Positions 1 through 64,000 of a DNA stretch of 64,000 nucleotides are shown one piece after another (positions within the stretch are counted from its first letter, which is position 1; each line of letters starts with the position of its first letter). The notes beneath the pieces were generated by a model. That model ran no database searches. It had not been told where the DNA came from and saw only the letters and a list, made by a program, of their open reading frames with translations. This DNA is from Microbacterium proteolyticum (GTDB lineage: Bacteria > Actinomycetota > Actinomycetes > Actinomycetales > Microbacteriaceae). The position numbers were made by a program, and so were the translations under genes. The stretch lies in contig NZ_JAUSZZ010000001.1 in NCBI RefSeq assembly GCF_030818075.1, positions 372,001-436,000 on the forward strand. The letters run 5' to 3'.

Positions 1-167
1 GCCCTCGTGACGAATGGGGCGGCCAAGGCCGCCACGCGGAACGAGAACTCATCGAACGGCTGCATCTAGGTGGCGAGGAGATTCCCGCCAGCGGTATCCC
101 GATCGATGCGACGGCCCCTTTGCATGCCGTGGTCGATGACATCCTCCGACGAGTGAACTCGGGATGA
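1..167 (+). CDS. 3' end of a kinase-like P-loop protein (partial)
   Basis: The frame starting at base 3 is open from the window edge to a TGA at 165-167 and gives about 54 residues ending in VVDDILRRVNSG. The segment IPIDATAPLHAVVDDIL resembles the last helix of small nucleoside- or shikimate-type kinases, where a substrate-dependent aspartate is followed by a helix closing the P-loop fold. No catalytic motif lies inside the visible part, so the assignment is weak. A palindrome follows 5 bases after the stop and probably acts as its terminator. Confidence 0.45.
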   Translation, partial: PRDEWGGQGRHAERELIERLHLGGEEIPASGIPIDATAPLHAVVDDILRRVNSG

Positions 168-171
168 GCCT

Positions 172-196
172 GGTGCGAAACCGATCGGTTTCGTAC
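172..196. repeat. Palindromic repeat copy 1 (diverged)
   Basis: Arms GGTGCGAAACC and GGTTTCGTAC flank a short ATC-type loop. This is the most diverged of four copies in the window (others at 12847, 13670 and 21314). It sits directly after the stop of the partial kinase-like gene, so it could be an intrinsic terminator without a U tract. Confidence 0.7.
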
Positions 197-243
197 GCCC
201 GGGAGGCCCGCCGATCAGGTGGGCCGCAACCAGGAAGCAGCCG

Positions 244-263
244 CTGAGCCCGTCGAAGGGACC
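244..263. repeat. Half copy of the CTGAGCC(T/C)GTCGAAGG dispersed element
   Basis: CTGAGCCCGTCGAAGGGACC matches, with one change, the right arm of the inverted repeats at 52297-52311 and 52395-52411. It lies just downstream of the second crcB stop (274, minus strand). Confidence 0.55.
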
Positions 264-273
264 CGGGGAACCC

Positions 274-639
274 TCAGGCCGATGAGCCGAGCGCGAGCCC
301 CGCTGTCGCCGCGACGACGGAGCCGACGAACGAAGCCGCCGCGTACACCGTCGCTGCCCGTCCGCGACCCTCCTCGGCCAGCAGCACCGTGGTCGCCGCG
401 ACCGCGCTGAAGGTGGTGTAACCGCCCAGCAGCCCCGTTCCCACGATCCACCGCCACGCCTCGTCTGCGGGCAGCATGCTCAGGATGCCGAGCGCGAACG
501 CACCCGTGACGTTGACGATGAGGATCCCCCACGGGAATCGTTCGCCGGCGACGCGACGGATGCCGGCGTCGAGGAGGAACCGCAACGCCGCGCCGGCACC
601 GCCCGCGACCGCAACCGTAAGGAAGACGAGAGGCGTCAC
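274..639 (-). CDS. crcB: Fluoride efflux channel CrcB, second subunit
   Basis: A 121-residue, four-helix membrane protein of the CrcB/Fluc family, which exports fluoride from the cytoplasm by channel action. The conserved NVTGAFALGIL segment and the GGYTTFSAVA motif of the phenylalanine-box pore are present. The frame is open upstream to 849, but the GTG at 637-639 is chosen because it overlaps the stop of the upstream crcB (GTGA) and starts the first hydrophobic helix at once. Gram-positive bacteria often carry two crcB genes that work together as a dual-topology or heterodimeric pair, and this arrangement fits. Confidence 0.9.
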   Translation of the reverse strand: MTPLVFLTVAVAGGAGAALRFLLDAGIRRVAGERFPWGILIVNVTGAFALGILSMLPADEAWRWIVGTGLLGGYTTFSAVAATTVLLAEEGRGRAATVYAAASFVGSVVAATAGLALGSSA

Positions 640-1007
640 CGCTGCGTCCGCCCGCTCCGACCGAGCACCAGTCCGCCCCACGCCGCCCCGGTGCCCAGCA
701 CCACCGAACCGATGCCCCACCACAGCAGCCCGGGCTCCGCCGCCTCGACCGCGAGGGCGCTGTAGGTCGTGAAGCCACCGAGCACGCCGGTTCCGAGGAA
801 CAGCTGCACGCGCTGCGCGCCCGAGGATGCCGGCATCCGGGACCGCCACCCCAACAGGATGCCGATGGCGAACGCGCCCACGATGTTGAGGAGCGGCACG
901 AGGGTGGAGCCGATACCGTCGCCGATGGCCAGGGTCAGACCCGCGCGCAGGGCTGTGCCGATCGCGCCGCCGACCGCGACGAGGCCGACATCACGCCACA
1001 TGCTCAC
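636..1007 (-). CDS. crcB: Fluoride efflux channel CrcB, first subunit
   Basis: A 123-residue four-helix CrcB/Fluc protein with LLNIVGAFAIGILLG and the GGFTTYSALAVE signature. It is the promoter-proximal gene of the crcB pair and is translationally coupled to the next one by a GTGA overlap at 636-639. The start is GTG 1005-1007. A TAGGAT box ends 6 nt upstream, so the mRNA is probably leaderless. No fluoride riboswitch was recognised in the upstream 80 bases. Confidence 0.92.
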   Translation of the reverse strand: MSMWRDVGLVAVGGAIGTALRAGLTLAIGDGIGSTLVPLLNIVGAFAIGILLGWRSRMPASSGAQRVQLFLGTGVLGGFTTYSALAVEAAEPGLLWWGIGSVVLGTGAAWGGLVLGRSGRTQR

Positions 1008-1013
1008 CGCGTG

Positions 1014-1019
1014 ATCCTA
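1014..1019 (-). promoter_or_regulatory. -10 box for the leaderless crcB pair
   Basis: TAGGAT on the minus strand, separated by 6 nt from the GTG start at 1007. The spacing places the transcription start at the start codon. No convincing -35 hexamer is visible. Confidence 0.45.
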
Positions 1020-1085
1020 TGCCCGCCCCTCGTGCCGGTTTGATCGCGTGGCGACACGACGGCGAGGACGGCCTCTCGAGCGGCT

Positions 1086-1116
1086 GATGCGAAAGGGCGG
1101 GATTCCGTTTCGCATC
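1086..1116 (-). terminator. Hairpin downstream of aquaporin-arsC
   Basis: Arms GATGCGAAA (1086-1094) and TTTCGCATC (1108-1116) pair perfectly around a 13-nt loop. It lies between the arsC stop (1214, minus) and the crcB start (1007), so it can end the leftward arsenic transcript before crcB. Confidence 0.5.
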
Positions 1117-1213
1117 GCTTCGCATTTCGCACCGGGTTTTTGCACCGCGGCGCCGCGCGACTTGTGAGTCACGGTGCTTGGTGGCGGCGTTCTGATATCG
1201 CTACGTGGCGTGC

Positions 1214-1600
1214 CTACAGCAGCTCGGTTCGGATGCGAGCGGTGACGGCCTCGCGGAGAGGGCGGACGTTCTCTGCGCTCCAGTCGGTCGGGTCGGGGAA
1301 GGACCATTCGAGGTAGCGGCCGGTGGGGGTCGCGGGAAGCGGCAGTCCGGGCTTCATGGCCACGACGATGTCGGCCGTCTCGATGTCTTCGGCGGTGACC
1401 GCGCGCGGGGTGCGGTCGCTGATATCCAGGCCGAGCTCTGCGACGGTCGCGGCGATCGCCGGGTTCACGTTGTCGGCGGGGGTGATGCCGGCGGAGGTGG
1501 CGGTGAAGCGGTCTCCGGCGAGGATCTCCAGGAGCCCGGCGCCGAGCTGGGAGCGGCCGGCGTTGTGCTTGCAGAGGAAGAGGACGGTGGGGGTGCTCAT
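1214..1600 (-). CDS. arsC: Arsenate reductase, LMW-phosphatase fold, mycothiol-type
   Basis: A 128-residue protein of the low-molecular-weight tyrosine phosphatase fold. The phosphate/arsenate loop is C10-x5-R16 (LCKHNAGRSQ) and the general-acid aspartate lies in FPDPTDW. It lacks the MGC-x3-C resolving cysteines seen in the other ArsC domains here. By analogy with Corynebacterium glutamicum ArsC1/ArsC2, it probably forms an arseno-mycothiol adduct resolved by mycoredoxin (inference from family knowledge). ATG 1598-1600 overlaps the aquaporin stop (ATGA), so it is the second gene of a leftward operon. Confidence 0.88.
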   Translation of the reverse strand: MSTPTVLFLCKHNAGRSQLGAGLLEILAGDRFTATSAGITPADNVNPAIAATVAELGLDISDRTPRAVTAEDIETADIVVAMKPGLPLPATPTGRYLEWSFPDPTDWSAENVRPLREAVTARIRTELL

Positions 1601-2364
1601 GTGGGCGCTTCCGGATGGTTGGCGGTCGGGGTCGGGAGGATCTTGGTCAGCGGCGGTGAATGCGCTGTAAACCGTGCCGCTGAGGAGGTGGGGGTGTGGC
1701 GGGGGGTGAGGAGTCGGACGCCTGCCCAGCCGAGGGCGGCGCCGAGCAGTTGCGCGGCGATGAACAGCGGCGCGGATGCTGGTGCGATGCCGGCGAAGGT
1801 GTCCGAGAACATGCGGCCGATGGTGATCGCGGGGTTCGCGAAGCTGGTGGAGCTGGTGAAGAAGTAGGCGGAGCCGATATACGCGGCGACGGCGCCGGCC
1901 GCCCAGGCGGAGCGGCCGCTGCGGGCGAGGATGAAGATCACGGCGACCAGTCCGGCGGTCGCGACGACTTCCGCGATCAGGTGCCCCGGGGTGATCCGAT
2001 CCGTGGTGCTGAACGTGACGGGCGGGAGGTCGAACATGATGTTCGCGAGGACGCTACCCGTGACGCAGCCGAGGATCTGCGCACCGATGTAGGGGGCGAT
2101 GTCCCGAGCCCCGCGGTATCCGAAGGCGAGGTCGACGAGGGAAACGACGGGGTTGAAGTGGGCCCCGCTGATCGAGCCCAGCACGGTGATGAGCACGAAC
2201 AGGCCGAACGCGGTCGCGATCGCGTTGATGAGCAGCTGCACGCCGACGTCGTCGGAAAGGCCGGTCGCGGCGATCCCGGAGCCGACGACCATCGCGGTCA
2301 GGGCGGCGGAGCCTGCGAACTCGGCAGCGACACGGCGAAGCAAGGCGGTGGGGGCGGGAGTCAC
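1597..2364 (-). CDS. Aquaporin (MIP family), likely arsenite exit channel
   Basis: A 255-residue six-helix MIP channel with the two half-helix motifs NPV (71-73) and NPA (177-179). The open frame extends to 2535, but GTG 2362-2364 begins the first amphipathic segment and sits 13 bases from the arsR start on the other strand. Family members in ars operons, such as Sinorhizobium AqpS, let arsenite flow out down its gradient after arsenate reduction. With no ArsB or Acr3 gene nearby, this channel is the only visible exit route. The asparagine of the first motif is intact and the alanine is replaced by valine, as in several arsenic-associated aquaglyceroporins. Confidence 0.85.
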   Translation of the reverse strand: MTPAPTALLRRVAAEFAGSAALTAMVVGSGIAATGLSDDVGVQLLINAIATAFGLFVLITVLGSISGAHFNPVVSLVDLAFGYRGARDIAPYIGAQILGCVTGSVLANIMFDLPPVTFSTTDRITPGHLIAEVVATAGLVAVIFILARSGRSAWAAGAVAAYIGSAYFFTSSTSFANPAITIGRMFSDTFAGIAPASAPLFIAAQLLGAALGWAGVRLLTPRHTPTSSAARFTAHSPPLTKILPTPTANHPEAPT

Positions 2365-2377
2365 ACGCCTAGCATCG

Positions 2378-2395
2378 CATAGACTCTCATCTATG
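2378..2395. promoter_or_regulatory. ArsR operator 1, CATAGA-N6-TCTATG
   Basis: A perfect 6+6 inverted repeat between the divergent aquaporin and arsR-arsC genes. Its last triplet is the ATG of arsR-arsC, and the embedded TAGACT (2380-2385) is 7 nt before that ATG, fitting a leaderless -10 box. The same half-sites recur at 3326-3343. Confidence 0.75.
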
Positions 2396-3298
2396 GATTC
2401 CACCGGTTCGACCAGTGCCCTGCGATTGCTCGCGGATCCCACCCGGGCGCGGATCGCCTCGATGATCCTCGACAGCCCGGACGGGCGCCAGCTCGTCGGC
2501 AAGATGGCCGACGCGCTCGAGCTGCGCCAGCCCACGGTCAGTCATCACGTGCGCGCCCTCGCGGCGGAAGGCATTCTCGTGCGCCAGCCGGAGGGCCGGA
2601 ACGTCTGGTATTCGATCGCCCCGGATCAGCTCGACCGGGTGAGCGACTATCTCCGCCTGCCACCCGAGTCCGCGCCCGTCGACGGTGACGTCCTCGAGCG
2701 GATTGTCGCGGACCTCTCGACTCGGTTCGCGGGCACCTTCTCCCGGGGGACTGTCGAGCGATACGTGCGCGAGAGCCGCGACCTCTTGGCTGAACGTGCG
2801 CACCTGACCCGGCGTCTGCCCTCGATGACGTCGCGCTTCGCCGCCGACCGCCTCGACGCGCTGCGCGCCAGCACGGACCCCGCTCGAGAGGGCGGCATCC
2901 CGGATGTGCTCTTCGTGTGCGTGCAGAACGCCGGCCGCTCACAACTCGCTGCCGCGATCCTGCGCCACCTCGCGGGCGACCGGGTGCGCGTGCGTACCGC
3001 GGGCTCGGCCCCCGCGGACGCGGTGCGCGCGGTCATCGTCACGGCACTGGACGAGATCGGGGTGCCGGTCGCCGGGGAGTACCCCAAGCCGCTGACCGAT
3101 GAGGTGGTCCGCGCGTCCGACGTCGTGATCACGATGGGGTGCGGTGACGCGTGTCCGATCTACCCGGGCCGCAGCTACCTCGACTGGGACCTCGAAGACC
3201 CGGTGGGCCTGCCCTTGACGCGGGTGCGAGAGATCCGCGACGACATCGACGCGCGCGTGCGCGCTCTGCTCACCACCCTCGAGGTGAACGCGGCGTGA
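2393..3298 (+). CDS. ArsR-type repressor fused to arsenate reductase
   Basis: A 301-residue fusion. Residues 1-90 are an ArsR winged helix (ADPTRARI; recognition helix about RQPTVSHHVRALAAEG). Residues about 95-165 form the three-helix segment that also precedes ArsC in the gene at 3788. Residues 170-301 are a thioredoxin-type ArsC with C176-x5-R182, C250 and C254 and the DWDLEDP acid loop. The ArsR part contains no cysteine, so arsenite sensing cannot use the usual CVC motif. The start ATG 2393 is inside the operator and follows TAGACT by 7 nt, indicating a leaderless, self-repressed gene. The frame is open further upstream to 2099, but that part is antisense to the aquaporin. Confidence 0.88.
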   Translation: MDSTGSTSALRLLADPTRARIASMILDSPDGRQLVGKMADALELRQPTVSHHVRALAAEGILVRQPEGRNVWYSIAPDQLDRVSDYLRLPPESAPVDGDVLERIVADLSTRFAGTFSRGTVERYVRESRDLLAERAHLTRRLPSMTSRFAADRLDALRASTDPAREGGIPDVLFVCVQNAGRSQLAAAILRHLAGDRVRVRTAGSAPADAVRAVIVTALDEIGVPVAGEYPKPLTDEVVRASDVVITMGCGDACPIYPGRSYLDWDLEDPVGLPLTRVREIRDDIDARVRALLTTLEVNAA

Positions 3299-3325
3299 AC
3301 CTCAGCGGCGGCCACTAGCCAAACC

Positions 3326-3343
3326 CATAGATGTGCGTCTATG
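3326..3343. promoter_or_regulatory. ArsR operator 2, CATAGA-N6-TCTATG
   Basis: The same half-sites and spacing as operator 1, in the 73-bp gap before the next arsC. TATGGT (3340-3345) overlapping its right arm can serve as the -10 of a second promoter. The two arsenic transcripts therefore probably share one repressor. Confidence 0.75.
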
Positions 3344-3371
3344 GTTTGAGGTGTTCGAGGAAGGAACACTC

Positions 3372-3782
3372 ATGACCGAGAAGCCCACCGTCCTGTTCGT
3401 CTGCATCCACAACGCGGGTCGCTCGCAAATGGCCGCCGGCTACATGCGCGCCCTCTCCGGCGGTGCCGTCGACGTGCTGTCCGGCGGCTCCGAGCCCGGC
3501 GACCAGATCAACCCGATGGCGATCGCAGCGATGGCGGAGGAGGGCATCGACATCTCCCAGGCCGTCCCGACGCTGATGACCACCGAGCAGGTGCGCGAGT
3601 CGGATGCCGTGATCACGATGGGCTGCGGGGACGTTTGCCCGATCTTCCCTGGCAAGCGTTACGAGGACTGGGCCCTCACCGACCCCAAGGGCAAGAGCCT
3701 GGAGGAGGTCCGCCCGATCCGCGACGACATCAAGGCCCGCGTCGAGGCCCTGCTCGCTGAACTGCTGCCCGCAAAAGTCTGA
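3372..3782 (+). CDS. arsC: Arsenate reductase ArsC, thioredoxin-type
   Basis: A 136-residue stand-alone ArsC that reduces arsenate to arsenite. It has C11-x5-R17 (VCIHNAGRSQ), the resolving cysteines C85 and C89 in MGCGDVCP, and the DWALTDP acid loop. This three-cysteine arrangement is that of thioredoxin-coupled ArsC (S. aureus pI258 type, C. glutamicum ArsC1'). The ATG at 3372 is preceded by GAGGAAGGA at a good distance. It opens the rightward unit arsC-arsC-trxB under operator 2. Confidence 0.92.
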   Translation: MTEKPTVLFVCIHNAGRSQMAAGYMRALSGGAVDVLSGGSEPGDQINPMAIAAMAEEGIDISQAVPTLMTTEQVRESDAVITMGCGDVCPIFPGKRYEDWALTDPKGKSLEEVRPIRDDIKARVEALLAELLPAKV

Positions 3783-3787
3783 CGACG

Positions 3788-4459
3788 ATGAGCGACTTCA
3801 CCAACCGCCGCCCCCTCCCGGGGCTGGTGTACCCGGAGGCGTACCTCGCCCGGCTCGCGGATGAGCTGAGCCGGAAGTTCACCGGGATCTTTGCGACCGA
3901 GACCGTCGAGCGGTACGTGCTCGAGTCCTACACCGGCCTGCTGCGCACCTCGAAGGTCAAGGCGCACCTCGCCAGTCAGACCGTCCGGTTCGCGACCGAC
4001 CGTCTGACCGCTCTCGCTCAGGCGAAAGGCGCGATCTTGCACGACGTGCCGGAGGTGCTGTTCATCTGCGAGCAGAACGCCGGCCGCTCGCAGATGGCTG
4101 CCGTCATCACTGCCTCCCTCTCCGGCGGCCGTGTGCACGTGCGCTCCGCCGGCTCCATGCCGGCCGCCGAACTGAACCCGTCCGTGGTCGAAGCGATCAC
4201 GGAGCTGGGTCTCGATATCGCCGAGGCGTTCCCCAAGCCCCTCACCGATGACGTGGTGCAGGCCGCCGACATCGTGATCACGATGGGCTGCGGCGACGCG
4301 TGCCCGATCTACCCGGGCAAGACCTACCAGGACTGGGACCTCACCGACCCGGCCGGCCTCCCGCTCGAGGAGGTCCGCACCATCCGCGACCAGATCACCA
4401 CCAAGGTCGAGGCGATGCTCGCGACCCTCGGCGTCACCCCCACAGGAGTCCCCTCATGA
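3788..4459 (+). CDS. arsC: Arsenate reductase with N-terminal three-helix domain
   Basis: 223 residues. Residues 1-82 are a helical domain (LADELSRKF...VERYVLES...[10 protein letters not shown]) matching the linker segment of the ArsR-ArsC fusion. Residues 88-223 are ArsC with C94-x5-R100 and C168/C172 in MGCGDACP. Length and layout fit C. glutamicum ArsC1', which takes electrons from thioredoxin. The start is 5 nt after the preceding arsC stop, and the stop overlaps trxB (ATGA). The helical part may dock the reductase or stabilise a monomer (inference). Confidence 0.9.
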
Positions 4460-5442
4460 GCAGCATCGAGAACGTCGTCGTCGTCGGCTCCGGCCCCGCC
4501 GGTTACACCGCCGCCATCTACCTCGCCCGCGCCGGCCTCGCCCCGATCGTGCTCACCAGCGCCGTCGAAGCCGGCGGCGCCCTCGTCAACACCACCGAGG
4601 TCGAGAACTTCCCCGGCTTCCCCACCGGGATCATGGGCCCGGACCTGATGGAGAACATGCGCGCCCAAGCCGAACGCTTCGGCGCCCGCATCATCTACGA
4701 CGACGCCACCGCCCTCGAGCTCACCGGCCCGGTCAAGACCATCACCACCGGCTACGGCGACACCTACCGGGCGCACACCGTCGTCCTCGCGATGGGTTCC
4801 GCCTACCGCAAGCTCGGCATCCCCGGCGAGCCGCACCTCACCGGCCACGGAGTGTCCTGGTGCGCGACCTGCGACGGATTCTTCTTCAAGGGCCAGGACA
4901 TCGCCGTCGTCGGCGGCGGCGACTCCGCGCTCGAAGAGGCCATGTTCCTCACCCGCTTCGCCAACAGCGTCACCCTCATCCACCGCCGCGACTTCCTCCG
5001 CGCGTCAAAGATCATGCAGGACCGCGCCCTCGCCAACCCCAAGATTCGCGTGCTTTGGGACACCGAGGTCACCGAAGCGGTCGGCACCGACCGCCTCACC
5101 GGCCTGCGCCTGCGAAACACAATCACCGGTGAGGAGTCCGAGCTGGCCGCGACGGGCCTGTTCATCGCGATCGGCCACGACCCCCGCTCCGAACTCGTCC
5201 TCGGCCAGGTCGACGTCGACGCCGACAACTACGTCCGCGTCGACTCACCCACCACCCAGACGAACCTCCCCGGCGTCTTCGCCGCCGGCGACCTCGTGGA
5301 CCACCGCTACCGCCAAGCGATCACCGCAGCCGGCACCGGCTGCGCAGCCTCCGCCGACGCCGAGCACTACCTCGCCGCCAACGGCCTCGCCAGCTACGCC
5401 CAGCAGGAGACAGCCGAACTGGACGACACCCTCACCCGGTAG
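4456..5442 (+). CDS. trxB: Thioredoxin reductase
   Basis: A 328-residue FAD/NADPH enzyme of the low-Mr thioredoxin reductase family. It shows GSGPAG (11-16) for FAD, the redox pair C136-A-T-C139 in WCATCDG, a GGGDSA NADPH site near 153-158, and the C-terminal [13 protein letters not shown] motif. ATG 4456-4458 overlaps the stop of the upstream arsC. Placement in the ars operon indicates it keeps thioredoxin reduced for the three-cysteine ArsC proteins. No thioredoxin gene lies beside it, so it must use a trx encoded elsewhere. Confidence 0.92.
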
Positions 5443-5463
5443 GTGCTCCGCGGGTGATGAGCG

Positions 5464-5814
5464 TTAGACGCCGGTGAGCATCCCCGCGAGGGAATCGAGC
5501 GCACCCGGGACCAGGGAGAAGTACGCCCACGTGCCGCGCTTTTCGCGGGCCAGAATCCCAGCGTCCACGAGGATCTTCAAGTGGTGTGAAACCGTGGGCT
5601 GACTCAGGCCGATTGGCTCCGTGAAGTCGCACACGCACACCTCGCCCGAGCTGCTCGAGGCGACGATCGACACCAGGCGCAGCCGCGCCGGATCTGCCAC
5701 CGCTTTCAGCGCCCGCGCCAGCAGCTCTGCACCCTCAGCGCTCAGCGGCTCGCGCGCGAGCGGCGCGCAGCACTCAGCCACCGCCGCGGTCAGAGTCAGC
5801 TCGATCATCGCCAT
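5464..5814 (-). CDS. arsR: ArsR/SmtB arsenite-responsive repressor
   Basis: A 116-residue winged-helix repressor with the metal-binding CVCDF motif (C60, C62), the DNA-recognition helix LSQPTVSHHLKIL, and an extra N-terminal pair C15-C16 that could supply a third thiolate. The open frame reaches 5964, but ATG 5812-5814 is preceded by AAAGGTGG and is the natural start. It is convergent with trxB (21-bp gap) and divergent from the flavoprotein gene, which it probably represses with itself. Its cysteines are intact, unlike the fusion repressor at 2393. Confidence 0.9.
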   Translation of the reverse strand: MAMIELTLTAAVAECCAPLAREPLSAEGAELLARALKAVADPARLRLVSIVASSSSGEVCVCDFTEPIGLSQPTVSHHLKILVDAGILAREKRGTWAYFSLVPGALDSLAGMLTGV

Positions 5815-5840
5815 GCATCCACCTTTCCACACATTGACAG

Positions 5841-5888
5841 ACATCGATATAGCGGGGCAGACTCGGTTCATCGATGTTCGTCGATGTT
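5841..5888. promoter_or_regulatory. Candidate ArsR operator region with ATCGAT half-sites
   Basis: The region between arsR and the flavoprotein gene holds ATCGAT at 5843-5848 and 5870-5875, plus the direct repeat TCGATGTT at 5871-5878 and 5881-5888. TTGACA at 5834-5839 could be a -35 element. The motif differs from the CATAGA sites, suggesting a separate regulon for this ArsR. Confidence 0.4.
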
Positions 5889-5902
5889 GAGGAGTGCACC
5901 TG

Positions 5903-7222
5903 ATGACCATGCTGCTGACCGTCCCACCCCGCACCGACGAGCGCCGCCTCACCGGCCTGCCCATCGCGGTAATCGGCGCCGGCCCCGTCGGGCTCGCCGC
6001 CGCCGCGCAGCTGCTCGAGCGGGGCCTCGACGTCGTGGTCTACGAAGCCGGCGACAGCGCCGGGGCTGCCGTGCGGCAGTGGGGGCACACCCGCCTGTTC
6101 TCCCCGTGGGCGTACCTGGTCGACTCCGCCGCTGCACGCCTGCTTGACGCGGCTGGCTGGGAGGCGCCCGCCGCGAAGAAGCTGCCCACCGGGCACGAGT
6201 TCGTCCGCGACTACCTCACGCCCCTCGCCGGGACACCGCAGCTCGCCCCGGTCATCCGGTACCGCTCCCGCGTCACCGCCGTGACCCGCGAAGGCATGGA
6301 CCGCACCCGCTCCACCGGCCGCGCCGCGACCCCCTTCCTGCTGCGCCTAGACACTCCCGAAGGCGTCACCGACGTCACCGCCCGCGCGGTCATCGACACC
6401 TCCGGCACCTACTCGACACCCAACGCCCTCGCCTCGGCCGGCCTTGACCCGATCGGCACCGCCGAGGTCGCCGAGCACCTCAGCCTCGCGCTGCCCGACG
6501 TCCTCGGCGCCGACCGCGCCCGCTTCGCCGGGAAGAGCGTGCTCGTCGTCGGCGCCGGCCACTCCGCCGCGAACACCCTGATCAAGCTCGCCCGACTCGC
6601 CCGCGAAGAACCCGGCACGAGCATCACCTGGGCGATCCGTGGCACCAGTCCGCTGCGCGTCTTCGGGTCAGGCGAAGACGAGCTCGAGGAACGCGGCAAG
6701 CTCGGTGGCACCGTCCACCAGCTCGTCCGCGACGGCGCGATCACCCTCCTCGATCGCTTCGAAATCGACCGCCTCGAGAAGACCACCACCGGCCGGGTCG
6801 CCGTGCTCGGACGCCGCCGCAAAGGGCGCGAGAGCGTCGAGGCCGACGTCGTCGTACAAGCCACCGGGTTCCGACCCAACCTCGACATGCTGCGCGAGAT
6901 CCGCGTCTCCCTGGACGAGATTGTGGAAGCGCCCCGCGCCCTCGCGACGCTCATCGACCCGAACCTGCACTCCTGCGGGACTGTCGACCCCCACGGTGTC
7001 GCCGAGCTCGCCCACCCCGAGCCAAACTTCTACATCGCAGGCATGAAGTCCTACGGCCGCGCCCCGACTTTCCTACTCGTCACCGGTTACGAGCAGGTCC
7101 GCTCCATCGCGGACGAGCTCGCAGGCGATCACGCCGCCGCCCGCCGCGTGCAGCTCGTCCTCCCCGAGACCGGCGTCTGCTCCACCGAGATCGGATCCGC
7201 CGGAGGGAGCTGCTGCTCATGA
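5903..7222 (+). CDS. FAD/NAD(P)-dependent oxidoreductase of ars clusters (ArsO-like)
   Basis: 439 residues with an N-terminal dinucleotide-binding site (GAGPVG, 25-30), a second Rossmann motif VGAGHSA, and ATGFRPN, as in flavin monooxygenase-like proteins. Homologues in actinobacterial ars operons are called ArsO, but their reaction is not settled. The C-terminus carries C426 and the pair C437-C438 (GGSCCS), a possible arsenite or thiol-exchange tail. ATG 5903 is preferred over GTG 5894 because TTGAGGAG ends right against the GTG but 9 nt from the ATG. The stop overlaps arsN1 (ATGA). Confidence 0.75.
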   Translation: MTMLLTVPPRTDERRLTGLPIAVIGAGPVGLAAAAQLLERGLDVVVYEAGDSAGAAVRQWGHTRLFSPWAYLVDSAAARLLDAAGWEAPAAKKLPTGHEFVRDYLTPLAGTPQLAPVIRYRSRVTAVTREGMDRTRSTGRAATPFLLRLDTPEGVTDVTARAVIDTSGTYSTPNALASAGLDPIGTAEVAEHLSLALPDVLGADRARFAGKSVLVVGAGHSAANTLIKLARLAREEPGTSITWAIRGTSPLRVFGSGEDELEERGKLGGTVHQLVRDGAITLLDRFEIDRLEKTTTGRVAVLGRRRKGRESVEADVVVQATGFRPNLDMLREIRVSLDEIVEAPRALATLIDPNLHSCGTVDPHGVAELAHPEPNFYIAGMKSYGRAPTFLLVTGYEQVRSIADELAGDHAAARRVQLVLPETGVCSTEIGSAGGSCCS

Positions 7223-7722
7223 CTGCCGTCCGGGCGATGCTTCCCGAAGACTGGAAGCAGGTCGAGGCAATCTATATCGAAGGGATCGCCACCGGACACG
7301 CGACCTTCGAGGCCGAACCGCCCACCTGGGAAGAATTCGACGCCGGCAAGCTGGACGTGGGGCGCCTGGTCGCCGTCGACGGCGACCGCATCCTCGGCTG
7401 GACGGCGCTTTCCCCGGTCTCGGCACGACCCGTTTACTGCGGAGTGGTTGAGCACTCCGTCTACATCGCCGTGACCGCCCACGGTCAAGGCCTGGGGACG
7501 CTGCTACTCGACGCCCTACTCACCGCCACCGATGACGCGGGCCTCTGGACAATCCAATCGAGCATCTTCCCCGAGAACATCGCAAGCCTCGCCCTGCATG
7601 ACCGCGCTGGCTTTCGCCGCGTCGGCACCCGTAACCGCATCGCTTACATGACCTACGGACCGGCGGCTGGCTCATGGCGCGACACAATTCTCATCGAACG
7701 ACGCAGTCCGGCCGTTCCGTAA
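7219..7722 (+). CDS. arsN1: ArsN1-family N-acetyltransferase
   Basis: A 167-residue GNAT close to phosphinothricin acetyltransferases, with the GIATGHATFEAE substrate region and the GQGLGTLLLDALL acetyl-CoA loop. ArsN1 enzymes acetylate the alpha-amino group of the arsenic antibiotic arsinothricin, and some also accept phosphinothricin. ATG 7219 overlaps the flavoprotein stop, so the two are translationally coupled. This suggests the island handles an organoarsenical as well as inorganic arsenic. Confidence 0.8.
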   Translation: MTAVRAMLPEDWKQVEAIYIEGIATGHATFEAEPPTWEEFDAGKLDVGRLVAVDGDRILGWTALSPVSARPVYCGVVEHSVYIAVTAHGQGLGTLLLDALLTATDDAGLWTIQSSIFPENIASLALHDRAGFRRVGTRNRIAYMTYGPAAGSWRDTILIERRSPAVP

Positions 7723-7763
7723 CGGGATTGTTCAGCGGATGCTTGGGCGGTCGAACCGGCGAG

Positions 7764-8153
7764 TCAGCCCGCCGAGGCTAGCTCGTGCGCATCCGCAGGA
7801 AGATAGATGAACGACTGCGGAACCGCGGGTCGTGGTGTGAAATCGGTGAGCGCGAGGGAGTCTGGGAAACGCTCCGCTGTTGCTACGACAATGGCGACAG
7901 CCGAGACGGCATCGCCGTAATAGGCGAAGAACGCGTCTTTCTCGATGACGCCGACAGCGCCGAACCGTTCCCAGATGCGCGCCGGGGTGTCGGTGATCAT
8001 CTCGCTAATCGTGAACTGGCCGATGACCTGGCTCGTGGGGGCAGTGGCGTAGATGAGGACAGTGCGGATGTCCTCGGCAAGGCGTCGTTTGCGGAACTCG
8101 ACGCGCTTGCGACCGTCGACGATTGCTTCCGCCCAGCGTTGATGGATCGACAT
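7764..8153 (-). CDS. ASCH-domain protein
   Basis: 129 residues with the ASCH signature G-x-K/R-x2-E-x-R near residue 14 (DGRKRVEFRKRR) in an all-beta, PUA-like fold expected to bind RNA or modified nucleosides. An upstream in-frame start exists at 8186, but ATG 8151-8153 shares one base with the stop of the PIN-GNAT gene (TGATG), so the two are coupled. Some ASCH proteins are nucleases or amidohydrolases; no such residue set is evident here. Function unknown. It could be the regulator or antitoxin of the PIN partner (inference). Confidence 0.75.
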   Translation of the reverse strand: MSIHQRWAEAIVDGRKRVEFRKRRLAEDIRTVLIYATAPTSQVIGQFTISEMITDTPARIWERFGAVGVIEKDAFFAYYGDAVSAVAIVVATAERFPDSLALTDFTPRPAVPQSFIYLPADAHELASAG

Positions 8154-9682
8154 CAGAGCGACTCGGTCAGCTGCTGCTGCACCCATGCGACTCCCTCCTC
8201 GTCTTTCACGCGAACGACCGACTGCGGCCATGATGTTACGACCCTACGTTCCACCAGTTCCGTCAACGGCCAGGGCTGCTCGATGAACCGGTCCTGTCGG
8301 AAGAGGATCGTCAAAACGGCCTTCCCCTCTTGGTGCATCGCGGCGACCTCGGCGGCTGAGTACACAGTTCGCTTGAAGGACAGTTCGATGGTGGCTATCG
8401 GGTCAGCTGAGCGGTGTGAGCGCTCCGCAACACCCACCGCAACGATCGAACCGTCTCCTCGAACCCCGCCCTGGCTGCGATAGAACAACAGCGTCGACCC
8501 CGGTGGGATCTCCTTGGTGGGGCTGCGGCAGAGGTAGGCCTTCCGTATGGCGTTGCCGTGCGCTTTCGGCGTTGAGAAGGTATCGGCGAGCATCGTCGCC
8601 CCCATCGTGCCGACGACCGTCGCGTCAGGGAACAAGTCGTCGTACCACTGGGGTGTGATCGGGATCACAAAAATCGGGTTGCCTGGCTGGATTGCGGGTG
8701 GCCCGTAGGCGATGTGGAAGTCCAGGCCGTTCAAATGTGACGCGTTAGGCGGATCTAGGTGCTTGAGCCAGATCTGTTCGTCCGGGTCGCTTCCCTTGTC
8801 GGTGACGTAGGCGAACCCGAAGTCGGTCAGAAACTCGAGGAGTCGTTCGTGTCGGGTGTTGACCTCGACGAACATGTCGCCGGGGCGGCCCGGTTCGGCC
8901 GCGGCCCAGCGCAATACGGCCTTGAGAAGCAACTCGCCGTATCGTTTACCGCCGGCCGTATCACCAACCTTGAACGTCGACAATTTGATCGCTGGTCGAC
9001 CTCGGTCCACTGGGTGCGTGTCCATCATCTTCACGAGCGCGAGTGCCTCGTACCGCGAGCTGTTGTCGCGAATGACCCATGCGCGTCGAGCGAGCGAATC
9101 CTTCTTGACCTTCGCGATCCAGGTGTCGAACCCCGGGTAGTCCTCGCGAAGTGAGTTAAAGAACGTCTGGGACGTATCGAGCTCGTTGGTCCGCAGGCGC
9201 TCGACCATCGGGGGTGGCGGAGGCGCGTCCGGATGCCAGGCGGCGAGCTGCGCAGCTGCCTCACCGGTTCGCAAGACTCGGTGCTCCAGCCCCAGCCGCG
9301 CTGCACGCTTTCGGAGCCGGCCGTCGTTCGTGATGAGGAAGTGCACGCCCTCCGCGTGCAGAGCGGCGAGGATGCGCGCGTCTCGCTGATCGTTCGGTCC
9401 TGCGGGATCGGGGAATACGTCCCGCACATCGGCCGGCACATCGACCTCGGCCAAGGTTATGTACTTCTTGTACGCAGCCAGATTCTGGGCGCGATGAACC
9501 GGATCACTCGTCTCGGCAAGGTCATCTCGCGTCGCCGGATGCACGAAGACGTGGTGTCCATTCTGGGCCGCGAGTCTCAGGAAACTACTTACCGCGGGGT
9601 GGGCGTCCTCAAGCTCGCCGTTGAATGGCTCAGCCGCAATGATGACGTTCGAATCGATGAGGAACGACATCTCGGTTTGCAT
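8153..9682 (-). CDS. PIN-GNAT-PUA/EVE-like three-domain protein
   Basis: 509 residues. Residues 5-150 read as a PIN ribonuclease: LIDSN (D10), D53/D54, DQRDARIL (D98/D101) and ITNDGRL (D120) supply the acidic cluster. Residues about 170-310 read as a GNAT fold with the acetyl-CoA loop KVGDTAGGKRYGELLLKAV. Residues about 320-509 are beta-rich and PUA/EVE/ASCH-like (GSTLLFYRSQGG, SIVAVGVAE). ATG 9680-9682 follows GGGGGGAC; ATG 9670 is an alternative. It forms a two-gene unit with the ASCH gene, next to a transposon. The layout suggests an RNA-directed toxin, RNA-modification or defence factor, but no function is known to me. Confidence 0.7.
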   Translation of the reverse strand: MQTEMSFLIDSNVIIAAEPFNGELEDAHPAVSSFLRLAAQNGHHVFVHPATRDDLAETSDPVHRAQNLAAYKKYITLAEVDVPADVRDVFPDPAGPNDQRDARILAALHAEGVHFLITNDGRLRKRAARLGLEHRVLRTGEAAAQLAAWHPDAPPPPPMVERLRTNELDTSQTFFNSLREDYPGFDTWIAKVKKDSLARRAWVIRDNSSRYEALALVKMMDTHPVDRGRPAIKLSTFKVGDTAGGKRYGELLLKAVLRWAAAEPGRPGDMFVEVNTRHERLLEFLTDFGFAYVTDKGSDPDEQIWLKHLDPPNASHLNGLDFHIAYGPPAIQPGNPIFVIPITPQWYDDLFPDATVVGTMGATMLADTFSTPKAHGNAIRKAYLCRSPTKEIPPGSTLLFYRSQGGVRGDGSIVAVGVAERSHRSADPIATIELSFKRTVYSAAEVAAMHQEGKAVLTILFRQDRFIEQPWPLTELVERRVVTSWPQSVVRVKDEEGVAWVQQQLTESL

Positions 9683-9794
9683 CGGTCCGTCCCCCCACCG
9701 TCAGCGAGAGCATCTCACGCCCGTGAGCAACTCCTGCGGAACTGCGCGGCGCTCCTATGAGTATCGCCTCACGAAGCTTCCGCTCCAGGGTCCG

Positions 9795-9818
9795 CTCAGA
9801 AAACAGTAGCTTTCTGAG
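9795..9818. repeat. Inverted repeat upstream of the resolvase (possible res subsite)
   Basis: CTCAGAAA (9795-9802) and TTTCTGAG (9811-9818) pair around 8 nt. Related GAGACG/CTCAGG words recur at 9815, 9861 and 9904. In Tn552- and Tn3-type elements the resolvase acts at a res site made of three short inverted repeats beside its gene, and this 268-bp gap (9683-9950) is the only place for one here. Nothing else was recognised in the gap. Confidence 0.4.
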
Positions 9819-9950
9819 ACGCACCGACCGGTCACCGTTCCACTCTCAGCGAATCCGGATTCTCAGGACGTCGGCTGTCTCGAAAAGACGTCTTGCTGTG
9901 TTTCGTCTCAGGAGGGGCCGCGGAGGGCGTTTTCGAGTCAGAATGGGCTC

Positions 9951-10548
9951 GTGAGGCTTCTGGGGTATACGCGGGTGAGTACGTCGAGTCAGGACGCGCA
10001 GTTGCAGCTCGATGCGCTCGTAGCCGCCGGGGTGCAAAAGCGCGACGTCTTCGCGGATGTCACCTCGGGGAGCAAGGCCGCGATCGAGCGGACCGGGATG
10101 AGGAAGCTCCTCGAGTACGCCGAGGACGGCGACACCGTCGTCGTGTGGCGAGTCGACCGCCTTGGCCGATCCCTCATCGACGTGCTGAACACCGTGAATC
10201 TGCTGCGCGAGCGCGGCGTGCAGGTGCGGTCTATTTCGGATGGCATCGATCCGTCGACGTCGACGGGCCGGCTGATGTTGAACATGCTCGCGACGCTCGC
10301 GGAGTACGAGCGGGAGCTCATCGTGGAACGTGTCAACGCCGGCATAGCGGCCGCTCGGGCGAACGGGACCCGGTTCGGTCGGCCTCTGTCGGACCCGGTC
10401 GTGATCGCGGACAAGCTCGCAATCGCCGCGGATGCGCGAGCGCGCGGGCGCACCGCTGAGGACGCTGCTCGTCTCGTCGGGTGGAGTCGCGCGACCCCTC
10501 TACCGCCACCAGCAGGCCCACGCGGCCCGCGAGAGCGCAGCGATGTAG
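9951..10548 (+). CDS. Serine resolvase of the transposon, frameshifted near the C-terminus
   Basis: The N-terminal catalytic domain has YTRVSTSSQD (nucleophile S10), the VWRVDRLGRS arginines and the EYERELIVERV helix, ending in a small helix-turn-helix. The GTG start at 9951 gives MRLLGYTRVST. As written, the frame runs on to 10742 with a proline/arginine-rich tail overlapping the transposase. Removing one C from the CCCC run at 10494-10498 restores SRATLYRHQQAHAARES and a TAG at 10546-10548, 6 nt before the transposase ATG. That is clearly the ancestral end. Either the final helix-turn-helix is lost or the base is a sequencing error. Confidence 0.85.
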
Positions 10549-10554
10549 CGGCTT

Positions 10555-11937
10555 ATGGATGGCCTCGAGCGGTGGCGGATCCTCCAACTTCACGTGGAAG
10601 ATCAGGTCCCCCTCGCGGCCATCGCCCGCGAGAGCGGCATCGGCACGCGGACGCTACAACGCTGGCATCAGCTCTACAAGAAACACGGGCTCGCAGGACT
10701 CGACGACACTGCACGAAGAGACAAGGGCAGCCGGCGCACTGACCCCGCAACCGTCGCCACCATCGAGCGGCTCGCCCTGACCCGGCCTCGTCCGTCAATC
10801 GCGACGCTGCATCGACTCATCGTCGAAGAGTGCCTACCCGAGAGTAGGCCGGCGCCGAGCTACGCGACCGTCCGCCAGATCGTGCAGGCCCTCGACCCCG
10901 CACTCGTCACCCTCGCGTTGGAGGGTCCCGCGTCCTACCGCAATCGTCACGAGCTGGTGTTCCGCCGTCGTGCGGAACGGCCGAATCAAATCTGGCAGGC
11001 CGACCATACCGAACTCGACATCCTCATCATCGGCGCGAACGGGAAGCCCGACCGCGCCTGGCTGACCACCGTCATGGATGATCACTCCCGCGCGATCTGC
11101 GGCTACATGGTCTTCACCGGAGCGCCCTCGTCACTGAACACCGCTCTCGCGTTGCGGCAGGCGATCTGGCGAAAGACCGACCCTGCGTGGGCGATGTGCG
11201 GAATCCCCGACGTGCTGCACGTCGACCACGGCTCCGACTTCACCAGCCACCACCTCGAGCGCACCGCCGTCGAGCTGCACCTCCGGCTCATCTTCTCGAC
11301 TGTCGGCCGGCCCCAGGGGCGCGGCAAGATCGAGCGGTTCTTCGGCACTATCAACACCGAAGTCCTCCCGACCCTCCCCGGCCACCTCGGCTCCGGGAGT
11401 CGCAACCCGCAGCCCGTGCTCGATCTCCCGGGCGTGGACCGAGCGATCGGCGCCTTCATCGCCACGTACAACCAGCGCACCCATCAGGCGCTCGGTGTCT
11501 CCCCGCGCGACGCATGGGTCGCGGACGGTTGGCTACCCCGCATGCCCGACACCCTCGACGAGCTCGACGGCCTGCTGCTCACCGTCCCCACGCATCGGAC
11601 CGTGCAACGAGACGGCATCCACTTCCAAGGCCAGCGCTACCTCGCGCCCACCCTCGCCCCGTTCGTCGGACACACCGTCACCATCCGCTACGACCCCCGC
11701 GACGTCTCCGAGATCCGCGTCTACGACCACGACACCTTCGTCTGCGTCGCCGTCGACGAAGCCCACCCCAACACCCGCCTCAGCCTCCGAGACATCGAAG
11801 CCGCCCGCCGCGCCCGCCGCCACGAACTCCGCCGCACCATCAACGACCGCATCCCCACCATCGCCCACCGCGAACAACCCCACCTCGCGGACCCGACCCC
11901 ACCCAAGCAACCACTCCGCACCTACGAGGAGGAGTGA
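10555..11937 (+). CDS. TniA-like DDE transposase with Mu-transposase C-terminal domain
   Basis: 460 residues. Residues 1-60 form a helix-turn-helix (LAAIARESGIGTRTLQRWHQLY), followed by the RNase H-fold core with D150 (QADHTELD), D224 (VDHGSD) and E260 (GRGKIERF), the DD35E spacing of TniA, TnsB and IS481-like enzymes, then a beta-barrel domain (GIHFQGQRYLAPTL). It cuts and joins transposon ends in partnership with the AAA ATPase that follows. The stop overlaps that gene (TGATG). Confidence 0.9.
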   Translation: MDGLERWRILQLHVEDQVPLAAIARESGIGTRTLQRWHQLYKKHGLAGLDDTARRDKGSRRTDPATVATIERLALTRPRPSIATLHRLIVEECLPESRPAPSYATVRQIVQALDPALVTLALEGPASYRNRHELVFRRRAERPNQIWQADHTELDILIIGANGKPDRAWLTTVMDDHSRAICGYMVFTGAPSSLNTALALRQAIWRKTDPAWAMCGIPDVLHVDHGSDFTSHHLERTAVELHLRLIFSTVGRPQGRGKIERFFGTINTEVLPTLPGHLGSGSRNPQPVLDLPGVDRAIGAFIATYNQRTHQALGVSPRDAWVADGWLPRMPDTLDELDGLLLTVPTHRTVQRDGIHFQGQRYLAPTLAPFVGHTVTIRYDPRDVSEIRVYDHDTFVCVAVDEAHPNTRLSLRDIEAARRARRHELRRTINDRIPTIAHREQPHLADPTPPKQPLRTYEEE

Positions 11938-12746
11938 TGACCCAGAGCTTCATCGTCACGAAGGAACACCGCCGCTTCACCGAATTCGCGAACGCGGTGA
12001 AGAAAGAACGCACCATCGGCATCTGCCACGGTGACGCCGGAGTCGGAAAGACCAACTCCGCCCGCCGCTACGCCAACTGGGACACCCTCGAGCCCTTCAT
12101 CACCGCGTGGGGCCCGCGGAGCGAGGACGACGCGAAACATTACGCGCTCGCGCATCGTTCCCGCACCGTCTTTTACACACCCGAAGTGCTGCCGCGACCC
12201 AGGGACCTCATGCAAGAGATCAGGAGATGGCGGGCCAAAGTCGGCATCTGCATCGACGAACACCTCCGCACCATCGGGAAAGTCACCGGCGTGAACACCG
12301 CCGACACCACGCGGTGGGTTCAACTGCTCATCGTCGACGAAGCCGAGCGCCTCACGCCCACCGCGCTCGAGCTACTCCGAGACGAACATGACCGAACCCA
12401 TCTCGCGATCATCCTGATCGGCATGCCCGGCATCGACCACCGCTTCCGCCACTACCCCCAGCTCTACAGCCGCCTCGGCTCCTCCCACCGCTACCGCGCC
12501 CTCGGCCGCGACGAACTCCTCTTCGTCCTCGACCGACACTGGAAACGCCTCGGACGCACCCTCAACCCCGACGACTTCACCGACGCCCAAGCCGTCGCCG
12601 CCATCGAACGCATCACCCGCGGGAACTTCCGCCTCCTCGAGCGGCTCTTCCCCCAGATCAACCGCATCCTCAAGATCAACGAACTCGAGACGATCACCGA
12701 CGACGTCGTCGAAGCCGCCGCCAGCGTCCTGGTCATCGGAAGCTGA
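11937..12746 (+). CDS. TniB-like AAA ATPase, transposition protein
   Basis: 269 residues with the Walker A motif GDAGVGKTN (32-40), Walker B LLIVDEAERL and a sensor region LIGMPGIDHRF, as in TniB/MuB/TnsC-type ATPases that select target DNA and activate the transposase. ATG 11937-11939 overlaps the transposase stop and is preceded by GAGGAGGAG. It is the last gene of the element. No TniQ gene follows, which is usual for IS481/Tn552-like subsets but not for full Tn5053. Confidence 0.88.
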   Translation: MTQSFIVTKEHRRFTEFANAVKKERTIGICHGDAGVGKTNSARRYANWDTLEPFITAWGPRSEDDAKHYALAHRSRTVFYTPEVLPRPRDLMQEIRRWRAKVGICIDEHLRTIGKVTGVNTADTTRWVQLLIVDEAERLTPTALELLRDEHDRTHLAIILIGMPGIDHRFRHYPQLYSRLGSSHRYRALGRDELLFVLDRHWKRLGRTLNPDDFTDAQAVAAIERITRGNFRLLERLFPQINRILKINELETITDDVVEAAASVLVIGS

Positions 12747-12846
12747 CCGGCGCCACCGAACGATCACAGAGCACCGCCATGAAGCTCGCAACTCCACAGC
12801 GCGACTTTCCGCGCCGCGCACGGGCTCGGCTCACGGACGCGTTGGG

Positions 12847-12872
12847 GGTGCGAAACCGATGGGTTTCGCACC
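12847..12872. repeat. Palindromic repeat copy 2
   Basis: A perfect 11-bp stem, GGTGCGAAACC / GGTTTCGCACC, around GATG. Identical to copy 3 at 13670; the pair brackets the broken acetyltransferase gene. It sits in the 271-bp gap after tniB, where nothing else was recognised. Confidence 0.85.
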
Positions 12873-13017
12873 ATTATCGCGCTCGTGCCTGCGCTTCAGC
12901 CCGGGTGCAAACGCGATCGCAATTCCCCGATCGCGTTCGACGATCCTTTGGATCCGGTCTGCCCCACACACTCAGCCGCGTTGACGTCAGGAGCAGCAGA
13001 TTGCAGGATCAGGCGTC

Positions 13018-13576
13018 ATGACCAGCGCCGGGTTTTTCATCGAGACCGTTCCGCACGGCAAGTTATCTGCGACCGACTTGACGAGTCTGACTGAGTTGTT
13101 CGACCGGGAGTATCAGACCAGTTTCGGACCCTGGAACCCGGCGCAGCCATATGGATACGCACCGCACGACGTTCATGTGATTGCTCGGTCCGGTACGTCG
13201 ATCGTCGGACACGTGGGATGGGCGGAGGACCATCCTCGTCGGAACGTCGGAGGTAGTGATTGCCGGCGTCGGCGGAGTTCTCGTGTCGCTATCGACGCGC
13301 GGGAAAGGGGTGGGGAACCACCTCATGCGACACGCTGCCGGCTCGATGGAAGACGCCGACGGTGTGGAATTTGGCTACCTCGGATGCCGAGAAGAGGTGG
13401 TCCCCTTCTATGTCTCATGTGGGTGGCGCCGGATCTCTGCAGCGGAGCGGTTTATCTCGCGCGACGGTTCTCCCGTCGTGGAAGCCGCAGGGCACCCTCT
13501 CTTCATCTTCCCGGTGACCAGCGGTGTCGACTCTTGGCCGCACGGGACGGTCAATCTGCGCGGCCGCGCATGGTGA
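13018..13576 (+). pseudogene. AAC(2')-like GNAT acetyltransferase, frameshifted
   Basis: ATG 13018 opens a frame encoding about 68 residues (TSLTELFDREYQTSFGPWNP, then VIARSGTSIVGHVGWA). Near 13218-13222 the frame must drop one base, after which RTILVGTSEVVIAGVGGVLV and STRGKGVGNHLM continue to a TGA at 13574-13576. The joined product of about 185 residues looks like an aminoglycoside 2'-N-acetyltransferase-type GNAT, with the acetyl-CoA loop RGKGVG intact. The extra base is one G in GGCGGAGG. It may be a real null mutation or an assembly error. Flanked by palindrome copies 2 and 3. Confidence 0.7.
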
Positions 13577-13669
13577 CCGTGAGTCCCCCAGGCCACGCTG
13601 GCGATAACGAACAAGCTGTCCAGGGGTAGATGACGCAGCCTTCTTGCGTCCGCGGAGTCCAAGCTGTGA

Positions 13670-13695
13670 GGTGCGAAACCGATGGGTTTCGCACC
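13670..13695. repeat. Palindromic repeat copy 3
   Basis: Identical to copy 2 (arms GGTGCGAAACC / GGTTTCGCACC, loop GATG). It lies 94 bp after the broken acetyltransferase and before the convergent small membrane gene. Confidence 0.85.
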
Positions 13696-13798
13696 ACACG
13701 ACGACCCGAGGACGCGACCCCGTGTGGAGCGCGGCGCTGACAGTCGCGCTTGTCGCGTCACTCAGCGTCCGATATGGCGGTGGGCCGAGCGTCGTCTG

Positions 13799-14026
13799 CT
13801 AGGCGGGCGGAGCAGGGGGCTTGTTTCGTCGCCACATGCGGATGCCTTGCACCACGGCGCCCACACCGAAAACCGTCACCACCGGAACGGCGATCCACAT
13901 GGGAATTCCTCGTCCGCTGCTCTCGGAAAGATCGAAGAAGATGAGCCCGGCGATGCCGCCCAGGGTCAGCAGGGACCCCATCACGATCAAGATTTGGGGC
14001 CGTGGCGCGGTCCTGTGGTGCGACAC
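13799..14026 (-). CDS. Small two-helix membrane protein
   Basis: Up to 75 residues with two hydrophobic segments (ILIVMGSLLTLGGIAGLIFF and IAVPVVTVFGVGAVVQGI) and a basic C-terminal end (RMWRRNKPPAPPA). The GTG at 14024-14026 gives the longest form and ATG 13981 a shorter one; neither has a clear ribosome site. Not recognised beyond being a typical actinobacterial small membrane protein. Leftward transcription ends toward palindrome copy 3. Confidence 0.5.
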   Translation of the reverse strand: MSHHRTAPRPQILIVMGSLLTLGGIAGLIFFDLSESSGRGIPMWIAVPVVTVFGVGAVVQGIRMWRRNKPPAPPA

Positions 14027-14090
14027 CGTTGTACTTCATCCGGCCTCCAGCCTCAGTCGGAGAAGACTTTCATCTGGGCGACCTGGTGCG

Positions 14091-14222
14091 CTACTGCTTG
14101 CCGGCATCAGTCCCGTGCACCCGCTCGAACGCACGCACCTTTCGCCGATAGCGAGCGAGCTGAATGAGACCGAAGACCAGGTAGCTGAGAAGCGCTTGGG
14201 CCCGTGTGCCATAGCCGTCCGA
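14091..14222 (-). pseudogene. C-terminal remnant of an unrelated gene
   Basis: In a frame different from the aldolase fragment, the minus strand reads ALLSYLVFGLIQLARYRRK, then VRAFERVHGTDAGKQ and a stop. This looks like a natural protein end: hydrophobic, then basic, helix. It begins about where the aldolase similarity stops, so it is probably the tail of a second gene joined by a deletion or rearrangement. No start codon or family can be assigned. Confidence 0.4.
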
Positions 14223-14793
14223 CGCGCGAGGCGATGACAAGCCGTGATCGGGGGTAGGCCATCGGTAGGTGGTCGGCTGATGTGCCGGTGTCGCGGCGAT
14301 AGTCGCCCGACCCGAAGGCGAGGCGGAAACATCCCTGAGCTGTCGCAATGCTCACGGCGTCTTCGACACCCACGGCGGATTCGTCGAGGGCGACGATGGG
14401 GGTTCGGCTTCCGAGCCGGTCGAAAGTCTCGGTGACCTGGGCGCCACTCTCCGTCTTGGCAAGGACAACCCCGGCGAGGCCGGGGAGGTCTTTCAGTGCG
14501 TCGACGTCGTCTGACCAGAAGTCCGAGGCCCGATCATTAATGCGCACCCACGCCCCGTTTCCTTCGGTGCTGAGCCAATCTATGACGTCGTTGCGTGCAG
14601 CCGGCTTGGCGGCCGGGTCGACGGCATCCTCAATGTCGAGGATGATCTGGTCGGCGCGCGAGGACTGGGCGGCGTCGTACTGGTCTGTATGGGTCGCGTT
14701 GACGAGGAGCCACGACCTCGAGATGTCGGCCGGGATGGGGCGTCGAGCGTTGGTGGCCCCGCGCGATGCTGTCTGTGTGGCGGGGAGCGTCAT
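14107..14793 (-). pseudogene. HpcH/HpaI (CitE-like) aldolase, C-terminally truncated
   Basis: ATG 14791-14793 is preceded by GGAGGAAAG. Residues 27-190 fit the TIM-barrel of HpcH/HpaI/CitE aldolases: SWLLVNATH, ILDIEDAVDP (acidic metal-binding segment), WVRINDR, VVLAKTES, LAFGSGDYRRD and PRSRLVIASR. Family members continue about 90 residues beyond IASR, but here the reading passes at about 14223 into unrelated sequence and ends at 14107. It is the last gene of the leftward sugar operon, 19 bp after the ribokinase. Its product would lack the end of the barrel and is probably inactive. Confidence 0.7.
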
Positions 14794-14812
14794 GTGTGAT
14801 CTTTCCTCCGGG

Positions 14813-15742
14813 TCACTGAGCGTGACCGGCGATGGCGGTGATGAGGGCGCGGGTAGGAATGGAAGGAACCGCGCCGTGTTGCTGGACGGAGAGACTTGCT
14901 GCCGCGGTGGCGTAGATGGCCGCCGCTTCCAGGGCTTCAGGGTCAACGGGCCAGGGGCGCAGTTGGGTGACGAGGGCACCGCAGAACGTGTCTCCCGCCC
15001 CGGTGGTGTCAACAACAGCCACTTTTCGGCCGGGAATACGGGCGGTGATCTGCCCATTCACGGCGATGATCGCTCCCGCACCTCCCAGAGTTACGATGAC
15101 GGCTGGACCGCGTGTGGAGAGAGCTCGAGCACTTTTCTCAGGCTCAGCGGGGGTGCCGGTTTCCGCTACCGTGGCGGCTTCGTGTTCGTTGACGATGAGA
15201 AGGTCTACAGCGTCGATGAGGTCTTCTGGAAGCGTGTGGCTGGGGGCGGCGTTGAGGACGACATAGGTTCCGGCTGCTTTCGCGGTTGAGGCCGCCTCGA
15301 GGACGGTGGGCACCGGAACCTCCAGCTGCATCAGGAGGATGTTGCTGGAAGCGATAAGGGCCTTTTCTTCGTCCCTGAGTTGGGTCAGCTTCGCGTTGGA
15401 TCCGGCGTCGACGATGATCGCGTTTTCTCCGTCTTTGGATACGGAGATGACTGCTGTGCCGGTCGGTGCTTCGACGTTGCGGGCGGTGACAAGAATGCCG
15501 GCTTCGCGCATTTCGTTGGCAAGCCACCGGCCGCCTTCATCGTCACCGAGGGCAACGATGAAGGCGGTCAGTGCGCCGCTGCGGGCGGCGGCGACGGCTT
15601 GGTTGTTCCCCTTGCCCCCTGGGACCGTCTGGTGCCCGGTTGAGAGGACCGTCTCACCGGGGCGTGGGATGGACTCGACGTCGTAGACCAGGTCGCGGTT
15701 GGCGGAACCGAGTACGACGACATGGGGCTTGGGGAAGGTCAC
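14813..15742 (-). CDS. rbsK: Ribokinase-type PfkB carbohydrate kinase
   Basis: A 309-residue PfkB kinase with PGGKGNNQAVAAAR (41-54), the LNAAP substrate lid segment and DTTGAGDTF carrying the catalytic base D251. The sequence is closest to ribokinases, which phosphorylate ribose at O5. GTG 15740-15742 starts 6 nt after the ADP-ribosylglycohydrolase stop, implying coupling. In this operon the kinase would act on a pentose released by the preceding hydrolase (inference). Confidence 0.88.
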   Translation of the reverse strand: MTFPKPHVVVLGSANRDLVYDVESIPRPGETVLSTGHQTVPGGKGNNQAVAAARSGALTAFIVALGDDEGGRWLANEMREAGILVTARNVEAPTGTAVISVSKDGENAIIVDAGSNAKLTQLRDEEKALIASSNILLMQLEVPVPTVLEAASTAKAAGTYVVLNAAPSHTLPEDLIDAVDLLIVNEHEAATVAETGTPAEPEKSARALSTRGPAVIVTLGGAGAIIAVNGQITARIPGRKVAVVDTTGAGDTFCGALVTQLRPWPVDPEALEAAAIYATAAASLSVQQHGAVPSIPTRALITAIAGHAQ

Positions 15743-15748
15743 AGCGGC

Positions 15749-16912
15749 TTACTCGACGCCGGCGGGAACGCGTGCGAGCGCGTTCAGTCGATCGAGGTCG
15801 GCGTGCGTGCGTGCGAGGTCGGCGTCGATGATCTCCTCGGCGACGGTGGCGAGCATGTCGGCGTAGTGGTCGAAGTCCATGCGGCTGGCGGTGGCGATGT
15901 CGCTGAGCCAGTTCTGGTCGATGACCTCGTTTCCGCCGAGGCCGGCGGCGATCGCACCGGCCATGCTGGCTATGGAGTCAGCGTCTCGGCCGTAGTTGAT
16001 CGAGCCGAGCACCGTCTTGCGGAAGTCGCCCTTATGCGCGACGAGCATGCCGAGCGCGATGGGGAATTCTTCGATGGACTTCGTGCGGGAGGGGATGCGC
16101 GCGTCGAGGTGAGGCTCGCGGTACTTCTCTCCAACCGTGTCGAACGGGCGGATGGCGTCTCGGAGGGCTTCGCCGATCTCGTCGTCGGTGGCGGTGTCGG
16201 GCAGTGCGCGGGCTGCGTCGACGACGGCTTGGAGCGCGAGCTTGGTGCCGTCGTGGGCGAGGGAGATCGTCGCTTCGACGACGCTGTCGACGGTTGCGCC
16301 CGGTGCGAGGGCAGCGGCGACGGAGGCCGCGAAGACGCCGGCTGCTTCACGTCCGTAGCTGGCTTGGTGTGCGCCGGCGATGTCGATGGCTTCGATGTAG
16401 GCGGCGCGGGGGTTGCCGGCGTTGACGACGCCGGTGGGGGCCATGTACATGGCGGCGCCGCAGTTGACGGCGTTGCCGACACCCGCCTCACGGGGATCGA
16501 CGTGGCCCACCTTGATGCGCGAGACGATCCATTTCTCCGGCAGGAAAACGCGGTGCAGGAGGATCGCTTCGCGTTCGAGCTCGGGGACCCAGCGGAACTG
16601 GGTTTCCAGCAGCGGGATGAGTTCTTCGCTGAAGGAGTAGGCGTCGAGGTGGTCGCGGCGGGCGGCGTAGATCTGCACGAGCGCCTGTGTCATGAGGGTG
16701 TCGTCGGTGATGTGGCCGTCGCCCTTGTGGTACGGGCTGATGGGGCGGTGGGTCTGCCAGTCGGCGAAATACGGGGGGACGATTCCGGTGACGCGTCCGC
16801 CGTAGCGCTGCTGGATCTGCTCGGGGCTGAATCCTTCGGTGGCGCCGCCGAGGGCGTCGCCGATCGCCGAGCCTGCGAGCACTGCGGCTGCCCGCTCTCG
16901 AATCCATGACAT
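15749..16912 (-). CDS. ADP-ribosylglycohydrolase-family hydrolase
   Basis: 387 residues, all-helical ADPRH fold: DALGGATEG (19-27), the metal-binding DGHITDDT (D70, D71, T72), and the second metal set in GRDADSIASM near residue 330. The family removes ADP-ribose or ribosyl groups from proteins and small molecules using two Mg ions. ATG 16910-16912 is preceded by AGGAAC; the longer frame to 16975 runs through a strong hairpin and is rejected. Its position between a sugar-binding lipoprotein and a ribokinase points to catabolism of an imported N- or O-ribosyl compound. Confidence 0.85.
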   Translation of the reverse strand: MSWIRERAAAVLAGSAIGDALGGATEGFSPEQIQQRYGGRVTGIVPPYFADWQTHRPISPYHKGDGHITDDTLMTQALVQIYAARRDHLDAYSFSEELIPLLETQFRWVPELEREAILLHRVFLPEKWIVSRIKVGHVDPREAGVGNAVNCGAAMYMAPTGVVNAGNPRAAYIEAIDIAGAHQASYGREAAGVFAASVAAALAPGATVDSVVEATISLAHDGTKLALQAVVDAARALPDTATDDEIGEALRDAIRPFDTVGEKYREPHLDARIPSRTKSIEEFPIALGMLVAHKGDFRKTVLGSINYGRDADSIASMAGAIAAGLGGNEVIDQNWLSDIATASRMDFDHYADMLATVAEEIIDADLARTHADLDRLNALARVPAGVE

Positions 16913-16948
16913 AGCTGTTCCTGCTTTCTGATCGTTCGTCGTTGGTAC

Positions 16949-16982
16949 GCGCAGGGTGCGGGCCGTCTCCCGCACCCTGCGC
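16949..16982 (-). terminator. Strong hairpin between the lipoprotein and hydrolase genes
   Basis: A 14-bp perfect stem (GCGCAGGGTGCGGG / CCCGCACCCTGCGC) with a 6-nt loop, 6 nt after the binding-protein stop. With no U tract, it is more likely an attenuating or mRNA-stabilising hairpin that keeps the binding-protein message abundant. Confidence 0.7.
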
Positions 16983-16987
16983 GGGTC

Positions 16988-18271
16988 TTACTGGCCGGTG
17001 ATGGTGTTCCAGCCGTCCGTCCATTGCGTCGCCAGCTCGTCCTTGGTGATCGAGCCGGCGAAGTACTGCTGGAGGCCGGGGGTGGCGTACTGCAACTTCC
17101 ACTGGGGGTAGTCGAGCGTCTTGGTGAAGGGGGCACCGGTCAGCTCTTCACCGGTGGCCAGCAGCGGCTCCCAGATGGGGATGTCAGCGGTCGCGGTGGT
17201 CAGGTCCTCGAGGGCGCTGGTGGGCACGGGGCGCAGCCAGTCGCTCTGACCCAGGCGGGAGATGTTCTCGGCCTGCATGAAGTACTCGAGGAACTGGGCG
17301 GCTTCCTCGGGGTGCTTGCTCTGCGCGGCAACCGAGACGGTCTGCGGGTTAGCGGCCTGGGCTGCGCCGTCGTCTCCGGCCAGGGCGGGCAGGACCGTGA
17401 AGTTGAAGCCTTCGGGTGCCCCCTCGGTGAGCTGCTGGGCGAGGTAGCTGGCACCGATGAAGATGGCGTAGTCGCCCGCGAAGAATCCGGGGACAACGTC
17501 CGCGGTGGACTGCGTCACGGCCGTGGGGTCCATGGTTTTGTCGTCGAACAGCATGCCGTGCAGCTGTTCGGGGACTCCGAGTTCGGCGTCTGTGACGTCG
17601 ATGGTGGCCGAGCCGTCGTCGGCGACGTCGAAGAACGTGCCTCCGTAGTTGAGCGCGGTGTTCATCATCGCGGACGCCGGCTGCTTCAGTCCCCACCCGA
17701 CGCCGTAGTGGTCGGCGGTGGTGAGCTTCTTCGCGAGCTCTCGCAGCTCCGTCCACGTCAGGCTGTCACCCTCGGGCATCGAGACTCCGGCTGCGGCCAG
17801 GAGGTCGGTGTTGACGAAGGCGACGTAAGACTGCACCAGTGTGGGGGCGGCGATGATCTGATCGTTGATCGTGACGATGTCCCAGAACTTCTCGGGGACG
17901 TCTGCCTTGAGGTCGTCGGAGATGTAGGGCGTGAGGTCGGCGAGGTACCCCTGGTGGGCGAAGCCGGCGAGGTCGGAGGCCTCGTCGTAGATGACGTCCG
18001 CGGGGGTGTTGCTCTGGAACTGGGTGACCAGCTGGTCGTGGACGTCGTCGTAGTTGCTCTGCAACACGGTGACCTGGACGTTGGGGTTGTCCTGGTTCCA
18101 GGTGTCGATGATGTCGTTGGTGGCCTCCACCGTGGCGTCCTGGAACGCAACGCTGAGGAAGGTCAGCTCGACCGGGCCGTCGCCCGAGCTTCCGCCGGCA
18201 TTGCAGCCGGCGAGGGTGAGGGCGGTGATGGGGAGCAGTGCGGTGCAGGCGAGGAGTCTCTTGTGGTTCAT
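16988..18271 (-). CDS. Sugar-binding lipoprotein of an ABC importer
   Basis: 427 residues. A type II signal peptide ends in LTLAG-C23, followed by an extracellular solute-binding family 1 protein (FLSVAFQDATVEATNDIIDTWN; WTELRELAKKL). ATG 18269-18271 is chosen because GGAGG lies 10 nt upstream but only 1-2 nt from the alternative ATG at 18280. It delivers a carbohydrate to the two permeases encoded just upstream. The ATPase is absent from the operon, so a shared MsiK-type ATPase from elsewhere is expected. Confidence 0.88.
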   Translation of the reverse strand: MNHKRLLACTALLPITALTLAGCNAGGSSGDGPVELTFLSVAFQDATVEATNDIIDTWNQDNPNVQVTVLQSNYDDVHDQLVTQFQSNTPADVIYDEASDLAGFAHQGYLADLTPYISDDLKADVPEKFWDIVTINDQIIAAPTLVQSYVAFVNTDLLAAAGVSMPEGDSLTWTELRELAKKLTTADHYGVGWGLKQPASAMMNTALNYGGTFFDVADDGSATIDVTDAELGVPEQLHGMLFDDKTMDPTAVTQSTADVVPGFFAGDYAIFIGASYLAQQLTEGAPEGFNFTVLPALAGDDGAAQAANPQTVSVAAQSKHPEEAAQFLEYFMQAENISRLGQSDWLRPVPTSALEDLTTATADIPIWEPLLATGEELTGAPFTKTLDYPQWKLQYATPGLQQYFAGSITKDELATQWTDGWNTITGQ

Positions 18272-18304
18272 TGCGGTCATACCTCCGTTGGTGTGATGCG
18301 GGTG

Positions 18305-19180
18305 TTAGCCCTTGACTGCCCCGGACAGCAGTCCGGAGGAGAGCTTGCGTTGGATGAAGGCGAAGAAGATCAGGCCGGGGATGGTGGCGATGAGGGAGGC
18401 TGCGGCGAGGGGGCCGAGTTGGACGATGCCTTCGGCGCCGACGAATCGGGCGAGGGCGAGTGGCAGCGTTTGGATGCGTTCGTCGCGGATGGTGACGAGT
18501 GCGAAGAAGAAGTCGCTGTAGGCGGTGACGAACGTGAACAGGCTGGTGGCGACGATGCCGGGGGCGAGTACCGGGAGCACGAGGGAGACGAGGACGCGGA
18601 CGCGGCTTGCACCGTCGATCGCGCCGGCTTCTTCAATCTCGATGGGGATGCTGCGGATATGGCCTTGCAGCATCCAGAGCGCGAAGGGGAGGCACCAGAC
18701 GGAGTAGACCAGCGTGAGTCCGAGGAGGCTGTTGACCAGACCGATATTCGTCAGCAGTAGGAACAGCGGGATCACGATGAGGATGAACGGGAACATCTGG
18801 CTGAGCAGGATCCATCCGAAGGCGACGCCGCGGATCTTGGAGCGGGTGCGGGAGAGCACGTACGCGGCGGGGATGGAGATGACAACGACGGCGAGTGTGG
18901 TCGCGCCGGCTACGAGCAAGCTGTTGCCGAGGGCCCCGATCAGGTTCACCTTCTCCAGGGCCGCGGTGATGTTGCCCAGATACAGCGAGCTGGGGAACAG
19001 GCCCGTGGTGACGGACTGCAACTCGCTCGGTGTCTTGAGTGTGGCGGTGACCAAGAACAGCAGGGGGAAGCCGAGGAAGAAGATGTAGCCGAAGAGGGCC
19101 AGGTACTGCAGGGGCCGGAAGATGCGGCGGCGGGTCCGCATGGTGAGCGTCCGGGGGCGGCGGATGGTGGCGGTGGTCAT
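18305..19180 (-). CDS. ABC sugar permease, MalG type
   Basis: 291 residues, six membrane helices, with the EAGAIDGASRVRVLVSLVLPVLAPG EAA loop that contacts the ATPase. ATG 19178-19180 overlaps the stop of the partner permease (ATGA). The much longer open frame upstream (to 20026) is a shadow of that gene. It forms a heterodimeric channel with the product of 19177-20142. Confidence 0.9.
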   Translation of the reverse strand: MTTATIRRPRTLTMRTRRRIFRPLQYLALFGYIFFLGFPLLFLVTATLKTPSELQSVTTGLFPSSLYLGNITAALEKVNLIGALGNSLLVAGATTLAVVVISIPAAYVLSRTRSKIRGVAFGWILLSQMFPFILIVIPLFLLLTNIGLVNSLLGLTLVYSVWCLPFALWMLQGHIRSIPIEIEEAGAIDGASRVRVLVSLVLPVLAPGIVATSLFTFVTAYSDFFFALVTIRDERIQTLPLALARFVGAEGIVQLGPLAAASLIATIPGLIFFAFIQRKLSSGLLSGAVKG

Positions 19181-20142
19181 GACTGACGCTCCTTTGCCTG
19201 GCGGCGGAGGTAGAACACCAGCAGGGCCGCGATGATGAGGACCATGACGTTGCCCATTGCGGAGGCGTAGCCGAAGTTCCCGTATTTGAAGGCTTCGTTG
19301 TAGGCGAAGAGCATGGGCAGCATGGTCTGGCCGCCCGGCCCGCCGGCGGTCAGCACGTACACGAGCGCGAACTGGTTGAAGTTCCAGACGAAATCGAGCG
19401 TGGTGATGGCGAAGATGATGGGAAGCAGCGACGGGATGGTGACGCTGCGGAATCGACGGAATGCTCCGGCGCCGTCGAGAGCGGCGGCTTCGTGCAGATC
19501 CGAGGGGACATTTTGCAGGCCAGCCAGGAGAGTGACGGTGGTCTGCGGCATGCCCGCCCAGATCCCGACGACGATGGCGGCGGGCAGCGCGAAGGTGGGG
19601 TCTCCGAGCCAGTTGATGTCGCTGGGGAGGCCGAGCGCGGCGAGGGTGCTGTTGACGGGTCCGGCGGTGGGGTTCAGCATCAGGCGCCAGATGATCGCAA
19701 TGATCACCGGCGGAATCGCCCAGGGAACGAGCGCCAGCACGCGGGCGACGCCGCGGAAACGCAGGTTCATGTTGAGCAGGAGCGCCAGCCCCATCGACGC
19801 GAGGAACTGAAGGATGGTGACCGAGAACGCCCAGATTAGACCGACCCGGAACGACTGCCAGAACAGGTCGTTTCCGAGAAGTTCGGTGTAGTTGTCGATG
19901 CCGTTGAAGTTGACGGGGCGGTTGTACCCGGCGGCTGCATCTGTGAACCCGAGGAGGATGCCCTGCACGAGGGGGTACACGCTCAAGACGACGACGGGGA
20001 TGAGTGCGGGCAGCAGCAGCAGCCACATTTCTTTCGAGCTGCCGGTGGCCGAGTAGGCGCGGCGCTTCTTGGTTTTCGTGGGTGTGCCAGGCAGGCGGTT
20101 GTCAGCCCGCATCAGGGGTGGTTCGCGTAGTTCAGTCGACAT
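19177..20142 (-). CDS. ABC sugar permease, MalF type
   Basis: 321 residues with six helices after a 38-residue basic N-terminus (PTKTKKRR), and the EAAALDGAGAFRRFRSVTIPSLLP EAA loop. ATG 20140-20142 lies within the last codons of lacI, 11-bp overlap, so regulator and transporter are co-translated. Family: binding-protein-dependent carbohydrate uptake (CUT1). Confidence 0.9.
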   Translation of the reverse strand: MSTELREPPLMRADNRLPGTPTKTKKRRAYSATGSSKEMWLLLLPALIPVVVLSVYPLVQGILLGFTDAAAGYNRPVNFNGIDNYTELLGNDLFWQSFRVGLIWAFSVTILQFLASMGLALLLNMNLRFRGVARVLALVPWAIPPVIIAIIWRLMLNPTAGPVNSTLAALGLPSDINWLGDPTFALPAAIVVGIWAGMPQTTVTLLAGLQNVPSDLHEAAALDGAGAFRRFRSVTIPSLLPIIFAITTLDFVWNFNQFALVYVLTAGGPGGQTMLPMLFAYNEAFKYGNFGYASAMGNVMVLIIAALLVFYLRRQAKERQS

Positions 20143-21163
20143 TGACGTCTCCGGACTGGGTAGAAGATCGAGCCACGAGTGAAGGCATCACCGTGGCGGT
20201 TTCAGGGGGGCGAGTTGGGTCCTCGAAGCGAGCGAGGAGCAGCTGGGCCGCGAGACGGCCACGTTCGGCCGATTGCAGCGACACAGTTGTGATGGACGGG
20301 TTGTAACTGGCGGCGTACTCGGTGTCATCGACGCCGGTGACCGCGATGTCGTGAGGCACCCGTAGCCCTGCGGCGAGGCAGGCGTTGATGATCCCGACGG
20401 CGAGAAGGTCGTTGCCGCCGACAATGGCGTCCAAGCCCATCTCTCCGCACCGGTCGAGGATGCGCTGTCCCGCTGCGCGGCCCGCTTTGATGGTGAAATC
20501 TGTTGCGATTTCCATGAAGCAGCCGTCAACCGCGATCCCCGCCGCTTCCATCGCTGCGAGATAACCGTGCCGGCGGGACACCCCCGGGTTGGTGTTGAGC
20601 GGACCGTTCACAAAACCGATGCGACGTCGCCCCAGCGACTGCAAGTGCTCCACGGCGAGCTGCACCGCGTGGCCGGAGTCGACGCGGACCATGTCGACGG
20701 GCACATTTCCTTGAAGCGAACCGATGACCACGACGGGGACGATGAGCTCGCTCAACGCACGACGCAACGATGGGGACACTCGGAGGGGCGAGATGATGAG
20801 CGCGTCACCGACACCCATGTTCATGCTCTGAACCAATGCCACCGTCTGCTCGACGTCGCGTCCGGTGGTCGTGACGCTCAGCCGGATGCCTGTGTCGGCG
20901 AATTCGCGTTCGATGGCGCGCAGCATTGCCACGTAATTGAGGTTTCCGATGTCGTCGACGGCGAAGAGCACCTGACGCGTGCCGCCGAGACGAAGTGAGC
21001 GCGCGGTGGCGTCAGGGACGTATCCCACGCGCCGCGCCGCGCGACGAACTTTCTGTACCATCGCGACGCTCGCCGATCCTCCAGTCAGCGCACGAGAGGC
21101 GGAGGCGAGCGAGACGCCGGCAGCGGCGGCGACCTCGTGGAGCGTTGCTCGTTCGATGGTCAT
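20132..21163 (-). CDS. LacI-family repressor of the ribosyl/sugar operon
   Basis: 343 residues: helix-turn-helix TLHEVAAAAGVSLASASRAL, hinge VPDATARSLR and a periplasmic-binding-like ligand domain (LIISPLRV, VVGGNDLLAVG, TGVDDTEYA). ATG 21161-21163 is preceded by AAAGGACT; the frame to 21310 crosses the operators and is rejected. It is the first gene of its operon, so it controls itself through the sites at 21192-21223. Confidence 0.9.
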   Translation of the reverse strand: MTIERATLHEVAAAAGVSLASASRALTGGSASVAMVQKVRRAARRVGYVPDATARSLRLGGTRQVLFAVDDIGNLNYVAMLRAIEREFADTGIRLSVTTTGRDVEQTVALVQSMNMGVGDALIISPLRVSPSLRRALSELIVPVVVIGSLQGNVPVDMVRVDSGHAVQLAVEHLQSLGRRRIGFVNGPLNTNPGVSRRHGYLAAMEAAGIAVDGCFMEIATDFTIKAGRAAGQRILDRCGEMGLDAIVGGNDLLAVGIINACLAAGLRVPHDIAVTGVDDTEYAASYNPSITTVSLQSAERGRLAAQLLLARFEDPTRPPETATVMPSLVARSSTQSGDVNVD

Positions 21164-21191
21164 GAGAGTCCTTTGCGTCATTGCGAAGACC

Positions 21192-21223
21192 GGAAACGTT
21201 CCCAATTTTGGAAACGTTTCCAA
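21192..21223. promoter_or_regulatory. Two tandem LacI operators
   Basis: TTGGAAACGTTTCCAA (21208-21223) is a perfect 16-bp palindrome with the central CG of LacI-family sites. GGAAACGTTCCC (21192-21203) is a second, imperfect copy centred 18 bp away. Both lie 29-60 bp upstream of the lacI start. The rest of the 319-bp gap up to 21482 holds only palindrome copy 4. Confidence 0.8.
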
Positions 21224-21313
21224 TTTGCCTTGTGGGCGAGCCCGAAGACTGTAGGTGATGAGGGGGGCTAGCGCAAGGTTGCGAATCCGCCTGTTGATCG
21301 TCGAGCGCATGCA

Positions 21314-21339
21314 GGTGCGAAACCGATGGGTTTCGCTCC
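21314..21339. repeat. Palindromic repeat copy 4
   Basis: GGTGCGAAACC / GGTTTCGCTCC around GATG, one mismatch from copies 2 and 3. It marks the upstream edge of the LacI-controlled operon, while copy 3 marks the far side. Confidence 0.8.
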
Positions 21340-21482
21340 ATTTCGCCGCCGGGAGGTCTGCGGCAGCCCCGTCCCGCAGACCGGATTCACGGCCGTAGTG
21401 CTATCCGGGGACGCTTGCCATAGCGTCACTGAGGGGAGCCCTCGTCCTGACGATCACGCTCGCGACGCCGAAACCCCGAGCG

Positions 21483-22073
21483 TCACCCCTGTCCGGGTGC
21501 TCCATACACTGAGCCGTCGGGCAGTGGAGGGCAGGTGGCGGTGGCGGTCTGTGCCGCGACTTCGGCACGGATCGCAACGTCCCCCTCTTTCTTCGCGAGA
21601 GTGTAGACGATCCCTTCCTGCGCACCGGGGGCGGGAACGTATCCGACGGTAGCGGAATCGACCGGTCCCCATTCCTCGGTCGCGGGACCGAAGTTCGTCG
21701 TCACCAGGTCAGCGGTCGGGTTCTCGATCAGCCAATTGGCCGCGTCGACCACAGTTGTACCAGGGAGGACCCAAAACCCTTCCAATCGTTCGTAAGGGCC
21801 GCATGGCCACCCGGTGTACGAGGAGAACCTGCCGGGAGACGTGTCAGTGCGTACCGCTCCCGGTGGAAGGCTGGCCGCGTCGAGCCAGGCCTGGGCCTGC
21901 GCGAGCGCCGCGGCATTTCTCACGGCATCCGTCGGCGATTCACTGGGCGGGGCGTGAGCAGCCACCTCGTCTCCGGCCCCCGGGGTGACCTCCGTACCGG
22001 ACGCGCACCCGGCGAGAGCCGAAACGGCGATGAATAACGCACTGGGTACTACGAGGAATGGTCGACGCCGCAT
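21483..22073 (-). CDS. Secreted lipoprotein of unknown function
   Basis: 196 residues with a lipoprotein signal (SALAG-C23) and an acidic, Ser/Pro-rich linker. The mature part has a WPCGPYERLEGFWVLPG segment and a late TATCPPLPDG, whose cysteines could form a disulfide. ATG 22071-22073 is preferred (GGTGTG upstream); the GTG two codons earlier is possible. No family recognised. It is divergent from the secreted protein at 22305. Confidence 0.75.
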   Translation of the reverse strand: MRRRPFLVVPSALFIAVSALAGCASGTEVTPGAGDEVAAHAPPSESPTDAVRNAAALAQAQAWLDAASLPPGAVRTDTSPGRFSSYTGWPCGPYERLEGFWVLPGTTVVDAANWLIENPTADLVTTNFGPATEEWGPVDSATVGYVPAPGAQEGIVYTLAKKEGDVAIRAEVAAQTATATCPPLPDGSVYGAPGQG

Positions 22074-22304
22074 GATCACACCGTAACGTCGGACACAGAG
22101 CCCAGCTGATCACCGTCAACCCCGGCGCGATCCGCGCAACCATCGCTCACGGCGGCATGTCACCTCGCTCCGACTCGCCACTCGCTCCATCCGCGCCGAT
22201 GGAGACAATTGCGTGAACAGCGGGCTCGCGCCATAGCCGTCGACGGCTGCGGGGCCCTAGGGTCGGCATCGATGGGAGCACCGTGCTTCCGCTGGGGGAT
22301 CGAC

Positions 22305-23181
22305 ATGTCATTGTTCTCACGCGCCACCGCGCGACACTCGCTCGCCGTCGCGGCGGCCGTTCTGATCGCGGGCTCCGTGCTCGCTCCTGCGGCCCACGCC
22401 GATACCGGGCCGGCCACCGGGACCATGGTCGGTCAGGTGCTCCTCGAGGGACCGCCGGACTACGCTCCGGCCGCGGGTACCGAGGTGTTCCTGTTCCCCG
22501 CCGACGGTGAGCGCAGAGACGCCCACCGTCGTCGCGACGACCGCCGAGGACGGCACGTTCGCGGGCGACGTGATCGCCGGGTTGGAGTACGAAGTCGTCG
22601 CGCAGGTCGAGGACGGCCTGCACGTGTACCGATACCTGGGCGCCACGACGAGGAACGGCCCGGGAAGCACCTTCACCGTCGCCGCCGGAGAGACACTCGT
22701 CCTCCCCGAGTACGTCTTGCCGCTGGGCGCGACGATCAGCGGTCACGTCGAAGCGGACGACGGCGGCCCCGTCTTCGTGACGGCCTCTTCCGGTGCCTTC
22801 GGCCTCAACTTCTCGGCGCGAGCAGACACCGACGGTGACTACACGATCCGAGGAATCGAACTCGGCACCTACATCGTGACCTTCGAGGACAGCACCAGTC
22901 GCGAAGAGCCCCGGCAGTGGTGGCCCAACGCGCCGACCGAAGACGGCGCCCAGCCCATCGTCGTGACCGACGTGGATCAGGCCTTCACCGGCATCGACGC
23001 CGACCTGCGCACCCCGCGCACGAACCCGCTCGACTCCGCTCCGTGCATCGACCGCGCCTCCTGGACCGTTGCGAAGGCCACTGCCGCGGCCCGCGCGTAC
23101 CTCCGCGACCATCGCGACCCCGCTGCACTGAAGGGGCTCACCCGCGCCGACGTGCAGCACTATTTCGCGCGCTGCGCCTGA
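22305..23181 (+). CDS. Secreted protein with carboxypeptidase-regulatory-like beta domains, frameshifted
   Basis: ATG 22305 follows GGGGGAT. A Sec signal (AVAAAVLIAGSVLAPAAHA) precedes beta-sandwich modules of the carboxypeptidase-regulatory or prealbumin-like type: TMVGQVLLEGPPDYAP, DGTFAGDVIAGLEYEV, and GATISGHVEADDG with DTDGDYTIRGIELGTYIV. As written, the frame fails near 22510-22516; dropping one G in GGTGAGC joins VFLFPADG to SAETPTVVAT, and the product continues to TGA 23181 (about 291 residues). The start at 22507 alone would lose the signal peptide. Probably extracellular. Function unknown. Confidence 0.7.
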
Positions 23182-23195
23182 CCGACTCCACGACG

Positions 23196-23228
23196 GAGCG
23201 GCCGCCGTCTTCACGTCGGCGGCCGCTC
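23196..23228 (+). terminator. Intrinsic terminator-like hairpin
   Basis: Perfect 12-bp stem GAGCGGCCGCCG / CGGCGGCCGCTC with a 9-nt loop, 15 bp after the stop of the secreted-protein gene. The poly-U tail is poor (TCATGG). Confidence 0.65.
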
Positions 23229-23359
23229 TCATGGCGATCGACCTGCGTCGAAAGCCGACCAGCCCTGATACGACCCGCCGAGCACCGCGGCAACCCCCGA
23301 GACGGCAACGCCCGCTCGCCGGGATGATCACGTCGTCCGAGTCGAAGGGGAGGAGCGTC

Positions 23360-23854
23360 ATGGCCAGATCGAGAACCGTCCGCCTGCTCGCGGTGGCGGC
23401 GATGTCGCTGCTGCTCGCGGGGTGCGGCATCCACATCCCCTCCGATCCCGACGGCACGCTCGCGCACGTCGAGGGCGGCGTCCTGCGCGCGGGCGTCTCG
23501 CCCAACGGCGAATGGGTCGAGATCGGTGACGCCGAGCCCACGGGTATCGAGGCCGAGGCCCTCGCGGACTTCGCGGCGTCGCTCGACGCCGACGTCGAGT
23601 GGACGATCGGCTCCGAGGAGTCGCTCGTCCGAGGGCTCGAGGAGGGCGACCTCGACGTCGTCGCCGGGGGCCTGACCGACAAGACGCCCTGGACGACCAA
23701 GGCCGGAACGACTCGCCCCTGGGCCGAGACCACGCTCGACGACGGCAAGAAGGTGCAACTCGTGATGCTGGTGCCCCTGGGCGAGAACGCCTTCCTCTCT
23801 CACCTCGAGACCTTCCTCACCGCCGAGGCCGAGCGGAAGGGGATCGCGCCGTGA
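23360..23854 (+). CDS. Lipoprotein resembling a truncated solute-binding domain
   Basis: 164 residues. A signal peptide ends in LLLAG-C22. The mature part has GVLRAGVSPNGEWVEIGD and GIEAEALADFAASL, then VRGLEEGDLDVVAGGLTDKTPW, the pattern of the first lobe of amino-acid-binding ABC receptors, but it is shorter than a full receptor. ATG 23360 follows GGGGAGGAG. Its stop overlaps the GTG of the cation transporter (GTGA), so the two are made together. It may present or sense the transported cation (inference). Confidence 0.75.
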   Translation: MARSRTVRLLAVAAMSLLLAGCGIHIPSDPDGTLAHVEGGVLRAGVSPNGEWVEIGDAEPTGIEAEALADFAASLDADVEWTIGSEESLVRGLEEGDLDVVAGGLTDKTPWTTKAGTTRPWAETTLDDGKKVQLVMLVPLGENAFLSHLETFLTAEAERKGIAP

Positions 23855-24846
23855 GCGGCGAGACCGTGCGCTTCGGGCGCACCGAGTTGCCGCCGAAACA
23901 GGTCGAGGCCCTGCGCCGGGCTGTGCACCTGGAGTGGGTCACGATCGGCCTGCTTGTGATCACCGCGACGCTCGTGTTCATCGTGCTCGGCAGCTCGCAG
24001 GCCATGAAGGCGGCCTGGTCGGAAGATCTGCTGTCGTTCATCCCGCCGATCGCGTTCCTCATCGCCGTGCGACTCGCGCGGCGTCCGCCGACGAAACAGC
24101 ATCCCTACGGCTTCCACCGCTCTGTCGCGGTCGGCCACCTCGTCGCCGCGGTCGCCCTCACCGGCATGGGCACGTTCCTTCTCGTGGACTCCGCGATCAA
24201 CCTCCTCCGCGGCGAGCACCCGACGATCGGCACGGTCAATCTCTTCGGCGTCACGATCTGGCTGGGCTGGCTCATGATCGCGGTGATGGCCGTCACCGGC
24301 ATCCCTCCCGTGATCCTCGGTCGCCTCAAGCTCGGTGTCGCGCGCGAACTGCACAACAAGGTGCTCTACGCCGACGCCGACATGAACAAGGCCGACTGGC
24401 AGACCTCGCTCGGCACGATCGTCGGTGTGCTCGGCATCGGAGTGGGCCTGTGGTGGATGGATGCCGCGGCCGCCATCTTCATCTCAGGCAGCATCCTGCA
24501 CGACGGCGTCAGCAACCTGCGCGCGGCGGTCGTCGACCTGATGGATGCCCGTGCGACCACCTTCGACGACAACCATCCGCACCCGCTCGCGGGCCGCGTC
24601 GACCAGTACCTCGCGGGGCTGCCCTGGGTCGCCCGGGCCGGCAGCCGCGTGCGCGACGAGGGCCACGTCTTCCACATCGAGGCATTCGTCGTCCCGCGTC
24701 GCAGAAAGGTGGCGCTCGCCGACATCGAGCGGGCACGTCAGGGCTGCGTGGCCCTGGACTGGAAGGTGCAGGACGTCGTCATCGTGCCCGTTCCCCGCTT
24801 GCCCGACGTCGTCGACGCGGTCACTCCCCCAGGATCAGACGCCTGA
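23851..24846 (+). CDS. Cation diffusion facilitator (CDF) transporter
   Basis: 331 residues with about six helices; conserved HPYGFHRS between helices 2 and 3, and ADADMNKADWQTSLG in helix 5 with the D-x3-D metal-site pattern of CDF exporters; a cytoplasmic C-terminal domain follows (GHVFHIEAFVVP). Likely exports divalent metal in exchange for protons. GTG 23851 is coupled to the lipoprotein. The 3' end overlaps the convergent topoisomerase gene by 26 bp. Confidence 0.87.
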   Translation: MSGETVRFGRTELPPKQVEALRRAVHLEWVTIGLLVITATLVFIVLGSSQAMKAAWSEDLLSFIPPIAFLIAVRLARRPPTKQHPYGFHRSVAVGHLVAAVALTGMGTFLLVDSAINLLRGEHPTIGTVNLFGVTIWLGWLMIAVMAVTGIPPVILGRLKLGVARELHNKVLYADADMNKADWQTSLGTIVGVLGIGVGLWWMDAAAAIFISGSILHDGVSNLRAAVVDLMDARATTFDDNHPHPLAGRVDQYLAGLPWVARAGSRVRDEGHVFHIEAFVVPRRRKVALADIERARQGCVALDWKVQDVVIVPVPRLPDVVDAVTPPGSDA

Positions 24847-25786
24847 TCGCGGCATCCTTCGATCCGCCGAGGTCCATCGTCCTCCCTCGGCGATACAGCG
24901 AGAACACGCGGGGGTCGATGTAGCTCGACCGCGCGACGGCGGGGGTGTTGCCGAGCGCCTCGGCCGTCGCCCGGACGGCCGCGACCTCCGCCTTCTTCCG
25001 CTCGTTCTTGCCCCCGGTGGTGCCGGCCTTCGCCAGCGACTCGGCGGCGAGGATCGTGCCGCGGAGCGTCCGGAAGTCCTTGGCACTGAAGGGCCCGCCG
25101 GTGAGCGAGCGCACGTACGCGTTGACGTCACCCGTGGTGAGCGGCACGCGCCGACGCCCCTTCCGGTAGCTGAGCAGTGCCGCGCGAGAGCGGCCGAGGG
25201 CGAGCTCTTCGACGATGGATGCCAGCTCCGCATCGCGCACCGACAGCTCGGCGCGTTTGCCGCTCTTCGCCGGGAACGACAGACGGATCAGATCGCCCTC
25301 GACCGTGGCATCCCGTCTCTGCAGGGTGGTCAGCCCGCGACTGCCGTTGGTCACGAAGTAGCGGGCGTTGCCCACGCGCGGCGCGACGAGGTCGAGGAAG
25401 CGGAACGACACCGCCAGCACGCGCTCGCGGTCGGCCTCGGCGCGGCGCAACGACTGCGTCACGCGGGCACGCGCCCGCGGAAGCGCCTCGGCGAGTTGCA
25501 GCGCCCGGGCGAACTTGCCTTTGTCCTGCCGCTTCGCCCAGTCCGCGTGGTACGTGTACTGACGGCGGCCGGCTTCATCGGTGCCGACGGCCTGGATGTG
25601 CGCGTTCGGCTCCTTCGAGATCCACACTTCGCGCCAGGCCGGTGGGATGACGAGCCCCCGCGCGCGCTCCGCCTCACGCTCGGGCACGGCGGCACCGGTG
25701 TGATCGACGAAACGGAATCCCGAGCCCGACCGCACCCGACGGAAGCCGGGGTCCTCGTACGGTCGGACGCGGATGAGGCGGGGCAT
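24821..25786 (-). CDS. DNA topoisomerase IB
   Basis: 321 residues, the length of bacterial/poxvirus-type IB enzymes. Residues 40-100 match the N-terminal DNA-binding part (LVIPPAWREVWI, HIQAVGTDEAGRRQYTYH). The active-site set follows: RFLDLVAPRVGN, FRTLRGT and the nucleophile Y289 in SSYIDP. It relaxes supercoils through a 3'-phosphotyrosine intermediate. It lies 5 nt downstream of the small Rho-N-like gene on the same strand. Confidence 0.93.
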   Translation of the reverse strand: MPRLIRVRPYEDPGFRRVRSGSGFRFVDHTGAAVPEREAERARGLVIPPAWREVWISKEPNAHIQAVGTDEAGRRQYTYHADWAKRQDKGKFARALQLAEALPRARARVTQSLRRAEADRERVLAVSFRFLDLVAPRVGNARYFVTNGSRGLTTLQRRDATVEGDLIRLSFPAKSGKRAELSVRDAELASIVEELALGRSRAALLSYRKGRRRVPLTTGDVNAYVRSLTGGPFSAKDFRTLRGTILAAESLAKAGTTGGKNERKKAEVAAVRATAEALGNTPAVARSSYIDPRVFSLYRRGRTMDLGGSKDAAIRRLILGE

Positions 25787-25791
25787 CGGCG

Positions 25792-26061
25792 TCAGTGGTT
25801 GCGGAGAAGGTCGATCAGCTCCGCCTTCTTCTTGCCCGAGTAGCCGGTGATGCCGAGCTCCTTGGCGCGCTTCTTCAGCTCGTCGACGGTGCGGTCCTCG
25901 TAGTTCTCGGCGTGACCGCCCTTCTCGCCGACCTTGTCGCGACCCTGCGCGGCGGCGGCGTTCGAGATGCGCGCCGCCTTCTCCTTCGAGTCGCCCTGCT
26001 TTCGCAGCTCCTCGTACAGCTCGGGGTCTTTCAGGCTGTTGGATCCTCGTCCCTGGGGCAT
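25792..26061 (-). CDS. Small Rho-N/SAP-like protein
   Basis: 89 residues. The N-terminal part is charged (DPELYEELRKQGDSKEKAARISNAAA), and residues 54-89 form a Rho N-terminal-like helix-extended-helix (YEDRTVDELKKRAKELGITGYSG, then KKKAELIDLLR) that can bind nucleic acid. It is encoded directly upstream of topoisomerase IB with a 5-bp gap, so the two are likely one transcript. The exact role is unknown. Confidence 0.82.
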   Translation of the reverse strand: MPQGRGSNSLKDPELYEELRKQGDSKEKAARISNAAAAQGRDKVGEKGGHAENYEDRTVDELKKRAKELGITGYSGKKKAELIDLLRNH

Positions 26062-26253
26062 GACGTCTCCCTCCGTCGGATTTTCGACGCTACGGGCGGG
26101 AGCAGCTGCGGGTGCGCGGGGTTGACAAGGCGCGGTTACCAGCCGTGCCGCCGCAGCGTCAATCCCGTGGAGGCACGCGTTTCGCCGGTGCGACGGTGAG
26201 CCCGATCACCCGCCGGGGGTCGCTCTTCGGCGGATGCAGAACAAGGAGCTCTC

Positions 26254-26418
26254 GTGAACACCGTCCTGATCATCGTCATCGCCATCGCGATCGTCATCGC
26301 CGTCATCAGCGGTCTGAGCGAGGCGGCGGGCTTCCTGCTCTGGAGTGCCCTCGTTGTCGGCCTCATCGCTCTCGCCGTCCTGCTGTTCCGGGTGTTCAAA
26401 AATCGGGGGCGCGTCTGA
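26254..26418 (+). CDS. Small two-helix membrane protein
   Basis: 54 residues starting at GTG 26254, with AAGGAG 5 nt upstream: NTVLIIVIAIAIVIAVISG, a short polar turn (LSEAAG), then FLLWSALVVGLIALAVLLF and the basic end RVFKNRGRV. It was found by reading the gap; a strong terminator follows 66 bp after the stop. Of unknown role, but typical of actinobacterial membrane miniproteins. The 192 bp before it (26062-26253) hold nothing else that I recognise. Confidence 0.65.
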   Translation: MNTVLIIVIAIAIVIAVISGLSEAAGFLLWSALVVGLIALAVLLFRVFKNRGRV

Positions 26419-26484
26419 GACCCAGGAGCCGCGGCGTGTTTCGGGGACCCGTCGCCCTCCTCTCCCGGCGGGTTCGCCCCGCCC

Positions 26485-26520
26485 CGGATGCCACGCGCTC
26501 ACGTCAGCGCGTGGCATCCG
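26485..26520 (+). terminator. Intrinsic terminator
   Basis: A perfect 15-bp stem (CGGATGCCACGCGCT / AGCGCGTGGCATCCG) with a CACGTC loop, followed by TGTTT. It ends the small membrane gene. Confidence 0.8.
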
Positions 26521-26613
26521 TGTTTCCGCCCCGAGCGTTCGCCCGTCGCCACGGAAGGTGGGCGACGGCCCAGGTGCGGAACCGCGTGCGAGGGAGCATC
26601 CCCGCTCGCACCC

Positions 26614-26664
26614 TTGACGTAAACGCGATATATCGCGATACTCGGCTCAACGCGATATATCGCG
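26614..26664 (+). promoter_or_regulatory. Promoter with two PadR-type CGCGATATATCGCG operators
   Basis: TTGACG (26614-26619), a 17-bp spacer and GATACT (26637-26642) make a good promoter. A perfect 14-bp palindrome CGCGATATATCGCG fills the spacer (26624-26637), and an identical one lies just downstream (26651-26664). The centres are 27 bp apart. The PadR gene of this operon is the likely binder. Confidence 0.82.
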
Positions 26665-26680
26665 AGTGAGGAGCCCAGTA

Positions 26681-27526
26681 ATGGAGAAGTGGATCATCCA
26701 CCCGGGAGAGACGCGCGTCATCGACCTTGATGCCGTGCGCGAGCTCAAGATCGGCCTGGTCGGCGGCCAGGTCGACGTGATCGCGCACGACGAGACCGAC
26801 ACGCGCATCGAGGTGCACGGGGTCACCGTGAAAGATCTCCGCATCGAGCTGGCCGACGGCCGCCTCGAGATCGACCACCCGCAGCTGCGGTGGGACAACT
26901 TCCTCGAGGTGTTCCGCAACTTCGGCGCGGGCGGCCCCAAGGCCGAGGTCAGTGTCGCGGTCCCCCGCACCGTCGCCCTGACGCTCGGCGTCGTCAGTGC
27001 GAGCGCGCTGGTCTCGGGCCTGCGCAGCGGCGCGCGCCTCAACACCGTCTCGGGCGACATCATGGTCGACGGCCTGGTCGGCGACGTCGACCTGAACGCC
27101 GTCTCGGGCGACGTGCAGGTGCGCGAGCTTGATGGAGGCCTCAGCGCCAACAGCGTGTCGGGTGATGTCGCCGCGACCGGTCGCATCACGAAAGCCTCGA
27201 TCGACACCGTCTCGGGCGCAATGCTCGTCGACTCCACCGGACCGACGCAGTCCATCTCGCTCAACTCCGTCAGCGGCACGGCGACCGTGCGGCTGGACCG
27301 CTCGCTTCCCGCCAACTACGTCTCGCGCTCGGTGAGCGGCCGCGTGCAGATCGACGGCCAGGTGCGCTCCGGCAAGGGGCCCACCAGCTTCACCGGGTCG
27401 ACCGGCGCCCTCGCCGGGTCGTTCGTCGACGTGCGCGCCAACACCGTCTCGGGCGAGATCACGGTGCTGCGCCGGGGAATCTCGGGCCTGCGTCCCGAGG
27501 AGCTCGCCGGAGAGGAGGAGTGGTGA
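26681..27526 (+). CDS. DUF4097-family beta-helix protein
   Basis: 281 residues without signal or membrane segment. From about residue 105 the chain consists of 15-20 residue beta-helix rungs marked by VSG(D/A/T): LNTVSGDIMV, LNAVSGDVQV, ANSVSGDVAA, IDTVSGAMLV, LNSVSGTATV, NTVSGEITV. Members of this family (LiaG-like) are often co-encoded with envelope-stress regulators. ATG 26681 is 16 bp after the second operator. The stop overlaps the PadR start (TGATG), so it is made with its regulator. Confidence 0.8.
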   Translation: MEKWIIHPGETRVIDLDAVRELKIGLVGGQVDVIAHDETDTRIEVHGVTVKDLRIELADGRLEIDHPQLRWDNFLEVFRNFGAGGPKAEVSVAVPRTVALTLGVVSASALVSGLRSGARLNTVSGDIMVDGLVGDVDLNAVSGDVQVRELDGGLSANSVSGDVAATGRITKASIDTVSGAMLVDSTGPTQSISLNSVSGTATVRLDRSLPANYVSRSVSGRVQIDGQVRSGKGPTSFTGSTGALAGSFVDVRANTVSGEITVLRRGISGLRPEELAGEEEW

Positions 27527-28131
27527 TGAGCCCCGTCTTCTCGCACGGCGACCTGCGCCTGTACATCCTGAGCCTGCTCGACGAGGCGCCGCGCCACGGC
27601 TACGACCTCATGCAGGCGCTCACCGAGCGCACGGGCGGCACCTACTCGCCCTCCGCCGGCACCATCTACCCCCGTCTGTCCAAGCTCGAGGAGGAAGGCC
27701 TGGTCACCAAGACCGTCGACGGACGCAAGACCGTCTACGAGATCACGGATGCCGGCCGAGCCGAGGTCGCAGACCGCACCGGAGACCTGGAGGGCATCCA
27801 GGCGGGCCTGGCCGACAGTGTCCGCCTCATCGCCGACGAGGTACGGGGGAGCGTTCGGGATGCCATGCGGAGCCTGCGCGCCGACCTCGCCGCCGCGTCT
27901 CGCGAGGAACGGGAGCAGGCTCAGGCCGCGCAGGCCGACGACCCCCGGGCGCGCAGCCGCGAGCAGCTGTCGCGCGCGGACGCGGCCATCACTGAGTTCC
28001 GGGGTCGCGTGCGCTCGGAGCTGCGGTCGCACGTCGCCCGCGGCGGCGAGCTCACGGCATCCGGAGTCGATGAGATCGAAGCGGCGTTGCGACAGGCCTC
28101 CGAGGCCGTCGCCCACGCGATGCGCGGGTGA
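27526..28131 (+). CDS. PadR-family regulator
   Basis: 201 residues. The N-terminal winged helix (LRLYILSLLDEAPRHGYDLMQAL; YSPSAGTIYPRLSKLEEEGLV) is followed by a long helical dimerisation tail of the Vir/AphA kind, up to residue 201. ATG 27526 overlaps the upstream stop, with GGAGAGGAGGAG as the ribosome site. It probably represses its own operon through the paired CGCGATATATCGCG sites. The ligand is unknown; relatives respond to phenolics, antibiotics or cell-wall stress. Confidence 0.88.
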   Translation: MSPVFSHGDLRLYILSLLDEAPRHGYDLMQALTERTGGTYSPSAGTIYPRLSKLEEEGLVTKTVDGRKTVYEITDAGRAEVADRTGDLEGIQAGLADSVRLIADEVRGSVRDAMRSLRADLAAASREEREQAQAAQADDPRARSREQLSRADAAITEFRGRVRSELRSHVARGGELTASGVDEIEAALRQASEAVAHAMRG

Positions 28132-28134
28132 GCG

Positions 28135-28644
28135 TCACTCCCACGGCAGCTGATCGTCGGCGCCGACCGGGTCGCCCTGCGGGACGACGAGCACCGGTCG
28201 GCGCTGGCGGTGGCTGAGCCGGGCGGCGACCGATCCGGTGAGGAATTCGCGCAGTGACTCCCCGAGGCCCCGTCTGCGTGTCCCCACCACCAGCACCGAG
28301 GCACCCACGGCATCGGCGAGGCGGATGAGCGCGAGCGCCGGATCGCCGATCTCCTGCCGGACGCTCCACGTCACCGTCTCGTCGGCGAGCGTCTTCTCCG
28401 CGGACCGCCGCACGTCGTCGAGCGCCGCCTTGGCCGCGGCCCCCGCGACGTCGAGCGTCGATGAGTGCACGTAACCGTCGGGGTCTTCGAACGCGACGAA
28501 CCTCGTGGTGTCGACGTGCACGACGATGAGCTCGACATGCGCGAGCGCCGCCTGACGCGCCGCCTCGCGCACCACGCGCGTCGACTGCCCGGGCACGACG
28601 CCGGCGATCACGGGTCCCACCGGGGGACGGGGCTGATCGGTCAT
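28135..28644 (-). CDS. Universal stress protein (UspA family)
   Basis: A 169-residue single Usp domain with the ATP-binding pattern G-x2-G-x9-G-S/T near the end (VGTRRRGLGESLREFLTGSVA). The N-terminal strand-helix is PVIAGVVPGQSTRVVREAAR. Convergent with the PadR gene, 3-bp gap. Likely a nucleotide-binding stress factor. Confidence 0.88.
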   Translation of the reverse strand: MTDQPRPPVGPVIAGVVPGQSTRVVREAARQAALAHVELIVVHVDTTRFVAFEDPDGYVHSSTLDVAGAAAKAALDDVRRSAEKTLADETVTWSVRQEIGDPALALIRLADAVGASVLVVGTRRRGLGESLREFLTGSVAARLSHRQRRPVLVVPQGDPVGADDQLPWE

Positions 28645-28807
28645 GGAAACTCCTCTCAGGCGCCCGCCGACGCGGGCGGAGGCCGCACGACGGCGGAGCC
28701 GGAATGCGCCGTGATATCCTGGGTGTTACTCTTACCGGCTCGGTCCGGAACCGCAATACGCAGGGCCCACAGCGCGGCCCTCGACGTCGATCGTGAGGGG
28801 GTCTCGC

Positions 28808-28990
28808 ATGGGGCGTGGCCGTCAGAAGGCGAAGAACACCAAGATCGCCCGTGAGCTGAAGTACGACACCTATTCGGTGAACTACTCGGCTCTCGAGCGC
28901 GAATTGGGCGCACCCGAAACGGGTGAAGACGCGTACGTCGACAAGTGGGCCGACCAGTACAGCGACGAATACGAAGACGAAAAGGCCTGA
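28808..28990 (+). CDS. DUF3073 family small protein
   Basis: 60 residues, MGRGRQKAKNTKIARELKY followed by an acidic C-terminus (DQYSDEYEDEK). This compact basic-then-acidic protein is widespread in actinobacteria and of unknown role. ATG 28808 is chosen over the frame start at 28793. A TATCCT/TTACTC promoter-like stretch lies about 80-90 bp upstream. Confidence 0.88.
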   Translation: MGRGRQKAKNTKIARELKYDTYSVNYSALERELGAPETGEDAYVDKWADQYSDEYEDEKA

Positions 28991-29041
28991 GAGCCTCCCC
29001 CGTCGCGAGCCGGTGAGCGCAGCGGCGCGGAAAATACCCGA

Positions 29042-30271
29042 TCAGGTGTCGTCGGCCCACGCGCGCCCGGTTCGGCGCTCCCATGCCTCTTCGATCGTCT
29101 CGTTGCGCGCGACGATGACGGATGCGGGGATGATGCACAGCACCGCCGCACCGATCAGCACCATCCCCGCGGTCCACCCGCCGGTGAGCTCGTGCGTCAG
29201 ACCGATCGACAGCGGCATCAGCGCGGCGATGCCGTAACCGACGCTCTGAACGATCCCGCTGAGAGCGACGGCCGTTTCGTGGGAGCGCGTGCGGAGGCCG
29301 AAGAGCACCAGCACCATCGGGAACATCAGCGGCACCAGCCCGACGAGCACGACCCACAGGGTCGTCGCTGCGGTCGGCGCGAACAGCAGGCCCACGATGC
29401 CGACGACCCCGGCGAGCAGCGCGACCGCGTAGAACGGCGTCGTGCGCCGCAGGCGTCCGACGAGCAGCGGAACGATGAGCGCCACCGGCATGCCCATGAA
29501 CGAGAAGAGCGCGAGCAGGCCGCCCGCCTCGGCGGCATCCACGCCCGCGATGTCGATCAGCATCGGCGGGAGCCAGGCGAAGAGTCCATAGGCCACCGAC
29601 GAGTTGACGGCGAAGGTCGCGACGAGCGCCCAGGTCTGCGGCACGCGCACGACGCGCGACAGCACCGAGGCCCGCGGCTCCTCGACCACGTCGTCGCGTG
29701 CCGCGCGGGCGCGCAGGCTCATCGCGACCCACGGCACGACGGCCGCCACGGCGATCGCCGCCCACACCAGGAAGGACCCGCGCCAGCCGATCGCGTCGGC
29801 CAGGGGAACGGCCACGAGCGGCGGGACGAACGTCGCGATCGCCATGGCGCTCGAATACACGGTGGTCAGCAGACCGATGCGGCCCGGGAAGTACTTCTTC
29901 ACGACGGCAGGGAGCAGCACGTTGGCCACACCGACGGCGGCGAACACTCCCGCCGTCGCCCCCAGCAGACCCACCGCGTCGACCGCGATCGCCCGCAGCA
30001 CGAGCATGACCGCGGCGATCACCGCGGCCGCGAGCACCAGGCGTTCCAAGCCGATGCGGCGCTCGATCGCGGGGGCGAACATCCCCGCGAGCGCGAACGC
30101 CGCCGGAGGCGCCATGCCGATCAGCCCGACCACCGCGGCGGGCACGTCGAAGTCGCGCTGGATCGCCGTCAGCAGCGGCGACAGCGACGCGACGGCGATC
30201 CGAAGAGTCAGTGCGAGCAGGACGACGGCTGTCGCGGCGAGCGCGAACATCCCCGCCCCGCGGCGGGTCAA
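29042..30271 (-). CDS. MFS transporter, CynX/NimT type
   Basis: 409 residues, 12 predicted membrane helices, with the loop 2-3 signature weak (APAIERRIGLERL) as in the cyanate/nitroimidazole transporter group. The substrate is unknown. TTG 30269-30271 overlaps the purF stop and has CAGGAG just upstream; ATG 30250 is an alternative that loses only seven residues. It is the third gene of purM-purF-MFS, so a role with purine intermediates or simple read-through are both possible. Confidence 0.82.
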   Translation of the reverse strand: MTRRGAGMFALAATAVVLLALTLRIAVASLSPLLTAIQRDFDVPAAVVGLIGMAPPAAFALAGMFAPAIERRIGLERLVLAAAVIAAVMLVLRAIAVDAVGLLGATAGVFAAVGVANVLLPAVVKKYFPGRIGLLTTVYSSAMAIATFVPPLVAVPLADAIGWRGSFLVWAAIAVAAVVPWVAMSLRARAARDDVVEEPRASVLSRVVRVPQTWALVATFAVNSSVAYGLFAWLPPMLIDIAGVDAAEAGGLLALFSFMGMPVALIVPLLVGRLRRTTPFYAVALLAGVVGIVGLLFAPTAATTLWVVLVGLVPLMFPMVLVLFGLRTRSHETAVALSGIVQSVGYGIAALMPLSIGLTHELTGGWTAGMVLIGAAVLCIIPASVIVARNETIEEAWERRTGRAWADDT

Positions 30272-31743
30272 GACTCCTGGCTGCCCTCGACCCAGGCGAG
30301 GTACTCCTCCGACACGGTGCCCGTGACGTACCGGCCGTCGAAGCAGCTCATGTCGAGGTCGACCAGGTCGGTACCCTCCATGATGGCCGCCTTGAGATCC
30401 TCGACCTCCTGGTACACCAGGTAGTCGCAGCCCAGCTCTTCGGCGATCTCGGGGATCGTGCGGCCGTGGGCGACGAGCTCGTGACGCGAGGGCATGTTGA
30501 TGCCGTACACGTGGGGGAACCGCACCGGCGGAGCGGCCGAGGCGAACGTCACGCTGAGGGCACCGGCATCCCGAGCCATCTGGATGATCTCGCGGCTGGT
30601 GGTGCCGCGCACGATCGAGTCGTCGACGAGCAGCACGTTCTTACCCTGGAACTCCGTCGACATGGCGTTGAGCTTCTGACGCACGCTCTTTTTGCGCACC
30701 GCCTGGCCCGGCATGATGAACGTGCGGCCGACGTAGCGGTTCTTGTAGAAGCCCTCGCGGTACTCGATGCCGAGCTTGCGCGCCACCTGCATCGCCGCGG
30801 GGCGCGCGGAGTCGGGGATCGGCATGACCACGTCGATCGCGCCGGCGGGGGTGTACTTCGCGACCGTGTCGGCGAGGCGCTCACCCATGCGCAGGCGCGT
30901 CTCGTACACCGAGACGCCGTTCATGACGGAGTCGGGGCGGGCGAGGTACACGTACTCGAACGAGCACGGCGCGAGCGTCGGATTCGTCGCGCACTGCCGC
31001 GCGTGCATCGTGCCGTCGAGGGCGATGAAGACCGCCTCACCGGGCTCGATGTCGCGCACGACCTCGAAGCCGGCGTTCTCGAGCACGAGCGACTCGGACG
31101 CCACGATCCATTCGTCGCGCGGCTCGCCACCGGGCACCTGTGCTGCCGGGCGCTTGCCGAGGATGAGCGGGCGGATGCCGAACGGGTCGCGGAACGCGAG
31201 CAGGCCGTAGCCGGCGATGAGGGCGATGGAGGCGTACGAGCCTTCGACGCGCTCGTGCACGCGCCCGACGGCGCGGAAGACCTGCTCGGGATCGAGGTCG
31301 GGCCCGGCGATCTCGGACTGCAGCTCGGAACCGAGGATGTTCACCAGCAGCTCGGTGTCGCTGCTCGTGTTGAGGTGGCGGCGGTCCTTGCTGAACAGCT
31401 CCTGGGTGAGCTCGCGCGTGTTCGTGAGGTTGCCGTTGTGCACGAGCACGATGCCGTAGGGCGCGTTGACGTAGAAGGGCTGCGCCTCTTCTTCGTTCGA
31501 CGCGGTGCCCTTGGTGGCGTAGCGCACGTGGCCGAGACCGATGTCGCCGAGCAGGGCGCGCATGTCGCGGGTGCGGAAGGCCTCCCGCACCTGGCCGCGG
31601 GCCTTGTGGATGTGGAACACGCCGCTGGACTCGGCCGTGGCCATGCCCGTCGAGTCCTGTCCCCGGTGCTGGAGGAGGAGGAGCGCGTCGTAGATCTCCT
31701 GGTTGACCGGGCCCTGCCCGGCCATGCCGACGATGCCGCACAT
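30268..31743 (-). CDS. purF: Amidophosphoribosyltransferase
   Basis: 491 residues. It transfers glutamine ammonia to PRPP, the first step of purine synthesis. C2 (after Met removal, MCGIVG) is the N-terminal nucleophile of the glutaminase; the PRPP loop is VLLVDDSIVRGTTS. The start is 6 bp downstream of the purM stop. The product is a cytosolic oligomer with feedback control by AMP/GMP in this family. Confidence 0.97.
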   Translation of the reverse strand: MCGIVGMAGQGPVNQEIYDALLLLQHRGQDSTGMATAESSGVFHIHKARGQVREAFRTRDMRALLGDIGLGHVRYATKGTASNEEEAQPFYVNAPYGIVLVHNGNLTNTRELTQELFSKDRRHLNTSSDTELLVNILGSELQSEIAGPDLDPEQVFRAVGRVHERVEGSYASIALIAGYGLLAFRDPFGIRPLILGKRPAAQVPGGEPRDEWIVASESLVLENAGFEVVRDIEPGEAVFIALDGTMHARQCATNPTLAPCSFEYVYLARPDSVMNGVSVYETRLRMGERLADTVAKYTPAGAIDVVMPIPDSARPAAMQVARKLGIEYREGFYKNRYVGRTFIMPGQAVRKKSVRQKLNAMSTEFQGKNVLLVDDSIVRGTTSREIIQMARDAGALSVTFASAAPPVRFPHVYGINMPSRHELVAHGRTIPEIAEELGCDYLVYQEVEDLKAAIMEGTDLVDLDMSCFDGRYVTGTVSEEYLAWVEGSQES

Positions 31744-31749
31744 GGGGTG

Positions 31750-32892
31750 TTACTTCGCTCCGTTCGCCGGCGCACCGGCATCCGCGTACGAGCCGACCAG
31801 GCGCACCGCGCCCCCGTCGACGCCCTTCGCGCCCTGTTCGTACTCGCCCTCGGGCCGCGCGTCGTCGCGGACGACGCCGATCTGCCACGTGGCGATGCCC
31901 TCGGCCGTGAGCGCCGCGATCGCGGCATCCGCGGTCTCGGGTGCGACGACGGCGAGGAAGCCGATGCCGAGGTTCCAGGTGCCCTCGGTCGAGGTCAGCT
32001 CGAGCCCGCCGATGTCGGCCAGCACCCGGAAGACCGGGAGCGGGCTCCACGTCGAGCGATCGACGTCGACCCACGTGTTCTGCGGAAGGACGCGGGCGAG
32101 GTTGGCCGCGATGCCGCCCCCGGTGACGTGGCTGAGCGAATGGATGCCGGAACCCACCGCCGCATCGCCGAGCAGGCGCAGCAGCGGGGAGGTGTAGAGG
32201 CGGGTGGGCTCGAGCAGCGCCTCGCCCCACGTGCCGCCGAGGTCGTCCGAGGCCGCACCGTAGGCGATGCCCGCGCCGGTGATGATGTGGCGCACGAGTG
32301 AGTAACCGTTGGAGTGCAGGCCGCTGGAGGCGAGCGCCAGCACGACGTCGCCGCTCTTCACGCGGTCGGCGCCGAGGACGCGGTCGGCCTCGACGACACC
32401 GGTCGCCGCTCCCGCGACGTCGTAGTCGTCGATGCCGAGCAGGCCCGGGTGCTCGGCGGTCTCGCCGCCGACGAGCGCGGTGCCGGTGGCGGAGCAGCCG
32501 CGCGCGATGCCCGCGACGATGTCGGCGATGCGCGTCGGCACGACCTTGCCGCACGCGATGTAGTCGGTCATGAACAGCGGGCGCGCCCCGACCACGACGA
32601 TGTCGTCGACGACCATGCCGACGAGGTCTTCGCCGATCGTGTCGTGCTTGTCGATGGCCTGCGCGATGGCGACCTTGGTGCCGACGCCGTCGGTGCTGGT
32701 CGCGAGCAGCGGCTTGGCGTAGTCGCGCAGCGCGGAGGCGTCGAAGAGGCCGGCGAAGCCGCCCACGCCACCGAGCACCTCGGGGCCGTGCGTGCGGCGC
32801 ACCGCGGACTTCATCAGTTCGACGGCGAGGTCTCCGGCGGCAGTGTCGACGCCGGCAGCGGAATAGGGGTTCTCGTGGGGAGCGGAAGCCAC
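31750..32892 (-). CDS. purM: Phosphoribosylformylglycinamidine cyclo-ligase
   Basis: 380 residues, AIR synthetase, the fifth step of the purine pathway. Conserved segments: YSAAGVDTAAGD, STDGVGTKVAIA, DLVGMVVDDIVVVGARPLF, GGETAEHPG, VTGGGIAANLARVLP. GTG 32890-32892 begins MASAPHENPY and has TGGGGGTG upstream; the longer frame to 33036 has no family similarity. First gene of the purM-purF unit. Confidence 0.96.
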   Translation of the reverse strand: MASAPHENPYSAAGVDTAAGDLAVELMKSAVRRTHGPEVLGGVGGFAGLFDASALRDYAKPLLATSTDGVGTKVAIAQAIDKHDTIGEDLVGMVVDDIVVVGARPLFMTDYIACGKVVPTRIADIVAGIARGCSATGTALVGGETAEHPGLLGIDDYDVAGAATGVVEADRVLGADRVKSGDVVLALASSGLHSNGYSLVRHIITGAGIAYGAASDDLGGTWGEALLEPTRLYTSPLLRLLGDAAVGSGIHSLSHVTGGGIAANLARVLPQNTWVDVDRSTWSPLPVFRVLADIGGLELTSTEGTWNLGIGFLAVVAPETADAAIAALTAEGIATWQIGVVRDDARPEGEYEQGAKGVDGGAVRLVGSYADAGAPANGAK

Positions 32893-33064
32893 ACCCCCAG
32901 GATACCCGGGGTCGGCGCGCGCCCGCGCCGCGCGGCCGGGGAGGCACCACGGGTGAGGAACGGAGGACCGAGGACGAAGGAAGGATCCCGTTGCGCGCAG
33001 CATCGTCTGCTCGCGAACAGCGGCCGGTGTCCGCAAGGCCTATCCCGCAGGGCTCGACGCGTCC

Positions 33065-33070
33065 CTACAA
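33065..33070 (+). promoter_or_regulatory. -10 box, leaderless start
   Basis: TACAAT, 7 nt before the ATG at 33078. A near-consensus hexamer at leaderless distance. Confidence 0.55.
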
Positions 33071-33077
33071 TGACGCC

Positions 33078-33689
33078 ATGACGGGCGGCCAGCCGGAGTG
33101 GGTGATCCGCGAAGACGCGGCCAAGTCGGTGCTCGTCGCCCTGTATCTGCGCCAGGTGCTCGGCATCCGCTCTCCCGAGGAGCTGCCGATGCTCAGGCGG
33201 GTTCCGTCGTACGCGCTCGACCGGCGGACGGATGCCGCGCACGCACAGCTCGAGCGGGAGTGGCGCGGCTTTTGGGCGATGACCGTCGAGCCGCAGGCGC
33301 ATCCGTCACCGGTGCCGCTGGAATTGGTCGACGGCTTCGAGGGCCTCATCGCCCTGCCCGTCGAGGGTGCCGACGTGCTCCGCCGGGCCATCTCCGCGCA
33401 CGCCGACGACGCGGTCGACTTCGCCCGGCTCGCGCACGACCGCTACGGGCGGGAGTCCGCCGCCCGGCCGGGGGTGTCGTACCGGGCGTACGCCAGCGCG
33501 ATCGCGGCGCACGAGCGGACGGTCGGCCGGCGCGCGCATTCGTTCGAGCTGAACGTTCAGGTGCTGCCGCTGTCGCAGCGCGGGGTGTGGTGGATCGGCT
33601 CGCTGACGGTGGCGGTGACCGACGGACTGCGCAGCGATGTCGTGGCCTTCGACACCGCGATCCACCCGATCATCGCGGAGCTGGCCTGA
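33078..33689 (+). CDS. Conserved actinobacterial protein of unknown function
   Basis: 203 residues, soluble. Recognisable segments: WVIREDAAKSVLVALYLRQ, FWAMTVEPQAHPSPVPLELVDGF and HSFELNVQVLPLSQRGVWWIG. The pattern looks like a family restricted to Microbacteriaceae and relatives, with no catalytic motif that I can name. Start ATG 33078, preceded by TACAAT at leaderless distance. Convergent with the membrane gene that follows. Confidence 0.8.
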   Translation: MTGGQPEWVIREDAAKSVLVALYLRQVLGIRSPEELPMLRRVPSYALDRRTDAAHAQLEREWRGFWAMTVEPQAHPSPVPLELVDGFEGLIALPVEGADVLRRAISAHADDAVDFARLAHDRYGRESAARPGVSYRAYASAIAAHERTVGRRAHSFELNVQVLPLSQRGVWWIGSLTVAVTDGLRSDVVAFDTAIHPIIAELA

Positions 33690-33692
33690 GCG

Positions 33693-34028
33693 TCAGATCT
33701 CGTACTGCTCGTGGTCGACGATGACGCGACGCGTGCGGCGACCGAGCACCCGCTCGAACACCAGCGCCACGATCGCCCCGAGGGCGATGCCCGCGACCAC
33801 GCAGATCAGCGCGGTGAAGCCGAACACCTGCAGCTCGGAGTACACCACCTGGGTGTACGGGCTGATGTCGGATCCGTCGATCGCGACCGTGAGGATGAGG
33901 GCGACCAGGATGCCGAGGAACGCCCCCGCCGCGAGGAACACACCGTACTTCGGGGCGCGACGCACGGTCGCGGTCTCGATGTCGTCGCGGACGTACACCG
34001 GTCGTTCGGGGAGGGGCTGATCGGCCAT
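33693..34028 (-). CDS. Two-helix membrane protein
   Basis: 111 residues. A soluble N-terminus (MADQPLPERPVYVRDDIETATVRR cut at VRR) precedes two membrane helices (YGVFLAAGAFLGILVALIL and FGFTALICVVAGIALGAIVAL), ending RRTRRVIVDHEQYEI. Typical for a conserved actinobacterial small membrane protein often seen beside purD. ATG 34026-34028 is chosen over the frame to 34130, which would run into the nested palindrome. Confidence 0.75.
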   Translation of the reverse strand: MADQPLPERPVYVRDDIETATVRRAPKYGVFLAAGAFLGILVALILTVAIDGSDISPYTQVVYSELQVFGFTALICVVAGIALGAIVALVFERVLGRRTRRVIVDHEQYEI

Positions 34029-34119
34029 GCGCCCATTCTCCCACCGCCGACGTGACCGCGGGTCGTGGCTTTTCGGCGTCGAGACGCCGGTCACCGGTGG
34101 CGCGGGCCGGCTCCCCCGC

Positions 34120-34201
34120 GCCGAGATCACACGTTCTGCGCGAGATGACCCGCTGTTCGCGCGAACGACGCGTAATCTCGGGCAGAACGTGTCGTCTCGG
34201 C
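34120..34201. repeat. Nested palindrome built from CGAGATNACNCG words (copy A)
   Basis: Outer 20-nt arms 34120-34139 and 34182-34201 match at 18 of 20 positions (GCCGAGATCACACGTTCTGC on the left). Inside, CGAGATGACCCG and the inverse of CGAGATTACGCG form a second stem around GCGCGAAC. Thus the same 12-nt word appears four times, two per strand. A relative lies at 53810-53870. Confidence 0.75.
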
Positions 34202-34228
34202 GGGCATCCCGGCAGCGGGGCGGCGGGG

Positions 34229-34585
34229 CTACGGCCGCAGGGGCAGCAGTGCGCTCAGGTCGGCGCGCACGCCGGAGGCGACGATCCGGCCCGCCGTCAC
34301 GGCATCCGCCCAGTGCTCCTGGCCCGTCGCGACGGCGATCCAGGTGGCGGCGTCGGTCTCGACGACGTTGGGCGGAGTGCCCCGCGTGTGACGCGGGCCC
34401 TCGATCACCTGCACCGCACCGAAAGGCGGCACCCGCATCTCCACGGAGTTGCCCGGGGCCTTCTCGACGAGCAACTGCAGCAGGTACCGCACCGCCGTGG
34501 CGGTCGCGGGGCGCGGCGCGTCACCCGCGGCGACGGCGGCGAGCGCTGCACGACCGTCTCCGGTCTCGATGCGGCGGGGAGGCAT
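34229..34585 (-). CDS. Sterol carrier (SCP2-like) family protein
   Basis: 118 residues with the compact alpha/beta layout of actinobacterial sterol-carrier-like proteins: [26 protein letters not shown] (helix then strand), [33 protein letters not shown] and [17 protein letters not shown]. Probably binds a small hydrophobic ligand. ATG 34583-34585 is used; the frame to 34696 is repeat-derived. Confidence 0.8.
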
Positions 34586-34655
34586 GGCATCCACGCTACC
34601 CGCGTCCTCGGGCTCGGTGAGCGTCGCCGGCCCGCGCCCCGTCGGGGCCCGCCGC

Positions 34656-34738
34656 GCCACGTCATGGTCGGGGCACAGCCGCCCGCGGCACGTCACGATC
34701 GGGGCACGCCGCGCGCCACGTCACGCTCGGGCCCCACT
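34656..34738. repeat. Three degenerate ~30-bp tandem repeats
   Basis: GCCACGTCATGGTCGGGGCAC, GGCACGTCACGATCGGGGCAC and GCCACGTCACGCTCGGGCCCC-type units start at 34656, 34687 and 34715. They fill part of the 306-bp gap before purD. The rest of the gap shows only the -10 box of purD. Confidence 0.6.
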
Positions 34739-34879
34739 GCACGCGCCCCGTCACAAGCCGCACCTTGACCCAAGGCAGGAGAACCGCCGATCGCGCGCGG
34801 CGCGCGACCGCGAGAACCGTGGGACGCTCGGCGGGGACCCTGCGTCGTGTCCGCGGAAGGCCGTGTCGGCGTCGCTCGA

Positions 34880-34885
34880 TAGGCT
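34880..34885 (+). promoter_or_regulatory. -10 box for leaderless purD
   Basis: TAGGCT, 6 nt before the GTG of purD at 34892. Confidence 0.5.
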
Positions 34886-34891
34886 GACGGG

Positions 34892-36163
34892 GTGAGAATC
34901 CTGGTCCTCGGTTCGGGCGCGCGCGAGCACGCCATCATCCTCGCCCTGCGTTCCGAGGAGGAGCAGCACGCGATCTTCGCGGCCCCCGGCAACGCCGGCA
35001 TCGCGCGCGAGGCCCACCTGGTCGACCTCGATCCCTTCGACCCCACCGCGGTCCTCGAGTTCGCCAAGGCCGAGGCCGTCGATCTGGTCGTCGTCGGTCC
35101 CGAAGCTCCGCTCGTCGCCGGGGTCGCCGATCCGCTGCGCGCCCACGGCATCCCCGTCTTCGGTCCGGGCAAAGCCGCCGCGCAGCTCGAGGGCTCGAAG
35201 ACCTACGCCAAGCGGATCATGGATGCCGCGGGCGTCCCCACCGGACGTTCCGCGCGCGCGCACGACGTGGCATCCGTCGAAGCCGCCCTCGACGAGTACG
35301 GCGCCCCGTACGTGGTGAAGGCCGACGGGCTGGCCGCGGGCAAGGGCGTCATCGTCACGTCCGACCGCGACGCCGCCGTCGCGCACGCCCAGACCTATCT
35401 GCCGAACGGCGCCGTGCTGATCGAGGAGTTCCTGTCGGGACCCGAGGTGTCGCTGTTCTTCCTCAGCGACGGCGACCACGTGGCCCCGCTCAGCCCCGCG
35501 CAGGACTTCAAGCGCCTGCTCGACGGCGACGCAGGCCCCAACACCGGCGGCATGGGCGCCTACTCGCCGCTGCCCTGGCTCAGCGAGCGCTTCGGCGGCG
35601 AAGACGAGTTCGTCGAGCACGTCACGCGCGAGATCGCCGAGCCCGTCATCCGGCAGATGGATGCCGAGGGCACCCCGTTCATCGGACTGCTCTACGCCGG
35701 CCTCATCCTCACCGAGCGGGGCGTGAAGGTCATCGAGTTCAACGCCCGCTTCGGCGACCCCGAGACCCAGGTCGTGCTGCCGCGACTGGTCGACCCGCTG
35801 TCGCGTCTGCTGCTGGCCGCGGCATCCGGCACCCTCGAGGACGAGCCGCGCCCCGCCTTCGCGGAGGCCACCGCCGTCACCGTCGTGCTCGCCAGCGAGG
35901 GCTATCCCGAGGCGCCGATCACCGGCCGCGTGCTCACGGGCATCGACGAGGCCGAGGAGGTCGACGGCGTCCACGTCGCCCACGCCGCGACGGCGCTCCG
36001 CGACGGAGAACTCGTCGCGACCGGCGGCCGCGTGCTGAGCGTCGTCGCCACCGGAACGACGTTCGCCGAGGCGCGTGAGGCCGCCTACGCCGGGCTCGAG
36101 CGGATCGGCCTCGAGGGCGGGCAGTTCCGCACCGATATCGCCGCGAAGGTCGCCCTGAGCTAG
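34892..36163 (+). CDS. purD: Phosphoribosylamine-glycine ligase
   Basis: 423 residues, ATP-grasp enzyme, second step of purine synthesis. Motifs: [10 protein letters not shown] (3-14), GPEAPLVAG, the ATP-grasp segment [37 protein letters not shown] and [12 protein letters not shown]. The start is GTG 34892 with TAGGCT 6 nt upstream and no ribosome site, consistent with leaderless expression. It stands alone here, apart from purF and purM. Confidence 0.96.
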
Positions 36164-36184
36164 TCGCGCCGGCCCTGCCCGAGG

Positions 36185-36426
36185 CCGTGCCCGAGGGAGA
36201 ACATGTGACCAGCGGAGGACGCGGAAAGCCGCATCCGTCCTCCCCTCGCCACATCTCCTCCGCCCATCACTTTTCGGCGACCCGACGTCGAGGCCCCCCG
36301 CAACCCCCGGCGACCCGCATCTTCCCGCGACACCCGCGCCGACCGTGCCCGAGGGAGGACCGGGGGCCAGCGGAGGACGCCCGTGCCGCACCCGTCCTCC
36401 CCTCGCCACATCTCCTCCGCCCATCA
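36185..36426. repeat. Duplicated ~85-bp intergenic element
   Basis: Copies at 36185-36270 and 36343-36426 share the frame CCGTGCCCGAGGGA, then CAGCGGAGGACG, a variable loop, CCGTCCTCCCCTCGCCACATC and TCCTCCGCCCATCAC. GGAGGACG / CGTCCTCC can pair as a hairpin in each. A diverged relative is at 59673-59760. The rest of the 415-bp gap (36164-36578) is C-rich low complexity with CGCACCC words; no gene seen. Confidence 0.7.
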
Positions 36427-36565
36427 CCGCCCCGGCACCGCACCGCCCGCGCCACCCGCACCCCGCGCGCGTCCGCACCCCGCACACCCCGCGCGCACCC
36501 GCGCACCCGGCCAAGCCCGCGCACCCCTGGGACCCCCTTCCCTCGCCCCATCCCGCGCGCGCCGC

Positions 36566-36571
36566 TAACGT
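36566..36571 (+). promoter_or_regulatory. -10 box, leaderless start
   Basis: TAACGT, 7 nt before the ATG at 36579. Confidence 0.45.
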
Positions 36572-36578
36572 GTCGGCC

Positions 36579-36920
36579 ATGGTCGACAGGGATGCCATGG
36601 CACGGGGCCGCGAGGTGTTCGACCCGATCGCCGACCGCCTGTGCGCGCTGCCCGGCGTGGACATCGGCCGGATGTTCGGCACCGAGGGGCTGCGGATCCG
36701 CGGGAAGGTCTTCGCGTTCGTGGTGCACAACGGCTCGCTCGTGGTGAAGCTGCCGGAACGGCGGGTCGGCGAAGTGGTCGGCGAGGGCGTCGGCGCGCCC
36801 ATGGTCATGCGCGACAGGCCGATGCGCGAGTGGGCGGAGATCCCGCTCGACGCCGGGGCGGAGCGCTGGGTGCAGCTCATCGACGAGGCGCGGGTGTTCG
36901 TCGACTCGATCACGCCGTAG
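36579..36920 (+). CDS. TfoX N-terminal domain-like protein
   Basis: 113 residues of the TfoX-N fold: MFGTEGLRIRGKVFAFVVHNGSLVVKLPERRVGEVV, then a helix-strand end (WVQLIDEARVFVDS). Small TfoX-like proteins in actinobacteria are uncharacterised and have no demonstrated link to competence. ATG 36579 is chosen (TAACGT 7 nt upstream). Its stop TAG is part of the -10 box of the next gene. Confidence 0.78.
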   Translation: MVDRDAMARGREVFDPIADRLCALPGVDIGRMFGTEGLRIRGKVFAFVVHNGSLVVKLPERRVGEVVGEGVGAPMVMRDRPMREWAEIPLDAGAERWVQLIDEARVFVDSITP

Positions 36921-36923
36921 CCT
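36918..36923 (+). promoter_or_regulatory. -10 box overlapping the TfoX-like stop codon
   Basis: TAGCCT, of which TAG is the stop of the upstream gene; 6 nt before GTG 36930. This suggests the methyltransferase has its own leaderless transcript. Confidence 0.45.
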
Positions 36924-36929
36924 CGACCG

Positions 36930-37526
36930 GTGCGGACCACCACCGCTGCGTATGAGGCGCGCGCCGACGAATACATCCACCTGCTCGGGTCGATGGAGGC
37001 CGTCCACCCCTCCGACCGGCAGCTCGTCGACACCTGGGCGTCGACCCTCACCGGGCCGGTCCTCGACGCGGGATGCGGACCGGGCCACTGGACGGCTCAT
37101 CTCGCCGATCGGGGCCTCGATGTCAGCGGCGTCGACCTCGTGCCGCGATTCATCGCCCACGCCGCGGCGGCGCATCCCGGCATCCCGTTCCGCCTCGCAA
37201 GCATCGACGACCTCGACGCGGCATCCGCGTCACTCGGCGGCATCCTGTCGTGGTTCTCGACCATCCATCACGACCCCGGCTCCCTCAAGACGCCGCTGGG
37301 CGAGTTCGCCCGCGTCGTCCGGCCGGACGGCGGTCTGCTGCTCGGCTTCTTCACGGGGGCGGAGGTCGAGGCATTCGACCATGCCGTCGCAACGGCCTAC
37401 CGGTGGCCGGTCGCGGAGATCCGCCGGCGCGTGGATGCCGCGGGCTTCGACGTCGTCGAGACCCACACGCGCGAGACGCGCGGCGCGCGACCCGTCGGCG
37501 CTCTGGTGTGCGTGCGGCGGGGGTGA
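36930..37526 (+). CDS. Class I SAM-dependent methyltransferase
   Basis: 198 residues. The SAM-binding motif I is VLDAGCGPGHWTAHL; motif II is the acidic VSGVDLVPRFI; motif IV is GGILSWFSTIHH; post-motif VRPDGGLLLGFFTG. Substrate unknown. It begins GTG 36930, 9 nt after the TfoX-like stop, with its own -10-like TAGCCT. Confidence 0.87.
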   Translation: MRTTTAAYEARADEYIHLLGSMEAVHPSDRQLVDTWASTLTGPVLDAGCGPGHWTAHLADRGLDVSGVDLVPRFIAHAAAAHPGIPFRLASIDDLDAASASLGGILSWFSTIHHDPGSLKTPLGEFARVVRPDGGLLLGFFTGAEVEAFDHAVATAYRWPVAEIRRRVDAAGFDVVETHTRETRGARPVGALVCVRRG

Positions 37527-37662
37527 CCGCGGCCGAGACACCCTCGTCGACGGGGAAATCCTGACGCCAGGATGTCACCGTCGCGGCGCGAAGATCGCCT
37601 CGATGTCTCGATGAGCCCGGGGCGGCACCCCGCGCCCCAAGGGCTGCCCCGGCGCCTCGAGG

Positions 37663-38949
37663 TCACTCCTGAGCGGCGAGCATCGCCTCGATGTCGTCGA
37701 CGAGCCCCGACGCGCCCGGCGCGACAGCGATGGCCTCACCGATGCGTCGGGCGTTCGCCGCGAAGGACGGGTCGGCGAGGACGCGCTGAACGGCCGAGCG
37801 CACGGCATCCGCAGTCGGGCGTCCGGTGCGCAGGTTCACCCCCACGCGGGCGTGCTGCACGCGTGCGGAGGTCTCGACCTTGTCTTCCGAGTCGCCGGCG
37901 ATGACGATCGGCACGCCGTGGCGCATCGCGTGGTGCAGACCCCCGTAGCCGCCGTTCGTCACCAGCACGCTGGTGCGGGCGAGGAGGTCGTCGTAGGGCA
38001 GGTAGGCGGCGGCGAACGCGTTCGCGGGGAGGACGGGCAGCGTATCGACGGGACGGCCGCCCGTCGTCACCGCGACCTGCACGGGGAGGTCGGCCAGGGC
38101 GGTGAGGGTCGGCTCGATCACCTCGCTGTAGTCGGTGTTGGCGACCGTGCCCTGCGTGACGTGCACGAGAGGGAGGGCGGGGTCGAGGTCGTCGAACCAG
38201 GCCGGCGCGGGGGTGGGGTGCGTCGCGGCGGTGGCCATCGGCCCGTAGAAGCGCAGGTGGGCGGGTGCGTCGCTGCGACGGTACTCGAACTCCGCGACCG
38301 TGAACTGCGCGAGCAGGTCGCTGCGCGACAGGGCATCCATGAAGAACGCGCCAGCGAGCGGTGGCGCACCCACCCCGATGAGGAACTCGTCGAGCGAGCG
38401 GTGCACCGGCCGCAGTACGGCTTTCGCCGTGACGCCCAGGATGCGATTGCGCAGGCGGTTGAGCAACGGATGCGCGAGCGGCGTGATCCCCAGCCCGTAC
38501 GGTGCCGTGTCGCGACTGGAGAAGCCGGCGGGCCCGATGCCGCAGAGAACGGTGAGCGGGCGGTCGGACGGATGGCGCGCGAACAGCGTCTGCACACCGA
38601 GGAAGGTCATGTCGTGCAGGACGACGTCCGCGGGTTCGTGACGCAGGATCTCATCGAGCGCCGCGGCCGCCGGCGCCGCGGGGTCGACGAACGCCCGCTC
38701 GACCCCGCGGTTGATGGTGGCCAGCCCGCGATCGCGTTGGTCGTCGCCCGCGCCGACCCCGTCGAGCGTGTCGGCCTCGGGCGGAAGCGGAAGGAAGGGG
38801 ATGCCGGCATCCTGAACCATCCGTCGGTAGTTCGCGCCGGTGAGCATGCGCACGCGCCATCCGCGTCGGTGGAGTTCTCGGGCGACGACGAGCAGCGGGC
38901 CCACGTGGCCGACGGCGGGCATGCTGCACAGCAGAGCGGAACGGGTCAT
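37663..38949 (-). CDS. GT1 (MGT-type) glycosyltransferase
   Basis: 428 residues, two Rossmann lobes. The N-lobe begins ALLCSMPAVGHVGPLLVVARELHRRG; the C-lobe carries the nucleotide-sugar signature VTNGGYGGLHHAMRHGVPIV. This layout is that of macrolide and natural-product glycosyltransferases, some of which inactivate antibiotics by glucosylation. ATG 38947-38949 follows AAGGACAG. It is the last gene of a TetR-controlled leftward unit, which supports a detoxification role (inference). Confidence 0.87.
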   Translation of the reverse strand: MTRSALLCSMPAVGHVGPLLVVARELHRRGWRVRMLTGANYRRMVQDAGIPFLPLPPEADTLDGVGAGDDQRDRGLATINRGVERAFVDPAAPAAAALDEILRHEPADVVLHDMTFLGVQTLFARHPSDRPLTVLCGIGPAGFSSRDTAPYGLGITPLAHPLLNRLRNRILGVTAKAVLRPVHRSLDEFLIGVGAPPLAGAFFMDALSRSDLLAQFTVAEFEYRRSDAPAHLRFYGPMATAATHPTPAPAWFDDLDPALPLVHVTQGTVANTDYSEVIEPTLTALADLPVQVAVTTGGRPVDTLPVLPANAFAAAYLPYDDLLARTSVLVTNGGYGGLHHAMRHGVPIVIAGDSEDKVETSARVQHARVGVNLRTGRPTADAVRSAVQRVLADPSFAANARRIGEAIAVAPGASGLVDDIEAMLAAQE

Positions 38950-38990
38950 GTCTTCTGTCCTTCGATGACGGGCCCGCCGCGCGGGCAGGG

Positions 38991-39620
38991 CTACGAGAGG
39001 TTGTCGGCGAGGTGACCCAGCTGCGCCGTCAGCCACGAACGATAGGCGTCGACATCCCATCCGCGCGCGACGGTGAAGTGCGTCCAGGGGTCGGGGCCCG
39101 TGATGAGGCCCAGGACGTCGGCCGCGAGCGCGACCTGGTCGACGCGGATGCGGTCGCGCTGCAGGAACCAACCGGCCGCGATGGTCATGTCGCGGTGGCG
39201 GCGCAGCTCGAGATCCTCATAAGCCGTGCGCACCTCCTCGTCGCTGTCGGCGGCGGCGAGCATGGCCCGGACGATGGCCGCGGAGCGCTGATTCGCCTCG
39301 ATCAGGAAGTCGACGTACCGCGCGATGGCGGTGTCGGTGTCGGGCTCGCTCATGATCGCGACAAGTTCGGGGCGCTCGGCGAGGGAATGCCGTCCCTCGT
39401 CTCCCGCGAACGTGCGCTCGAAAGCCGCGATGAGCAGCGAGTGCTTGGGGCCGTTGAGGTGCACCGTCGGGATCGACACCCCCGCCTCGGCGGCGATCGC
39501 CTTGATCGAGGTGGCCACGTATCCGTCCCGGATGAACAGACGGGCCGCCGCATCGACGATGTTCGCGCGGGTGGCGGCGGCATCCGCCTGCCGCCGGGGG
39601 GAGTGATAGCTGCGGGGCAC
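38991..39620 (-). CDS. TetR-family regulator
   Basis: 209 residues. The helix-turn-helix is IVDAAARLFIRDGYVATSIKAIAAEAGVS, followed by an all-helical ligand domain. In the usual position of the TetR recognition tyrosine-phenylalanine (as in LYYHF) it has IPTVHLNGPKHSLL, an altered but recognisable helix. The start is GTG 39618-39620. It lies between the membrane gene and the glycosyltransferase and probably binds the site at 40348-40372. Confidence 0.87.
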   Translation of the reverse strand: MPRSYHSPRRQADAAATRANIVDAAARLFIRDGYVATSIKAIAAEAGVSIPTVHLNGPKHSLLIAAFERTFAGDEGRHSLAERPELVAIMSEPDTDTAIARYVDFLIEANQRSAAIVRAMLAAADSDEEVRTAYEDLELRRHRDMTIAAGWFLQRDRIRVDQVALAADVLGLITGPDPWTHFTVARGWDVDAYRSWLTAQLGHLADNLS

Positions 39621-39630
39621 GTGGAGAACG

Positions 39631-40284
39631 CTACTTCGCGGCGCTGACGTCCGCCCGGGCGATGAGGGTCCCCGCGACGATCTGGGCCCCGGTCGAGACG
39701 AAGTACATCGCGTCAGTCAGCAGCTGGCTGGAGGGGTCGTTGGCGACGGCGCCGAGGGCGAAGCCGACGAGCGAGAGGACGAGGATCGCCCACCGCGCCG
39801 CGCCGCGAAGCACACCCGCCCGGGCGATCGCGACGCCGCCGAGCACGAGCAGCATGCCCTGCACGGCACTCACGCCGAGCACGAAGGCCATCGCGCCGAC
39901 GCTGGGCGTCGCGGTCGGCATGAGGTAGGTCACGACGAGGTAGAGGCTGTGGTTGGCGAGCAGGAACGCACCGAAACCGAGCAGCGCGAGCTTGCCGACG
40001 AGCGACGAGCCCACGGCGCCATGGCCATCACCGCGCCCGAGGGCGAGGGGGAACATCGCGGCGATCTGGGCGAGCACGCTGCCGAGGAACAGCACCCAGA
40101 AGGCGGCCGCCGGTGCCGGATCGGTCGCCACGTCGGCGCCGACCTCGAGGGCGGTGGCGCCGGTGAGCATGACCCCTCCGGCGAGGATCGGGATGCCGGC
40201 GGTGCGGGGCCAGGACGCCGCGGCGGGGTGCGCGGCGGTCGGGGCGGAACGGCGTGGGGCGGTGGCGGTGGCGGTGGCGGTCAA
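39631..40284 (-). CDS. Multi-pass membrane protein of a TetR unit
   Basis: 217 residues with about six hydrophobic segments (IPILAGGVMLTGATALEVG; AAAFWVLFLGSVLAQIAAMF; LALLGFGAFLLANHSLYLVV; AMAFVLGVSAVQGMLLVLGG; WAILVLSLVGFALGAVAND). No family name. The start is uncertain: TTG 40282-40284 has GAAGGAGC 8-9 nt upstream and is preferred; ATG 40335 would add 17 residues. It is the first gene of the unit with tetR and the glycosyltransferase. Confidence 0.72.
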   Translation of the reverse strand: MTATATATAPRRSAPTAAHPAAASWPRTAGIPILAGGVMLTGATALEVGADVATDPAPAAAFWVLFLGSVLAQIAAMFPLALGRGDGHGAVGSSLVGKLALLGFGAFLLANHSLYLVVTYLMPTATPSVGAMAFVLGVSAVQGMLLVLGGVAIARAGVLRGAARWAILVLSLVGFALGAVANDPSSQLLTDAMYFVSTGAQIVAGTLIARADVSAAK

Positions 40285-40347
40285 GGTCGGGCTCCTTCGG
40301 GCGTCGGGCGGGAGTGGACGACCGTGTCGCGGCATCCGTTGTCCATT

Positions 40348-40372
40348 TTGACTATAGTGCCGTATAAGTCAA
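40348..40372. promoter_or_regulatory. TetR operator, TTGACT...AGTCAA
   Basis: A 25-bp imperfect palindrome with half-sites TTGACTATA and TATAAGTCAA around GTGCCG. On the minus strand it contains TATAGT, which fits a -10 box, so bound repressor would cover the promoter of the membrane-tetR-glycosyltransferase unit. Confidence 0.72.
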
Positions 40373-40403
40373 TAGCCCGACCCCCGCTGACGCGGGAACG
40401 ACG

Positions 40404-40438
40404 AACGCCGCCGCCCCTCGACGGGACGACGGCGTTCT
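40404..40438 (-). terminator. Hairpin terminator after the MFS gene
   Basis: GAACGCCG (40404-40411) pairs with CGGCGTTC (40431-40438), extended by further GC pairs around a TCGA loop. It lies 11 bp past the MFS stop and may also serve as a barrier to the divergent unit. Confidence 0.6.
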
Positions 40439-40448
40439 CGAGTCGTCG

Positions 40449-42017
40449 CTACTCGCCTGCCGCGGCCGGCGCGGCCTGCGCCTGCGCCGGAGCCGCGTCA
40501 CGCGGAGACCCGTGGGGGCGGATCACCGAGGGGCGCCGCATGAACAGCACGGCCACAAGACCCACGACGATCACGGCCACCGGGAGCAGCAGCGACTGCC
40601 CCATCGCCTGCGAGAAGCCCTGCACCACCTGCGGCGGCACCGAACCGCCACCGAAGCTCGCCGACGCGTCGGCGGCACCCGGCAGGTTCGCCTCGAGACG
40701 GGCCTGCATGAACGCGGCGATGGATGCCGAGCCGATGACCGAGCCGACGGTGCGGGTCGTGTTGTAGATGCCCGCACCGGCGCCGGCCTGACGCGGCGGC
40801 AGATTGCGCGTCGCGGTGGTGGCCAGCGGCCCCCACATGCCGGCGTTTCCGACACCCATGAGCGCCGACGGGATGAGGAACACCCAGATGGGCGCGTCGT
40901 TCAGGATCAGGGCGACGTAGATGCCCAGGGAACCCGCGACCAGCAGCAGCCCCGGCACGAGGAGGAAGCGCGGGTCGGTGCGGTCGAGGAGCTTGCCCGC
41001 GAAGGGTGCGAGCACGCCCGAGAGGATCGCGAGCGGCACGAGCAGCAGGGCTGCCTCGGTGGGCGTCAGACCCCGCGCGAGCTGCAGGTAGAACATCTGC
41101 GGCAGCGCCATGCTCGTGACGGTGAAACCCACCGTGGCGATCGCGAGGTTCGCGACCGAGAAGTTGCGGTCCCGGAAGAGCTCGAGCGGCACCAGAGGCT
41201 CGCTCGTGCGGCGCTGGGTCCAGATGAAGACGCCCATCACCACGACACCGGCGGCGACCATGAGCCAGATCCACGCCGCCCAGGCGTAGTGCTCGCCCTC
41301 CTGCAGGCCGAACACGATGAGGAACAGGCCGATGGCGCTCAGCACCACACCGAGGATGTCGAACTTGTGCGCGGTGCGGGGCAGCTGCGGCACGAGGATG
41401 AGCGCCGCGATGAATCCGATGACACCCACGGGGATGTTGATGAAGAAGATCCACTCCCACCCGAGGCCGTCGACGAGCAGCCCGCCCGCGAGCGGACCCA
41501 CCAGCACGGCCACGCCGGCGGTCGCACCCCAGAGGCCCATCGCCGCGCCTCGGCGCTGGGGCGGGAACGTGCGGGTGATGACGGCCATGGTCTGCGGCGT
41601 CACGAGCGCAGCACCCAGGCCCTGCACGGCGCGGGCGACGATGAGCATCTCGAGCGACGACGACAGGCCGCACGCGAGGGAGGCGAGGGTGAAGAGCGCC
41701 AGACCCGCGAGGTAAACGTTCTTGGGGCCGAAGCGGTCGCCGAGTCGACCCGTGATGAGCAGGGGCACGGCGTAGGTCAGCAGGTAGGCGCTGGTGACCC
41801 ACACGACGTTGTCGAGGTTGTTGGTGTTCGGGTCGAGCGCGGCCTTGATGGCGGGGTTCGCGACCGAGACGATCGTGGTGTCGACCAGGATCATGAAGAA
41901 GCCGATGACCAGCGCCCAGAGGGCGGGCCAGGGGCTCTTGGCCGGGGTCGTGAACGATCCGGTGCGGATCGACCCGGAAGACGGGGATGCCGCGGAGGCG
42001 GCGCGGGAATTGGTCAT
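40449..42017 (-). CDS. DHA2-family (EmrB/QacA) drug exporter
   Basis: 522 residues, 14 membrane helices. Motif A GRLGDRFGPKNVY, motif C-like GLWGATAGVAVLVGPLAGG (proton antiport drug transporters), WRWIFFINIP-like WEWIFFINIPVG. It exports amphipathic drugs using the proton gradient. ATG 42015-42017 with AAAGGAGAC upstream overlaps the stop of padR (ATGA). The C-terminus is an Ala/Pro/Gln-rich tail. Confidence 0.92.
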   Translation of the reverse strand: MTNSRAASAASPSSGSIRTGSFTTPAKSPWPALWALVIGFFMILVDTTIVSVANPAIKAALDPNTNNLDNVVWVTSAYLLTYAVPLLITGRLGDRFGPKNVYLAGLALFTLASLACGLSSSLEMLIVARAVQGLGAALVTPQTMAVITRTFPPQRRGAAMGLWGATAGVAVLVGPLAGGLLVDGLGWEWIFFINIPVGVIGFIAALILVPQLPRTAHKFDILGVVLSAIGLFLIVFGLQEGEHYAWAAWIWLMVAAGVVVMGVFIWTQRRTSEPLVPLELFRDRNFSVANLAIATVGFTVTSMALPQMFYLQLARGLTPTEAALLLVPLAILSGVLAPFAGKLLDRTDPRFLLVPGLLLVAGSLGIYVALILNDAPIWVFLIPSALMGVGNAGMWGPLATTATRNLPPRQAGAGAGIYNTTRTVGSVIGSASIAAFMQARLEANLPGAADASASFGGGSVPPQVVQGFSQAMGQSLLLPVAVIVVGLVAVLFMRRPSVIRPHGSPRDAAPAQAQAAPAAAGE

Positions 42018-42637
42018 GGGGTGGTCTCCTTTGAGACGCGGTGCTTCTTCTGGATGTGTTCGGGGATCTCGGCGATGCCCCACGGCAGGGAGCGATCGGA
42101 CAGGCGCGCTCGGAGCGAGTCCTGCCATGCGACCTCGGCGTCGAGCAGAGCGGCCTGCCGCTGCAGTTCGACGAGGAATTGCTCGGGAGTCTCGCTCTCG
42201 GCGGCCCTCCCAAGGCCCGCGCGGTGCTCCTCGACGGAGGAGATGAGCAACGCACGGCGTCGATCGAGCAGGGCGACGACCTCGTCGCGCTCGAGATTGT
42301 GGGCCTCCGAGAGCGCGACGCGGAAGTCGCTGGGCCGGTCGATCTGCGGCAACTCCGACCGCACCCAGTGCTCGACGGCGTGACGACCGGCATCCAGGAG
42401 GGTGTACGTCGTGCGCTCGGGGCGATTGCCGTCGCGGTCGACGCCGACCTCGGCGAGCAGGCCGTCCCGCTCGAGCCGCGCGACGGTGTGGTAGATCGTG
42501 CCCTTCTGCAGGGGCACGAGGCGATCGTCGCGGCGCTCCTTCAACAGGCGCATCAGCTCGTACGGGTGCATGTCGGCCTCGCGGAGCGTGGCGAGGATCA
42601 TGACCGCGAGCGGGGTGAGGCGGGTCGCGTCCGGCAT
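42014..42637 (-). CDS. PadR-family repressor of the drug exporter
   Basis: 207 residues. The winged helix LAVMILATLREADMHPYELMRLL and QKGTIYHTVARLERDGLL is followed by a helical domain of the AphA-like C-terminal type (RDEVVALLDRRRALLISSVEEH). It overlaps the exporter it probably controls. Its own start (ATG 42637) lies 27 bp downstream of the perfect palindrome TAGTCCACGTGGACTA. Confidence 0.88.
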   Translation of the reverse strand: MPDATRLTPLAVMILATLREADMHPYELMRLLKERRDDRLVPLQKGTIYHTVARLERDGLLAEVGVDRDGNRPERTTYTLLDAGRHAVEHWVRSELPQIDRPSDFRVALSEAHNLERDEVVALLDRRRALLISSVEEHRAGLGRAAESETPEQFLVELQRQAALLDAEVAWQDSLRARLSDRSLPWGIAEIPEHIQKKHRVSKETTP

Positions 42638-42655
42638 CCGTCCTCCTCATGGTCC

Positions 42656-42696
42656 GTGTCGACTAGTCCACGTGGACTATACGCCTATGTCGACAC
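42656..42696. promoter_or_regulatory. PadR operator with nested palindromes
   Basis: A perfect 16-bp palindrome TAGTCCACGTGGACTA (42664-42679) is flanked by the outer inverted pair GTGTCGAC (42656-42663) and GTCGACAC (42689-42696). On the minus strand TATAGT at the edge of the inner site is a -10 candidate. Confidence 0.75.
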
Positions 42697-42794
42697 GAAG
42701 CCAACCCGCGCGCTCGCCCGATGCCGTCCGACGACACGGGAATCGTCAGGACGATCGACCCGCGCGAGCGTCGACCGCGGGGCGGCGCGCACCA

Positions 42795-42827
42795 CGACGC
42801 CCCGCGCCGCAATGGCACGGGGCGTCG
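42795..42827 (-). terminator. Terminator of the sugar operon
   Basis: CGACGCCCCG (42795-42804) pairs perfectly with CGGGGCGTCG (42818-42827), loop 13 nt, extended by a further GCACC/GGTGC arm with one bulge. It lies 13 bp past the kinase stop. Confidence 0.65.
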
Positions 42828-42839
42828 GTGCGACGACGA

Positions 42840-43517
42840 TCAATCGCCGACGAGCACCTCGCCCGTCGTGCCCGAGACGATCAGGTCGGCGCGTGAGCGA
42901 GTGGCCTCGATCATGACCGCATTGACCCCGTCGACCTCGCGCGCCCAGGCGGCCGCTGCTTCCGGCGTGCGCCCGCCCCGGGTATGGCGGTCGATCAGTC
43001 GCGCCTCGCGTTCCGCCGACGGTGTCTCGCAGAACCAGACCTCGTCGAGCGCCCCCCGGACTCGCCCCCACGGCTCGTCCTCGACGAGCAGATAGTTCCC
43101 CTCCACGACGACGATGCGCGCCGCCGGTTGGATCGCGATCTCGCCCGCGACCCCCTCGTCGACCTCGCGCCGGAAGCTCGGCGCGTAGACCGTGTGATCC
43201 GTCTCCTCTCGCACACGACGCAGGAGAGCGAGGAACCCCCATCCGTCGAAGGTGTCCAGCGCTCCCTTGCGCTCACGACGGTCGAGCCGGTCGAGCGAGG
43301 CGTTCGCGAGATGGAAACCGTCCATCGGAAGCGCCGCGGCCCCACCGCCGCGGCGCTCGTTCAGTGCCGCGACGACAGCCGCGGCGAGGGTCGTCTTGCC
43401 CCCGCCGGGGCTCCCCGCGATGCCGAGGAGGAAACGTCCATCCCGCTCGGCCGCGGCCGCTTCGACGCGCGCGGCCAGCGCCGCGACCGCGAGCGCGGGA
43501 GGGGCGTCAGGCGCCAT
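42840..43517 (-). CDS. FrcK-like sugar/nucleoside kinase
   Basis: 225 residues of the uridine kinase/PanK-like P-loop family. Walker A is GSPGGGKTTLA; PMDGFHLAN and RRERKGALDTFDGWGF are the lid/substrate segments; VVVEGNYLLV is Walker B-like. FrcK of the Sinorhizobium fructose operon belongs to this family. ATG 43515-43517 overlaps the end of the epimerase by 11 bp, and it is the last gene of the operon. It probably phosphorylates the imported or epimerised ketose (inference). Confidence 0.85.
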   Translation of the reverse strand: MAPDAPPALAVAALAARVEAAAAERDGRFLLGIAGSPGGGKTTLAAAVVAALNERRGGGAAALPMDGFHLANASLDRLDRRERKGALDTFDGWGFLALLRRVREETDHTVYAPSFRREVDEGVAGEIAIQPAARIVVVEGNYLLVEDEPWGRVRGALDEVWFCETPSAEREARLIDRHTRGGRTPEAAAAWAREVDGVNAVMIEATRSRADLIVSGTTGEVLVGD

Positions 43518-44376
43518 GACCCGCTTCGATCTGCGCCGACATGAAGGCGAGCGCGTGGCGGGCGAGTGCCGGACCGTCGTTCCACAGGTTGCGCCAGATC
43601 GCGAGGTCGTTCGACAGGGTCGGCGAGACGACCGCCGACGAGAACGACTCGAAGGTGATGGGGCCGGTGTAGTCGATGTCGGCGAGGGCGTGGAAGAACG
43701 CCGTGAAGTCGAGGTGACCCGAACCGAGGTAGCCGCGGTGGTTCTCGCCGATGTGCACGTACCCCAGGCGATCACCGACCAGGTGCACGGGACGCACGAG
43801 ATCGTCCTCCTCGATGTTCATGTGGTACGTGTCCAGGTGGATGACGACGTTGTCGTGCCCGATGTCGTCGGCGAGTCGCAGCGCGTCGGCGGCGGTGTTG
43901 ATGACGTTGGTCTCGTAGCGGTTGCAGATCTCGAGACCGAGCGTCATGCCCTTCGCCTGCGCCTCGACGGCGAGGTCCTTCAGGGTGGCGACGACATTGG
44001 CCCGGCCGGCGCTCGACAGCTGGTGGCCGTACTTGCCCAAGGCGCTGTACAGGGCACCGGTGAAGTGCGTGCCGCCGAGGTCGTACGTGATCTGCAGTGA
44101 GTCCTGCAGCAGCTTGGCGCCGCGCGCGACCACCTCGGGGTCGTCGCTGGAGACGTCGGCGGCGAAGGCGAGACCGCGCGAGCAGACGATGCCGAGACCG
44201 GCGGCCTCGAGCTTGGTCCGCGCGTCGGCGACGTCGAGGGAGGTGGCGTCGTGGAGCGAGAGCTCGAGGATGTCGTAGCCGGCGTCGCGCGTCTGGTCGA
44301 TGATGACGCTCATGTCATCGGGCGTCGTGCCGCCCGCGAAGACGAGGGCGTGGACGCCGAGGGGGTTGGTGGACAT
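43507..44376 (-). CDS. Sugar epimerase/isomerase, ketose 3-epimerase-like
   Basis: 289 residues, AP-endonuclease-2-type TIM barrel. Metal-ligand segments: LGLEICNRYETN (Glu), VIHLDTYHMNIEE (Asp, His), YVHIGENHRGYLGSGHLDF (His) and ITFESF (Glu). This set is that of D-tagatose/D-allulose 3-epimerases. First of two paralogues in the operon. The substrate cannot be fixed from sequence. Confidence 0.88.
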   Translation of the reverse strand: MSTNPLGVHALVFAGGTTPDDMSVIIDQTRDAGYDILELSLHDATSLDVADARTKLEAAGLGIVCSRGLAFAADVSSDDPEVVARGAKLLQDSLQITYDLGGTHFTGALYSALGKYGHQLSSAGRANVVATLKDLAVEAQAKGMTLGLEICNRYETNVINTAADALRLADDIGHDNVVIHLDTYHMNIEEDDLVRPVHLVGDRLGYVHIGENHRGYLGSGHLDFTAFFHALADIDYTGPITFESFSSAVVSPTLSNDLAIWRNLWNDGPALARHALAFMSAQIEAGHGA

Positions 44377-44412
44377 GGTGGTTTCCTTACAGAGGACGAG
44401 GGATGGGGAGGA

Positions 44413-45279
44413 TCAAGCGGGGACGGTCTCGGCCAGACGCGACCGCAGGAAGGCGAGGGAGTCGGCCGCCAGCGCGTCGGGGTCGGACCAGTGCGGATGC
44501 CAGAGACCGATGTCGATGGACGACTCGTCGCCGATGACGACGGGTGAGAACGACTCGACCGTGATGGGTCCGTCGAAGCGGGCGTCCGCGAGGTCGGAGA
44601 GGAGCCGCGTCCAGTCGATGGTGCCGGTGCCGAGGATGCCGCGGTGGCTCTCACTGGCGTGGAGGTAACCGAGCCGGTGTCCGGCGGCCTCCACCGCCTC
44701 GGTCAGGCTGCGCTCCTCCATCGCCGCGTGGAACGTGTCCAGATGCACGACGACGTTGGACGCGCCGATGTCGTCGACGAAGCGGGCCGTCTGCGCGGCG
44801 GTGTTCAGCAGATTGGACTCGTACCGGTTGACGTACTCGACGCCGAGGGTCACACCCGTGCGTTCGCCGATCGCGGCGACGCGGCGGAGCACCTCGAGCG
44901 AGCGCTCACGCGCCTCGACGGTGGGGAGCCGGTCGTAACGGCCCATCGCCGAGAAGACCACTCCGCCGACGAAGGTCGCCCCGATGTCGGAAGCGAAGTG
45001 CATCGCCTCCGTGAGGCGGCGCTCCCCCCGCTCGCGCCGGGCGGCATCGGCATCCGAGATGTCGTCGTCGAAGGTCAGCGCGAGCGACACGCTGGCGTCG
45101 ATCCCGTGGGCCTGCAAGGCCCGCGCCGTGTCGCGCGCGTCCTGGATCGACCGGTCGATCGCGGGGATCTCGATGAGGTCGTACCCCGCGGCGGCGGCCG
45201 CCCCGATGGCCCGGTCGGCGGCGGCGGGGGTCCAGTCGAACCCCCACACGCCGGCATGGATGCCGAAACGCTGTGCCAT
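44413..45279 (-). CDS. Sugar epimerase/isomerase, second ketose 3-epimerase-like paralogue
   Basis: 288 residues and the same fold and metal set: LGVEYVNRYESN, VVHLDTFHAAMEE, YLHASESHRGILGTGTIDW and ITVESF. It has a more acidic middle (DDDISDADAARRERGERR). Two adjacent paralogues imply two different epimerisations or a heteromeric enzyme. It starts 4 bp after the ATPase stop. Confidence 0.88.
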   Translation of the reverse strand: MAQRFGIHAGVWGFDWTPAAADRAIGAAAAAGYDLIEIPAIDRSIQDARDTARALQAHGIDASVSLALTFDDDISDADAARRERGERRLTEAMHFASDIGATFVGGVVFSAMGRYDRLPTVEARERSLEVLRRVAAIGERTGVTLGVEYVNRYESNLLNTAAQTARFVDDIGASNVVVHLDTFHAAMEERSLTEAVEAAGHRLGYLHASESHRGILGTGTIDWTRLLSDLADARFDGPITVESFSPVVIGDESSIDIGLWHPHWSDPDALAADSLAFLRSRLAETVPA

Positions 45280-45283
45280 CGCT

Positions 45284-46051
45284 TCAGGCGGCCTTGGCGC
45301 CGGTGATGAGCGCGACCAGCTCGTCGCCGTCGGTCTCGGCGGCGCGACGTTCGGCCACGGCCAGTCCCCCGCGCATGACCCAGACGTGGTCGGACAGGCG
45401 CAGCACCTGATCGAAGTTGTGGCTGATGAGCAGCACGGCGACGCCCTGGTCGCGCAGTTTGCGGATGGTGCCCTCCACGCGCGCCGTCTCCTGCACGCCG
45501 AGCGCTGCGGTCGGCTCGTCCATGATGACGATCGACCCGCCCCACCCGGCGGCGCGCGCGATCGACACCGCCTGACGCTGACCGCCCGACAGGCGGCGCA
45601 CCTTGCTGGTCACCGGCGGCACGTTGACGGCGAGATCGGACACGAGCTCCTGCGCCGTGGCACGCATGGCCTTGCGGTCGAGGAAGCGGAACGGCCCGAA
45701 CCCGGTCGTCTTCTCGCGCCCGAGGAAGAAGTTCTGCCAGACGGTGAGGTCTTCGACGAGGGCGAGGTTCTGCTGGACGGTCTCGATCCCGTGCTCGCGC
45801 GCGGCCAGCGGGGTGTCGAGGTGCACGTCGCGACCGTCGAGGGTGATGGTGCCGGTGTCGGGCTTGTGGATGCCGGAGAGGCAGCGCACGAGCGTGGACT
45901 TGCCCGCACCGTTGTCGCCGATGAGGGCGGTGACCTCGCCGCGACGCATGGTCATGCTCGCGCCGCGCAGCGCGTGGACGCCCCCGAAGGACTTGGTGAT
46001 CTTCTCGGCGGAGAGGACGATGTCGTTCCCGCCCGGAGTGGCAGTGGTCAT
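45284..46051 (-). CDS. Sugar ABC importer ATPase (single domain, FrcA-like)
   Basis: 255 residues, one nucleotide-binding domain: Walker A GDNGAGKST, signature LSGGQRQAVSIARA, Walker B VIMDEPTAALG and the H-loop ISHNF. Rbs-type systems normally use a ~500-residue double ATPase; the single domain here matches FrcA. ATG 46049-46051 overlaps the permease stop (ATGA). Confidence 0.93.
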   Translation of the reverse strand: MTTATPGGNDIVLSAEKITKSFGGVHALRGASMTMRRGEVTALIGDNGAGKSTLVRCLSGIHKPDTGTITLDGRDVHLDTPLAAREHGIETVQQNLALVEDLTVWQNFFLGREKTTGFGPFRFLDRKAMRATAQELVSDLAVNVPPVTSKVRRLSGGQRQAVSIARAAGWGGSIVIMDEPTAALGVQETARVEGTIRKLRDQGVAVLLISHNFDQVLRLSDHVWVMRGGLAVAERRAAETDGDELVALITGAKAA

Positions 46052-47043
46052 TTCTTCTGGAACCTCGTGAGAAGGGCGGCGAGCACGACGACGAGACCGA
46101 CGGCGAGCGGCTGATAGAACTGGGACACACCGACGAGCGTCAGCCCGTTGCTGAGTGCGGTGAGCAGCAGGGCACCGAGCACGGGGCCGACGATCTTGCC
46201 GCGGCCACCGGTGAGGGCGACACCGCCGAGCACCACCGCGGCGATGGAGTTGAGCAGGTACTGCGTGTTGATGGCCGGCTCCGCGGCACCGATACGGGCC
46301 ACGAGCAGGATGGATGCCACACCGGCCAGGACCGCGGCCAGGACGTAGACCGCGATGCGCACGCGGGAGGCGTTGATGCCGTTCGCGACGGCCGCCTCCT
46401 CGCTGCCGCCGACGGCCTGCACGTGCAGGCCGAAGCGCGTGCGGAACATCACGATGCCGAACACCACCGCGATGACCACGGCGATGAGGAAGGGGAACCC
46501 GAAGATCCCGAGGGAGCCGGAGGTCAGGCGCAGCAGTTCGGGGCTGGTGAACGAGATCGGCTTGCCCTGGGTGAGGATCAGGGCCAGGCCCGTCGCCACG
46601 GACAGCGTTCCGAGCGTGGCGATGAAGTCGGTGACCTTGCCGGTGGCGATGAGCAGGCCGTTGGCCAGACCCACCACGCCCGCGGCGAGGATGGCGACGA
46701 GCGCGGACAGCCAGAACCCGAACCCGGCTTGCCAGGCCAGGCCGAAGCCCACGGCGCCGAGAGTCATGGTGGCGGAGATCGACAGGTCGATCCCGCCGGT
46801 GGTGATGACGAAGGCCTGCGCCACGGCGAGGATCACCAGGATCGCGGCCGCGATGAGCATCGCCTGGATGTTGCCGAGGGTCAGGAAGGAGGGGCTGAGG
46901 ATCGCGAACACGATCACCAGGAGGACGAGCCCCACGGGGGCGGCGTTCTCTGCCCAGAAGCTGAGGCTGCGCGCGTCCTTGCCCAGCGCGGCCAGGCGCG
47001 TGGGGGGAACGTCGAGCGTCGTCGTTCTCAACGGAGATGTCAT
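46048..47043 (-). CDS. Sugar ABC importer permease (RbsC/FrcC family)
   Basis: 331 residues with about 8-10 membrane helices. Conserved stretches: VITTGGIDLSISATMTLGAV, the EAA-like loop GINASRVRIAVYVLAA and GGVALTGGRGKIVGPVLGALLL. The translational start ATG 47041-47043 lies 38 bp downstream of the strong hairpin that follows the binding-protein gene. Confidence 0.93.
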   Translation of the reverse strand: MTSPLRTTTLDVPPTRLAALGKDARSLSFWAENAAPVGLVLLVIVFAILSPSFLTLGNIQAMLIAAAILVILAVAQAFVITTGGIDLSISATMTLGAVGFGLAWQAGFGFWLSALVAILAAGVVGLANGLLIATGKVTDFIATLGTLSVATGLALILTQGKPISFTSPELLRLTSGSLGIFGFPFLIAVVIAVVFGIVMFRTRFGLHVQAVGGSEEAAVANGINASRVRIAVYVLAAVLAGVASILLVARIGAAEPAINTQYLLNSIAAVVLGGVALTGGRGKIVGPVLGALLLTALSNGLTLVGVSQFYQPLAVGLVVVLAALLTRFQKK

Positions 47044-47080
47044 GACGAAAGCGGGCTTTCTCGAGAGGGTGGAGAAGGAA

Positions 47081-47108
47081 GCCGGGGCGGAGGACGCTCC
47101 GCCCCGGC
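47081..47108 (-). terminator. Hairpin between binding protein and permease genes
   Basis: Perfect 12-bp stem GCCGGGGCGGAG / CTCCGCCCCGGC with a GACG loop, 13 bp past the binding-protein stop. Same position as the hairpin in the LacI operon (16949), so it probably sets a high binding-protein to permease ratio. Confidence 0.7.
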
Positions 47109-47121
47109 GCGGCGATCGGCC

Positions 47122-48156
47122 TCAGCCGAGCAGGTCGGCGAGCGGGTTGGTGAACTCTTCGAAGGGCTGCGGGAACTTCGAGATGGCGTCGGAGGCGTTG
47201 TCCTCGGTCACCAGCGCGGTGGGGGACTCCACGTTCGCGGGAAGCTCGCCGCCGTTCACGGCGACCTCGCAGGCCTGCACGCCGAGCTGGCCGATCGCGA
47301 AGGGATACTGGGCGACGGTGGCCGACAGGCCGCCGGCGGCCACGGACTCGAGGGCGTCCTTGTTGCCGTCGACGCTTACCACGACGATCTGGCCCGTCTT
47401 GCCCGCGTTCTCGACGGCCTTGACGATGCCCAGGCCCATGTCGTCGTTCGCGGCGAAGAAGGCGGCGATGTCGGGGTTGGCGGCGATGATGTCGGTCGCC
47501 TTGGTCAGCGCGAGCTCGCGCTTCCAGTCGGCGGCCTCCTCCTGCACGATGTCAAGGCCGCTCGCCGCGGCCTTGAAGCCGTCGATGCGTGCGGCGCTGG
47601 TGACGTTGCCGGCGACGCCGCCGATCACGGCGACCTTCGCGCCGGCCGCGACCTTGCTTGCGACGAACTCGCCGGCCTTGCCGCCGGCCGCTTCGTTGTC
47701 GGTACCGATGTAGGTGGCGGGGGTGACGCCGGCGGCGGAGGCCGCGTCGGCGTCGAGCGGCTGGTCGATGTTGACGACCGGGGTGCCCTTGGCGGCGATC
47801 GGGGCGAGGGCCTGGATCAGGTTGGTCCCGCTGATGGGGTTGATGATGAAGCAGCCCATGTCCTGGCCGGCCAGGGTGGCGAGCTTGTCGGCCTGACCGG
47901 TGGAGTCTCCGGTGTCGGCGGCCGCCTGCACCGAGACGGTCACGCCGTCGGTCGAGGCGGTGTCCTCGATGCCGTCCTGCATGGCCTGGAAGAAGGGGTT
48001 GTCGAGGCCCTTGATGACGGCGGCGATGGAGGTCGAGCCGGAGGCGCCCTCCGCGGTCGTCGCCGGAGAGGAGCATCCTGCGAGCGTGATCGCCAGGGCG
48101 GCAGCAGGCGCGGCCAGGGAGACGATGCGGCGCTTCGAAGCGTCGGTGCGGAACAT
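47122..48156 (-). CDS. Sugar-binding lipoprotein (RbsB/FrcB family)
   Basis: 344 residues. Lipobox LAG-C28. Periplasmic-binding type 1 fold: IAAVIKGLDNPFFQAMQDGI, FIINPISGTNL, VVNIDQPLD, GTDNEAAGGKAGEF and FFAANDDMGLGIV. ATG 48154-48156 follows AAGGACAG. First gene of the six-gene leftward operon and divergent from the ROK regulator. Confidence 0.93.
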   Translation of the reverse strand: MFRTDASKRRIVSLAAPAAALAITLAGCSSPATTAEGASGSTSIAAVIKGLDNPFFQAMQDGIEDTASTDGVTVSVQAAADTGDSTGQADKLATLAGQDMGCFIINPISGTNLIQALAPIAAKGTPVVNIDQPLDADAASAAGVTPATYIGTDNEAAGGKAGEFVASKVAAGAKVAVIGGVAGNVTSAARIDGFKAAASGLDIVQEEAADWKRELALTKATDIIAANPDIAAFFAANDDMGLGIVKAVENAGKTGQIVVVSVDGNKDALESVAAGGLSATVAQYPFAIGQLGVQACEVAVNGGELPANVESPTALVTEDNASDAISKFPQPFEEFTNPLADLLG

Positions 48157-48234
48157 CTCTGTCCTTCGGAGGTTGGGGCACCACTGCGTGCCGGTAACAT
48201 CAATGTAGCCGCGCTTTCGTATTGCCACAACACA

Positions 48235-48250
48235 AAAGATAGCCGTCTTT
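48235..48250. promoter_or_regulatory. Candidate ROK-regulator operator
   Basis: AAAGATAGCCGTCTTT, an imperfect inverted repeat in the only AT-rich stretch (48204-48270) between the divergent binding-protein and ROK genes. A second feature there is CACAACACAAAAG. Promoter hexamers are not clear. Confidence 0.45.
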
Positions 48251-48295
48251 GAGGTTTCGGTTACGATGTGATCACGCTGACGAGGAGGTGACGTG

Positions 48296-49463
48296 ATGAC
48301 GGATGTGGGATCGCACGAGAGCGACGTGCTCGGGCTGTTCCGAGAGCATGGTGCGCTGAGCCGCACCGATGTCATCGCGCTGTCGGGCTTGTCCCGCTCG
48401 ACGATCAACCATCGCCTGGCGGCCCTCACGGCGGCGGGGCTGCTGCGCCCCCTGGAAGGGGGAGAGTCCACCGGAGGCCGCCCCTCGAGCCGCTTCGCCT
48501 TCCGCGCCGATCGGGCCGTCATCCTCTGCGCCGATATCGGAGCGACCGGATTCACGGCGGCCGCCTGCGATCTCACCGGAACCCCCCTCGCGCAGGCGAA
48601 CGTGGCGATCGACGTCTGGGAGGGGCCGGAGCCGGTCCTGGGCGCGATCCTGGAGAGCTTCCGCTCCCTGCGTCCGGAGACGGACGTGTGGGCCATCGCC
48701 ATCGGCGTCCCCGGGCCGGTGGAGTTCGCCGCGCACCGCGTGGTCAATCCGCCGATCATGACCGGATGGGATCGCTTCGACATCGCCGCGTGGTTCGCGA
48801 GCGCGTACTCCGCCCCCGTCATCGTGGAGAACGACGCGAACGCCCGCGCCGTCGCCGAAGCACGTCATCACCGCCTCGACAACGTGATCGCCCTCAAGCT
48901 CGGAACGGGCATCGGCGCCGGCCTCGTCTTCAACGGCCAGATCATCCGCGGAGACAAGGGTGCTGCGGGAGACATCGGACACACCCGCGCCCGTCATCGT
49001 GGAGTCGCCCGCCCGCGAGTGCCGGTGCGGCAGCTTCGACTGCGTCGAGGCGTACGCGGGGGGCTGGGCGATCGAGCGCGAACTCGAGCAGGCGGGGCTG
49101 ACGGTCGCGGGCGTCCGCGGCATCGTCGAACTGGTGGCGCGCGGTGACATCGACGCCGTCAGGAGGGTTCGCGGCGCCGGGCGGGTCATCGGCGACGCCA
49201 TCGCCGATCTGGTCAGCATCCTCAATCCCCGTGCCATCGCGCTGTCGGGTCAGCTCGCCGACTGCGACGAGGTGCTCATGTCCGGCATCCGCGAACGCGT
49301 CTACCAGCGCGCGACGCCGCTCGTCACCCGCGACCTCACGATCGCCCGATCCGACCTCGGCTCGCTCGCCGGGGTGATCGGCCTCGCACTGATCGCCAGC
49401 GACGCGATCCTGCAGCCGGCCTCGCTCGACACCATCCTCGAACGAGCGACCGCTCCCGCCTGA
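48296..49463 (+). CDS. ROK-family repressor (FrcR-like), frameshifted
   Basis: ATG 48296 follows GAGGAGGTGAC. The N-terminal helix-turn-helix is LSRTDVIALSGLSRSTINHRLAALTAAGLLR; the ROK sugar-kinase-like domain has ILCADIGATGFTAAACDL, VENDANARAVAEARHH and KLGTGIGAGLVFNG. Near 48980 the frame loses register; dropping one C of ACCCG joins GDIGHT to APVIVESPARE, then CRCGSFDCVEAYAGG restores the zinc motif C-x-C-G-x4-C-x-E-A. The full product would be about 388 residues, ending at 49463. Without the correction the reading ends uselessly at 49147. Confidence 0.78.
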
Positions 49464-49472
49464 TCGCGCTCG

Positions 49473-51206
49473 TCAGCTCCGGTCGAGTCCGGCGGCCTCC
49501 CTGGTCGACGCCCCCTCGGTCGACGCCGCCCCGCGAACTCTGCCCCACGGCATCGGGATGCCGAAGATCCCGCGCTGATTCGGCTCCTCCACCTCGAGGC
49601 CGTAGTGCTCGCCGATCGAATCGCGCAGCTGCGCCCGCTCGGCCTTGTCGTAGGCCCGCAGCTCGCGGCGGAAGGCGACGACCGTCGCGCCGCAGATGGC
49701 GAGCAGCACGACGCTGAACGGCAGCGCGATGCTGATCGCCGCGGTCTGCAGGGCGGTAAGGCCACCCGCCAGCAGCAGGGCGAAGGCGATGAGCGAGGTC
49801 GCGAGGGTGAAGAAGATGCGCACCCACCGCTTGGGCTCCTCCTCGCCGCCCGTGGCGATCATGCCCATCACCAGCGCGCCCGAGTCGGCCGAGGTGACGA
49901 AGAAGATCCCGATCAAGATGAGGAAGCCGACCGACAGCACGACCGGGCCGGGCACCCCCTGGAGCATCTGGAACAGCGCCGTCGACACGTTGACCGAGCC
50001 GTCAGCACCGACCAGGGACACCGTGCCGGTCAGCTCGCCGTAGATCGCGGTGCCGCCCAGCACCGTGAACCACAGGATGCCGACGAGGGTGGGCACCAGG
50101 ATCACTCCGGTGACGAACTCGCGCACCGTCCGCCCGCGCGAGATGCGGGCGATGAAGATGCCCACGAAGGGTGCCCACGAGATCCACCAGCCCCAGTAGA
50201 ACGCCGTCCACGTGCCCTGCCACGCGACACCCTCTTCACCCGAATAGGCGCTGGTGGTGAACGACAACCCCACGAAGTTCTGGATGTAATTGCCGATCGA
50301 CTGCACGACGTCGCGCAGGAGGAACTCGGTGGGGCCGGTGAACAGCAGGTAGAGCATCAGCACGCCGGCGAGCACGAGGTTGATGTTGGACAGCCATTTC
50401 ATGCCCTTGCCGACGCCCGAAAGCACCGAGAACAACACGAAGCCCGTGATGATCCCGACGATGATCGCCTCGCTGATCACCGACGGCGACACCACGCCGA
50501 GGTAGTCGAGCCCGGCGCTGATCTGGATGACGCCGAGGCCGAGCGAGGTGGCGACGCCGAAGAGCGTCCCCACGAGCGCGGCGACGTCGACGGCGTTGCC
50601 CCACGCCCCCTGCACGAGGCGGGCGCCGAGGATCGGTTCCAGCGCCCACCGGATGGTGCGGGGACGCTTGCGGCGGTGGAACGCATAGGCGAGGGCGAGG
50701 CCGATGACGACGTAGATCGACCAGGCGTGCACGCCCCAGTGCAGGAACGTCTGCGACATGGCCTGCTGCGCCAGCTGATTCGGCGTCCCCGCGACACCGG
50801 GCCGTGGATCGATGAAGTGGCTCAGCGGCTCGCTCACGCCGTAGAAGACGAGCCCAATGCCCATGCCGGCGGCGAACAGCAGCGAGAACCAGGACATCGT
50901 CGAGAATTCGGGCTCGTCGTCGTCCTTCCCGAGTTTGATGCCGCCGAATCGGCTGAAGCCCATGGTCAGCGCGAACACCACGAAGAACGCGGCGATCAGC
51001 ACGTAGTACCAGTTGAAGGCGGAGACGATCGAGGTCTGCACCGCCCCGAAGGTCGCCTCCGCGGCATCCGGGAACAGCATCGCGAACGCGATGAACGCCA
51101 GGGCGATCGCGGCGGCCGGCCAGAAGACCCACCCCCGGATCGTCCGGGGGCGGGTGCCCGGGTGCGGACCGACGGATGCCGTGGAGTGGGGGGATGCCTC
51201 GGTCAT
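49473..51206 (-). CDS. BCCT-family (betaine/choline/carnitine) transporter
   Basis: 577 residues, 12 helices. The aromatic choline/betaine site lies in FYWGWWISWAPFVGIFIARISRGRTVREF, and FAAGMGIGLVFYGVSEPL is in helix 3. It takes up compatible solutes with sodium or protons. The N- and C-terminal soluble ends are about 25 and 60 residues and lack a clear lysine/arginine-rich osmosensor. Convergent with the ROK gene, 9-bp gap. Confidence 0.92.
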   Translation of the reverse strand: MTEASPHSTASVGPHPGTRPRTIRGWVFWPAAAIALAFIAFAMLFPDAAEATFGAVQTSIVSAFNWYYVLIAAFFVVFALTMGFSRFGGIKLGKDDDEPEFSTMSWFSLLFAAGMGIGLVFYGVSEPLSHFIDPRPGVAGTPNQLAQQAMSQTFLHWGVHAWSIYVVIGLALAYAFHRRKRPRTIRWALEPILGARLVQGAWGNAVDVAALVGTLFGVATSLGLGVIQISAGLDYLGVVSPSVISEAIIVGIITGFVLFSVLSGVGKGMKWLSNINLVLAGVLMLYLLFTGPTEFLLRDVVQSIGNYIQNFVGLSFTTSAYSGEEGVAWQGTWTAFYWGWWISWAPFVGIFIARISRGRTVREFVTGVILVPTLVGILWFTVLGGTAIYGELTGTVSLVGADGSVNVSTALFQMLQGVPGPVVLSVGFLILIGIFFVTSADSGALVMGMIATGGEEEPKRWVRIFFTLATSLIAFALLLAGGLTALQTAAISIALPFSVVLLAICGATVVAFRRELRAYDKAERAQLRDSIGEHYGLEVEEPNQRGIFGIPMPWGRVRGAASTEGASTREAAGLDRS

Positions 51207-51298
51207 GGTTCCAGGCTAACCAGGCGCCTTCCGACAGCAGAGGGGAAGGCGCGCGGCGGACGGCTGTGACACAATCCCGGGCCCGCACCGGCACCCGC

Positions 51299-51304
51299 GA
51301 TAAT
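51299..51304 (+). promoter_or_regulatory. -10 box for leaderless purC
   Basis: GATAAT, 6 nt before GTG 51311 of purC. Confidence 0.5.
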
Positions 51305-51310
51305 GGTCAG

Positions 51311-52240
51311 GTGACTTCCGCTCCCCCGCTCGAGCTCGCCGGCTGGCGCCACGTCTACTCCGGCAAGGTGCGCGACCTGTACGTGCCCGCAGACACGGCC
51401 GAGGGCGCCGCCCCCGCTCACCTGCTCGTCGTGGCCAGCGACCGCGTGAGCGCTTTCGACCACGTGCTCTCGCCCGGCATCCCCGACAAGGGAGCACTGC
51501 TGACCACGCTCAGCCTGTGGTGGTTCGACCAGCTGGCCGGTGCCGACGGCGGTCGCTCGATCCCGAACCACCTCGTGCCCGACCATGCCCTCGCGGGCGA
51601 CGACGCCGTGACCCTGATCCCGGATGCCGTGCAGGGGCGCGCGATGCTCGTGCGCTCGCTCGACATGCAGCCGATCGAGTGCGTGGTGCGCGGCTACCTG
51701 ACCGGCTCCGGCTGGGCCGAGTACCAGTCGTCGGGCACTGTGTGCGGCATTCCGCTGCCCGAGGGCCTGAACGACGGCGACCGCCTGCCCGAACCGCTGT
51801 ACACGCCCGCGTTCAAGGCGCCGATGGGCGAGCACGACGAGAACATCAGCTTCGAGCGGTCCGTCGAGATCGTCGGCGCCGACACCGCTGAGGCGCTGCG
51901 CGACCTGTCGCTCGAGATCTACCGCCGTGCGTCGGCGACCGCGGAGGCGCGCGGGTTGATCCTCGCCGACACGAAGTTCGAGTTCGGCTTCGACGCCGAC
52001 GGCGTGCTGACACTGGCCGATGAGGTGCTGACGTCGGATTCGTCGCGGTACTGGGATGCCGAAGCGTGGCGCACCGGCACGACCCCCGCCGAGCGCATGG
52101 CGAGCTTCGACAAGCAGATCGTGCGCAACTGGCTCGCCGCCAACTGGGACAAGCAGGGCGAGCCGCCCGCCCTCCCGGCGGAGATCGTCGAGCGCACCCG
52201 CGACCGCTACGCCGAGCTGTTGCAGCTGCTCACGGCCTGA
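51311..52240 (+). CDS. purC: Phosphoribosylaminoimidazole-succinocarboxamide synthase
   Basis: 309 residues, SAICAR synthetase. Conserved parts: YSGKVRDLYV, VASDRVSAFDHVL, IECVVRGYLTGSGW, FKAPMGEHDENISF and ADTKFEFGF with LADEVLTSDSSRYW. Start GTG 51311 with GATAAT 6 nt upstream, leaderless. It stands alone, 16 kb from purD, with the NCS2 permease downstream. Confidence 0.96.
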   Translation: MTSAPPLELAGWRHVYSGKVRDLYVPADTAEGAAPAHLLVVASDRVSAFDHVLSPGIPDKGALLTTLSLWWFDQLAGADGGRSIPNHLVPDHALAGDDAVTLIPDAVQGRAMLVRSLDMQPIECVVRGYLTGSGWAEYQSSGTVCGIPLPEGLNDGDRLPEPLYTPAFKAPMGEHDENISFERSVEIVGADTAEALRDLSLEIYRRASATAEARGLILADTKFEFGFDADGVLTLADEVLTSDSSRYWDAEAWRTGTTPAERMASFDKQIVRNWLAANWDKQGEPPALPAEIVERTRDRYAELLQLLTA

Positions 52241-52257
52241 CCGCGCACCGGCGGAGG

Positions 52258-52413
52258 CTTCGACAGGCTCAGCCACCGGCCCTCTGCAATCGGTCCCTGA
52301 GCCTGTCGAAGGGACCCCCGACCTGAGGCTTCGAAGGGCTCAGCCACCGGCGGAGGCTTCCGCAGGCTCAGCCACCGGCCCTCCGCAATCGGTCCCTGAG
52401 CCTGTCGAAGGGA
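52258..52413. repeat. Tandem copies of a CTTCGACAGGCTCAG/CTGAGCCTGTCGAAG inverted repeat
   Basis: Unit 1: perfect 15-nt arms at 52258-52272 and 52297-52311. A half copy follows (52329-52346) with CTTCGAAGGGCTCAG. Unit 2 (52354-52413) repeats unit 1 with a changed left arm. The element also occurs as a half copy at 244-263. It separates purC from the NCS2 permease and may act as a terminator. Confidence 0.85.
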
Positions 52414-52433
52414 CCTCCGACCCAAGGAGACAC

Positions 52434-53771
52434 ATGTTCCGCTGGAAGCTGCACGGCAACGGGCGCACCGTCGAACCGGGGGCCGTCGTCGCCCCCGACG
52501 AGCGCCTGACCTGGGGCGCCACGATCGCGATCGGGCTGCAGCACGTCATCGCGATGTTCGGCGCGACGTTCCTCGTGCCGGTGCTGACCGGGTTCCCCGT
52601 GTCGACAACACTGCTGTTCTCGGGCGTGGGCACGCTGCTGTTCCTCCTCGTCACGAAGAACCGCCTCCCCAGCTACCTGGGCTCGTCGTTCGCGTTCATC
52701 GCGCCCATCACCGCCGCGACCGCCACCGCCGGCACGGGTTCCGCCCTCGCGGGCATCGTCGCCGTCGGCGTGCTGTTGGCCGCCATCGGCTTCGTCGTGC
52801 AGTTCGTCGGCCTCGGCTGGGTCGACAAGGTCATGCCGCCCGTCGTCGCCGGCGCGATCGTCGCCCTCATCGGCTTCAACCTCGCCCCCGTCGCGTGGTC
52901 GAACTTCCAGCTGCAGCCGCTGCCCGGCACGATCACGCTGATCGCCGTCATCCTGTTCAGCGTGCTGTTCCGCGGCTTCCTCGGGCGCATCTCGATCTTC
53001 CTCGGCGTGATCGTCGGCTACGTCGCGACGGTGCTCATCCAGGCCGCCACGGGCGAGACGCTCATCGATTTCGCCGCCGTCGAGGCCGCTCCCTGGGTCG
53101 GGCTGCCGACGTTCCAGGTCGCGGACTTCGCGTCGCCCGCGACCTGGTCGGTGATCGCGATGTTCCTCCCCGTCGTGCTGGTGCTCGTGGCCGAGAACGT
53201 CGGGCACGTGCGCGGTGTGGCGGCGATGACGGATGCCACGGCCAACCGCTCCACCGGACGCGCCCTCATCGCCGACGGCGTCGCCACCACCCTCGCCGGA
53301 ACCTTCGGCGGCTCGGGCACGACGACGTACGGCGAGAACATCGGCGTGATGGCCGCGACGCGCGTGTACTCGACGGCGGTGTACTGGGTGGCCGGCCTGA
53401 CCGCGATCGTGCTGAGCCTGTCGCCGAAGGTCGGCGCGGTGTTCAACACCATTCCGCCGGGGGTGCTGGGCGGTGTGACGACCGCGCTGTACGGCCTCAT
53501 CGGCATCATCGGCATCAAGATCTGGGTCGACAACCGCGTCGACTTCTCGCGCCCGGTCAACCAGTACACCGGCGCCGTGGCCCTGGTGCTCGCGATCGCC
53601 GGCTTCACGATGCAGTTCGGCGACTTCCAACTCGGCGCCATCGTGCTCGGCTCTGTCGCCGCCCTGGTGATCTACCACCTCGGCAACGCCATCGCCCGTG
53701 CCCGCAAGACCGGCGCCGACGACGGCGGCCCGATCCCCGCGGTGGGTCCGCTGGGCGGCGACCCGCGCTGA
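52434..53771 (+). CDS. NCS2 uracil-xanthine permease
   Basis: 445 residues, 14 helices of the UraA/PurT fold. Motifs: GLQHVIAMFGATFLVPVLTG, LPSYLGSSFAFIAP, VAENVGHVRGVAAMTD and GGSGTTTYGENIGVMAATRVYS (the transport motif with the NxG pattern). It imports uracil or xanthine. The neighbouring purC favours a purine link. ATG 52434 with AAGGAGA upstream. Confidence 0.92.
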   Translation: MFRWKLHGNGRTVEPGAVVAPDERLTWGATIAIGLQHVIAMFGATFLVPVLTGFPVSTTLLFSGVGTLLFLLVTKNRLPSYLGSSFAFIAPITAATATAGTGSALAGIVAVGVLLAAIGFVVQFVGLGWVDKVMPPVVAGAIVALIGFNLAPVAWSNFQLQPLPGTITLIAVILFSVLFRGFLGRISIFLGVIVGYVATVLIQAATGETLIDFAAVEAAPWVGLPTFQVADFASPATWSVIAMFLPVVLVLVAENVGHVRGVAAMTDATANRSTGRALIADGVATTLAGTFGGSGTTTYGENIGVMAATRVYSTAVYWVAGLTAIVLSLSPKVGAVFNTIPPGVLGGVTTALYGLIGIIGIKIWVDNRVDFSRPVNQYTGAVALVLAIAGFTMQFGDFQLGAIVLGSVAALVIYHLGNAIARARKTGADDGGPIPAVGPLGGDPR

Positions 53772-53809
53772 CGCCCGGGCGGCGGCGACCCGCCCCCCGC
53801 GTCGGCCCG

Positions 53810-53870
53810 CCGAGATCACCCGCGATTCGCGAGCTGACCCGCAATTGCGGCGAATCGCGTGTCATCTCGG
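53810..53870. repeat. Nested palindrome built from CGAGATNACNCG words (copy B)
   Basis: Arms 53810-53830 and 53850-53870 match at 19 of 21 positions (CCGAGATCACCCGCGATTCG on the left). The centre repeats CGAGCTGACCCG. It shares the word with copy A at 34120-34201. The rest of the gap 53772-54124 (353 bp) contains a further reversed CGAGATCACCCC at about 53879-53890; no gene was seen. Confidence 0.72.
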
Positions 53871-54124
53871 GGGACGGGGGTGATCTCGCCGGGCCACCTG
53901 GCCGCGACCCCGGGCGGACGGCGCCCGCGGGAGGACCGTGAGCCGTGAGCGGTGGCCCCGCGCCGTGGCCCTGCGCCGCGGGCAATGGGCCGCGAGCGGT
54001 CAGCCGTGTGCCGCACCGCGCACCGCCTCGCAAGAGGGACCGGCACGCGTCGTCCCCTCGGTAACGTCGGCCACCCGGGCGGGCACCGACCGGCGCCCCG
54101 CCACCGACGACGAGAGGCACTCTC

Positions 54125-54358
54125 ATGGCATCCGACATCTCCGACCCCTCGCAGGCCGCCGCCGACGAGAACGCCTACGAGGGCGCCGACGTCGAGGTCT
54201 CGCCCACCGAGGACGCATCCACCGACCCCGAGGGCGAGCCCAAGCCCGGCGGTCTGGGGGGCGACGGCACCATCCCGAGCAACCCCGACGGTGTCGCCGC
54301 GGGCCTCTCCGACACCGCCTCGCACTTCAACCCCGAGGAAGACGAAGAATCGGCGTGA
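54125..54358 (+). CDS. Small acidic protein
   Basis: 77 residues, highly acidic and disordered-looking (ADENAYEGADVEVSPTEDAS, DGTIPSNPDGVAAGLSDTASH, ends NPEEDEESA). No family identified; such proteins are common beside exporters in Microbacteriaceae (weak impression). GAGAGGCACTCTC precedes the ATG; a TAACGT box lies about 60 bp upstream. It could be a small regulator or simply a disordered stress protein. Confidence 0.6.
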   Translation: MASDISDPSQAAADENAYEGADVEVSPTEDASTDPEGEPKPGGLGGDGTIPSNPDGVAAGLSDTASHFNPEEDEESA

Positions 54359-54521
54359 TCCGTCCGCGCGGTCGGTCCCGGTGACCGGCCGCGCCCGCCC
54401 GGACGGAGCGCGGCCCCGCGGCTCCCCGGCCCGGTCGCCGGCTCCCCTGGCCGGTAGAATGGACGGCGGTGCGTCGGGAAGTCTGGTCGACAGTCGATCG
54501 ATCGACCCTCGAGGAGCAGTG

Positions 54522-55853
54522 ATGAGCCCTGACACCGTGCGCGCACCGAGCTGGCCCGGCTACGCCGAAGTCCACCGCGTCACCACCCTCCTGCGCCGGG
54601 AGTCCGTCGGCGGGATGCTGCTCGTGAGCGCGGCGATCGCCGCCATCGTCTGGGCGAACTCCCCCGCGTCCGATGCGTACTTCGCTCTGCGCGACGTCCG
54701 ATTCGGCTTCGCCTCCTGGCACCTCGAACTCAGCGTGGGCGCCTGGGCCGCCGACGGACTCCTCGCGGTCTTCTTCTTCCTGGTCGGCCTCGAGCTCAAG
54801 CGCGAGATGGTCGCGGGGAGCCTCCGCCGCTTCGACACCGCCATCGTCCCGGTCACGGCCGCCTTCGCCGGTGTCGCGGTGCCCGCCCTCATCTACGTCG
54901 CCGTGGTGCACACGCAGCCGAGTCTGCTCGCGGGTTGGGCGATCCCCACGGCCACCGACATCGCGTTCGCGGTCGCCGTGCTGGCCCTGGTCGGCTCGCA
55001 CCTGCCCGGGCCGCTGCGGATCTTCCTGCTGACCCTGGCGGTGGTCGACGACCTCATCGCGATCGCCATCATCGCGATCTTCTACACCAGCGACATCTCG
55101 CTGCTTCCGCTCGCCGTCTTCATCGTGCTCGTCGGGGTCTACGGCGTGATCGCCCACCGCGGCCGCGCGTGGTTCGCGCGCACGCCGTGGGGCGCGTGGG
55201 TCGTGCTGCTGCCGATCGGCTTCGCCGCGTGGGCGTTCCTGCACGCATCCGGCGTCCATGCCACGATCGCCGGCGTCGCCCTCGCCTTCACGGTTCCGGT
55301 GGCCGCGTCGCGGCGCCGACCCCAGACACGGGGCATGGACCTTGCGGAGCAGTTCGAGCACCGCTTCCGTCCCCTCTCGGCGGGCATCGCCGTGCCGATC
55401 TTCGCGTTCTTCGCCGCGGGCGTCTCCGTCGGCGGCGGCGACGGCCTGCTCCGCGCCCTGGCCGACCCCGTCACGATCGGCGTCGTCGCGGGGCTCGTGC
55501 TGGGCAAGCCCCTCGGCATCCTGCTCGGTGTGCGCCTGCTCACGCTCGTCACGCGCGTTCGCCTCGACCCGGCGCTGAAGTGGATCGACCTCGCGGGAGT
55601 CGGGCTGCTGGCCGGCATCGGATTCACCGTGTCGCTGTTGATCGCCGAGCTCAGCTTCCCCGCGGGCTCCCCGCACACCGACGACGCGAAGATCGCGATC
55701 ATGGTCGCCTCGCTCGTGGCATCCCTTCTCGCCTCCGCCGTGCTGCTCGTGCGCAACCGCCGCTACAAGCAGCTCGCCCTCGCGGAAGAAGTGGATGCCG
55801 ACGGCGACGGCGTGCCCGACGTGTACCAGCAGCCGGTCGACCGCGACCGCTGA
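54522..55853 (+). CDS. nhaA: Na+/H+ antiporter NhaA with a calcium-loop-like tail
   Basis: 443 residues with the NhaA fold. Conserved parts: FFFLVGLELKREM, PTATDIAFAVAVLAL (cation-site aspartate), LTLAVVDDLIAIAIIA (the Asp pair) and GIGFTVSLLIAELSF. It exports sodium for protons across the inner membrane. The C-terminus adds VDADGDGVPDVYQQPVDRDR, which fits a D-x-D-x-D-G calcium-binding loop (D-A-D-G-D-G-V-P-D), not typical for NhaA. ATG 54522 follows GAGGAGC; TAGAAT at 54455-54460 could be its -10. Confidence 0.93.
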   Translation: MSPDTVRAPSWPGYAEVHRVTTLLRRESVGGMLLVSAAIAAIVWANSPASDAYFALRDVRFGFASWHLELSVGAWAADGLLAVFFFLVGLELKREMVAGSLRRFDTAIVPVTAAFAGVAVPALIYVAVVHTQPSLLAGWAIPTATDIAFAVAVLALVGSHLPGPLRIFLLTLAVVDDLIAIAIIAIFYTSDISLLPLAVFIVLVGVYGVIAHRGRAWFARTPWGAWVVLLPIGFAAWAFLHASGVHATIAGVALAFTVPVAASRRRPQTRGMDLAEQFEHRFRPLSAGIAVPIFAFFAAGVSVGGGDGLLRALADPVTIGVVAGLVLGKPLGILLGVRLLTLVTRVRLDPALKWIDLAGVGLLAGIGFTVSLLIAELSFPAGSPHTDDAKIAIMVASLVASLLASAVLLVRNRRYKQLALAEEVDADGDGVPDVYQQPVDRDR

Positions 55854-55860
55854 GGCTCAG

Positions 55861-55886
55861 GCGGGGATCCGCGAAGCGGTCCCCGC
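55861..55886 (+). terminator. Hairpin terminator after nhaA
   Basis: GCGGGGATCCGC pairs with GCGGTCCCCGC around GAA with one bulged T, 7 bp after the stop. It separates nhaA from the convergent lacI gene. Confidence 0.65.
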
Positions 55887-55926
55887 CGCGGCCGCGTCGA
55901 CGCCGACGGCGCCGTGGGGCGCCGCG

Positions 55927-56940
55927 TCAGGACGACGCGCGTCGCACGATCTCGGTCGGCAGGATCGTCGCGTGCGCCGCGGGGCGCCCCGCGAGGAGGT
56001 CCAAGAGCACGGATGCCATCCGCCGTCCCTGCTCGAGCGAGGGTTGGCGCACGGTGGTCAACGCGGGGGCGAGCGCTGTCGAGACCGACGAGTCGTCGAA
56101 CCCGATCACCGCGACATCGCGCCCCGGCTCGACACCCCGCGCCCGGAGCGCCGCGTACGCGCCGCGCGCCATCAGGTCGCTCGCGACGAAGACGGCGTCG
56201 AGTCCGTCGGTCGCGGTCAGGATGCGGTCCATCGCCAGCGCTCCGCCGCTCTCCGAGAAATCCCCGCTCTCGACGGCGACGGGAGTGAGCCCCGCAGGGG
56301 CCATCGCGTCGTGGAAACCCCGCAGGCGGTCGATGCCGGCCGTCATGTCCGCCGGCCCCGACACCGTCGCGATGCGGCGATGACCGCGCTCGATGAGGAA
56401 GGCGGTGGCGGCCCGGCCGCCCGCGACGTTGTCGACGTCGACGTAGTAGTCCTCGTCGCGCACCCGCGCCGGCCGACCCCCGTAGACGAGAGGAACCACA
56501 TCGGGGATGCGCTCGAGGAAGGTGTCGCTCGTGTGGTGCGAGGCGACGATCGCCCCGTCGACGCTGCCGCCGCGGAGGTAGGCGAGGGCCTTGGCGCTCG
56601 CGTCGTCGCTGGCGATCAGCATGTTCATCAGGTAGTCGCTCGCGGCGACCACCTCGCTGATGCCGGCGACGATCGAGGCGAAGAACGGGTCGCCGAAGAA
56701 CCGGTCGGTCTGCTCGGGGATGACGAGCGCGATCGCCCGCGTCTGCCGGCTGGCGAGCGAGCGCGCCGCCCGGTTGGGCTCGTACTGCAGCTCGTCGATC
56801 GCACGGCGCACGGCTTCGAGGGCGGTAGGCGAGACCGCGGTGGAACCGTTGACCACGCGCGAGACCGTCGATCGCGAGACGCCGGCGCGGGCCGCCACTT
56901 CTTCGATCGTCGCACTTCCCCGTACGGGTGCGAGCTCCAT
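55927..56940 (-). CDS. LacI-family regulator of beta-glucosidase (CelR/CebR-like)
   Basis: 337 residues: helix-turn-helix TIEEVAARAGVSRSTVSRVVNG, hinge EPNRAARSLASRQT and a ligand domain (FFGDPFFASIVAGI; GGRPARVRD; VFVASDLMARGAYAALRARG; VIGFDDSSVST). Its neighbour is a GH1 beta-glucosidase whose promoter holds a CelR box. In Thermobifida and Streptomyces such regulators are relieved by cellobiose. It lies 30 bp downstream of the beta-glucosidase on the same strand, thus in one operon. Confidence 0.88.
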   Translation of the reverse strand: MELAPVRGSATIEEVAARAGVSRSTVSRVVNGSTAVSPTALEAVRRAIDELQYEPNRAARSLASRQTRAIALVIPEQTDRFFGDPFFASIVAGISEVVAASDYLMNMLIASDDASAKALAYLRGGSVDGAIVASHHTSDTFLERIPDVVPLVYGGRPARVRDEDYYVDVDNVAGGRAATAFLIERGHRRIATVSGPADMTAGIDRLRGFHDAMAPAGLTPVAVESGDFSESGGALAMDRILTATDGLDAVFVASDLMARGAYAALRARGVEPGRDVAVIGFDDSSVSTALAPALTTVRQPSLEQGRRMASVLLDLLAGRPAAHATILPTEIVRRASS

Positions 56941-56970
56941 CGCGGTGCCTCCTCGGCCCTCAGGCGACGG

Positions 56971-58425
56971 TCACACCGCGGGTTCGGTGGCCAGTGCGCG
57001 ATCGGCGATGATGCGAGCGTAATGCCGGCCCGAGTCCTTGATCGTGCGCTCCTGGGTGCCGTAGTCGACGGCGACGATCCCGAACCGCTTGGCGTATCCC
57101 CAGGCCCACTCGAAATTGTCCATGAGCGACCAGTAGAAGTAGCCGCGCACGTCGACGCCCTTGTCCACGGCATCCAGAACGGCCCGCAGGTGCGCGTCGA
57201 CGAATGCCACCCGCTCGGCGTCGTGCACGCGGGTCGCCCCGTCTTCGACGACGACCTCGTCGTCGAAGGAGGCACCGTTCTCGGTGACGTAGAGCGCGGT
57301 ACCGGCGGGGGCGGCGTACTCCTCGCTCACGTGCTCGAGCAGGCGGGTGAGCCCCTCGGGCTGCACCTCCCACCCCATGTTGGTGCGCGGGAGGCCCCGG
57401 TCGTGCCAGAACAGGTCGTCGTGCGCCGGGAACGGCTTGCCGATCGGCCGCGCGGTGGGAGCGTCGCCCGCGGGCGGGTCGACCTCGGGCGCCGTGCCGC
57501 CGACGAACTCGCCGTGGTAGTAGTTGACCCCCAGCGAGTCGATGGGCGTCGAGATGATATCGAGGTCGCCGGGCTGCACGGCATCCGCCCACCGGGCGAC
57601 GGCCTCGGCGTCGGTGTCGCGGAAGTCCTTGATGATGTCGGCGGGATACTGCCCGCGGAACACGGGGTCGAGGAACCAGCGGTTGAACTGCCCGTCCACG
57701 CGTCGCGCGGCGTCGAGGTCGGCCGAGTCCGCCGGGTTCACGGCATCCGCCACCGTGAGGTTGAGCGTGAGACCCAGGTTGAGCGAGGCATCGCGCGCGC
57801 GCAGCTCGCGCACCGTCTGCCCGTGCCCGAGCAGCAGGTGGTGAGCTGCGAGCATTCCCTCGGCCTGAGAGTAGTGGCCGGGGGCGTGCGCGCCGGCGGT
57901 GTAGCTGAGGAACGACGAGCACCACGGCTCGTTCAGCGTCGTCCACACGTTCACCCGATCGCCGAGGGCGTCGTGCATGTCGAGCGCGTACTCGGTGAAG
58001 AGGTCGCTGGTCTCGCGCACCGTCCAGCCGCCGCGATCCTGCAGGGCCTGCGGGAGGTCCCAGTGGTAGAGGGTGAGCCAGGGGAGGATGCCGGCATCCA
58101 GCAGCTCGTCGACGAGCCGCTTGTAGAAGTCGACGCCCTTCGGGTTGAGCGCGCCGCCGTCCGGGCGCACGCGCGACCACGACGTGGAGAAGCGGTAGGT
58201 CTGCAGTCCGAGCGTCTTCATCAGCTGCACGTCGTCGGCATAGCGGTGGTAGTGATCGCACGCGACGTCGCCGTTGTCGGCGTTGATCACGGCCTCGGGC
58301 ACGCGGCTGAACGCGTCCCAGATGGATGCCGTGCGGCCGTCCTCGAACGCCGCTCCCTCGATCTGATACGCGGCGGTGGCGGCGCCGAAGAGGAAGCCGT
58401 CGGGGAATGCTCGGGTGTGGGACAT
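56971..58425 (-). CDS. Family GH1 beta-glucosidase
   Basis: 484 residues, (beta/alpha)8 retaining enzyme. Acid/base E166 in TLNEPW and nucleophile E382 in [16 protein letters not shown] and LYHWDLPQ substrate parts present. It hydrolyses cellobiose or aryl-glucosides in the cytoplasm (no signal peptide). ATG 58423-58425 is the natural start; the frame extends to 58695 only antisense to purS. The operon is expected to be controlled by the CelR box at 58493-58508. Confidence 0.93.
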
Positions 58426-58492
58426 CGATCGGGTTCCTTCCGTGTGCGCGAGGGGCATCCTCGCACCGCCGCTCACATCATGCCACGTCGGT

Positions 58493-58508
58493 GTGGGAGC
58501 GCTCCCAC
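58493..58508. promoter_or_regulatory. CelR/CebR box GTGGGAGCGCTCCCAC
   Basis: A perfect 16-bp palindrome containing TGGGAGCGCTCCCA, the documented CelR/CebR operator of cellulolytic actinobacteria. It lies 68 bp upstream of the GH1 start and 92 bp upstream of purS on the other side, so purS could be touched by the same factor. Confidence 0.85.
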
Positions 58509-58599
58509 AAGCGCGAGACGGCGCGCTCTCGGCATCCGGCGGGGCGCGTCGCCTCTTATAGACTTGACATACACAACACCACCGACTCCGGGAGCTGCA

Positions 58600-58848
58600 G
58601 TGCCCACCATCGTCGTCGACGTCATGCCCAAGGCCGAGCTTCTCGACCCCCAGGGAAAGGCCGTGGCCGGAGCCCTCTCGCGTCTCGGCGAGCACCGGTT
58701 CTCCGATGTGCGCATCGGCAAGCGGTTCGAGCTGACCGTCGACGGCGAGGTCGACGACGCCACGCTCGCGCGAGCCCGCGAGCTGGCCGACGAGATGCTC
58801 TCGAACGCCGTCATCGAAGACGTGGTCAACATCGAGGTCGTGGAATGA
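58600..58848 (+). CDS. purS: Phosphoribosylformylglycinamidine synthase subunit PurS
   Basis: 82 residues: [22 protein letters not shown], then [11 protein letters not shown]. It bridges PurQ and PurL in the gram-positive FGAM synthase. GTG 58600 follows GGGAGCTGCA; the stop overlaps purQ (ATGA). The short PurS is the small helical dimer type. Confidence 0.93.
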
Positions 58849-59553
58849 CCGCCCGCATCGGCGTCATCACCTTCCCCGGCTCGCTCGACGACCGCGACGC
58901 GCAGCGCGCGATCCGCCTCGCCGGCGGCGAGCCCGTCGCCCTGTGGCACGGCGAGCACGACCTGAAGGGCGTCGACGCCCTGGTGCTCCCCGGCGGTTTC
59001 AGCTACGGGGACTACCTGCGCGCCGGCGCCATCGCCGCCTTCGCGCCGATCATGGCCGAGGTGAAGGACGCCGCCGCCAAGGGCATGCCCGTGCTCGGCA
59101 TCTGCAACGGCTTCCAGATGCTCGTCGAGGCGCACCTGCTCCCCGGCGGCCTCATCCGCAACGCGCACCAGCAGTTCATCCGCCGCGACCAGCGCCTGCG
59201 GGTCGAGAACGCCTCCACCGCCTGGACGAGCGACTTCGCCGAGGGCGACGAGATCGTCATCCCGCTGAAGAACGCCGACGGCGGCTACATCGCGGATGCC
59301 GAGACTCTGGCTCGCGTGAACGGCGAGGGCCTCGTGACTTTCCGCTACCTGGGCGTCAACCCGAACGGCTCGCTCGACGACATCGCCGGCCTGACGAACG
59401 AGCGCGGCAACGTCGTGGGCCTCATGCCGCACCCCGAGCACGCGGTCGAGCCGGGCTTCGGCCCCGCGATGCCGGCCGCCATGCGCTCCGGGCGTCGACG
59501 GCCTGGGCTTCTTCACCTCGGCGATCGCCGCCGTGGTGGGCGCCGCGGCCTGA
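58845..59553 (+). CDS. purQ: FGAM synthase glutaminase subunit PurQ, frameshifted at the C-terminus
   Basis: The glutaminase that supplies ammonia for FGAM. Conserved: [26 protein letters not shown] (nucleophile C87), [15 protein letters not shown] with the catalytic His and Glu. ATG 58845. At 59490-59492 one extra G in CCGGGCGTCGAC shifts the frame; without it the end reads [18 protein letters not shown] to a TGA at 59551-59553 (about 235 residues). As written, the frame ends at 59591 with an arginine-rich tail. The intact remainder makes a single-base assembly error likely. No purL follows in the window. Confidence 0.88.
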
Positions 59554-59672
59554 GTCCGTTCGCGCGGTCGCGCTCGGCGCGCTCGGCCTGAGTCCGCCCG
59601 CACGGCGCGCGCCGCGCGGGGGCCTGCCGGTGCGCGCGCTCGGCGCCCCGCCGCACAGCGTCGAGTGCGTGA

Positions 59673-59760
59673 CGAGCGGAGGACCAGGAACCAGCGGAGC
59701 ATTCCACGCCCCAAAAACCTCCTCCCCCGGCCCCGCATCCTCCCCTCATCACGGCATCCC
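59673..59760. repeat. Diverged relative of the ~85-bp GGAGGA element
   Basis: GTGACGAGCGGAGGACCAGG with AACCTCCTCCCC and TCCTCCCCTCATCAC repeats the pattern of the copies at 36185 and 36343 in the 241-bp gap after purQ. Nothing else was recognised in that gap before the -10 box of the GntR gene. Confidence 0.45.
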
Positions 59761-59782
59761 CACCGCTGCCCCGATGCCGCGG

Positions 59783-59788
59783 TAGCGT
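59783..59788 (+). promoter_or_regulatory. -10 box for leaderless gntR
   Basis: TAGCGT, 6 nt before GTG 59795. Confidence 0.45.
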
Positions 59789-59794
59789 GAGGGC

Positions 59795-60508
59795 GTGACC
59801 GACGAGCGCGCCCCCGACCAGGACGCGCTCATCGACCGCATCCGGCATCTCTGGCGGGCGGATGCCGAGACGCTTCCCTCCGAGCCCCGCCTGGCCGAGC
59901 TCACCGGCGCGAGCCGCAACTCGGTGCGCGAGGCGCTGATCCGCCTCGAGGAGCGCGGGTACGTGCACCGCACCCAGGGCGCGCGCACCTCGCCCAACCG
60001 GCGGCTCCCCGGCGTCGGCCGACGCATCGACGAGCAGTTCGATCACTCCCTCTCGATCCGCGCGGCGGGCTACGAGCCCACCCTCGAGGTCGTCGCGGCC
60101 AAGCGCGTGACCCTCGATGCCGGTGACGATCGCTACGACGACCTCCCCGATGGCACCGCGGTCCTGCGCACGCGCAAGATGTGGCGGGTCGACGGCGCGC
60201 CCTACGCCCTCGCCGAAGATCTCGTGCCGCTCCCCGACGACGTAGACCTCGACCCGCGGCGGCCGGTGTTCGACCTCGCGGAGGCGGCCAACGGCATCCG
60301 GGTCGCGTGGGAGACGCTGTGGATCGGTGCCATCGCCCTCGACGCGGCTCGGGCGGAGGTCTTGGATGCCGAGCCCGGTACGCCCGTGATCGAGATGACG
60401 TATTGCGGGTACGGCGCCGACGACCGCATCGGGTACTGGTCGCGCGAGGTGCAGCTGGCCGCGCCCGCGGGTCTGCGTAACGCGCTGATCCGACGCGTGC
60501 GGTCCTGA
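59795..60508 (+). CDS. GntR-family regulator with UTRA-type effector domain
   Basis: 237 residues. The winged helix (LIDRIRHLW; PRLAELTGASRNSVREALIRLEERGYV) is at residues 10-65; the effector part (VLRTRKMWRVDGAPYALAEDLVPL; VIEMTYCGYGADD) fits a UTRA-like HutC fold. GTG 59795 with TAGCGT 6 nt upstream. A site matching GntR operators lies upstream of the next genes at 61001-61015, so it probably controls them. Confidence 0.85.
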   Translation: MTDERAPDQDALIDRIRHLWRADAETLPSEPRLAELTGASRNSVREALIRLEERGYVHRTQGARTSPNRRLPGVGRRIDEQFDHSLSIRAAGYEPTLEVVAAKRVTLDAGDDRYDDLPDGTAVLRTRKMWRVDGAPYALAEDLVPLPDDVDLDPRRPVFDLAEAANGIRVAWETLWIGAIALDAARAEVLDAEPGTPVIEMTYCGYGADDRIGYWSREVQLAAPAGLRNALIRRVRS

Positions 60509-60550
60509 CGCTCCGTCGGTCTCCCCCTCCCACGGGGGTGGTCTCGCGCT

Positions 60551-60832
60551 GACTTGCGCCATCTGCACGCGAAAAGGCCTCGACCGCGTACATACGGCGC
60601 AAGTCACCCCGACGCCGCCGCCGTGACTCGCGGCACATGCACGCGAGAAAGCCTCGACCGCGTACATACGGCGCAAGTCACCCAGACGCCGCCGCCGTGA
60701 CTCGCGGCATATGCACGCGGAAAGGCCTCGACCGCGTACATACGGCGCAAGTCACCCAGACGCCGCCGCCGTGACTCGCGGCATATGCACGCGAAAAAGC
60801 CTCGACCGCGTACATACGGCCGAAGTCACCGG
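60551..60832. repeat. 74-bp tandem repeat, about 3.7 units
   Basis: TGCACGCG occurs at 60564, 60638, 60712 and 60786, exactly 74 bp apart. Each unit contains TGCACGCG, CTCGACCGCGTACATACGG, GCGCAAGTCAC and GTGACTCGCGGCA; GCGCAAGTCAC and GTGACTCGCGGC are inverted relative to each other, so each unit can fold. It occupies most of the 541-bp gap 60509-61049; 74 is not a multiple of three, so it is not coding. Confidence 0.9.
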
Positions 60833-61000
60833 TGGCGCGGACGACCCAAGTCACCGGGGATGCGGCGGGCCGACGTCGGGTGCCCGCACGGAGCCCGCAC
60901 CCGGCGGCGTCCGTACGCCCCACGTCAGCGGGAGGGGCGCGAGGGCACGGGTTTCAGGCACGTAAAGGGACGGTGACGATGTTCGCCCTGCTGGTCGAGA

Positions 61001-61015
61001 ACTTGTTGGACAAGT
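61001..61015. promoter_or_regulatory. GntR-type operator ACTTGTTGGACAAGT
   Basis: A perfect palindrome ACTTGT-TGG-ACAAGT, with the same half-sites as the Bacillus subtilis gnt operator (ACTTGT/ACAAGT). TACGCT, 3 nt further on at 61018-61023, could be the -10. It lies 35 bp before the ATG of the ureidoglycolate-lyase-like gene. Confidence 0.65.
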
Positions 61016-61049
61016 GTACGCTCGCCTCACCCGACGAAAGCGAGCTGTC

Positions 61050-61544
61050 ATGCCCGAGACACTCACCCCCCATCGCCTCACCTCGGAGATCGTCAGCCCG
61101 GAGGCGTTCGAACCCTATGGCGTAACGCTGACCCCGATGAAGGACGGCACCCCCTTCACCGCCGAAGAGGCCGTGCTCGACGTGTCGAACGGCATCCCGC
61201 GCTTCTACCTCATGCACCTCGAAGACAAGCCCGCGGAGTTCGTCCGCGTCACGCGGCACCTCGAGACGACGCAGACGCTCCTGTCGGTCGGCGACGTCGA
61301 GTGGACCATCGCGGTAGCCGCACCGGGCATCGACGAGCCCACACTCGACGACCTGCGCGCCTTCCGCATCCCCCCGCGCACCGCGATCACCCTGCGCAAG
61401 GGCACATGGCACGCGGGCCCCTTCTTCGCCGAGCCGAGCATGGACTTCGTCAACCTCGAACTCGACGACACCAACGTCATCGACCACCACAACCACCGCC
61501 TCGACGACGCCTACGGGGTGCGCGTCGTGATCGACGCGCAGTGA
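61050..61544 (+). CDS. Ureidoglycolate lyase-like protein
   Basis: 164 residues, cupin-like fold of the AllA family: LTSEIVSPEAFEPYGV, GDVEWTIAVAAPG, FRIPPRTAITLRKGTWHAGPFF and NLELDDTNVIDHHNH. AllA releases urea from ureidoglycolate in purine breakdown, but no other allantoin gene lies nearby. ATG 61050 with GAAAGCGAG weakly upstream. Coupled to the flavoprotein (GTGA overlap). Confidence 0.82.
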   Translation: MPETLTPHRLTSEIVSPEAFEPYGVTLTPMKDGTPFTAEEAVLDVSNGIPRFYLMHLEDKPAEFVRVTRHLETTQTLLSVGDVEWTIAVAAPGIDEPTLDDLRAFRIPPRTAITLRKGTWHAGPFFAEPSMDFVNLELDDTNVIDHHNHRLDDAYGVRVVIDAQ

Positions 61545-62995
61545 GCGTGCTCACCGCCCTTCCCGACGCCTCGTCGCGTCTCGCCGCCCTCGAGCGCGAC
61601 GCGGCGCACCAGGCCGCCCTCAGCGCGGGCGACGGGCGCTCGTGGGTCGCCGCACGAGACGGCGTGCGGCCGGTCGTGATCGTCGGCGCGGGGCAGGCGG
61701 GGCTCGTCCTCGCCCGCGGGCTGCGGCGGCGGGGCATCGACGACGTCGTCGTGCTCGACGCCTCCCCCGCCGACGCCACCGGACCGTGGACCACCTACGC
61801 CCGCATGCACACGCTCCGCACACCGAAAGACATCGCCTGGCCCACCTGGGGCACCCCCGCCGTAAGCCCCCGGGCCTGGTTCGAGGCGGTGTACGGCACC
61901 GAGGCGTGGGAGCGGATCGAGTACTTCCCGACCACCGCGTGGCAGGGCTTCCTGCAGTGGTACCGGCAGGTGTCCGACATCACCGTCGTCCCGTCGACCC
62001 GTGTGACGCGGATGCTGACCACCACGGCAGACGGCCCGATCGAACTGCACCTCGACGGGCCCGACGGGCAGTGGCTGCTGCCCGCGCACCACGTGGTGCT
62101 GGCCACCGGCATCGAAGGGGCCGGAGGTCGCCACCTCCCCGCCCTCCTCGACGGTCTCCCCGCCGAACGGGTGCACCACACGCACGACGACATCGACTTC
62201 GACTCTCTCGCGGACCTGCGGATCGGCATCCTCGGCGCGGGGACGGGCGCTTTCGACAACGCCGCGACAGCCCTCGAACACGGCGCGGCGAGCGTCGACG
62301 TGCACATGCGCCGCCCCGCGATGCCGCAGGTGAGCCCCTACCGGTGGATGGAGTTCGCCGGCCTCATCGAGAACTACGGCTCCTTCGCCGACGCGCAGAA
62401 GTGGGCGTTCAACGTGCACCTGTCGGCGGTCGACCAGCCCGCGACGCAGAATGCCCTGTGGCGCGCGCACGCCTTCGACGGCTTCCGCTTCCTCACGTCG
62501 TCTCCGTGGGAGCGCGTCGAGTGGACGGGCACCGACATCGCGGTCACCACGCCGCACGGCATCCATCGTTACGACGTGGTGTTCGCGGCGACGGGGATCG
62601 TCGCCGATCTCGCGCGCCGACCCGAGCTCGCCGCGGTGGCACCGGATGCCGTGCTGTGGAGCGACCGGCTGACGCCCGAGGCCGTCGCACAGAACCCCGG
62701 TCTGGCCGCCTTCCCCTATCTCGACGACGACTTCGGTCTGGTCAGCCGGAGCGCGCCCGAGCGATCGGCACTGTCGCGCATCCACATGTTCAACCACGGC
62801 GCGCGCATCAGCCAGGGGATGCTGGGCCATCAGATCCCCGGGCTCGTCGGCGGCGCGACCAAGCTCGCCGCGGCGCTGTCACGGCGCCTGTTCGAGCGCG
62901 ACAGCGACGCCCTGCTGGCGGAGTACCTCGCGTACGACGTGCCCGTCGGGGTGCACATCGGCCGCCGCGCGGCAGCGCCTCTTCCCGTGACCTGA
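61541..62995 (+). CDS. FAD/NAD(P)-dependent oxidoreductase
   Basis: 484 residues: VVIVGAGQAGLVLARGLRRRGI (FAD), LRTPKDIAWPTWGTP, HHVVLATGIEG, and the second Rossmann motif IGILGAGTGAFDNAATALEHGA. It looks like a flavoprotein of the ornithine-monooxygenase/pyridine-disulfide type, but the substrate is unknown. GTG 61541 overlaps the AllA-like stop (TGA 61542-61544), so both are expressed together under the GntR-type site. The pair suggests oxidation then lyase steps on an unusual N-containing compound (inference). Confidence 0.82.
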   Translation: MSVLTALPDASSRLAALERDAAHQAALSAGDGRSWVAARDGVRPVVIVGAGQAGLVLARGLRRRGIDDVVVLDASPADATGPWTTYARMHTLRTPKDIAWPTWGTPAVSPRAWFEAVYGTEAWERIEYFPTTAWQGFLQWYRQVSDITVVPSTRVTRMLTTTADGPIELHLDGPDGQWLLPAHHVVLATGIEGAGGRHLPALLDGLPAERVHHTHDDIDFDSLADLRIGILGAGTGAFDNAATALEHGAASVDVHMRRPAMPQVSPYRWMEFAGLIENYGSFADAQKWAFNVHLSAVDQPATQNALWRAHAFDGFRFLTSSPWERVEWTGTDIAVTTPHGIHRYDVVFAATGIVADLARRPELAAVAPDAVLWSDRLTPEAVAQNPGLAAFPYLDDDFGLVSRSAPERSALSRIHMFNHGARISQGMLGHQIPGLVGGATKLAAALSRRLFERDSDALLAEYLAYDVPVGVHIGRRAAAPLPVT

Positions 62996-63219
62996 GGAAC
63001 ACGACGCAGGAGTTCCGGGCTCCAGCCCCAGCGGCCTGCGGCCCGCGAGATCTCCCGCGTTGCGCCCGGCCGGGCTCCCTCGAGCCGACGAGCCCCGGAC
63101 ACTCGACGACCTCGTGCCGTGCAGGGCTGCCGTGGCCCCCGAGCCGGAGTCGCGCCCGCGCGAGCCTCCGGACCCGCGTCGGCGGTGGCGTCTGCGAGGT
63201 CGAGTCACTTAGCACACGG

Positions 63220-63239
63220 GAAAGAAACGCGCTTCTTTC
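63220..63239. promoter_or_regulatory. Palindrome GAAAGAAACG/CGCTTCTTTC upstream of ppsR
   Basis: A 20-bp inverted repeat with one mismatch, 48 bp before the ppsR start. It lies in the only AT-rich part of the 292-bp gap 62996-63287; nothing else in that gap was recognised. Confidence 0.55.
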
Positions 63240-63275
63240 GGTCATAGTGTTCTGAACGACCGGCCATCCTTGCCC

Positions 63276-63281
63276 TAGCGT
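63276..63281 (+). promoter_or_regulatory. -10 box for leaderless ppsR
   Basis: TAGCGT, 6 nt before ATG 63288. Confidence 0.45.
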
Positions 63282-63287
63282 CAACGC

Positions 63288-64000
63288 ATGGTCTCGCCCT
63301 CCGGCGCTTCAGCCGCGCTCACGCCCGCCGTTCCCCCCGCCCCGCGGGCGGACGTGCGTGCGGTGTTCTTCGTGTCCGACAGCACCGGGATCACGGCCGA
63401 GACCCTGGGCAGCGCACTGCTCGCGAACTTCCCGGGCGCCCGCTTCGAGCGCCACACCGTGCCGTTCCTCGGCAGCGTCACCGCCGTGGACGCGGTGGTC
63501 GCCCGCCTCGAGCGCGCCACCGCGGCCGGCGCGGCCCCGATCGTCTTCGCGACGGTGAAGGATGCCGGCATCCGCGCCTGTCTCGCCGACGCCGCCGCGG
63601 TGGTCATCGACCTGCTGGCCGGCCACCTGACCGAGCTCGAGGCCGAGCTCGGCGCCACCGCCGAGACCCGCGCCGGGCAGTATCACGGGCTCGGCGACCT
63701 CGAGCAGTACTTCCGCCGCATGCGGGCCGTGGAGTTCGCGATCGAGCACGACGACGGCCAGAGCGGGCGCGACCTCGCCAGCGCCGACGTCATCATCGTC
63801 GCCCCCTCCCGCTGCGGCAAGACCCCGACCACGATGTACCTCGCGCTGCACTACGGGCTGCTCGTGGCGAACTACCCGCTCACCGACGACGACTTCCCCA
63901 CCGAAGGACTGCCCCGCATCGTCGCCCCGCACGCCGACCGCTGCTTCGGGCTGACGACGACCGCCCTGCGCCTCAGCCAGGTGCGTCACGAAGCGTCGCC
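63288..64000 (+). CDS. ppsR: PEP synthase regulatory protein (partial, 5' end)
   Basis: The first 237 residues are present and the frame is open to the window edge. DUF299/PSRP family: AVFFVSDSTGITAETLGSALL, then VEFAIEHDDGQ and the P-loop VIIVAPSRCGKTPTTMYLAL. The family phosphorylates and dephosphorylates PEP synthase (or pyruvate phosphate dikinase) with ADP and Pi. ATG 63288 with TAGCGT 6 nt upstream. A palindrome at 63220 precedes it. The rest of the gene lies beyond the window. Confidence 0.9.
   Translation, partial: MVSPSGASAALTPAVPPAPRADVRAVFFVSDSTGITAETLGSALLANFPGARFERHTVPFLGSVTAVDAVVARLERATAAGAAPIVFATVKDAGIRACLADAAAVVIDLLAGHLTELEAELGATAETRAGQYHGLGDLEQYFRRMRAVEFAIEHDDGQSGRDLASADVIIVAPSRCGKTPTTMYLALHYGLLVANYPLTDDDFPTEGLPRIVAPHADRCFGLTTTALRLSQVRHEAS

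Follow-up and report, generated by a model that had tools for sequence, protein, structure and literature searches.

The gene pair and its transposon block

The window, a stretch of 64,000 nucleotides from the genome of Microbacterium proteolyticum (a single contig of 3.77 Mb), carries two overlapping genes on the minus strand. The larger gene (8153..9682) encodes a protein of 509 aa with a PIN domain at about residues 5-150, a GNAT domain at about 157-310, and an EVE/PUA-like domain at about 320-509. The smaller gene (7764..8153) encodes an ASCH protein of 129 aa, and its start overlaps the stop of the larger gene by one base (TGATG). An earlier reading of the bare sequence (the sequence-only reading) had proposed both this overlap and the domain order; both are borne out, the latter by PIN_3 and GNAT profiles, an AlphaFold model (pLDDT 86.5, pTM 0.84), and fold matches, with the PIN domain assigned from its profile and conserved acids. 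The adjacent genes match the paired PADLOC-DB models PDC-M11A (PDLC04421; 614.9 bits) and PDC-M11B (PDLC04425; 142.5 bits), respectively.

The GNAT fold, expected from the sequence-only reading, is backed by fold matches, and its kin include the toxins TacT, AtaT, KacT, and GmvT as well as the RNA cytidine acetyltransferases NAT10 and TmcA (Foldseek). The PIN domain, likewise expected, is recognized by the PIN_3 profile in 28 of 41 homologues of the large protein; no PIN chain was found among the 16 PDB-sequence matches (E ≤ 1) of the large-protein profile A1 or among the matches listed in two fold searches (50 rows each), where only GNAT and ASCH chains were present. The PIN domain is thus a prediction from profiles and conserved acids. 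The GC3 values of the pair are 0.68 and 0.76, and those of 43 of the 55 other ORFs, in a list itself filtered on GC3, are at least 0.80. Comparison with a second copy (locus L002, Microbacteriaceae bacterium VKM Ac-2855) indicates purifying selection on both genes. The pair is confirmed as a real and intact member of a known, experimentally obscure family.

The transposon that had been noticed next door is present. A 5-kb block (7760..12800) is common to the window and L002 at 89.8% identity over 5,052 columns, with differing flanks, and holds, besides the pair, three genes of the transposon. These lie on the plus strand and are a serine resolvase gene (9951..10742; Pfam Resolvase 3.4e-43), a DDE transposase gene (10555..11937; rve 1.4e-13 and Mu-transpos_C 5e-22), and a gene for an AAA_22 ATPase, the TniB-like partner of the transposase (11934..12746; Pfam AAA_22 1.6e-17), whose start is approximate, being set by analogy with copies of about 270 aa (the mechanical ORF begins at 11187). 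The right terminal inverted repeat TGTGGAGTTGCGAGCT lies at 12783..12798 on the minus strand and agrees with the element ends in L002 and L066; no left repeat was found on the plus strand of the window within 4 mismatches of 16. The block is a transposon remnant with the pair as cargo, and its window copy lacks one end.

Arsenic-resistance genes abut the ASCH stop, and the immediate neighbours of the pair are an ArsN-like GNAT gene and the resolvase gene. The arsenic-resistance cluster extends over 3333-7722 and so reaches the block where this is truncated; we take its genes to encode phosphatase-type reductases, ArsR, a flavoprotein, and the ArsN-like GNAT.

Other copies of the element give a fuller view of its ends. 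The inverted ends of the L002 element (48 nt, 81%) lie at 6888..12831 and enclose the block with the pair and a deaminase-ASCH fusion. No target-site duplication was seen for this element and more end-like and resolvase copies occur nearby, so nested elements are likely in L002. A related resolvase/DDE/AAA element with other cargo (L066:94-10457) is bounded by inverted ends of 107 bp that are 88% identical. It also has a 9-bp direct repeat, and is the only copy in which such a repeat was sought and seen. Counting partial matches and the window's genome, 25 of 249 family genomes contain DNA that matches the transposase and ATPase genes. At E ≤ 1e-20, the large protein is found in only one of these 249, the window's own, and in 3 of 396 phylum genomes (the window's included); it also occurs in 28 of 72,556 plasmid records and in 14 of 50,697 phage records. 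In the 10 other element copies (L065-L074) no match was found to the large protein, to the ASCH profile, or to the sister protein described below; hence the pair is no part of the conserved core of the element, and the element is commoner than this cargo.

Earlier descriptions of the family

The sequence-only reading had considered the layout to be an undescribed system, and this is ruled out by three sources. First, the window genes match both PDC-M11 models over nearly their full length, with no difference in layout found; PDC-M11 is itself a phage-defence candidate only, and the term was not found in the literature searched. Second, Bell, Wolf and Koonin described (PIN)-GNAT-EVE fusions with an ASCH gene in almost all operons, predicted a toxin-antitoxin or defence role for these modules, and already proposed aminoacyl-tRNA acetylation for their GNAT, none of the modules being characterised at that time (Bell et al., 2020; PMC7641849). 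The window pair has the PIN, GNAT, and EVE order and the neighbouring ASCH gene of this class. An AAA_17 ATPase, frequent but optional in the class, is not recognised by Pfam beside the pair. The pair also shares its block with transposition genes, and the passages of that paper matching transposon terms make no mention of this for the class.

Third, the GenBank record of Escherichia phage PhiR47_2 (PV340567.1) annotates a homologous GNAT-EVE/ASCH pair as GevT toxin and GevA antitoxin. Like the window pair, it consists of a large gene followed by an overlapping ASCH gene (overlap at 5019-5041 of L010), and it matches the same PADLOC models (443 and 173 bits); unlike the window pair, it lacks the PIN domain and resides in a lambdoid phage. 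The DNA of GevT/GevA is found at 99% identity or more in 274 of 5,426 E. coli genomes, and every match spans 80% of the pair or more. The toxin and antitoxin names are annotations of the record, and they suggest that an experimental study exists; searches of the literature for GevT with phage, and for GevAT with phage and toxin, found no use of the names.

The toxin, RNA-targeting, or defence theme of the sequence-only reading is supported. The family spans bacteria, archaea, and phages, and neither experimental work nor a mechanism for it was found in the literature searched. Passages from three further papers (PMC10853773, PMC12839542, and PMC12707154) do not deal with the window pair. In the archaeal phage psiM100, the PIN-GNAT-EVE gene ORFD overlaps the ASCH gene ORF5, and the record marks an inserted fragment which covers most of ORFD. 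Type II GNAT toxins such as AtaT, TacT, KacT, and GmvT share the GNAT fold of the window protein, but the latter is fused to PIN and EVE domains and has an altered cofactor loop; the partner is a ribbon-helix-helix antitoxin (DUF1778) in the former and an ASCH protein in the window. The layout is hence not new, and what is added here are the pairing counts, the residue survey, the transposon block, and a sister architecture.

Pairing and conserved residues

The survey of homologous gene pairs called for by the sequence-only reading covered 33 loci beyond the window (5 genome contigs, 2 further genomes, 3 viral contigs, 3 phage records, and 20 plasmid records), taking in 20 of the 28 plasmid matches and 3 of the 14 phage matches. 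The loci belong to Actinomycetota, Pseudomonadota, Bacillota, Bacteroidota, Campylobacterota, archaea, and phages. An ASCH gene (profile A2) adjoins the large gene in 32 of the 33, the remaining contig (L014) ending inside the large gene; thus none of the 32 loci with a full flank has a large gene without ASCH. In 31 loci the ASCH gene is on the same strand and within 100 nt, downstream in 22 and upstream in 9. In the last (L039) the ASCH gene lies at a distance of 501 nt, on the opposite strand and behind an ATP-binding gene. The 9 loci with an upstream ASCH gene are all alphaproteobacterial, and five of them have a longer ASCH ORF (268-310 aa, stop to stop) with an extra domain upstream. Four of these five are annotated as helix-turn-helix and are followed by an AAA ATPase gene, in line with the description of the class (Bell et al., 2020; PMC7641849). 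The upstream and longer ASCH ORFs would fit a regulator as well as an antitoxin.

The sister architecture is GNAT-PIN-GNAT-EVE. Genes of this kind, encoding about 675 aa and overlapping or adjoining an ASCH gene, were found at L043:4207-7262, L047:4764-7549, L048:2970-5548, and L050:4928-7455, and five more (L075-L079) came from the 249 family genomes; the ASCH gene is directly behind in 9 of 9 loci. The second GNAT, which gave no profile match, is assigned from position and sequence. It is degenerate, and in the N-terminal GNAT the residues R85 and G88 of the loop are conserved in almost every row (the row P0245 duplicates L050). PADLOC models match the four tested loci weakly, at best with 41 bits, and the wordings GNAT-PIN, double GNAT, and two GNAT are absent from Bell et al. 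(2020; PMC7641849).

In the genus, 6 of 118 relatives have ASCH genes, at 7 places. Two of these (G000 and G697) belong to PIN-GNAT-EVE genes and four (G700, G640, and two in G693) to GNAT-PIN-GNAT-EVE genes. The ASCH gene of G678 (L049) was at first considered to be a solo gene, and this was dropped as the 100-aa ORF just before it shows kinship with the large protein of the sister type (E 5e-6); L049:4609-5339 holds a sister-type ASCH gene behind what is apparently a remnant of its large gene. A long ORF with a histidine-rich start also lies upstream of the ASCH gene in L049.

Residue conservation was followed in 73 rows of the large protein, 65 of which have PIN; the homologue search supplied 41 rows and the loci 32. 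Some rows are near-duplicates and the rows are not independent (e.g., L005/L006, L003/P0029, and L010/L022). L001, L007, and L023 (the window itself), L024 (the same contig as L003), and L014 (cut by the contig end) were left out of the alignments. The PIN acids are kept across homologues, as proposed for D10, D54, D101, and D120: D10 in 65/65, D or E at position 54 in 65/65, D98 in 60/65, D101 in 64/65, and D120 in 65/65. In the EVE domain, N377, Y383, and G395 are present in 73/73 and Y401 in 69/73. In the GNAT domain, K233, T236, and G249 are found in 73/73 and K238 in 72/73, with K233 and T236 the same in PIN-bearing and PIN-less proteins.

The cofactor loop of this GNAT is unusual. The motif [RQ]xxGx[GA], which we take to be that of the canonical acetyl-CoA pyrophosphate loop, occurs in 0 of 73 rows, and the first glycine, placed by alignment to Naa50, is replaced by a basic residue in 71 of 73 (R34 K33 H4). 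The ArsN-like GNAT of the window also has a non-matching first letter in its loop, and keeps both glycines. Position 285, which would be the site of the general-acid tyrosine before the GF motif if the mapping to AtaT is correct, is never Tyr (L61 F5 I4 M2 V1 of 73). Acetyl transfer by this GNAT is therefore uncertain. Aminoacyl-tRNA acetylation may still be its activity, but the loop departs from the usual motif in all 73 rows.

The ASCH alignment (62 rows, to which the homologue search contributed 30 and the loci 32) has seven invariant residues, namely K16, E19, R21, Y35, P39, P112, and Y117. By structural offset, K16, E19, and R21 occupy the positions of Lys21, Thr24, and Arg26 of YqfB, an N4-acetylcytidine amidohydrolase whose alanine variants at these three positions are reported as inactive (PMC6972931). 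The partner ASCH keeps the Lys and the Arg but has Glu in place of the catalytic Thr24 in 62/62, and so lacks the Thr-Lys-Glu triad of YqfB under this mapping. An ac4C-deacylating antidote of the YqfB type is thereby made unlikely. In ZmASCH, a ribonuclease of Zymomonas mobilis, Tyr47 is a nucleic-acid-binding residue (PMC5615036); Tyr47, Gln127, and Ser128 have their counterparts in Y35 (62/62), Q113, and S114 (61/62), whereas that of Lys53 is not conserved (position 41: S20 G17 Q11 K8 R4 of 62).

A candidate RNA-directed toxin with a predicted antidote

The reading that we favour, at about even chances, is that the window pair is a mobile toxin-antitoxin system or an abortive anti-phage device, with RNA as its predicted target. 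It is preferred because the records of the closest named relatives call them toxin and antitoxin, and because mobile elements carry the pair; toxicity, RNA as the target, and neutralisation by the ASCH protein are what we infer. Also in its favour are the shared PADLOC models, the constant ASCH partner, the low GC3, the kept PIN acids, the toxins among the GNAT kin, the ASCH counterpart of the nucleic-acid-binding Tyr47, and L049, where ASCH persists behind a mere 100-aa ORF, while a large gene lacking ASCH was seen in none of the 32 loci with full flank. The large protein would be the RNA-attacking toxin, held in check by the ASCH protein. The EVE domain may bind a specific RNA, possibly a modified one; the GNAT may acylate this RNA or its charged amino acid, and the PIN domain may cut it. 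The last would be an added effector, since the GevT/GevA pair does without PIN. The ASCH protein might block the toxin by binding it or by shielding the same RNA, rather than by a YqfB-type deacylation, which is not expected of it. The departures in the GNAT loop and at the catalytic Thr position of ASCH argue against a plain copy of the AtaT or the YqfB mechanism, and the GNAT chemistry may be unusual. The toxin could be released when phages attack or the element is lost, and this would also help to maintain the transposon cargo. If toxin and antidote are true, they would explain the carriage by the transposon and represent a toxin joining RNA-modifying and RNA-cutting domains. The residues expected to matter are D10, D120, K233, T236, and N377 in the large protein and K16, E19, R21, and Y35 in ASCH.

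A modification-dependent, restriction-like defence is a possible, rather unlikely, account of the same genes. Here the EVE and ASCH domains would read modified bases of incoming DNA or RNA and bring the PIN and GNAT domains to it, ASCH being no antitoxin but a subunit for specificity or regulation. In other systems, EVE and ASCH domains do bind modified bases. The longer ASCH ORFs (5 of 32 loci, four of them helix-turn-helix by annotation) have a domain upstream, and PIN-GNAT-EVE genes are reported to be often near type I RM systems, as is an ASCH-HsdS fusion to occur (Bell et al., 2020; PMC7641849). However, the Pfam-scanned neighbours in the window are arsenic-resistance and transposition genes with no restriction genes among them, and GevT/GevA were deposited as toxin and antitoxin.

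The constant pairing, together with the intact sites, would also fit a two-subunit enzyme, which as a housekeeping RNA modification or repair enzyme would write with its GNAT, trim with its PIN, and read with its ASCH subunit. The presence of NAT10 and TmcA among the GNAT kin is in favour of such an enzyme, which we nevertheless consider improbable, as a housekeeping role is hard to match with occurrence in a single family genome and with transposon, plasmid, and prophage settings. A counter-toxin, in which PIN destroys RNAs acylated by phage GNAT-EVE proteins (an idea of Bell et al., 2020), is very improbable, for although PIN-less GNAT-EVE/ASCH pairs occur on phages or prophage-like plasmids and GevT/GevA recurs among E. 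coli genomes as counted above, the PIN version keeps the conserved GNAT residues of the PIN-less one (K233 and T236) and should then be toxic too.

Three forms of the core are seen, GNAT-EVE, PIN-GNAT-EVE, and GNAT-PIN-GNAT-EVE, and an ASCH gene accompanies every one. A more detailed scheme, which we hold to be speculative and unlikely, is that of a transposon-borne RNA weapon in which the basic-loop GNAT writes an acyl mark, EVE reads it, PIN cuts, and the K..E..R ASCH caps the mark. As part of this scheme, ASCH would be a YqfB-like pocket with Thr now Glu, which caps the mark rather than removes it.

Further ASCH genes occur near some of the pairs. A second, YqfB-like ASCH gene was found on the minus strand in four rhizobial plasmid loci (L017:7497-8018, L030:4530-5048, L032:4524-5042, and L037:4524-5039, the last by a match of the second-ASCH profile); in the first three it has KxxTxR and is convergent to the PIN-GNAT-EVE gene. 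For the L017 protein, a comparison with PDB gave no matching chain at E ≤ 1. The deaminase-ASCH fusion (L002:11992-12729) adjoins the pair inside the same inverted ends. These genes had been considered as support for cytidine acetylation and were dropped, since the deaminase half of the fusion is closest to blasticidin-S deaminase (E 1.7e-36) and detoxification of a nucleoside antibiotic is as likely. In Lachnospira eligens, a GNAT-EVE/ASCH pair is closely followed downstream by a gene (L042:4832-6712) for a large protein of 626 aa with a deaminase domain, which could be an anti-phage cytidine deaminase.
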